Shown: in pieces, positions 1 to 34,766 of the stretch
Position numbering within the stretch: position 1 is the first letter of the stretch
Layout of the letters: each line of letters begins with the position of its first letter
DNA from: Phycisphaerae bacterium
Lineage (GTDB): Bacteria; Planctomycetota; Phycisphaerae; Sedimentisphaerales; Sedimentisphaeraceae
Length of the DNA: 34,766 nucleotides
Direction: 5' to 3'
NCBI GenBank assembly: GCA_015493385.1
Contig: WGDE01000014.1
Location: 1-34,766, forward strand
The notes under the pieces: generated by a model
What the model was told of the DNA's origin: nothing
Databases searched by the model: none
The model's input: only the letters and a program-made list of their open reading frames with translations
Made by a program: the position numbers and the translations under genes

Positions 1-162
1 GAATTAGAGAGTATCTTTACAATTGCAGATGAAGCAGTGATGCTAGATAGTAGAGTTAAGAGAATTGTTGCCCGTGGTAAACCAAAAGATTTACGTGACA
101 GATGCGACGATCCTTGGGTGAGGCAATTTTTTCATAGACTCTCGAATCTTGACAATATGTAA
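1..162 (+). CDS. ABC transporter ATP-binding protein, C-terminal end (MlaF-like), partial at window edge
   Basis: Open frame from nt 1 (ELESIFTIADEAVMLDSRVKRIVARGKPKDLRDRCDDPWVRQFFHRL...) to TAA at 160-162; directly upstream of an MCE-domain gene, as in Mla operons. Confidence 0.75.
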   Translation, partial: ELESIFTIADEAVMLDSRVKRIVARGKPKDLRDRCDDPWVRQFFHRLSNLDNM

Positions 163-201
163 TTAATTTAGAGATTCTCATAATATTTATAAAGGCTTAC
201 T

Positions 202-1179
202 ATGAGTTCAAGGGCTAATTATTTTAAAATAGGACTATTTGTTCTATTTACTGTTATTGTGTTGTTGGTTTTTCTTACAACGCTTGGAATAAGTCTTTTA
301 ACCAAAGACAAAATACTGCTTGAGACTTATATTGACGAGTCTGTTCAGGGGCTCAGCGTTGGCTCTCCGGTTAAAAATCGTGGAGTCCAGATTGGTAATG
401 TTGAGAGGATTGATTTTGTCTTAAGCGATTATAAAGTTGGCTATGATCAACCGGCTAGTAAATTGATATTGGTAGTCATAGCGGCAGATCCAACCAAATT
501 TGCATCAGAAAATAAATTTCAAGCAAAGAGAGTTATTCAAAAGCGAGTTGAAGAGGGAATGCGTTTGCAGTTAACACAGCAGCCCCTTACCGGTATTGCA
601 TATTTAGAGCTTGATTATTTTGATCCCAAGGAGTTTCCTGTTCCAGATATTACATGGAAACCTAACAATATTTATGTTCCATCAGTAAAGAGTATGCTTA
701 GTTCATTTACAAAATCTGCTGAGATTGCTGTAAAAAAGATTTCTGAGGTTAATTTTAAGAAACTTGTAGACAACGTTAACTCCCTTGTTAGTAATCTTGA
801 CAAGGCAATTGATGATGCGCATGTCTCCGAATTGTCAAGTTCTGCGATTGAGCTCATACAAGAGCTTAAAGAGAGCAATGATTCATTAAAAGCTTTTATG
901 AGTGAGATTCGCACAACAAACGATTACGCGAGTAAGCTACTAAAACCAGTAGAACCGTCCGAGCATTCTGTGTCTATTCCAGAGTTGGTTGCTTCTCTGG
1001 ATAAAACTATAGCGAAAATAGATGTAATGATGGCAAATTATAAACCTGATATTGATCAATCAGTCGGTGATATTAAAGCGTCTCTGCGCAATGTCAAGGA
1101 GCTAACCGCGCAGATTAAAGAGAACCCTTCTGCGGTGTTTAACTCAAAACCACCTGCGCAAAGTGGAGTGTATAAATAA
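202..1179 (+). CDS. MlaD/MCE-domain lipid transport protein
   Basis: N-terminal TM segment then MCE-like region (YFKIGLFVLFTVIVLLVFLTTLGI...VQGLSVGSPVKNRGVQIGNVERI). Confidence 0.88.
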   Translation: MSSRANYFKIGLFVLFTVIVLLVFLTTLGISLLTKDKILLETYIDESVQGLSVGSPVKNRGVQIGNVERIDFVLSDYKVGYDQPASKLILVVIAADPTKFASENKFQAKRVIQKRVEEGMRLQLTQQPLTGIAYLELDYFDPKEFPVPDITWKPNNIYVPSVKSMLSSFTKSAEIAVKKISEVNFKKLVDNVNSLVSNLDKAIDDAHVSELSSSAIELIQELKESNDSLKAFMSEIRTTNDYASKLLKPVEPSEHSVSIPELVASLDKTIAKIDVMMANYKPDIDQSVGDIKASLRNVKELTAQIKENPSAVFNSKPPAQSGVYK

Positions 1180-1808
1180 TGAATATAGCCTTTAGAGTGT
1201 TTTGTGTTGTTGTTATTTGTTACCTATCAATAGCTTTTTCTGGTTGTTCTGGCGGACAGACTGTCCCTAACGAGTATTATATGATAGATGCTGGTAGAGA
1301 TGCAGAAGTTGTTGAATCTTCTCACAAGAGTATAAAAGTTTTAGACATGAGCGTCTCAAGAGTATTTGATAGCAGCAATCTCATTTATAAGGTGAGTGGA
1401 AATAAATTTGAGAAAGACTACTATCACAAATATTTTGCTGATGTTGGTACTATGGCATCCCAGAGCCTGATTGAATGGCTAAGCGATAGCTCTCTCTTTG
1501 ACACCGTCTTGAGCTCACGCAGCTTAGCAGAAACTGATTATACTCTTGAGGGGTATGTTATTGAGCTCTATGGCGATTTTACAAATAAGAAATCTCCAGA
1601 AGCAGTTGTCACTATACAATTTGTTTTGCTTGATTCTTTAGCACGTGGTAGCGGCAACTTACAAGAGTGGAGATACTCTCAAAGGGTTGCTATTGCCAAC
1701 AAAAGCCCAGAAGGATTAATCGATGCTTACAATACTGCATTTGCGCAGATATTCTCTTGCCTTGAGGGTGATTTGATACACGCTGTTGCTGAAGGGGACC
1801 CTAAATAG
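1179..1808 (+). CDS. ABC-type transport auxiliary lipoprotein
   Basis: Lipobox AFSGC near N-terminus; start codon overlaps the MlaD stop (TAATG); follows ATPase and MCE genes. Confidence 0.78.
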   Translation: MNIAFRVFCVVVICYLSIAFSGCSGGQTVPNEYYMIDAGRDAEVVESSHKSIKVLDMSVSRVFDSSNLIYKVSGNKFEKDYYHKYFADVGTMASQSLIEWLSDSSLFDTVLSSRSLAETDYTLEGYVIELYGDFTNKKSPEAVVTIQFVLLDSLARGSGNLQEWRYSQRVAIANKSPEGLIDAYNTAFAQIFSCLEGDLIHAVAEGDPK

Positions 1809-1845
1809 AGAACTTGGCTTTAGGGCTACTTTTGATTAAGTAGGG

Positions 1846-2262
1846 TCAAATCTCTAGAAAACTTGGCACACGCCTCGGTCGACCGTTTGCGTCTACGCAG
1901 GCTAAGATGCTTTTTCCTTCGGTTAGGAGTCGCCCAATCTCATTTTTGAGCTCATAGGCGTGCTCAATTTTTGCCGATGTTACTTTTGAACAGGTTGTTG
2001 TGAGCGTTAATTTTTCATCGTAATAGGCGGGAAATCTGTATTTTAAGTTTAGCTCGGCAATAACCATAAAGAAACCAGCCTCTTCTAGCTTCTTATAGGC
2101 TAATCCATTTTCGCGTAGAAGCTCAGTTCTGCCTATCTCAAAATAAATAGGGTAGACGCTATGGTGGACGATGCCGCCTTGGTCTGTCTCACAGTAACGC
2201 GGCGATATAATTGTAGTATTGCTTCTTATTGTTATCTTTTCTGGGAATTCCATGAGAGACAA
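1846..2262 (-). CDS. Acyl-CoA thioesterase, 4HBT/YbgC-FadM-like
   Basis: RYCETDQGGIVHHSVYPIYFEIGRTELLRENGLAYKKLEE matches the hotdog thioesterase signature. Confidence 0.85.
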   Translation of the reverse strand: MSLMEFPEKITIRSNTTIISPRYCETDQGGIVHHSVYPIYFEIGRTELLRENGLAYKKLEEAGFFMVIAELNLKYRFPAYYDEKLTLTTTCSKVTSAKIEHAYELKNEIGRLLTEGKSILACVDANGRPRRVPSFLEI

Positions 2263-2372
2263 ATTAGCAAAATTAATAAATATTTCAAGTAATAAACATT
2301 TGGAAGGCCTCTTGCTGCGTAGCCAAATTCTATATTAAATTAGCATTATGCGAAATTTGTGTGTTTATTGAC

Positions 2373-2401
2373 TTGACATTAAGTTTTAAAGTTAGGAAAA
2401 T
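2373..2401 (+). promoter_or_regulatory. Candidate sigma70-type promoter of the PPIase gene
   Basis: TTGACA (2373-2378), 17-nt spacer, GAAAAT (2396-2401). Confidence 0.45.
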
Positions 2402-2486
2402 ATCCGAACTTAATAATGGTTTGATCGTATAGTAGACTTAAATTTAATTCCAGATCGGACCCAATGTAACTGAAAGGATTTGTTAG

Positions 2487-3590
2487 ATGAGAAGAAGTAT
2501 CTTATTGTTGTTGTCACTAGTTGTGGTTCTTGGTAGTAATGTTCTAGCTGTTGACCAGAAAAAGAAAGGCAATTCTGGTGCTATCGAGATTAAGGACGCT
2601 AAGGTTGTTAATATTTCTAGCGCTGATGCAAATAAAACGGAAATTCCAAAAGAAGACCCTAATAAGGTTGTGGCTACGGTTGGAAGTAAAAAGATTACAT
2701 TGGGTGAAGTTGACGAGAAGGCAATGAAAAAAATGCCTCAATTATCGCAGCTTCCACCAGAGATGCGTCAACAGTATCTACCAAATATTCGCAAGAGAGT
2801 TCTTGATATGATTATCGTTGAAGGGCTTCTTGATGCTGAGGTTAAAGCGGCAAATTTCAAAGTTAGCGATGCTGATGTGATGGCTAAGGTTAATGAGATT
2901 TGTGCTAAGAATGGTATGACTATGGATCAGCTCAAAGAGAGGCTTTCCTCTATGGGTAAGTCGCTTGAAGAACTCAAGAGTGATATTGCAAAGGATCTTG
3001 TTTACCAGGAGTTATTCGAAAAAGAATTAGGTGGTGCTGTTAATGTTAGCGATGCAGAGGTTAAGAAGTACTACGACGAGCATGGCGATCAGTTTGCGAC
3101 AAAAGATCAAGTTAGAGCTAGCCATATCCTTGTTAAGGTAGACCCTAAAGCTAGCGAAGAGGATAAGGCTGCAGCGAAGAAGAAGGCACAAGATCTGCTT
3201 GCGAAAGTTAAGGCTGGCGGCGATTTTGCTAAGATTGCAAGTGAATCTTCAGATTGCCCATCTAAAGCAAAGGGCGGCGATCTAGGTTTCTTTGAGCATG
3301 ATAAAATGGTTAAACCATTCGCAGACGCAGCGTTTGCTATGAATGTTGGAGATGTTAGCGATATAGTTGAGACTCAATTTGGCTACCACATTATCAAGGT
3401 TACAGATAAGAAGGCTGCTAGCAAGAAGAGTTTCGATGAAGTTAAAGGTGATATCAGAATGCAACTCGAAGGTAAGCAACGTTCAGAAGCAACCAGGAAA
3501 TATATTGATGGCTTAAAGGCAAAAGCAAATATTAAATACACAGACGGTTTTGCACCAGAAGAAAGCAAGCCAGCAGCTCCAGCTAAATAG
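2487..3590 (+). CDS. Peptidylprolyl isomerase, parvulin/SurA-PpiC type, secreted
   Basis: Signal peptide; SurA-like N-terminal region; parvulin domain (RASHILVKVDPKASEEDK...GGDLGFFEHDKMVKPFADAAFAMNVGDVSDIVETQFGYHIIKV). Confidence 0.92.
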   Translation: MRRSILLLLSLVVVLGSNVLAVDQKKKGNSGAIEIKDAKVVNISSADANKTEIPKEDPNKVVATVGSKKITLGEVDEKAMKKMPQLSQLPPEMRQQYLPNIRKRVLDMIIVEGLLDAEVKAANFKVSDADVMAKVNEICAKNGMTMDQLKERLSSMGKSLEELKSDIAKDLVYQELFEKELGGAVNVSDAEVKKYYDEHGDQFATKDQVRASHILVKVDPKASEEDKAAAKKKAQDLLAKVKAGGDFAKIASESSDCPSKAKGGDLGFFEHDKMVKPFADAAFAMNVGDVSDIVETQFGYHIIKVTDKKAASKKSFDEVKGDIRMQLEGKQRSEATRKYIDGLKAKANIKYTDGFAPEESKPAAPAK

Positions 3591-3613
3591 GCATCGAAGC
3601 TAACGATTACTTC

Positions 3614-3656
3614 AAGCCGCTGATTTTTAAACGATCAGCGGCTTTTTTTGTTTTTT
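3614..3656 (+). terminator. Rho-independent terminator after PPIase gene
   Basis: AAGCCGCTGAT / ATCAGCGGCTT stem followed by TTTTTTTGTTTTTT. Confidence 0.9.
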
Positions 3657-3726
3657 AAGATTTCTAAAGAATTGCAGTTAAAAGATTTATGATTTGAATC
3701 GCCCATCTTGAAAACCTTGTTTTGGC

Positions 3727-3755
3727 TTGACTCTCTCCCGCTTAGAGAGTAGAGT
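3727..3755 (+). promoter_or_regulatory. Candidate guaB promoter with embedded inverted repeat
   Basis: TTGACT (3727-3732), 17-nt spacer, TAGAGT (3750-3755); ACTCTCT-N7-AGAGAGT at 3730-3750 lies between and overlaps both hexamers. Confidence 0.4.
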
Positions 3756-3891
3756 AGTCAAATTATTCTGCAAATGTGTTTTAATGGTATTTTTTCATCC
3801 TTATTTAGGCTCTAAAGCAATGAATGTCTAAATTCAACTTCTATTTGCAGCTATATTAGAGAAAGATAAGTCGATTTTGACGGAGAACAAT

Positions 3892-5343
3892 ATGAAGAAT
3901 AAGATAATAGCTCAAGGCATAACATTCGATGATGTTTTGCTTGTCCCTGCGAGGAGTGATTTTGTTCCAAGTGAAGCAGATACAAGCACTAGGTTGACAA
4001 ACAATATTAGGATTAATATCCCAATTATCTCTGCCGCTATGGATACTGTCACAGAGTCTGCCTTGGCGATTGCTCTAGCACAAGAAGGTGGAATTGGTAT
4101 TATACATAAAAATCTTAGCGTTCAAGATCAAAAGACTGAAGTTGAAAAGGTTAAGCGTAGTGAGAATGGTGTCATACAAGACCCAATAACACTCTCACCA
4201 AACGATTCTCTTACCAAGGCGTATGAAATAATGGAACAACAGCATGTCTCTGGCGTGCCTATCGTTGACGGGGAGAATCTGGTTGGAATTCTTACGAGAA
4301 GAGACCTCAAATTTTTGAAGGATTACAGCCTCAATATATCTGAAGTTATGACTTGCTCAAACCTTGTAACAGCATCTCCAAATACGACTTTAGAACAGGC
4401 AAAAGAGATTCTACGCAAGCACAAGATTGAGAAGCTTCTCTTAGTTGATGATAAAAAGCTAAGGGGTATGATTACGATGCGTGACATTGATCGTGTCCTC
4501 AAATATCCCCAAGCGGCCAAAGATAAGAAGGGTAGGCTTCTTGTTGGTGCAGCGGTTGGAGTGCTTAATTACGAACGTATTGAAGCTCTGATTGATGCGG
4601 ACGTTGATGTGATTGTTGTTGATACTGCGCACGGTCATTCTAAAAATGTTATTGATACTGTTAAGTATATAAAGAAGAATTACAAGATTGATGTTATTGC
4701 AGGGAATATCGCAACCGCTCAGGCGGCAAGAGAATTAATAGATGCAGGTGCCAATGCGGTTAAGGTCGGAATTGGTCCTGGTGCAATATGTACAACAAGA
4801 GTTATCTCTGGTGTAGGTGTTCCTCAGATTACAGCTATTATGAACGTTGTTGAAGAGGCCAATAAGAGTGGTACCCCAGTTATTGCTGATGGAGGAATCA
4901 AACTCAGTGGCGAAATCACTAAAGCGATTGCTGCTGGTGCATCAAGTGTTATGCTTGGTTCTATGCTTGCAGGTCTTGCTGAGAGTCCTGGTCAGCTTGT
5001 TTTCTACAAGGGCAGACAATTTAAGGAATACCGTGGTATGGGTTCTCTTGGCGCAATGGTCAAGGGTTCTGCTGACCGCTATGGGCAAAAAAGTACAGCT
5101 GATAAAAATAAGCTTGTCCCAGAAGGAGTTGAGGGAAGAGTCCCATATCGTGGCAAACTGAGCGATTATATCTATCAGCTAGTTGGTGGATTGCGTGCAG
5201 GAATGGGGTATTGCGGTACTAAACAAATCGAATCTCTCAGAAGCGATGCAAAGTTTATGAGAATTACAACTGCTTCTGTTAGTGAATCACACCCACATGA
5301 CATCTCCATTACGAAAGAGTCTCCAAACTATACCGAATCGTGA
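3892..5343 (+). CDS. guaB: IMP dehydrogenase
   Basis: Full-length IMPDH with CBS domains; catalytic [21 protein letters not shown] track starts at TTG 3877, but GGAG (3882-3885) precedes ATG 3892 with normal spacing. Confidence 0.96.
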
Positions 5344-5406
5344 GATAGTTTGAGTGGAATATCTTAGAGTGTCTATGTGTATTTATTTTCTTTGAATGGT
5401 TAATTT

Positions 5407-6945
5407 ATGACAAGAGAAACAATTGCTATTATTGATTTTGGAAGCCAGTATGGCCAGCTCATCGCAAGAAGGGTTAGAGAGAATAATGTTTTCTCAATGG
5501 TCTATCCTCCGAGCGTTACATTAGAACAACTGCGTAGTGAAGGGGTTACCGGCATAATTCTTTCAGGCGGTCCGGCAAGTGTTTATGAGAAAGACGCTCC
5601 AGTCTGTGATGAGAAAATCTTTGACCTTGGTGTCCCTGTTCTTGGGATATGCTATGGTATGCAGATTGCGTCTAAAATTCTTGGCGCAAATATCGCTCCA
5701 GCTCATAGCCGAGAATATGGGAGATCAGAACTACAAGTTACAGACACAAAAGATCTTCTCGCTACTGTTCCAGAATTAACTACAGTCTGGATGAGCCACG
5801 GCGATCAAGTTAATCAATTGAATGATGATTTTGAGACGCTCGCAAAAACTCAAACTTGTCCGTATGCGGCGGTTCGTCATAAAAGCAAACCATTCTACGG
5901 TGTACAGTTTCATCCAGAAGTGACACACACGCCAAACGGAGCTACAATGCTGCGCAACTTCCTATACAATATTTGCAAGTGTAAAGGGGATTGGCAGATA
6001 AAAGATTTTGCACAAGAAGCCATCGAAGCGGTGCGCAAGCAGGTTGGAAGCGATACTGTGATTTGTGGACTCAGCGGTGGTGTAGATTCTGCTGTTGTTG
6101 CGGCTCTGTTGCATAAGGCGATAGGAGATCAACTTGTCTGTATCTTCGTTGACAATGGTCTCTTGCGTAACAATGAGAGGCTTGGCGTTGAGACAATGTT
6201 TGCAGATCATTTCAAAATAAATCTACATGTTGTTGATTGGTCAAAACAATTCTTGAGCAAATTGGCTGGTGTTGTTGATCCTCAGAAAAAACGAAAAATC
6301 ATTGGCGCAGAGTTTATCGAAGCGTTTAAGAGTGAATCTAAAAAGATTGAGAATGCTAAATTCTTAGCGCAGGGGACCTTATATCCAGACGTTATCGAGT
6401 CTGGAGCTAAGGGAAATCTTGCGGCTAATATCAAACTTCACCACAATGTGGGTGGATTGCCAGAACAGCTTGGTTTCGACCTTGTTGAGCCACTGCGCGA
6501 TTTATTCAAAGATGAAGTACGCCTTCTTGGTGAGTTTTTAGGATTGCCAGAGGATATGGTCTGGAGGCATCCATTTCCAGGTCCTGGCTTGGCGGTTAGA
6601 ATTATCGGTGATATCACAGAAGAGAAACTGGAGATTGTACGCAATGCCGATGAGATTTTAATTGATGAGATTCGCGCAGCTGGTTTATATAGAAACTACA
6701 GCCAGACTCTTGCCGTTTTAGTTCCGATTGAAACGGTTGGTGTAATGGGCGATGGTAGAACTTACGAGAGTGTTATTGCTATCCGCTCGGTTGACACTAC
6801 CGATTTTATGACAGCGGATTTCTCACACATCCCTTATGAAGTGCTTGGTCGAATATCAAGTAGAATTATTAATGAAGTGCGCGGCGTAAATAGAGTTGTG
6901 TACGATATTTCTAGCAAGCCTCCTTCAACTATTGAGTGGGAATAA
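5407..6945 (+). CDS. guaA: GMP synthase (glutamine-hydrolysing)
   Basis: GATase motif GICYGMQ, PP-loop [17 protein letters not shown]-terminal [21 protein letters not shown]. Confidence 0.97.
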
Positions 6946-6996
6946 TTACAACATACATATTAAAGCTTCTGCCCTATATTGCTTATGGAGATAAAA

Positions 6997-7914
6997 ATGA
7001 AACATTGTCTAAACGGAATTAGGCAAAGCGTTATCCTTGTGACGATAATCACTCTCGTATTGTCAAACACACTGTTTGCCAGTGAGATTGCTGACTCAGA
7101 GTCTCAGAAAAAAACTGAGAATAAGGTGGATTTCTCTAAGAGTGAAGAATTTAGTGCAAATATGTTTCCCGGTCAGGATGCGACATCTAACGAAAAGTTC
7201 AAATATGCAACTGATAGTCTTTGGGACGACCTTTGTACATTACCATCAGAGCTTTACCATGGTATGGGGCGAATCTATTTGCAAAGAGATAATTTTATCG
7301 CTTTGCTCTTAGCGGGCGGTGCAAGTGTTGCAATGCACGCTAGTGGTGCTGATGATGATATTGCAGATAATTTTGAAGACCACAAAGTCTTAAGCGATTT
7401 CTCCGATAAGGCACTTGATTTTGTTGGTGGTCCAGGCACTCATTTCGCTCTTACAGGTGTTTGGTATTTGGCAAGTGCGTACAATGGTGACGAGCTGAAT
7501 AAACAACGTTCTTGGACAATGCTCAAGGCTTTATCCTATACAGGCTTCACGACATTGTCGCTCAAGCTAATAAGAGATAACGACACTCCTAATGGTAAAT
7601 GGCTTGGTTGGCCAAGTGGGCATACGGCGAGTTCTTTTTGTGTTGCCAGTGTTTTTGATGAATTTTATGGCCCAGCTGTCGGAATTCCATCTTACCTACT
7701 TGCTGGTGTTGTTGCGTATCGAATGATGGAGGTTGGAGACCATTGGGGAAGTGATGTTGTATTTGGAGCAGTCTTGGGTTATATAACAGGTCATAGCGTT
7801 GCCGGCGAAGATAGAGGAAAGTGGGAGATTGCTGGTTTCGATGTAGTTCCATACAGGTCGCAGCCAAATTCATATTCGACTACCATGGGCGTTAGCTTGG
7901 TTAAAGCTTTTTAA
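6997..7914 (+). CDS. PAP2-superfamily phosphatase, exported/membrane associated
   Basis: PAP2 motifs WPSGHTASSF and GDHWGSDVVFGAVLGY. GGAG at 6987-6990 supports ATG 6997 over the TTG at 6979. Confidence 0.83.
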   Translation: MKHCLNGIRQSVILVTIITLVLSNTLFASEIADSESQKKTENKVDFSKSEEFSANMFPGQDATSNEKFKYATDSLWDDLCTLPSELYHGMGRIYLQRDNFIALLLAGGASVAMHASGADDDIADNFEDHKVLSDFSDKALDFVGGPGTHFALTGVWYLASAYNGDELNKQRSWTMLKALSYTGFTTLSLKLIRDNDTPNGKWLGWPSGHTASSFCVASVFDEFYGPAVGIPSYLLAGVVAYRMMEVGDHWGSDVVFGAVLGYITGHSVAGEDRGKWEIAGFDVVPYRSQPNSYSTTMGVSLVKAF

Positions 7915-7917
7915 GAA

Positions 7918-7938
7918 GGGCGACCACAAGGGGCGCCC
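7918..7938. repeat. Small palindromic hairpin GGGCGACC-ACAAG-GGGCGCCC right after the PAP2 stop codon
   Basis: Arms pair with a single A/G mismatch; core ACCACAAGGG recurs inverted at 13129-13138. Confidence 0.55.
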
Positions 7939-7987
7939 ATACAGTTTTATTTGTTTTAAATATTCTGTTGAGTAGCTGTGAGATTTT

Positions 7988-8902
7988 TTAAAAGAGAGTT
8001 GCTTTTCTAAGTATCTCAACCCTTTCATCTAGCTGAGAGAGTGTTGCGGCTTTTATACCGTGAAGAGAGAAGTCGCCAATTGTAAACGATGAACATGCGG
8101 TTCCGTATGCGATTGCCTGTCTTAGAGTAGTGTTATCAACTTTTTTGCTTTTTGCGATATATCCCATTAGTCCACCAGCAAAAGCATCGCCCGCACCGGT
8201 TGGGTCTATTACGATTTTTGTTGGGTATGCAGGTAGTACAAAACAGTCTCCGGTTGCATCTAGCATAATAGAGCCATGTTCACCCTTTTTAATTATGACA
8301 ACATCTGGTCCCATCTTCATAATGTCTTCACCGGCAGAAATTAGATTGTACTGACCAGTGAGCTGTCTTGCTTCGTCTTCGTTTAGAATTAAACAATTAA
8401 TGCGGTCTAGCAATTCCTTGAGACTTTCTCTCTCTGTCTCAATCCAGAGATTCATAGTGTCTGCTGCAACGAACTTAGGGTTATAAGTCTCTTCTAGTAT
8501 TTGCATCTGAATAGCAGGGTGTGTGTTGGCTAGAAAGATAAATTCAGAATCTTTGTAGCTCTCTGGCATTTTTGCAGGATCTTCAGCTAAGACGTTTAGC
8601 TCAACCATATCAGTGTTTGCTTCGTTCATACTTCCCTCGTAGGAACCATGCCAGCGAAAGGTTTTGCTATCTTCTCGTACTTCTAGGCCTTCGAGTGAGA
8701 TGTCTCTGCCTTTAAATATCTCTGCTAGGTCAAAAGGGCAATCCTTTCCAACAACACCTAGAAATCTTACAGGATTGAAAAAGCTTGCAGAGTAGCTGAA
8801 GAATACTGCCGAGCCGCCAATGCTTTCTTCGCTCCTACCAAAAGGAGTCTTTACCGTATCAATACCAATCGAACCTGTTACCAAAAGAGACATATCAACC
8901 AT
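7988..8902 (-). CDS. PfkB-family carbohydrate/nucleoside kinase
   Basis: C-terminal PfkB signature DPTGAGDAFAGGLMGYI. Start may be ATG at 8893 (AAGGA upstream). Confidence 0.87.
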   Translation of the reverse strand: MVDMSLLVTGSIGIDTVKTPFGRSEESIGGSAVFFSYSASFFNPVRFLGVVGKDCPFDLAEIFKGRDISLEGLEVREDSKTFRWHGSYEGSMNEANTDMVELNVLAEDPAKMPESYKDSEFIFLANTHPAIQMQILEETYNPKFVAADTMNLWIETERESLKELLDRINCLILNEDEARQLTGQYNLISAGEDIMKMGPDVVIIKKGEHGSIMLDATGDCFVLPAYPTKIVIDPTGAGDAFAGGLMGYIAKSKKVDNTTLRQAIAYGTACSSFTIGDFSLHGIKAATLSQLDERVEILRKATLF

Positions 8903-8919
8903 CCTTGTTATTTAAAGAA

Positions 8920-10548
8920 CTAATTATTAAACTTTGCGAGAGCAATTTCTATTCTAGAGATAGTTTTGTCTTTTCCTACAATCTCTACCGTATCAAATAT
9001 TGCTGGGCTAATTGTTGACCCGCTAAGTGCTATGCGCAGCGGTTGAGCAATTTTGCCAAGCCCAATCTCTTTCTCTTTACTGATGCCACGCAAGAGCTTC
9101 TCAATTGTTTGTGCAGAAAAATCCTCAAGCTTGCCGAGCTCTTCTTTTAGCATCTCTAGGACCCTGCAACCCTCGTTGTCATTTTTGAGCAGTACTTTTT
9201 TGACCGCCTTCTCGTCGAACTCTATTTCACTATCCTCAAAGAAAAATAGCAAGCATTTACTCTCAATATCTCTTAGAGTTTTTGCCCCTTTGTTTAGCTC
9301 TATCAATCTCTCCAGTAAAGCATCATCTGCAGCTAACATAGGACTATTGTTTAGCTCTAAGAATCTGCGCATATGGGGAACTAGCTTAGCAGAGTCCATT
9401 CTTGAGATATGTTCCATATTGAATGACGAGAGTTTATTGCGGTCGAAGAAGCTGTTAGCCTTGTTTAGCCTTTTCTCGTCGAACGCCTCTACCAATTCAT
9501 CCAAACTCATAATCTCACGCTCATCTCCTGGGTTCCAACCGAGCAGGGCAGTGAAGTTGACTAGAGCTTCTGGAATATAGCCGCTCTTAATAAAATCAAC
9601 TACATTGATCTCAGGCAAATCGATGCCAATAAAATCTGCGATGGCGTTTATCGAGGCCTCATCTGGAGTTGTTTTCTTCTTTAGGAAAGACTCTAGATCT
9701 TCGATAGAGATATTGCCAGCCTTAGCTATAGAGGCTTCATCTATGTCTGTGGTCGCCTTAATGGCTTTGCGCAGAGTATTTGGACGTTCTCTCTTTGAGA
9801 GCTTACCTCCATTATCACTAACCGTTATAGACATATGGGCGTATTCTGGAGTTCTAAAGCCAAGTGCTTCTTGTAGGCATTGGTGTCCTGGAGTATTCAT
9901 CAAATGCTCTTGTCCACGCATTACGTGGGTTACGCCCATAAGCTCGTCATCAACGACTACCGCAAAGTGATAGGTTGGAAATCCGTCTGATTTTTCAATT
10001 ATAAAGTCTGCGATTTCTTCTGGAGCGAATGTTACCTCGCCACGAATAATATCCTTGATGACAATTGGCTTATCTTGTGGAACTGCAAAACGCACAGTTA
10101 CAGGCTTGCCTTGAGATTTTGCAGCTTCTACGTCTGCTTTGGTGGGCAGGGTTTCTGGTCTGCGGTAAATGAAGCTCTTTTTCTCTTTTTCTGCCTTTTG
10201 TCTCATTGCGGCAAGCTCTTCTGCTGTATCAAAGCAGTAGTAGGCCTTGCCTTCGTCTAGGAGCTGCTTCATATATTTGTCATATATTTCTCGCCTTTGG
10301 CTTTGGAGGTATGGAGCGTTTGGACCGCCAACTTCTGGCCCCTCATCCCAGTCTAGCCCTAGCCAGCGCAGATCATCGATAACCTGTTGCATTGCGGTTG
10401 GAGTGTTGCGTTTTTGATCCGTATCTTCAATACGAAGAATGAATTTTCCGCCCATCTTACGAGCAAGTAGCCAGTTAAACAGAGCGGTTCTTGCTCCTCC
10501 AATATGTAGGTAGCCAGTTGGTGACGGGGCGAATCTAGTAATAACCAT
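8920..10548 (-). CDS. gltX: Glutamyl-tRNA synthetase, with insertion after KLSKR
   Basis: HIGH motif region RFAPSPTGYLHIGGARTALFNWL, KMSKS-equivalent KLSKR. Start set at ATG 10548 (GAGGAAACAC upstream) instead of the ORF-track 10614. Confidence 0.95.
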   Translation of the reverse strand: MVITRFAPSPTGYLHIGGARTALFNWLLARKMGGKFILRIEDTDQKRNTPTAMQQVIDDLRWLGLDWDEGPEVGGPNAPYLQSQRREIYDKYMKQLLDEGKAYYCFDTAEELAAMRQKAEKEKKSFIYRRPETLPTKADVEAAKSQGKPVTVRFAVPQDKPIVIKDIIRGEVTFAPEEIADFIIEKSDGFPTYHFAVVVDDELMGVTHVMRGQEHLMNTPGHQCLQEALGFRTPEYAHMSITVSDNGGKLSKRERPNTLRKAIKATTDIDEASIAKAGNISIEDLESFLKKKTTPDEASINAIADFIGIDLPEINVVDFIKSGYIPEALVNFTALLGWNPGDEREIMSLDELVEAFDEKRLNKANSFFDRNKLSSFNMEHISRMDSAKLVPHMRRFLELNNSPMLAADDALLERLIELNKGAKTLRDIESKCLLFFFEDSEIEFDEKAVKKVLLKNDNEGCRVLEMLKEELGKLEDFSAQTIEKLLRGISKEKEIGLGKIAQPLRIALSGSTISPAIFDTVEIVGKDKTISRIEIALAKFNN

Positions 10549-10726
10549 GTGTTTCCTCATAAAAGTTGTATTGTTTAACCCCATAACTCTAAGCCAGATA
10601 AGGCTTAAAGTCAAGTGGCGGCATGTGAATAATATTGGTTTAATATTCTCAATTTTCTGTTATAATCACGCCCTCTAGAGTCCCTTGACTATTAAAAAAA
10701 TACTATCGTTGTATTGAGGTATAATT

Positions 10727-12466
10727 ATGGCTAATGAGTCACAGACAAATAAATCAGATGAAGTTCAAAAAGATTTCATTCGTGATATAATCTCTAAAGA
10801 AGTTGCCCAATCAAATGGGAAAATGCAGGTTCACACACGCTTTCCCCCAGAACCAAACGGCTACCTTCATATTGGCCATGCAAAAAGTATATGCCTTAAT
10901 TTTGGCTTAGCTAAAGATTTTGGTGGTATTTGTAATCTTCGTTTTGACGATACCAATCCAGCAAAAGAGGAAGATGAGTATGTCAATTCTATCATTGAAG
11001 ATGTTAAGTGGCTAGGCTGGGATTGGGGCGAGAATCTTTTCTTCGCATCTGACTATTTTGATAAGATGTACGAGCTTGCTAAAGAGCTTATTCGCGCAGG
11101 TAAAGCGTATGTTTGCGACCTTGGTATAGAAGAGACGCGCAGGTTGCGTGGAACTCTCACAGAGGCCGGTACAAATAGCCCGTTTAGGGATAGGAGTGTT
11201 GAGGAAAACCTAGAGCTATTCGAGAAGATGAAGAATGGTGATTTTCCAGACGGTTCAAAAGTTCTTCGCGCAAAGATTGATATGGCATCGTCGAACATGA
11301 ACATGCGCGACCCAGTTATGTATCGAATCTTACATGCGACTCATCATAGAACGGGTGATAAGTGGTGTATTTACCCAATGTACGACTGGGCGCATGGACT
11401 AGAAGATTCGTTTGAGGGGATTACCCACTCAGTCTGTACGCTAGAATTTGAAGATCATAGGCCATTGTACGATTGGTTCATTGAGCAACTTGGAATTCAT
11501 CATCCACAGCAGATTGAGTTTGCAAGACTCAACCTAACCTACACTGTTATGAGCAAGAGAAAACTCCTTAACCTTGTTGAGCAAAATTATGTTAGCGGTT
11601 GGGACGACCCACGTATGCCGACAATCTCTGGCTTGAGGCGCAGAGGTTTCTCTCCAGAGGCTATCCGCGAATTCTGCAGAGTTATTGGTGTTAACAAGCA
11701 AAACTCCTGTGTCGATTATGCACTGCTTGAGCATTGTCTACGCAAAGATCTCAATATAACATCCAATAGAGTTATGGCTGTTCTCGATCCGCTTAAGATT
11801 GTCATTACTAACTTCCCTGATGAAGGAGTTGAGGATCTTGAGGCTGTCAATAATCCAGAAGACGCATCTCAAGGTTCAAGAAAGGTACCTTTCTCTAAAG
11901 AGCTCTACATTGAGCGTGAGGATTTTATGGAAGAGCCTCCTAAAAAGTTCTTCCGTCTTGCTCCTGGTAGAGAAGTGCGTCTGCGCTACGCATACTTTAT
12001 AACCTGCAATGAAGTTATCAAAGACAATACAGGTAAAATAATTGAGCTGCGCTGTACATTTGACCCTCAAACAAGAGGCGGAGATGCACCAGATGGCAGA
12101 AAAGTTAAATCGACATTGCACTGGGTTTCTGCCGAGCATGCGATAGATGCCGTGGTAAATATCTACGATCATCTATTCATCAAAGAGAACCCTGAAAAGG
12201 TGTCAAAAAAGGGCGATTTTACTGATAATATAAACAAGGATTCTCTAAAGACGGTTAACTGTAAACTTGAGCCATACCTTGCGAATGTGAAACCGTATGA
12301 AAGATTACAGTTTGAGAGATTGGGCTACTTTTGCTGTGATAAAGATTCAACCCCAGACAACATTATATTTAATAAGACGGTAGGCTTGAAAGATATGTGG
12401 GCAAAAATCCTTAAACAAAAACAAAATCAAGCCAAGCAGAAACAGCAGAAGAAGAACAAAAATTAA
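10727..12466 (+). CDS. glnS: Glutaminyl-tRNA synthetase
   Basis: [44 protein letters not shown], GlnRS anticodon-binding domain; K/Q-rich C-terminal tail. Confidence 0.96.
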
Positions 12467-12506
12467 CTGCTTTAACGCAATTAAAGGAATTATTCATTGG
12501 TAGTAC

Positions 12507-12526
12507 GGGCGTATTGCAATACGCCC
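12507..12526. repeat. Perfect 20-bp palindrome GGGCGTATTGCAATACGCCC
   Basis: Sequence equals its own reverse complement; intergenic, 41 nt after the glnS stop. Confidence 0.9.
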
Positions 12527-12544
12527 CAACGGAATATATTATTG

Positions 12545-12616
12545 ATAATCCCGTGAAATGGCAAAATGATGAATTAAATGGCAGCAACGAAAATATTGCA
12601 ATGGAATCGCAGGCAG
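12545..12616. repeat. Dispersed repeat copy A (ATAATCCCGTGAAATGGCAAAATGATGAATTAAATGGC...AATGGAATCGCAGGCAG)
   Basis: Hand alignment to 20470-20540: about 63 of 72 positions identical with one 1-nt gap. Confidence 0.85.
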
Positions 12617-12639
12617 GTTACGAGGACACTAGTCAAGCC

Positions 12640-12680
12640 GGGACTGGTACAACCGGCTTTCAGCCGAACGTACCAGTCCC
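12640..12680. repeat. Symmetric 41-nt bipartite hairpin
   Basis: GGGACTGGTAC-AAC-CGGCT-TTC-AGCCG-AAC-GTACCAGTCCC: perfect 11-bp outer and 5-bp inner stems separated by a symmetric AAC/AAC internal loop. Confidence 0.92.
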
Positions 12681-12731
12681 AGTTTTACAACCACCACTAA
12701 AAATAGAACCGTTGAAATAGGAGAACTTGTT

Positions 12732-12920
12732 ATGCTTTGTGATATCATAAATGCAGAATATATAGAAGGCTACAAGTTAAAGGTTGTATTTGAGAACAAT
12801 AAGCAGGGAGTAGTCGATTTTTCTAGTTATATTGGTAAAGGCGGCGTCTTTGATAAATTTATAGATATTGATTTCTTTCTAACCGTACACATTGCCTTTG
12901 GCATCAACGAATACGTTTGA
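12732..12920 (+). pseudogene. Truncated DUF2442-family protein
   Basis: INAEYIEGYKLKVVFENNKQGVVDFSSYIGKGGVFDKFIDIDFF resembles the DUF2442 N-terminal part; the expected C-terminal W..(D)IAPE.LY-type ending is missing and the frame runs into the 3' end of the opposing ORF. Confidence 0.6.
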
Positions 12921-13070
12921 CTTTAGTGATTTGGACTTTGAGATGGCTCTATCCAGCTCGGGCATTCTAAATAATCCCGAGCATTTGCGGCATTGGCAAA
13001 GCTTGCCTTGGAGCTGTTTGTCAACATTGAATTCTTTGTAGCAGTGAGGGCATTTGGCTTTAATTATCAT
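12879..13070 (-). CDS. Small zinc-ribbon protein (two CxxC knuckles)
   Basis: MIIKAKCPHCYKEFNVDKQLQGKLCQCRKCSGLFRMPE: CPHC ... CRKC zinc-ribbon pattern. Confidence 0.55.
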   Translation of the reverse strand: MIIKAKCPHCYKEFNVDKQLQGKLCQCRKCSGLFRMPELDRAISKSKSLKSNVFVDAKGNVYG

Positions 13071-13122
13071 CTTTTTCTCACATGTTGACTTAATATAGAA
13101 TAAAAATAAATAAAACTGTAGT

Positions 13123-13143
13123 GGCTATCCCTTGTGGTTGTCC
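13123..13143. repeat. Degenerate inverted copy of the ACCACAAGGG hairpin
   Basis: GGCTATCCCTTGTGGTTGTCC; CCCTTGTGGT (13129-13138) is the exact reverse complement of ACCACAAGGG at 7923-7932. Confidence 0.35.
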
Positions 13144-13161
13144 AATCCATTGCGTTTGCTA

Positions 13162-13551
13162 TTAATTAGAAAGTATCATTTTCAGAGAGATTATTAGTAG
13201 CATGATACCGAAAATTCTCTTGAGAGTTGATGCGTCTATGTTTGTTGCAATTTTACTTCCGAGCAAACCGCCAATAAAGAAGCCCGCGCTTAGTAAAAGG
13301 GCAATTTTCCAATTGATGTGTCCGGTTTTGTGATATTGCATTACGGCTAGAAAAGTAACCGGTGGAAGCATCATCGCCAAAGTTGTTCCCTGCGCCAGAT
13401 GTTGGTCAAATCCAAGAGCAAAAACAAGGATTGGAATCACAACTACAGCGCCGCCAATTCCTAATAGACCGCTTACTGTACCGGTAAACAATCCTAAGGT
13501 AATGACCAATGCGAGGCCTATATTGGGGTTTGTGCTAAGTAAGTTAGGCAT
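13162..13551 (-). CDS. TSUP (TauE/SafE) family permease, single-domain size
   Basis: GLFTGTVSGLLGIGGAVVVIPILVFALGFDQHLAQGTTLA; likely ATG at 13551 overlapping the trpC stop (ATGCCTAA). Confidence 0.85.
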   Translation of the reverse strand: MPNLLSTNPNIGLALVITLGLFTGTVSGLLGIGGAVVVIPILVFALGFDQHLAQGTTLAMMLPPVTFLAVMQYHKTGHINWKIALLLSAGFFIGGLLGSKIATNIDASTLKRIFGIMLLIISLKMILSN

Positions 13552-14353
13552 TTCCGAAGAGCTCCTTAAATTTGGCGGCGATATCTTCATTCCTGCAGAG
13601 AGTCTCTCCGATTAATACGCCACCAATTTCGAGATTGATTAGCCTCTCTACATCAATTCGTGTTTTAATTCCACTCTCAGCTACCAATCTATTCTTGTTG
13701 TCAACAAACCCGCTGATATGCGCAGTGTTCTCAATATCAACAGTCATTGTTTTTAGGTTTCTGTTATTTATGCCAAGAAGAGTTTTTGTCTTACTCGATA
13801 TATCAATTAGATCTTTTATCGCAAGTAAAGATTCTAAAGTATGAACCTCTACAAGCACCCCAAGCGTTAGGCTATGGGCTAGATTGAGTAGTTCTATGAG
13901 CTCGCCAACACTAAGAGCTTCTGCTATCAATAATATTGCATCAGCATGATTTGCCCTAGCCTCATATACTTGGTATGGCTCAACGATAAAATCTTTACGC
14001 ATAACAGGGCAATCAACCACTGCCTTTACCTGCGAGAGAAACTCGAGCTTGCCTTGAAAGTATTTCTCATCAGTCAACACACTAATTGCATCAGCACCGC
14101 AATCATTGTATATCTTGGCTATTGCTGCTGGGTCGAAATCACTGCGAATAATGCCAGCAGATGGGGACGCTTTTTTTACCTCAGCAATAACGTTTATACC
14201 ACGCGAGTTTTTCTTCGATATTGCCTTGGCAAAGTCTCTGCATTTTGGCAAAGACTTAATCTTTTCAATTAATTCGTCTTGGCTCACACGCTCTTGATGC
14301 TTGGCGATTTCAAATTGTTTATCAGCTATGATTTTATCTAGAATTGTTGCCAC
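13544..14353 (-). CDS. trpC: Indole-3-glycerol-phosphate synthase
   Basis: VIAEVKKASPSAGIIRSDFDPAAIAKIY, VMRKDFIVEPYQVYEARANHADAILLI, GINNRNLKT, VAESGI. Confidence 0.96.
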   Translation of the reverse strand: MATILDKIIADKQFEIAKHQERVSQDELIEKIKSLPKCRDFAKAISKKNSRGINVIAEVKKASPSAGIIRSDFDPAAIAKIYNDCGADAISVLTDEKYFQGKLEFLSQVKAVVDCPVMRKDFIVEPYQVYEARANHADAILLIAEALSVGELIELLNLAHSLTLGVLVEVHTLESLLAIKDLIDISSKTKTLLGINNRNLKTMTVDIENTAHISGFVDNKNRLVAESGIKTRIDVERLINLEIGGVLIGETLCRNEDIAAKFKELFGNA

Positions 14354-14355
14354 GG

Positions 14356-14751
14356 CTACTCCGTTTTTTTCTTATCGCTTCCACCTTTAGAAGCAGATGA
14401 AATCTGAACAAATATCATTCTTAGCTGATTTAGCGAGCTGTTTAGCAGATTAGCCTCGCCACCCATGAGATTTCCTTTTGTCTTTTCTTCAAGCGTTTCT
14501 AGAAGATCGATATTGTACTTGGCAATTGCGAGGTCAACCTTAACATTGTCCTCTTCTCCTGGAGGAGCAATTAACCCAAGAGCAAACATTGCCTGCGTAG
14601 CTAGCATATTTATCAAGCCAGAGATATCCGCTTTTGGTAACTCTTTTGGAGCATCATCTTCCTTCTTTATCTCTGCAGCGAGTTTTTCTTTCTCTGTCTG
14701 TGCTTGTTTCTTCCAGTCTTCATCAATTATGATTTTTTTTTCGTCGCTCAT
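14356..14751 (-). CDS. DUF1844-domain protein
   Basis: DISGLINMLATQAMFALGLIAPP...DLAIAKYNIDLLETLEEKTKGNL...EANLLNSSLNQLRMIFV. Confidence 0.8.
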   Translation of the reverse strand: MSDEKKIIIDEDWKKQAQTEKEKLAAEIKKEDDAPKELPKADISGLINMLATQAMFALGLIAPPGEEDNVKVDLAIAKYNIDLLETLEEKTKGNLMGGEANLLNSSLNQLRMIFVQISSASKGGSDKKKTE

Positions 14752-14789
14752 AATAAATTCCCTCTTTATGGTTATTGTATTGAATGTGT

Positions 14790-15308
14790 TTAATGTCTGT
14801 AAGACTTCATGCTTCTTTCAAGGTCTCGTTTTTGATCTTTGTCTCGTATCGATGCGCGTTTGTCGTGCGTTTGCTTTCCCTTTGCAAGGGCGATTTCTAG
14901 TTTTGCCAAACCTCTTGAGTTAAAGTAGATACGCAGTGGCACAAGAGTGAATCCACGCTGGTCGAGTTTGGCTGTTAGTTTCTTTATCTGCGCTTTATGT
15001 AGAAGGAGCTTGCGATCTCGTGATATATCGTGATTGTTGTAGGTTGCCTCCTTGTATTGTTCTATCTTTGCGCCAACAAGCAAGCACTCACCGCGCACAA
15101 TCTTCGCGTATGCTCCGTTTAAATCAGCATTACCAAGCCGCAGACTTTTTACCTCGCTACCGGTCAGAGATAGCCCAGTCTCAACCTTTTCAAGAATTAG
15201 ATAATCGTGAAAAGCCTTCTTGTTACGAATCTGAGGCGCATTATTCTTTTTTTCTTCTTTCTTCTTTGCCATTGCCGCCATAATAGCTGCGCATATATCT
15301 TTTTGCAA
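14790..15308 (-). CDS. smpB: SsrA-binding protein (start may be internal, 15272 or 15281)
   Basis: NKKAFHDYLILEKVETGLSLTGSEVKSLRLGNADLNGAYAKI...RGFTLVPLRIYFNSRGLAKLEIALAKGKQTHDKR. Confidence 0.95.
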   Translation of the reverse strand: MQKDICAAIMAAMAKKKEEKKNNAPQIRNKKAFHDYLILEKVETGLSLTGSEVKSLRLGNADLNGAYAKIVRGECLLVGAKIEQYKEATYNNHDISRDRKLLLHKAQIKKLTAKLDQRGFTLVPLRIYFNSRGLAKLEIALAKGKQTHDKRASIRDKDQKRDLERSMKSYRH

Positions 15309-15390
15309 GTATCTTGTCTTAAGTTATTAGAGCTGTTAAGATAGCGAATAAGAGATTCTTATTAGAAGCCATCAATTGTGGAGGTTAACT

Positions 15391-15906
15391 ATGATAGATT
15401 ATGATGCTTTATTCGATTTGAGCTATAGTATTTGTGTTGTCGGGGCAAGTGATAATGGAAAGATAAATGCCTGTATTGTCAACACAGTGTTTCAAATTAC
15501 TCCCGATCCTGCTACGGTAGCTATTAGCGTGAATAAAGAAAACTTTACGCATGATATGATTAAAAACAGTGGTAATTTCTCAGTAAGCGTTGTTTCCCAA
15601 GATGCGCCGATGAGGGAATTTGCCCCATTTGGCTTTAAAAGTGGCAAGGATATAGATAAGTTTTCTGACGTAAAATATCGCCTTGGCAAAACAGGCTGCC
15701 CAATACTGCAAGAAAACATGACATGCTACATTGAGGTTGAAGTCATGGATACGCTAGATATTTATACGCATACGGTGTTTATTGGAAAAGTTGTAGCCGC
15801 TGAAAAAATAGATGACTCTGCCGTACCTATGACATATTCATATTACAGGGATATCAAGCACGGAAAGACACCCAAAAAGGCAACGACCTATCACGGTTCC
15901 GAGTAA
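15391..15906 (+). CDS. Flavin reductase-like (flavoredoxin-type) protein
   Basis: NACIVNTVFQITPDPATVAISVNKENFTHDMIKNSGNFSVSVVSQD; GGAGG upstream of ATG 15391. Confidence 0.82.
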   Translation: MIDYDALFDLSYSICVVGASDNGKINACIVNTVFQITPDPATVAISVNKENFTHDMIKNSGNFSVSVVSQDAPMREFAPFGFKSGKDIDKFSDVKYRLGKTGCPILQENMTCYIEVEVMDTLDIYTHTVFIGKVVAAEKIDDSAVPMTYSYYRDIKHGKTPKKATTYHGSE

Positions 15907-15910
15907 TTTT

Positions 15911-15940
15911 AACCGCAGATAAACATAGATAAACGCAGAT
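15911..15940. repeat. Three tandem 10-bp units (AACCGCAGAT AAACATAGAT AAACGCAGAT)
   Basis: Direct reading of intergenic sequence; consensus AAaCgcAGAT. Confidence 0.75.
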
Positions 15941-15956
15941 GGAAAAAATGTAATGG

Positions 15957-16445
15957 TTATTTTAGAATCTTGAAGCTATACGGATATTTGTAGTCCTCAC
16001 CTTTGCTGGCGGCGACGGTTGCAAGAATACGAAAAATAGTATTTGCTAGAAGAACTATCATTATAATAGGCATACCGATTACAGTTAGAATTGACAATCC
16101 ACCACATATTATTAACACTGTCAGTTGGAAGTTTAGGGATTCTTTTCCTTGCTTGTCTAGGTACTCATCTTTGTCTTTATTGAGTAGCCAAATAACTAAT
16201 GGTCCAAGTATAATTGTAAAGATACCAAGTAAGTGACAAAGTAGAGCTAGATTTTTTGAGTCTTGGGATATCTGTGTTTTTTCTACTGGTTTCCCCACTA
16301 TCTTTTCTGCTGCCGTATCTACTTGCTCATTGGAGCTTTGGGGAGCTTGTTCTTGTTCAGAAGTATGGTCGTTAACATTGTTTTCTTGTTCAGGATTTAC
16401 ATTGTTCATTTCATCGCTCATTCTATTTCTCCCTAAAATACTCAT
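15957..16445 (-). CDS. DUF4870 (Tic20-like) membrane protein
   Basis: LALLCHLLGIFTIILGPLVIWLLNKDKDEYLDKQGKESLNFQLTVLI with an acidic/polar N-terminal tail. Confidence 0.82.
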   Translation of the reverse strand: MSILGRNRMSDEMNNVNPEQENNVNDHTSEQEQAPQSSNEQVDTAAEKIVGKPVEKTQISQDSKNLALLCHLLGIFTIILGPLVIWLLNKDKDEYLDKQGKESLNFQLTVLIICGGLSILTVIGMPIIMIVLLANTIFRILATVAASKGEDYKYPYSFKILK

Positions 16446-16532
16446 ATTAATTTAAATGTGCTATGTCTATTGTTTACATTAGAGATTATAATGTCAAGCT
16501 CTAACTTCTTGCAGATTTATGCCATGTGGTTG

Positions 16533-17804
16533 TTAGATGCTCTCCCTGTGGATCTTAGCGCCAACTGAATTTAATTTTTCTTCTATACGGTCATATCCAC
16601 GGTCGATGTGGTAGACTCTGTTTATTATGGTCTCTCCTTTTGCGGCTAATGCTGCGATTACCAATGCTGCGCTTGCGCGTAGGTCCGATGCCATCACAGG
16701 AGCGCTACTTAGCCCGCTCACGCCGCTGATTATAGCACTACATCCTTCTTTTCGCAGGTTGGCGTTCATACGATTCATCTCAGCAACATGCATAAATCTA
16801 TCTGGGAAGATTTTTTCTGTTATAACGCTATTGCCATCAGCGATTGCAAGCATTGCCATAAATTGTGCTTGAAGGTCGGTCGGAAATCCAGGGTAGGGCT
16901 GTGTTGTTATGTGGGTTGCCTTGATTGGGCCGTTGTGGCTGACAATACAACCTGTTTGTGTTTTTTCAATGGTTGTACCCATATTCTGCATACAATCTAC
17001 TACCGCCATCATATGGCTGAGATTGCAGTTTTCAATCTCTAGTCGGCTACCGGTAATTCCGGCGGCTGCCATAAACGTTCCCGCTTCAATTCTATCCGGA
17101 ATAATATTGTACTCACAGCTTGATAGCTCTTTAACGCCCTCAATTATTAGTCTTGGTGAGCCTGCGCCTTTAATCTTTGCGCCCATGTCTATTAGGAAGT
17201 TTGCCAAGTCTTCAATTTCTGGTTCGCAGGCTGCGCATTCTATAATAGAGGTTCCTCTGGCTAAGGTTGCCGCCATCATTACATTTGCAGTAGCTAGTAC
17301 ACTCGAACCAAATGGGCCGCCTAAAAAGATGTCTGCGCCAATTAGCCCCTCATCTGGAGCGGTTGCGATGATATATCCATTTTCAAGCTGAATTCTCGCT
17401 CCAAGCGCTTTTAACCCTCTAATATGCATATCAACAGGGCGGTCTCCAATCGCGCATCCTCCTGGCATTGATATCTCAACCTTACCGAATCTGGCAAGAA
17501 GCGGCCCAAGTATACAGATACTAGCGCGCATTCGTCTGACTATTTGGTAATCGCCAAAGAAGCTATCTATTGAGTCTGTGTCGATATGTAATTTTTTATC
17601 TTGGTCTCTCCATACTTTTGCTCCGAGTGAGCCGAGCAATTCTATCAATACATTTATATCTGATAGGTTTGGAACTGAATCAAGAATACTCTCACCCGGT
17701 GCGAGAATTGTAGCTGCCATGATTGGTAGGGCGGCATTCTTTGCACCAGAGACTTTAATTTTACCGGAGAGTTTTGCCTCTCCTTCAATTCTAAATATAT
17801 CCAT
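16533..17804 (-). CDS. murA: UDP-N-acetylglucosamine 1-carboxyvinyltransferase
   Basis: IKVSGAKNAALPIMAATIL, PGGCAIGDRPVDMHI (catalytic Cys retained), GFPTDLQAQFMAML. Confidence 0.96.
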   Translation of the reverse strand: MDIFRIEGEAKLSGKIKVSGAKNAALPIMAATILAPGESILDSVPNLSDINVLIELLGSLGAKVWRDQDKKLHIDTDSIDSFFGDYQIVRRMRASICILGPLLARFGKVEISMPGGCAIGDRPVDMHIRGLKALGARIQLENGYIIATAPDEGLIGADIFLGGPFGSSVLATANVMMAATLARGTSIIECAACEPEIEDLANFLIDMGAKIKGAGSPRLIIEGVKELSSCEYNIIPDRIEAGTFMAAAGITGSRLEIENCNLSHMMAVVDCMQNMGTTIEKTQTGCIVSHNGPIKATHITTQPYPGFPTDLQAQFMAMLAIADGNSVITEKIFPDRFMHVAEMNRMNANLRKEGCSAIISGVSGLSSAPVMASDLRASAALVIAALAAKGETIINRVYHIDRGYDRIEEKLNSVGAKIHRESI

Positions 17805-17867
17805 ATATCTATTTCCCTTGAAATGTTTCGTTTAATTTAATACAAATGTGGAACTCTTGCAAGTTTA

Positions 17868-18782
17868 TTGGTCTTTTGCTTATATAAAGTTGGGAATAGT
17901 TCTTTGGATACACAAACAGCAGGTTTGGAAACTTACAGTATCGAATCTCTTATTTTTTTCGCCATATTTGCAGTTATGCTACTCGTTGGTATTGCTTTGT
18001 TTATAAGGTGGCTAGCTGGGACGAACATGGGCTCTACTAGTTTATTGGGTATTTCTCCAAAGAGTAATCTCATGGATGTTAGCGTTGTGATGAGCATATT
18101 TGGCATCTGGATCTTTGCGCAGCTTCTAATAGGCTTGCTTCTAACAAAGACACTTTTTTTCTCTAAGTTTCAAGATTCTGAAATGGTGCCGTATTTTGCG
18201 ACCGTATTAAGCGATTTAATTACGATAACAGCGATATTGATTGTTGCCAAGAATTATTTTCGAGGGGCTCTCAAGGGGTTTGGTTTGGATGTTAGAACTC
18301 TTTGGAGAGATATTCGTCTTGGCTTGATTAACTATCTATCAATCCTGCCGGTTGTGTTTTTTATAACGGTGCTAGTTGCTTTCATCGGTCGCGTGATAAT
18401 AGGTGAAGATTTTCAGATGCCAAACCATTCTCTTATCAAGATGCTTGATAATGGCACGCCAATCTGGCTAAGCATCTTTGCGATTATATTGGCGACGATG
18501 GTTGCGCCAATTGTTGAGGAGTTACTTTTTAGAGGGATTTTCCAGAATTACATATTTTCACTCACCAACAAATCATGGTTTTCAATTTTTATCACATCTG
18601 CTCTGTTTGCTATGGTCCACGGTTTTAGCCTTAAATACCACTGGCTATCACTGTTTGCGTTGTCTTGTTGCATGGGATATGCCTATATAAAGAGTGGTTC
18701 TCTTTTCAGAAGTATGGTTGTTCATGCAACGTTTAATCTCGTTAGTGTTGCTAGTGCTTTGGTTACTATTCACTTTGGTTAA
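17868..18782 (+). CDS. CPBP-family intramembrane metalloprotease
   Basis: EELLFRGIFQNYIF motif and FAMVHGFSL...SLFRSMVVHATFNLV; multiple TM segments. Start codon uncertain. Confidence 0.87.
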   Translation: MVFCLYKVGNSSLDTQTAGLETYSIESLIFFAIFAVMLLVGIALFIRWLAGTNMGSTSLLGISPKSNLMDVSVVMSIFGIWIFAQLLIGLLLTKTLFFSKFQDSEMVPYFATVLSDLITITAILIVAKNYFRGALKGFGLDVRTLWRDIRLGLINYLSILPVVFFITVLVAFIGRVIIGEDFQMPNHSLIKMLDNGTPIWLSIFAIILATMVAPIVEELLFRGIFQNYIFSLTNKSWFSIFITSALFAMVHGFSLKYHWLSLFALSCCMGYAYIKSGSLFRSMVVHATFNLVSVASALVTIHFG

Positions 18783-18787
18783 GGTCT

Positions 18788-18979
18788 CTAAAGAGACTCT
18801 ACGTCTGAAAAAAATGCTAATGGGGTTATGATTCGTTGGTTTTCAATAAGATTGTTGAAGTCAACTTCTCTTTTTACCTTAGCTGTATTTAGCTCTTCTG
18901 CCATTCGTTTGCAGCTGTAACTACTTCTATTTAAAGTCTTTAGGCGTTGTATTGTATCTGGGTATTCTTGTGGGTGTCT
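18788..18979 (-). pseudogene. Cryptic minus-strand reading frame, probable gene remnant
   Basis: 63 sense codons (RHPQEYPDTIQRLKTLNRSSYSCKRMAEELNTAKVKREVDFNNLIENQRIITPLAFFSDVESL*) bounded upstream by TAG at 18980-18982; only internal ATG gives 38 aa; no identified family. Confidence 0.35.
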
Positions 18980-19092
18980 CTATGAGCCTATAAAAACATT
19001 ACAGATTTAAGAAAAAAATGCACTTTTAACTTTAGCTATCAATTCTAAGCCCGATAAGAGAATATAGAAAAGGCTTAATATAGGAATCGATA

Positions 19093-19344
19093 ATGCTTAC
19101 AAGTAAAACAACAAGACAGTTAGTCCTAAACAAAGGTGCTCAGAAGTATATCTTTCGCTACGACGTTGGTGCGGAGGATTTGCTTTTAGAATCACTTGTT
19201 GATCAGGCAAACGATAATAATGTTGATTTTGATTGGTTTGATGCGGCGGTTTTGAGCTTTAAGTTGGCTAGGACGCTTATTGATCAGGCGGATGAGATTA
19301 TAAAAAAAGATTCTCCTGTACTCGGTGGCTCCGTAAACAGTTAA
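19093..19344 (+). CDS. Small conserved-looking hypothetical protein
   Basis: 83-aa ORF with protein-like composition (QKYIFRYDVGAEDLLLESLVDQANDNNVDFDWFDAAVLSFKLARTLI), upstream of xer gene. Confidence 0.6.
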   Translation: MLTSKTTRQLVLNKGAQKYIFRYDVGAEDLLLESLVDQANDNNVDFDWFDAAVLSFKLARTLIDQADEIIKKDSPVLGGSVNS

Positions 19345-19350
19345 TGATGG

Positions 19351-19384
19351 CCCTCCTTCAAAAGAGAAGGATCTCAAAGGAGGG
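19351..19384 (+). promoter_or_regulatory. Hairpin with alternative pairing between the 83-aa ORF and the xer gene
   Basis: CCCTCCTT (19351-19358)/AAGGAGGG (19377-19384) competes with CCTTC (19355-19359)/GAAGG (19366-19370). Confidence 0.4.
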
Positions 19385-19410
19385 AATATTTTTAAAAGAG
19401 GGTATAAAAT

Positions 19411-20400
19411 ATGAGCGAATGTACTTTGATACCAAACTTCTTGAGCTACCTCAAGTACGAAAAACATTTTTCGGAGCATACCGCAAAATGTTACGGTGCT
19501 GATTTGGTTCAATATCGCGAGTTCCTTGCACCAAATGAAAACACGAGGAGTAGAGACGATTCTTGGCAAGGAACAACAGCAACCGCTACTGCAGTTGCCC
19601 AAGATATTTCAGTTGACCAGTTGCTAGTTGAAGCAACAGTAGATACTATTAGAGAATACCTTGCTCATCTATCATCTCACGAGTATTCAAAGAGTACTAC
19701 CGCTCGAAAAGTTGCTACTCTTAGAAGTTTTTATAAGTTTCTCGTGAAGAGGGAAGTGATTGATATTAATCCTGTTATGGCGATTAAAAGTCCAAAACAG
19801 GAAAAGAAACTTCCTAAATTTCTGGAGTACGAAGAAATACAAAGATTACTAGACGCTCCTGACACCGATTCTTGGCTTGGTTCAAGAGATCGGGCCATCC
19901 TTGAGACGCTCTACAGCACAGGACTTCGAGTTAGCGAATTGGTTTCACTTAATATGGAAGATATTGACTTCCTGGGCGAGGTTGTTCATGTTAGGGGTAA
20001 GGGCAAAAAAGAGAGAATTTCGCCTATTGGCTCTTCTGCACTTCAGGCAATCCAGCACTATATAGAGTTTAGAAATCGCAGATCGCAGACGAATGATATA
20101 GATCCAAAAGTTTTATTTGTGAACAAACATGGCAATAGATTGAGCACTAGAAGTGTGCGTAGAAAAATGGACAAGTATCTCCTTGCAGCCGGCTTAGACC
20201 CTGCGATTAGTCCGCACACCCTAAGACATAGTTTTGCAACACATCTATTAAACAATGGCGCAGATTTGCGCAGCGTACAGGAGTTACTAGGTCATCAGTC
20301 TCTCTCAACTACACAGGTTTACACGCACCTTACAACTTCAAAGATCAAAGAAGTTTACGAAAATGCTCATCCAAGAAGTGCCGAGGAAGAGAGTTTCTAG
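19411..20400 (+). CDS. Tyrosine recombinase XerC/XerD
   Basis: Catalytic residues present: STGLRVSELVSL (R), RGKGKKERISP (K), SPHTLRHSFATHLL (H,R), LLGHQSL (H), TTQVYTHLT (Y). Confidence 0.93.
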   Translation: MSECTLIPNFLSYLKYEKHFSEHTAKCYGADLVQYREFLAPNENTRSRDDSWQGTTATATAVAQDISVDQLLVEATVDTIREYLAHLSSHEYSKSTTARKVATLRSFYKFLVKREVIDINPVMAIKSPKQEKKLPKFLEYEEIQRLLDAPDTDSWLGSRDRAILETLYSTGLRVSELVSLNMEDIDFLGEVVHVRGKGKKERISPIGSSALQAIQHYIEFRNRRSQTNDIDPKVLFVNKHGNRLSTRSVRRKMDKYLLAAGLDPAISPHTLRHSFATHLLNNGADLRSVQELLGHQSLSTTQVYTHLTTSKIKEVYENAHPRSAEEESF

Positions 20401-20430
20401 AAAATATCTCAGGAGTAGGCAGGGAAAACG

Positions 20431-20461
20431 AAGGTTCAATCGAGAGGTTGAACCTTTTTTT
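20431..20461 (+). terminator. Rho-independent terminator of the xer gene
   Basis: AAGGTTCAA-N8-TTGAACCTT followed by TTTTT. Confidence 0.85.
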
Positions 20462-20469
20462 ATGGTGGT

Positions 20470-20540
20470 ATAATTCCGTGAAATGGCAAAATATAAATTA
20501 AATGGCGGTAACGGAAAAATTGTAATGGAATCGTAGGCAG
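20470..20540. repeat. Dispersed repeat copy B
   Basis: ATAATTCCGTGAAATGGCAAAATATAAATTAAATGGCGGTAACGGAAAAATTGTAATGGAATCGTAGGCAG; aligns with 12545-12616. Confidence 0.85.
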
Positions 20541-20596
20541 AATATGATTCAGAAATTTGGATGATATGAAATGACAGGAATAACCAAAAATACAAT

Positions 20597-20626
20597 CGTA
20601 GAGACGCACAGATGTGCGTCTCTACG
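20597..20626. repeat. Inverted repeat CGTAGAGACGCACA-GA-TGTGCGTCTCTACG
   Basis: Perfect 14-bp arms with a 2-nt spacer. Confidence 0.92.
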
Positions 20627-20635
20627 CCTGATTGT

Positions 20636-22579
20636 TTAGCTTTTTGGAGCGATGTCGCCTATGTATTCTGGGATTAGTTTTTTGATATGCTTAACGACTA
20701 GTTCGTGATCTTGCGATGGGGCGACTGCTATTAGTTCGTTTATTGCACTGTGCAATTGTGCTCTGTCCATTGGGATATTTTGCCATACACCGATTTTTGG
20801 GTGTTTTGTAGGTTTCATATCTTCGCCTTCTATAGACAACTCTTCAAAGAGTTTTTCTCCTGGGCGCATACCTGAAAATTTAATCTCAATATCTTCGTCT
20901 GGCCTAAACCCACTCAGTGTTATTAAGTCTCTTGCAAGGTCTACAATCTTAACTGATTCACCCATATCTAATACGAAAATCTCTCCACCTTCGCCAAGTG
21001 TTGCAGCCTGTAGAACTAGCTGGCTAGCTTCTGGAATCGTCATAAAATAGCGTTCCATATCTGGGTGTGTTACTGTTACAGGACCGCCTTCAGCGATCTG
21101 TTTCTTGAATATTGGAATAACGGATCCGTTAGAGCCAAGAACGTTACCAAACCTGACCGTAACAAAGTGAGTTTCGCTCGTGCGGTTTAAGTCCTGAACA
21201 AACATCTCAGCAACTCTCTTTGAAGAACCCATAAGACTTGTTGGGTTAACAGCTTTATCCGTGCTTATCATTACAAAGTTTTTGCTTCCATATTTGTCCG
21301 CGGCTCTTGAGATGTTCATTGTTCCAACAACGTTGTTCTTGATGGATTCTCCAGGGTTTGTTTCCATTAGAGGCACATGTTTGTGTGCGGCTGCATGGAT
21401 TATCACCTCTGGTCTATCATCCTTGAATATTTGATCAACACGTATTTCGTCTGCAATATCGCAGATAATCGCCTTGATATTTACGTCAGGGAAGCTCTTC
21501 CTAAGCTCACGCTCAATATGGAAGAGCGGATTTTCGGCCTGCTCTACTAATAAGAGCATTTTTGGTCCAAAGTTACATACTTGTCTACACATCTCAGAAC
21601 CAATAGAACCGCCTGCACCAGTAACTAGGATAGTCTTGTTTGTTAGGAAATTTTTAATACCCTCAATATCAAGCTGGATTTCTTGCCTACCGAGAAGGTC
21701 TGTAATCTCTACCTCTCTAATCTGAGAAACATTCAACTTCCCAGAGGCTATATCTGTGATAGAAGGAACTGTGGTAAAACGAACTTTGATACCTTGGCAA
21801 GTGTGTACTATTCTGCGCAGATGTTTCTGTGAAGCGCTTGGCATAGCGATAGCAACTTCGTCAACATCTTCTCTTTGGCAAATATCCTGCAGGTCTTCAA
21901 CCGTTCCAAGAACTGGAATGCCTCTGATGTTTATATTCTGTTTTATTGGATCGTCATCAATAAATCCGACAACGTCGTATTGCTCTACGCGCATTCTATG
22001 TATTTCTCTAAGAAGGGCCTCTCCAGCATCGCCTGCACCCATAATCAAGAGTCTGGTGATATTGTTGCCTCTCTCTGATCTAAACTCCTCATGATAGAGA
22101 CGTACAGCCATTCTTGCACCGGCTAAAATCATTACAGTGCAGATAAGGTCTAAAATCATCACACTCTGGCTTACAGTTGTTAGAGATATTAGATTGCGCC
22201 TCAGCACAGTTGTGCTCATCATTGCATACCAAGATATGACTATTATGAATGTACTTACTAATGCAGCACTGCTCATTGAGGTCAAGTCTGCGATACCAAC
22301 ATAACGCCACCAACCGCTGTATTGCCTAAAGAGTCTAAAAACAATAATTTTAACGATAAGCACAAACAGAAGCATGGCAGGGTATTGCAATTTTAACCAG
22401 CTTGTGGAGATAACCATATTGTTAGACATAACAAACGCAAGAAACAAAGCGATTGAAAATGCTAAAATGTGCGCAACTAGAATGAATGAGCGTCTATGAT
22501 TTAAAAGAAAACTATCTGGAGAACCATAAGTTTCTTTTATTTCAGTGCTTACTTTTTTTTTCGACATTATTTCTCCCAT
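20636..22579 (-). CDS. Polysaccharide biosynthesis nucleotide-sugar epimerase/dehydratase (CapD/WbpM/PglF type)
   Basis: N-terminal TM segments, CoA-binding-like domain, SDR region ILVTGAGGSIGSEMCRQ, HAAAHKHVPLMETNPGE, STDKAVNPTSLMGSSKR. Confidence 0.94.
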   Translation of the reverse strand: MGEIMSKKKVSTEIKETYGSPDSFLLNHRRSFILVAHILAFSIALFLAFVMSNNMVISTSWLKLQYPAMLLFVLIVKIIVFRLFRQYSGWWRYVGIADLTSMSSAALVSTFIIVISWYAMMSTTVLRRNLISLTTVSQSVMILDLICTVMILAGARMAVRLYHEEFRSERGNNITRLLIMGAGDAGEALLREIHRMRVEQYDVVGFIDDDPIKQNINIRGIPVLGTVEDLQDICQREDVDEVAIAMPSASQKHLRRIVHTCQGIKVRFTTVPSITDIASGKLNVSQIREVEITDLLGRQEIQLDIEGIKNFLTNKTILVTGAGGSIGSEMCRQVCNFGPKMLLLVEQAENPLFHIERELRKSFPDVNIKAIICDIADEIRVDQIFKDDRPEVIIHAAAHKHVPLMETNPGESIKNNVVGTMNISRAADKYGSKNFVMISTDKAVNPTSLMGSSKRVAEMFVQDLNRTSETHFVTVRFGNVLGSNGSVIPIFKKQIAEGGPVTVTHPDMERYFMTIPEASQLVLQAATLGEGGEIFVLDMGESVKIVDLARDLITLSGFRPDEDIEIKFSGMRPGEKLFEELSIEGEDMKPTKHPKIGVWQNIPMDRAQLHSAINELIAVAPSQDHELVVKHIKKLIPEYIGDIAPKS

Positions 22580-22594
22580 ATAAAGTAGTCAATT

Positions 22595-22623
22595 AAGATA
22601 ACCGACTATCAATTAAAAGTCAA
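22595..22623 (-). promoter_or_regulatory. Candidate sigma70 promoter of the dehydratase gene
   Basis: On minus strand TTGACT, 17-nt spacer, TATCTT, then GGGAGAAATAATG at the start codon. Confidence 0.4.
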
Positions 22624-22651
22624 GTTGACGCACCCTTTAGGGGCTATTAAA

Positions 22652-23980
22652 CTAATCTGTATCTGTTATTCCAACATCTTTCCAATCATCCTTGAGGCTT
22701 TGCAATTTAGTGTATATCTCATTTGTTTCAACTTTGTCTATTCCCTTACGCATCAATGAGTATGTTACGGTACTTGCGCAGAAATAATAGCTGGTGACAA
22801 ATGCAGCAACCACGCCGAGTATCAGCAAAATAGCAAGATGTACCAAGCTAGAGGATAATCTTTCTGTTAGGTAGAAATTGATACTCATATGCGGACCCAA
22901 GAGATTTAAAAATTCAGGATCACGCCATATTGCGGCTAACTTGCTAACACCTTCAGTCCTAGCGCTTTCAACAAATATTCCAAATTGAAGGAAAGTGTAG
23001 GTCGTTTTTAAGATTAAGAAAGCAATGAGCCTAACGAATATATAGCAGATAGAACCGTAGAAAATCGAAATTACTGAGTAATATAGCAACTTCCAAGGTC
23101 TTGAGTATGTATAGCAATAGGCTCGTCCAAGTGCATCGTAGCCATTAGTTCCCTCATACGATATCGCAGGTAAGATAAGGCTTAGTCCACCAAATGCTCC
23201 GATAAGTATCATAGCAATGAGCAAACTCAGTAGAAAAGCGACTATAATTAAAAGCCCAAGAATTAACTCGCCTACCCAAGGGAAGTTTGCAATAAAACCC
23301 AATGCAGAGATCAAACAGCCAAGCCCGAACGCTACTATAAACGGCGCGACTGGTGCAAATAGGTAGCTTTTAAAGTGTTTTCTGCTATAACGCATCAACT
23401 CTGCTGGTCCAGGTTTTTCGCCAAGACTAAACTCCAACGCAGCAGCTCTTGTAATTGCTCCACCAAAATAAGCGAGAATGCAGCATGCAATGACTAGGTA
23501 TGTTAATGTGTAGAAGAAGTGATATTTTAATACCCAATTAAATGCGCGAAGTTCGCCGATGAAACAATTAAATAATTTTGGTATATCGAAAGAAAGGATA
23601 GAGATGATTGACTCATTGAAATTTCTCGTACTAAAATCCCACATCGTTAGATATACACCCTGATTAGTCTTGGAGGAATCTTGGTTAATTAAATCCTCTA
23701 GCAACTTCTCGTTTGCTAGGTAGGCATCTAGTTCGTTAATAGATGTGGTGTTTTTACTGTTGTATTCTGCGCCGTCATATTTGCTTGTATGTACAGTTTT
23801 AGTGAAAGAGTCCAATAATACTCCAGCCAAAGCTAAAAAGAAAACGGCAAAAAAGGCGAGAATCATTTTGTTGGGGCTGATTGCTAGCTTAAAGCACTTA
23901 AAGATGTTCAAGAACATTAGATTGTCTAGACTCTCTAAGAATCGATTGATATTGTTGTTGTTACTACTGCTTTGTGCCAT
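22652..23980 (-). CDS. Large polytopic membrane protein, uncharacterised
   Basis: 442 aa with several hydrophobic segments and an extended extracytoplasmic-type segment after the first; no enzymatic motif recognised. Confidence 0.75.
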   Translation of the reverse strand: MAQSSSNNNNINRFLESLDNLMFLNIFKCFKLAISPNKMILAFFAVFFLALAGVLLDSFTKTVHTSKYDGAEYNSKNTTSINELDAYLANEKLLEDLINQDSSKTNQGVYLTMWDFSTRNFNESIISILSFDIPKLFNCFIGELRAFNWVLKYHFFYTLTYLVIACCILAYFGGAITRAAALEFSLGEKPGPAELMRYSRKHFKSYLFAPVAPFIVAFGLGCLISALGFIANFPWVGELILGLLIIVAFLLSLLIAMILIGAFGGLSLILPAISYEGTNGYDALGRAYCYTYSRPWKLLYYSVISIFYGSICYIFVRLIAFLILKTTYTFLQFGIFVESARTEGVSKLAAIWRDPEFLNLLGPHMSINFYLTERLSSSLVHLAILLILGVVAAFVTSYYFCASTVTYSLMRKGIDKVETNEIYTKLQSLKDDWKDVGITDTD

Positions 23981-24160
23981 TATTACCCTTGTAAGCCACT
24001 TATTTGAATCTCTTTTCTTTACAGTATTACTTCTCTATATCGTCCAAATAGAGAGATAGCTACGATTAAAATTTGAGAGCAGGGTGTTAATTTAGCGATA
24101 AAGCGGTTGAAGTTTTGAAATTCTCGTTTCTCTGTGGTATTTGCGATAATATTGTAGGGG

Positions 24161-24352
24161 CTAGAATTCACTTATAGCATCATCTTGTGCGCATTCAATT
24201 CTATAGCCATCTTCTAACCAGCGGCTCAGGTCTATCATTTTGCAACGTTTGCTACAAAATGGAAAAGCCTTGTTTTTTTCTACGCTATCATAGAAAAAAA
24301 CTTTTTTGCAACTAGGGCATGTCGCGTTTGTTTTCTTGTTTTTATCAGTCAT
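24161..24352 (-). CDS. yacG: DNA gyrase inhibitor YacG-like zinc-binding protein
   Basis: CPSCKKVFFY...PFCSKRCKMIDLSRWLEDGYRI matches the YacG signature. Confidence 0.9.
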   Translation of the reverse strand: MTDKNKKTNATCPSCKKVFFYDSVEKNKAFPFCSKRCKMIDLSRWLEDGYRIECAQDDAISEF

Positions 24353-24371
24353 TATCTAAAAGCTTGTCTTC

Positions 24372-24407
24372 AAAAAAAGCCTGTCGTAATATCTCACGCA
24401 CAGGCTT
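24372..24407 (-). terminator. Rho-independent terminator of the DksA-like gene
   Basis: Minus strand AAGCCTGT...ACAGGCTT followed by TTTTTG. Confidence 0.85.
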
Positions 24408-24440
24408 CATGTATTGCTTGAGGGTAATTCTAGTAGTCTA

Positions 24441-25076
24441 CTATAATAGTTTATCGTCAGAGAAGTCTATGGTAGGTTCAGCATCGTCACTTGATAGTTC
24501 ACCGTAATCATAGCCTTGACTTCGAGATTCCTCATAATATTTTTCTCCTTCAATAACTAATCCCTTCTCCACCATTCTGGCGTATTCTATACAATAACGC
24601 GCCCAAGGTTTTGCTTTGAGCCTCTCTTTTGAGATTGGTTTATCTGTTCCTTGGCATATTCCATACTCATTATTCTCAATGCGAGCAAGGGCATCTTTGA
24701 TTTCCATAAGTAATTTACGTTCAGAATCCATAAGACCAAGTGTGAATTCCTGCTCAAAGTTATCACTGCCTATATCCGCCATATGTATTGGCATACTCGA
24801 TAAATCGCCTGCAGCATTACCCCTAGAGTCACGAAGCGAATCTGCCTCCATCTGGGTGATGTCTCCGCATATTACAGCAGCCTTCAACATGAGAAGTTCT
24901 TTGAATTCTTTTACCTCTGTAGCAGTTAGGTAAGAATCCATTGTAGGAGCTTCTCTTTTAGGCTCTTTTACCTCTTTTACATCTTCTACCTTGGCTACGC
25001 GTTTAGTAGTTTTTTTCTTAGTTGTCTTTTTGGTACTAGCCTTTGTAGTTTTCTTCTTTGTCACTTTTTTTACCAC
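24441..25076 (-). CDS. DksA/TraR-family protein with Lys/Thr-rich N-terminal tail
   Basis: Tail MVKKVTKKKTTKASTKKTTKKKTTKRVAK; C-terminal DksA-like region RKLLMEIKDALARIENNEYGICQGTDKPISKERLKAKPWARYCIEYARMVE. Confidence 0.82.
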   Translation of the reverse strand: MVKKVTKKKTTKASTKKTTKKKTTKRVAKVEDVKEVKEPKREAPTMDSYLTATEVKEFKELLMLKAAVICGDITQMEADSLRDSRGNAAGDLSSMPIHMADIGSDNFEQEFTLGLMDSERKLLMEIKDALARIENNEYGICQGTDKPISKERLKAKPWARYCIEYARMVEKGLVIEGEKYYEESRSQGYDYGELSSDDAEPTIDFSDDKLL

Positions 25077-25261
25077 TTTTTATCCCTTTCAAGGAGCAAG
25101 ACCTTTAATACCAATAACTGTGGTAATAGTTTTGCCCATCAGAACCCTTTCCTTTTAGGTTGGCATTTTACATTAAAAGAAGGATTGGTCAAAGCTAAAA
25201 ACAAACATACATCTCTTTTGTTGTAACATTATGCCAATAATGGGTTTATGTTTCATGTCTT

Positions 25262-26050
25262 TTACAGTTTACGGTATTTTCCTTGGGGCAAAAAGACGTA
25301 TTTGCCATTTATCTCAGTGGATGCACCACTGACGGAGAAAATCTCTGCAATCTTATTATTCTCAAATATACTCTTAATGTCTCCCAAGTAAAAACTATCT
25401 CGGTATCCTAGGAGCAAAACTTTATCACAATATTGACCAGATAGATTGATGTCATGTGTGACGGTTAATATCGTTTTGGACGATTCTAGTTGCATTCGCT
25501 TGAGCAAGTCATAGATTTCAACTTGGTGTCTCAAATCGAGAAAACTTGTAGGTTCGTCAAGTAAGATTATTGGAGTGTCCTGTGCTAGGGCTCTAGCAAT
25601 AAAGACTCTTTGTCTCTCTCCTGTACTTATCTCATTGAGTTCTCGGTTGGCTAGATGAGATATATTGGTGGCTTCAAGAGCGTTTTTTACAATGTCCCTA
25701 TCCAGAGAGCTCTCAAAACCCAGTATATTAAAAAAGGCAGTCCTTGCCATCATAACAGTCTCGTAAACGTTAAATCCAAAAGTAGTGGAAAAGTCTTGGC
25801 GTACTATGGCTATTGTTCTTGCCATATCAAGACAGCTGTAGTCGCAGATATCTTTGCCCATTAGAGTGATATTGCCTTTGTTAGGCTTTAATACTTGAGT
25901 TAATAGATTCAGTAGTGAGCTCTTGCCCGCTCCGTTTGGGCCGGCTATTGCCAGAAACTCTCCTTCTCTCACATTAAACTCTAGAGAACTGAGAATCTCT
26001 TCTTCTCCGTATGAGAAGTCTAGGCTGTTAACTTTTATTGCATCAATCAT
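25262..26050 (-). CDS. ABC transporter ATP-binding protein, BtuD/FecE type
   Basis: Walker A GPNGAGKSSLLNLL, signature STGERQRVFIARALAQ, Walker B IILLDEPTSFLD. Confidence 0.93.
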   Translation of the reverse strand: MIDAIKVNSLDFSYGEEEILSSLEFNVREGEFLAIAGPNGAGKSSLLNLLTQVLKPNKGNITLMGKDICDYSCLDMARTIAIVRQDFSTTFGFNVYETVMMARTAFFNILGFESSLDRDIVKNALEATNISHLANRELNEISTGERQRVFIARALAQDTPIILLDEPTSFLDLRHQVEIYDLLKRMQLESSKTILTVTHDINLSGQYCDKVLLLGYRDSFYLGDIKSIFENNKIAEIFSVSGASTEINGKYVFLPQGKYRKL

Positions 26051-27069
26051 AATAGGTTTTGCCTCTTAGAATTTTTAATCAGAAGCACAATAAAGAATGG
26101 TCCGCCTATCAAGGCGGTAAGGATTCCTACCGGTAGCTGCGCGGGAGATATGATAATTCTAGCGATTGTGTCGGCAATAACCATAAAGATTGCACCTGCA
26201 ATTGCAGTTATTGGTAGCAATCTTCTATGGTCTGCTCCCCAAATTAACCTAACTGCATGGGGAACAATCAGTCCAACAAAACCAATCAACCCGCTTAGAC
26301 TCACCGCAATTGATGTTATAAATGCAGTTGTAAGAAACGTAATAAAACGTACTCTAGATACATTGATACCTACCGTCTTTGCCTGCGCAGCGCTAAAGCT
26401 TATCAAATTCAAGCTTGGCCCAAGCCGCATCAGTGCTATCGCTGCTAATAATGTTAGAATCGCCATTGTTGTAATAGTGGTTAAATCTTCAGGAAAAATA
26501 TTGCCCATAAGCCATATCATCGTGCTGTGAACTGTACTACTTCTTGCAATGGCAACCATAAACATTGTAATGGCAGAGAGAAATGTATTTATTACCACTC
26601 CTGTTAATAGTAGCCCGTTGCTACTGCGCTTATCAGCTAACGAACCAATAGTCCAGACGAGCCAGACAGTGGCAAATGCGCCTATAAACGCAAATATTGC
26701 AATAGGTGATTTACCTAGAAATGTAAATTGCAGACCCATTACGCTAGCAAGCATTGCGCCTACTCCAGCTCCGCTTGATATTCCAAGTATATATGGATCG
26801 GCGAGAGGATTTTTAAGTATAGCTTGTAAAACAGCTCCTGATATTGCTAGTGCTGCACCAACAATACTAGCTAGTAAAACTCTTGGCAGTCTTATTCTGT
26901 AGAATATCTCAGAATCGATAGCCGAAATATCAGAGTGTATTAATTGCTCAATTGAGAGAGTCTTTGTTCCAACGAGACTGCACACTAGCATTGTGGCTGC
27001 TAAGATAGCAACACCTATTAGGATAGATGTTAGTAGTTTAGTGAATGTTAGTCCTGATTGTTGCGTCAT
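26047..27069 (-). CDS. FecCD/BtuC-family ABC transporter permease
   Basis: RLPRVLLASIVGAALAISGAVLQAILKNPLADPYILGISSGAGVGA; GLIGFVGLIVPHAVRLIWGADHRRLLP. Confidence 0.95.
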   Translation of the reverse strand: MTQQSGLTFTKLLTSILIGVAILAATMLVCSLVGTKTLSIEQLIHSDISAIDSEIFYRIRLPRVLLASIVGAALAISGAVLQAILKNPLADPYILGISSGAGVGAMLASVMGLQFTFLGKSPIAIFAFIGAFATVWLVWTIGSLADKRSSNGLLLTGVVINTFLSAITMFMVAIARSSTVHSTMIWLMGNIFPEDLTTITTMAILTLLAAIALMRLGPSLNLISFSAAQAKTVGINVSRVRFITFLTTAFITSIAVSLSGLIGFVGLIVPHAVRLIWGADHRRLLPITAIAGAIFMVIADTIARIIISPAQLPVGILTALIGGPFFIVLLIKNSKRQNLL

Positions 27070-27965
27070 TTCTGTTCTTTTTCACTATAAATAATATCGT
27101 ATAGCTTCTCAGCTGTCTCTACAACTCTAGGGCCTGGCCTACTCATTATATCGGCGTCTATTGCGAAGATTTTATCATTTTTAACTGCCGGAATTGACTG
27201 CCATTTTTTATAGAATTCTTTCCAGTCATCTTTGCTGTTTGATAGAGTCTTCTTGTTACGAGATTCTATTATAATATCTGGTGCAAATAGAATAAGGGAT
27301 TCATTGTTGATTTGTGGCCAATGACAATCTATTCTCGTAACCGCATTGACTGCTCCAACAATCTTTATTAAATCACCGATATACGTATCATTCGCAGCGA
27401 CAATAAGCGGTCTCTGTTGTATTACGACTAAAACTTTTGATTTGTGTTTAGCTCTAGCTTCTTGAGATATTGCCTTTAACTTAGCTTTAATGTCTTCTAT
27501 AAGAGCAGAGCCTTTTCTCTGAATATTGCAATCTTTAGCTATGGTATTTATTGAAGTATAGATATCCTCCAAATTCTCTACGTCTAGAGAGACACTTTTG
27601 CAACCAATATGCTCTAGTCTTGAGCGAAAACTCTGGTGTAGATTCGACGATGTGGAGAACGCTATCGTTGGTTTAAGCGTAAGGATTTTCTCTAAGTTTA
27701 TCTGCGTTGTTGAGCCAATGACGGGCTTGTTCTTAGCCTCTAGTGGATAATTGCAGTAACTCGTTACACCGACAACATTATCGCCAAGATTTAGAGCAAA
27801 TAATATCTCTGTAATATTTGGAGCCAACGAGATAATGCGCAGTCCATCGTGCGTTTTATTAGTAGCGCTAAAAGTCTCAGATGAATTGGTAAACTGCCAA
27901 GCAATAAGAGAGCTAAGAATTATGAATATTAGCAGAATTGAAAATGTTTTATATTTTGAAGCCAT
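27066..27965 (-). CDS. BtuF-like (cobalamin/metal-chelate) substrate-binding protein
   Basis: IISLAPNITEILFALNLGDNVVGVTSYCNYPLEAKNKPVIGS; MSRPGPRVVETAEKLYDII. Confidence 0.88.
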   Translation of the reverse strand: MASKYKTFSILLIFIILSSLIAWQFTNSSETFSATNKTHDGLRIISLAPNITEILFALNLGDNVVGVTSYCNYPLEAKNKPVIGSTTQINLEKILTLKPTIAFSTSSNLHQSFRSRLEHIGCKSVSLDVENLEDIYTSINTIAKDCNIQRKGSALIEDIKAKLKAISQEARAKHKSKVLVVIQQRPLIVAANDTYIGDLIKIVGAVNAVTRIDCHWPQINNESLILFAPDIIIESRNKKTLSNSKDDWKEFYKKWQSIPAVKNDKIFAIDADIMSRPGPRVVETAEKLYDIIYSEKEQK

Positions 27966-29824
27966 TAAAATCCAGTTCTCTTGAATTTCTTTTCAAGCTC
28001 TTCGATTGTAAATTTGATAGTCGTAGGTCTTCCGTGTGGGCATCGACTTGCTCTATCAACGAGTTCCTTATCGCGTAGTAATTGCACCATCTCTTCATTG
28101 GATAGTGGTTTCCCTGCTTTAATTGCGGCCTTGCATGCCGTCATATCCATTATGCTGTGCAAGAGTTTCTCGGCGTCTGGAGTTATGGTTGAATCCATGA
28201 GTACATCTAGTAAATCTTGAACAAATGAGCTGATGTTTGCATCTTTTAGCAATGTAGGGAAAGAATGCACCGCGCAACTCTTTGGCCCAAACTGTTCTAT
28301 ATCTATTCCAAGTTTGTTGAATGTTTCTTTGTTATCCTCTATCGCCTGCTGCTGTGCGGTTGTTAAGTCTATCGGTTCTGGTATTAAAAGTTTCTGTGAT
28401 TCCAGAGGCTTTTGATTTCTAACTAGCCTGTCGCAGAGTTTCTCGTATATGATTCGCTCATGCAAAGCATGTTGGTCCACAATAGCAAAGCCGTCGGGTG
28501 TTTGGTAGATAATGTAGCTGTTGTGTATTTGGAGTATGGTGTTTTTCTTGTCTGGCTGGTTCTGCGCAATGTCTACGGAATCGGTATTGTAGTAGCTTTT
28601 CGGTAAGTCTTCGCTAATTCTTTGAGACCTGTTTGCGCCTGCGTTGTTTGCTGTTGAATGGTTAAAACTAAATTTGCCTTGTGTGCTTATCGGTTTGGAA
28701 GATTTGGTGAAGAAGTTTTCCATTGCATCTTTTATTCGCTCTCTTCGTATATACTCTGAGCGGCTAATCGTTGCATCCGCTGCAATGTTGCCATTTTGTG
28801 CGGTTAGATTGTCAAATGATGAAACTACATCAAGCTCGATACTGCGCAGTTTTTCTTTGATGATGCCAAGGATTTGAGAGTGAACCAGAGATGAATTGTC
28901 AAATCTGATTTCTATTTTGCTAGGGTGTACGTTTACATCATAGCTATCGTATGGCATCTCAATAAATAGAAAGGCGACAGGGTGCTTATTAGGTTCTATC
29001 AGTCCGCGATACGCTTCTTTGATTGCGTGAATAATAAATTTGTCGCGGATGAACCTTCCATTTAAAAATGTATATTGATATTTGTTGTTACTTCTAGCGT
29101 TTGCAGGCATACCGATGTATGCTTTAATTTTTATATCTTTCTCTTTTGTTTCGATGCTTAGTAAATCGCTTGCAATCTGCTCATTCATCAATGTCTTTAT
29201 TCTACTAACAACATTATCGGTTGGATGCAGGCGATATTTTTGGCGATCATTGTGAATAAGAGTGAAGCCTATATTACAGTTCGAGAGGGCGATACGCGTG
29301 AACTGTTCGGTGATATGCGTCATTTCTGTGCTACTTGCGCGCAAGAACTTACGCCTTGCAGGGAGTTTGTAGAAGATATCTCGCACTTCAATAGTTGTTC
29401 CGTATGAAGAACTCGCTGGCATAACAGCACTCTTCTCTGAGCAGTCTATCTCTTGGGCGTAGGCCTCGATTGCGTCTTTTTCTCTTGAGACAATTCTGAC
29501 CTTTGCAATTGAGCCAATACTTGCCAATGCTTCGCCTCTAAAGCCCATAGACTTTATTGCGGTTAGATCGTCTATGGTTTTAATCTTGCTCGTTGCATGC
29601 GGTTCAAACGCGACAGGTATATCCTCCTTAGCTATCCCGCAACCGTCATCAGTAACAGAGATTAAACGTTTTCCACCATCTTCAATTTTGACAATGATAT
29701 TCTTTGCTCCGGCATCGATGCTATTCTCTAGCATCTCCTTAACAACGCTTGCAGGTCTCTCGATTACTTCACCTGCAGCAATCATATTTATCATATTCTT
29801 GTCAAGGACTTTGATTTTAGACAT
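27965..29824 (-). CDS. mutL: DNA mismatch repair protein MutL, endonuclease type
   Basis: GHKL motifs IAAGEVIERPASVVKEMLENSIDAGA, DDGCGI, GFRGEAL; C-terminal DQHALHERIIYE and CPHGRPT. Start set at ATG 29824 (AGGGA upstream); the ORF-track extension to 29869 runs into the upstream gpmI terminator. Confidence 0.96.
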   Translation of the reverse strand: MSKIKVLDKNMINMIAAGEVIERPASVVKEMLENSIDAGAKNIIVKIEDGGKRLISVTDDGCGIAKEDIPVAFEPHATSKIKTIDDLTAIKSMGFRGEALASIGSIAKVRIVSREKDAIEAYAQEIDCSEKSAVMPASSSYGTTIEVRDIFYKLPARRKFLRASSTEMTHITEQFTRIALSNCNIGFTLIHNDRQKYRLHPTDNVVSRIKTLMNEQIASDLLSIETKEKDIKIKAYIGMPANARSNNKYQYTFLNGRFIRDKFIIHAIKEAYRGLIEPNKHPVAFLFIEMPYDSYDVNVHPSKIEIRFDNSSLVHSQILGIIKEKLRSIELDVVSSFDNLTAQNGNIAADATISRSEYIRRERIKDAMENFFTKSSKPISTQGKFSFNHSTANNAGANRSQRISEDLPKSYYNTDSVDIAQNQPDKKNTILQIHNSYIIYQTPDGFAIVDQHALHERIIYEKLCDRLVRNQKPLESQKLLIPEPIDLTTAQQQAIEDNKETFNKLGIDIEQFGPKSCAVHSFPTLLKDANISSFVQDLLDVLMDSTITPDAEKLLHSIMDMTACKAAIKAGKPLSNEEMVQLLRDKELVDRASRCPHGRPTTIKFTIEELEKKFKRTGF

Positions 29825-29845
29825 TGTCTTTCCCTGCTTGGTCTT

Positions 29846-29889
29846 AAAAAATCCTAAACGGGCAGCCACTCTTTGGCGACTGCCCGTTT
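29846..29889 (-). terminator. Rho-independent terminator of gpmI
   Basis: Minus strand AAACGGGCAG...CTGCCCGTTT then AGGATTTTTT. Confidence 0.88.
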
Positions 29890-29893
29890 GCTT

Positions 29894-31468
29894 TTACTCT
29901 CTAATTAGAAGCGATTCGCCCGTCATCTCTTCTGGAATATCAAGCCCCATCATATCCAAGAAGGTTGGAGCAACATCGGCTAGTCTTCCTCCAGATTTGA
30001 GTTTAGTGCCAATTAAATCTTCGTCGAATACTACGAATGGAACATCTCCAGTTGTGTGAGAGGTGAATGGATTATCTAGACTACCCTCGGCCATTTTTTC
30101 GCTGTTGCCATGGTCTGCAAGTACAACGGCCGCGCCGCCGAGAGCCTTGACTTTATCAAGAATTTGTCCTACGCAATTATCGACAGTTTCGCAGGCTGTT
30201 ATTGCGGCATCTAGGAATCCTGTGTGTCCTACCATGTCAGGGTTGGCGAAGTTTACGATAAATATGTCATATTTCTCGTCATCCATTTTTTCAAGTAGTA
30301 GTGCGCAGACCTCGTTTGCGCTCATCTCTGGCTTCAAGTCGTATGTTTCAACTTTAGGAGACGCTACAATTTCTCTATCTTCTCCCTCAAACGGTTCTTC
30401 GCGATAATCGTTGAAGAAGAATGTTACATGTGCATACTTTTCAGTCTCAGCGGTTCTAAACTGACGTAATCCTAGCTTAGCAGTGTATTCGCCAAAGATA
30501 TTTTTCATCTTCTCAGGCTTTGGAAATGCTACTGCGGCAGGGATGCTCTTGTCGTATTCAGTTAGGCACACAAAATATGTGTCGACGATTTTCTCTCTTT
30601 TGAAACCGCTGAAATCCTTGTCAACGAATGCTCTAGTAATCTCGCGTGGTCGATCTCCCCGGAAATTGAAGAATACTACCGCATCACCATCGCAAATAGT
30701 TGCCTTTGGCTTGCCATCATCGCCTGCGATAAGGCAAGGCGCAACAAACTCATCTGTTTTGCTATCTGCATAGGTTGCATCAATCGCTTCTGTTGCAGAG
30801 GCGAAGAGTTTGCCCACGCCATTTGTTAGACAATTGTAAGCCTTTTCGACTCTATCCCAGCGGTTATCTCTATCCATAGCATAGAATCTGCCGCACAAGG
30901 AGGCAACCTCACCTGCGCCAATCTCTGCCATCTTTGCTTCGATATCGGCTAGGTAGCCCTTACCGCTTGTTGGTGGGCTGTCTCTGCCGTCTGTGAAGGC
31001 GTGTAGGTATACCTTTACTCCTTCTTTCTTTGCCAGCTCAAGCAGAGCATAGAGATGCCCAAGTAGAGAGTGGACTCCTATATCGCTACAGAGTCCCATT
31101 AGATGAAGCTTGCCGCCATTTTTAATTGCAGTCTCGATTGCATCGTTTAATACCTTGTTCTCAAAGAATGAGCCATCCCTAACTGCCAAGGTGAGTCTAA
31201 CAGATTCTTGGTAGACAATTCGGCCTGCTCCGATATTTTGGTGTCCAACTTCGCTGTTTCCCATTGTCCCAGCCGCTAGTCCAACATCCTCTCCGCTAGT
31301 GTGTATTAGAGTGTTTGGGTATTTTCTCATAATCGCATCATCACAAGGAGTATTTGCAAGCTTTATGGCATTAAAGGCATCATCTTCCATTTTTGGGTTA
31401 TATCCCCAGCCATCACGTATTATCATGACGTAAGGGCGTTTTTTAAGTTTAGTCTTTTTTTCTATCAT
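29894..31468 (-). CDS. gpmI: 2,3-bisphosphoglycerate-independent phosphoglycerate mutase
   Basis: MIRDGWGYNP, TMGNSEVGHQNIGAGRIVYQ, HAFTDGRDSPP, VVLADHGNSEKM. Confidence 0.95.
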   Translation of the reverse strand: MIEKKTKLKKRPYVMIIRDGWGYNPKMEDDAFNAIKLANTPCDDAIMRKYPNTLIHTSGEDVGLAAGTMGNSEVGHQNIGAGRIVYQESVRLTLAVRDGSFFENKVLNDAIETAIKNGGKLHLMGLCSDIGVHSLLGHLYALLELAKKEGVKVYLHAFTDGRDSPPTSGKGYLADIEAKMAEIGAGEVASLCGRFYAMDRDNRWDRVEKAYNCLTNGVGKLFASATEAIDATYADSKTDEFVAPCLIAGDDGKPKATICDGDAVVFFNFRGDRPREITRAFVDKDFSGFKREKIVDTYFVCLTEYDKSIPAAVAFPKPEKMKNIFGEYTAKLGLRQFRTAETEKYAHVTFFFNDYREEPFEGEDREIVASPKVETYDLKPEMSANEVCALLLEKMDDEKYDIFIVNFANPDMVGHTGFLDAAITACETVDNCVGQILDKVKALGGAAVVLADHGNSEKMAEGSLDNPFTSHTTGDVPFVVFDEDLIGTKLKSGGRLADVAPTFLDMMGLDIPEEMTGESLLIRE

Positions 31469-31867
31469 CTCATACCTTTCATTAGGAACTGTTTATCAGT
31501 TTTGTTTAGGTAGCCTTAATGCAGCCCTGCTTATGGTATAAGACCTTGCCAATTAAGTCAATCATTCAAGAGATAAAGCGCATGGTAAAATCTGATATAT
31601 TTAACATAGATATTTCTTTTGTGACAGTATTGCGACATGTGTAGTAGCAAATTTGATTGGCACGATCCAAAATACTGCCAATATTGACTTGCTTTAGTTG
31701 GGACCGATAACTTTTCAATTCTTACGGGATTCTTCACTGAAAAGGTGTAGTTTTCTTGTAGAATATGTCAATATCATCTTTTTTAAGATCTAGAACGCGG
31801 ATTGAAATCTTGTTTGCCTCCTTTCAAATACAGTTCTTTACCTTAGTGTTTTTTTGATTAAGTAGCA

Positions 31868-31941
31868 ACTCTCGCCTGACGAGGAGTCCACTGAAAGCTA
31901 AAGGTAGCTCTCTTTGTATCAACGGGATTGCAAAGAGGTGG
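31868..31941 (+). ncRNA. Predicted structured 5' leader RNA of the 903-aa lipoprotein gene
   Basis: Abutting Watson-Crick helices: ACT-CTCG/CGAG-(G)-AGT 31868-31887; CCAC 31888-31891/GTGG 31938-31941 enclosing AGCTA/TAGCT 31896-31909 and CTCTTTG/CAAAGAG 31910-31937. Confidence 0.5.
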
Positions 31942-31968
31942 TTTTGGGATTTTTTTTGAGGGCTCAAC

Positions 31969-34680
31969 ATGAAGAGTTTGAAAAAATGTAGGAAGATTAG
32001 TTTAACCTTGCTAAGTACATCCGTTGCGATTGTACTTGTTGCTTCAGGTTGCTCTAGTAGTAAGTATGATGAAGTTCTAATCAACGGTAACGACCGTGCT
32101 GAGATTGCTCAGACTCACTCTGAGTTCTCAGATTTAGCCAAAAGCTCTAATTTGCCTATGGAGTATGTTAGTGAGGGCAAAATTGGAGTTTCTAGTGTTG
32201 AGGCAGCTCTTGAGACAGCTGACGCAACAGACCTTCACGCTCAAGCTCAGAGGGATAAGAGTCTAGCAGATTTTGACGCTCGCCGTTCTGAAGTTAAAGC
32301 TAAAATCAACCAAGATCTAGCTAAGGCGCAGGCTCTTCGTGAAAAGTACAGCAATGAGTATGGCAAGGCTATGGCGCAAATAGCAGCTAGAGAAGCTGAA
32401 CTTGGTGCTTTTGCTAAACGCAAAGAGACTGTTATCTCATCTTTGAAAAAGGAAGGCGATAGCCAGTGCAAAGCTATCATTGCAAACGCCAATGAGAAGT
32501 ATGCTAGTGAGACTGCTCGTATTGATAAGATTAAACAAGTCTATAACGCAATCGAAGTTGAGAGTAATGCTAAGATTCTTGAGATGCAAGAAAAGTCAAA
32601 GGCTACAAGGCAACGCGCAGCCGCTACAGTATCTCAGTTGAATGCACAGGCAGAGGCCGTTAAACTAGAAACTCAGGCAAAAGCAAGTGAAATTCAAGAG
32701 CAGATTCGTTCTAACGATGTTCAGACAAAGTCTGAAGCAGACAAGATTCGTGCAACAAGAGAATCTTTGATAAAGGATACTGCAGCTCGCGTTAAGCAAT
32801 TGCGTTCTAAAGCGGCAACAATTGAGGCAAACCTAGCCTCTCATAAATACGAGCTAATGCTTGCAGAAGCAGTTGCAACAAAGACAGGCTCTAAAGCTAA
32901 GACTCAAGAGTCACTATCTAATGCTCCAACTAGATTCGACAAGGCTATGGCAGAGATTCAAAGTCTAAGGGGGGATATTGCGCATCGCAAAGATGCTTCT
33001 GATGCTGCTTATAAGTCTGGAATGGCTAAGATTAACGCTAAACTCTCAGATGAGCTAAACGAAGCTAAGAAATTGCGTGTTAAATCTAACCGTATCGAAG
33101 ATACCGCTCACGCAGAGTTTGTTAAAGCTCAAGCTGCTTCAGTTGCAAATGCAGTACGTGAAACAGCTGCCCATGCAGAAACTGTTGCAAAGGCTAAAGA
33201 GATGCAGATAGTTGCTCAAGCGGAAGCAGAAGCAGCAAAGATTAAAGAAGAATTACTAGCTCAAATTGCACAAAATAAGAAGGCTGGTAGCGTTGAAATG
33301 GCGAACCACACAACTCCAGCTGTACCTCTAGATAATGTTATTCATCAGGTTCCGGTTAGTCCAGTTGTTGCTCCAGTTGCACCAAGAATGGAACCAGATT
33401 ACATTGCATCTTATAAGAGCTCTCTTGCTAAAGTAATGTCTTTAAGAGCTAAGGCTGATGCTATAGAGATGGTTGCTAAGGCAACTTTTGCTGAAGAAAA
33501 GACTAAAATGCTTGCAGTGAAGACTCAAGAAGAAGCCATCATAACAGAGAAGCTTGCTATTGCAGATGCTCTTGAAGCACAGGCAAAATCAAGATTTGAT
33601 GAAATCAAAGCTAAACTCGCTACAGATATGGACATCGTCGAGAGTCAGTATCGTCAAGACGTTGTTGCCGCAGAATCTTTCCGCAAAGAGAAAGAAGCTG
33701 AGGTTCTTGATATTCAAAGTCAAGCACTTGCACTTGAGCAGATAACTAAAGCACGTGTAGAAAAACTCTCCACTGAAGAAGCTAGTGTTCTAGACTGTGG
33801 TGCTAATAAGAAGCAAGAGCTTGAAGTTCAACTTTGGGCAGTAAAGCAAAAGGGCGATGCAGAATATTCAAGACTTACTTCTGAATCAAAGAGTGTTCTA
33901 GAATCACAAGAAGCTTTAGCTCTTGAGATTGATGCACAGGTTGCATCTGCTAAAAAGCACCTAAAGGCAGAGCTTGCTAAGATTCAGAATTCAATTGATT
34001 CTTCTACACAGATTGCAAAGGCAGACTATCAACAATCACTGTCTAAGGCAACTGTTCTTGGTAAAAATATAGAAGCTAAAATCAACCGTGTAGCTGCTCA
34101 ATCTACAATGGAACATGAAGTTGCTAGTGCTCAAATAGAAAGAGACCGTCAGCTTGCACTAAGCCAAAATATGCGTAGCGAAGCTGCTTGTGATCGCATG
34201 GTTGCAAACGCAAAAACTAGTGGGCTATGTGAGAATGCAAAGCTTGATGCTCTATACGCTGCTGCAGATGCAGACCTTAAGATTGCACTAACAGAAAATG
34301 CTGCAAAGAGAGACGCTGCCGCAGCTAATCTTGAAGCAATCAAGGCTAGATTTGCTGCAAGAGTTGAGCAAGTTAAGGCTGAACGTGTAATTGATATTGC
34401 AGATGAGCATAATTCTTTAGCTCTAAAACGTACAGATCTTGCTAGTGCATTAGCGCAGGCTGTTGCAGCTCGCGATAGTTCTAGACGTAAGCTAGATGCA
34501 CTTGCAAAGAAACAAGCAGATCTTGAAGAAGCTTCAATGGTCAACTGGTCTGCAAAACTTGCAAAGGTTAAAGAGAATGGTTTCGAGTTTAAGACTTTTG
34601 ATTCAGTTCCAGATGTACGCGTAGCAGAGTCTACTCAAACTGAGCCAAAAGCTGTTTTAACTAAAAATACAGATTTCTAA
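31969..34680 (+). CDS. 903-aa Ala/Lys/Glu-rich coiled-coil lipoprotein, uncharacterised
   Basis: GAGGG SD at 31958-31962; signal peptide with lipobox ASGC (Cys28); then almost continuous Ala/Lys/Glu-rich helix-type sequence with a Pro-rich break near residues 450-475. Confidence 0.82.
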   Translation: MKSLKKCRKISLTLLSTSVAIVLVASGCSSSKYDEVLINGNDRAEIAQTHSEFSDLAKSSNLPMEYVSEGKIGVSSVEAALETADATDLHAQAQRDKSLADFDARRSEVKAKINQDLAKAQALREKYSNEYGKAMAQIAAREAELGAFAKRKETVISSLKKEGDSQCKAIIANANEKYASETARIDKIKQVYNAIEVESNAKILEMQEKSKATRQRAAATVSQLNAQAEAVKLETQAKASEIQEQIRSNDVQTKSEADKIRATRESLIKDTAARVKQLRSKAATIEANLASHKYELMLAEAVATKTGSKAKTQESLSNAPTRFDKAMAEIQSLRGDIAHRKDASDAAYKSGMAKINAKLSDELNEAKKLRVKSNRIEDTAHAEFVKAQAASVANAVRETAAHAETVAKAKEMQIVAQAEAEAAKIKEELLAQIAQNKKAGSVEMANHTTPAVPLDNVIHQVPVSPVVAPVAPRMEPDYIASYKSSLAKVMSLRAKADAIEMVAKATFAEEKTKMLAVKTQEEAIITEKLAIADALEAQAKSRFDEIKAKLATDMDIVESQYRQDVVAAESFRKEKEAEVLDIQSQALALEQITKARVEKLSTEEASVLDCGANKKQELEVQLWAVKQKGDAEYSRLTSESKSVLESQEALALEIDAQVASAKKHLKAELAKIQNSIDSSTQIAKADYQQSLSKATVLGKNIEAKINRVAAQSTMEHEVASAQIERDRQLALSQNMRSEAACDRMVANAKTSGLCENAKLDALYAAADADLKIALTENAAKRDAAAANLEAIKARFAARVEQVKAERVIDIADEHNSLALKRTDLASALAQAVAARDSSRRKLDALAKKQADLEEASMVNWSAKLAKVKENGFEFKTFDSVPDVRVAESTQTEPKAVLTKNTDF

Positions 34681-34709
34681 TCTATTAGGAATCTATAAGT
34701 AGTAAATTT

Positions 34710-34752
34710 AAAGGCGGTGTGAATATTGAATTTCACACCGCCTTTCTTTATT
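34710..34752 (+). terminator. Rho-independent terminator of the lipoprotein gene
   Basis: AAAGGCGGTGTGAA-N8-TTCACACCGCCTTT then CTTTATTTG. Confidence 0.85.
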
Positions 34753-34766
34753 TGATTCTTAATGGC

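Follow-up and report, generated by a model that had tools for sequence, protein, structure and literature searches.

The leader of a giant lipoprotein gene in a Phycisphaerae bacterium can be drawn as a compact series of four RNA helices, and the question is whether this drawing reflects a structured RNA or some other conserved element. The window, i.e. the whole stretch of DNA that was analysed, is 34,766 nt long, and the gene occupies 31969..34680 on its + strand, on which all leader features described here also lie. It encodes a protein of 903 aa with a lipobox (VASGC) at the N-terminus, for which searches of Pfam, NCBIfam and the PDB found no relatives. The drawing comprises H1, ACT-CTCG(CCTGA)CGAG-G-AGT, at 31868-31887; a junction-closing helix (31888-31941) that pairs CCAC (31888-31891) with GTGG (31938-31941); H2, AGCTA(AAGG)TAGCT, at 31896-31909; and H4, CTCTTTG/CAAAGAG, at 31910-31937 with the loop AACGG at 31921-31925. 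The letters and positions of these helices, as given in the original prediction, are correct when checked against the sequence. The series ends 27 nt 5′ of the ATG at 31969, and a likely Shine-Dalgarno sequence, GAGGG at 31958-31962, is read 6 nt before this ATG.

By its named relatives, the window belongs with MAGs of the Phycisphaerae/Sedimentisphaerales. Orthologues of the lipoprotein are found in 23 of the 161 Sedimentisphaerales genomes covered by an order-wide search, and remote homologues with 23-36% identity occur elsewhere in the class, outside the order; it should be noted that the assemblies compared are incomplete MAGs. One of the carriers is a genome of the same genus (G001), whose lipoprotein, encoded at locus L003, is 89% identical to that of the window's own genome (G000). 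The DNA of the two is about 55% identical just upstream and about 86% identical from TTTTTTTGATTAAG into the 5′ UTR, and this sharp rise in conservation coincides with TTAAG, the proposed -35 block. Among the orthologous leaders, the most invariant columns are TWAAG and GACGA, not a helix. The arrangement TWAAG, exactly 17 nt, CGA is present in 18/18 of the aligned leaders (31858-31882 in the window), within which TTAAGT (31858-31863) is the proposed -35 element and TGACGAGG (31877-31884) the proposed -10 element of the DNA. GACGA is invariant in the alignment of the relatives and also occurs in the window and L003; the region reads GACGAAA in most relatives and GACGAGG in the window, with the CGA core retained. 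Since H1 falls on this promoter-like element, it probably corresponds to spacer and -10 DNA and is probably not transcribed.

The stricter pattern TWAAG-N14-TGACGA is found once in the window, compared to 0.05 expected from shuffling. Pattern scans give 7 matches in G000 vs. 1 for the reversed control, and 3 in G001 vs. 2 for the reversed control. All three G001 matches are orthologues of intergenic ones in G000, namely: those of the lipoprotein, a prepilin (PF07963) and a response regulator-Hpt protein (PF00072, PF01627). Between the orthologous sites the length of the spacer is constant and its sequence has diverged. A fourth intergenic site in G000 lies upstream of a dCache sensor gene, and the remaining 3 of the 7 matches fall within coding frames. 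An order-wide scan shows no enrichment of the strict pattern relative to the reversed control (74 among the matches listed vs. about 71), and an order-wide regulon defined by the strict motif was discarded on this count. Thus, the promoter assignment rests on the conservation among orthologues, the comparison with flagellin promoters described below and the few sites in G000 and G001.

The sigma-28 consensus of E. coli is TAAAGTTT-n11-GCCGATAA (PMC2859248). The lipoprotein leaders resemble sigma-28 (FliA) promoters in their TWAAG(T) upstream block, present in 18/18 leaders and reading TTAAGT in the window vs. TAAAGT for sigma-28, in their downstream CGA core and in the near-equal distance between the two; furthermore, the other sites of this layout are located before genes for a prepilin, a response regulator and a sensor. 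They differ from the E. coli consensus in having GACGA(AA/GG) instead of GCCGATAA. Within the order itself, the upstream regions of flagellin genes contain TWAAG-N16-CGAWA in 19/28 cases and the N17 form in one, compared to a mean of 0.19 and a maximum of 2 after shuffling. A targeted literature search found no description of a flagellin promoter pattern for this order. Flagellin is present in 13/13 lipoprotein genomes of the flagellin test set (hypergeometric P 0.04, uncorrected for relatedness). Matches to FliA_WhiG (TIGR02479) occur in 159/159 genomes (146 above the cut-off; best E-value in G000, 5.0e-62), and this model also matches other sigma-70-family factors and is no proof of a dedicated FliA.

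The lipoprotein element has a spacer one base longer than that of the order's flagellin promoters (17 vs. 16 nt in 19/20 sites) and GACGA where these have CGATA. The same difference is seen inside the single genome G001, whose flagellin promoter has a 16-nt spacing, compared to 17 nt in the lipoprotein element. Many genomes have several FliA_WhiG-family matches, and both observations would suit recognition of the blocks by something other than the flagellin sigma, namely a different sigma factor, a FliA/WhiG paralogue that defines a second class of promoters, or a transcription factor. We regard this as unlikely, given that the -35 block and the CGA core are common to the flagellin promoters and that the single N17 flagellin (L129) has the same spacing as the lipoprotein element. 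Instead, the leader probably consists of a promoter of the sigma-28 (FliA/WhiG-family) type and, downstream of it, a short 5′ UTR with one hairpin. RNA polymerase carrying a FliA/WhiG-family sigma would recognize TTAAGT and TGACGAGG, and transcription would start, judging from the distance to the proposed -10 element, near 31889-31893, which would leave H1 out of the message.

A few details of the related sites were also observed. At the flagellin loci (L115-L144), 19/28 upstream regions read CTTAAGT-N15-CGATAATG, mostly 103-153 nt before the start. The prepilin (L080/L146) and response regulator-Hpt (L082/L145) loci of G000/G001 have the same two-block element upstream at constant spacing, and in both prepilin copies TGACGA is flanked by CCCTA...TAGGG.

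As for the RNA downstream of the proposed start, an alignment of about 90 nt was made from the leaders of 15 orthologues belonging to two other families. RNAalifold, run on 15-16 orthologues, predicts one hairpin in one run and two (A and B) in another with RIBOSUM scoring. Hairpin B has 7 bp and an ANNGG loop, with 96% of its cells paired and double changes at three pairs. In a shuffling control that keeps sequence kinship in, 0/500 shuffles match its paired cells, double changes and covariation score, and slid versions do not come close either. Hairpin A, which contains GACGA and is the relatives' equivalent of H1, is equalled by 67/500 shuffles and is thus not significant. The covariation among homologous leaders that the original prediction had proposed as a check is therefore borne out for hairpin B, which beats 500/500 shuffles, but neither for hairpin A nor for the four-helix model, which is unconserved.

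The RIBOSUM-scored prediction of both hairpins, together with the retention of hairpin A in two leaders (L009 and L049) despite changes on both of its arms, would fit a two-hairpin regulatory RNA in which A and B are both transcribed, e.g. as a site for a protein or small molecule. Such an RNA is quite improbable, since the covariation of hairpin A fails to beat the shuffles, and the prepilin and response-regulator genes have the same blocks with quite different spacers, which a promoter fits better.

A covariance model of the relatives' leader finds a single copy in each of 19 genomes of the order, and apart from a weak match in G153, every copy lies at the lipoprotein gene. The model has zero matches outside the order in the class sample, where reading also finds no similar leader. 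The leaders of the window and L003 are not recognized by it, so that two features tie them to the leader family: the two-block element, and the position and loop of H4. By this position and loop, H4 appears to be the counterpart of hairpin B. Its loop is AACGG in the window and AGCGG in L003, and two U-A/U-G changes in L003 leave its stem intact, apart from a shift of one inner pair next to the bulge; these changes are consistent but one-sided only. For a transcript that begins at 31890, H4 is predicted to form with a probability of about 0.98 in the window and about 0.90 in L003, and in L003 this drops to about 0.5 for later starts.

The weak G153 match (L049, E 0.003) is located upstream of a very acidic repeat protein (locus 230-1489), which adjoins a protein with a lysine-rich histone H1-like tail (1856-2479). 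In this leader the GACGA part fits, but hairpin B is not seen. In another genome, G070, the leader (L017, about 1258-1480) has a hairpin B region that is seemingly partly duplicated, which results in a much greater distance to the start codon.

The original prediction matched the leader to no known riboswitch or leader family, and this holds: at the gathering score, Rfam has zero matches to the window or to the orthologous leaders, and the permissive matches lie far below the cut-offs and look like noise. Hairpin B is a small 5′-UTR hairpin without an Rfam family. It resembles Rfam cis-regulatory families in that it covaries and belongs to a conserved leader specific to one gene, and it differs from Rfam riboswitches and leaders in that neither the window nor the relatives have a match, a conserved junction or an aptamer-like core.

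The 5′-UTR stem-loops of ompA and papA stabilize their mRNAs. Titles on these stem-loops are among those cited in PMC3997798. The leader hairpin is similar to them in lying near the presumed 5′ end of an envelope-protein mRNA and apart from the Shine-Dalgarno sequence; it is dissimilar in that its ANNGG loop is conserved in the relatives and in that it is not strictly 5′-terminal. The 5′ UTR of roughly 78 nt would fold into H4, and by this analogy the likeliest function of H4 is to shield the 5′ end of the message against decay. A stabilizing 5′-UTR hairpin is the likeliest role for the hairpin part of the leader. The proposal of a stabilizing 5′ structure thus survives for a conserved leader with a hairpin that covaries in the relatives, and that of a three-way junction stacked on H1 is unsupported.

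Under the sigma-28-type promoter, the lipoprotein would be co-expressed with motility and sensing genes. A puzzling RNA fold is in this way turned into a testable hypothesis, namely that a giant planctomycete lipoprotein may share a sigma-28-type regulon with a prepilin, a response regulator and a sensor. In addition, the analysis yields a local flagellin promoter pattern for the order and a small 5′-UTR hairpin outside Rfam. A more far-reaching version, in which hairpin B is the core of an undescribed gene-specific regulatory RNA that couples the lipoprotein to the flagellar programme via an RNA-binding partner and TWAAG-N17-CGA is a second promoter class served by a distinct FliA/WhiG paralogue, is decidedly doubtful.

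The four-helix drawing itself was also evaluated by folding and by comparison with L003. The MFE structure of exactly 31868-31941 (RNAfold) is essentially the drawn one at -21.6 kcal/mol, and its energy is equalled by 27/200 dinucleotide shuffles (z -1.12). For 31840-31975, the segment that the original prediction had put forward for folding, the MFE fold is a different one, and its energy does not stand out from that of shuffles (z +0.15, 104/200). By the comparison with dinucleotide shuffles that had been set beforehand, the structure is therefore no better than controls. In L003, H1 has two disrupted pairs with zero compensation, and H2 has two disrupted, uncompensated pairs as well as one inserted nucleotide. 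The CCAC/GTGG sequences do not vary in L003 and are thus uninformative on pairing; for a transcript starting at 31888, this helix has a predicted probability of 0.83 in the window and 0.0 in L003. The RNAalifold consensus of the 15-16 orthologous leaders has no three-way junction in either run and no counterpart of the CCAC/GTGG closing helix. As a drawing the four-helix object is genuine; it is thermodynamically ordinary and unconserved, with support for H4 only. It is very improbable that H1 and a three-way junction stacked on it are transcribed from a start upstream of 31858 and act as a cis-regulatory RNA: this fold is the MFE structure of the isolated 74 nt and has a weak sigma-70-like site at 31737-31764 before it, but that site is unconserved in L003, H1 lies on the promoter-like element, and the energy, the lost pairs and the consensus of the relatives all stand against it. 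A conserved two-block promoter, as proposed here, can mimic an RNA helix in raw sequence.

Other candidate functions of the leader were discarded as well. A hammerhead-like motif (CUGANGA ... GAAA plus a hairpin), noticed by eye, does not form stems I and II and has no Rfam match at permissive thresholds. A leader peptide beginning at ATGACGAAA lacks, by eye, a conserved start codon (AAG in L018, GAG in L007, CTG in L009) and a conserved frame. A pseudoknot between the loop of hairpin A and a downstream TCATAA fits, also by eye, about half of the relatives but neither the others nor the window. Sequestration of the Shine-Dalgarno sequence by GAGTCC, seen in the MFE fold of 31840-31975, loses one pair in L003. 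No intrinsic terminator was found, and GGA, looked for as part of a CsrA binding hairpin, is present in 0/14 of the hairpin B loops found.

Some coding regions showed features of their own. The lipoprotein orthologue of G146 (L018) has a single in-frame TAG at the position equivalent to residue 115 of P0001. The window codon opposite this TAG is a CAA/CAG-type Gln codon, from which TAG is one base away, and the TAG may represent a nonsense change, an assembly error or recoding. The TAGs of three further orthologues (L020, L021 and L029) are close to the normal C-terminus. Elsewhere in the window, two adjacent Glx-tRNA synthetase genes are divergently oriented at 8920-10614 (-) and 10727-12466 (+); one of the products has an Anticodon_2 domain (GluRS-like), and the other is GlnRS-like. 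Finally, a FecCD-type ABC transporter operon encoding an ATPase, a permease and a periplasmic binding protein is located at 25262-27965 (-), and is adjoined by the genes for MutL (27965-29869) and iPGM (29894-31468).
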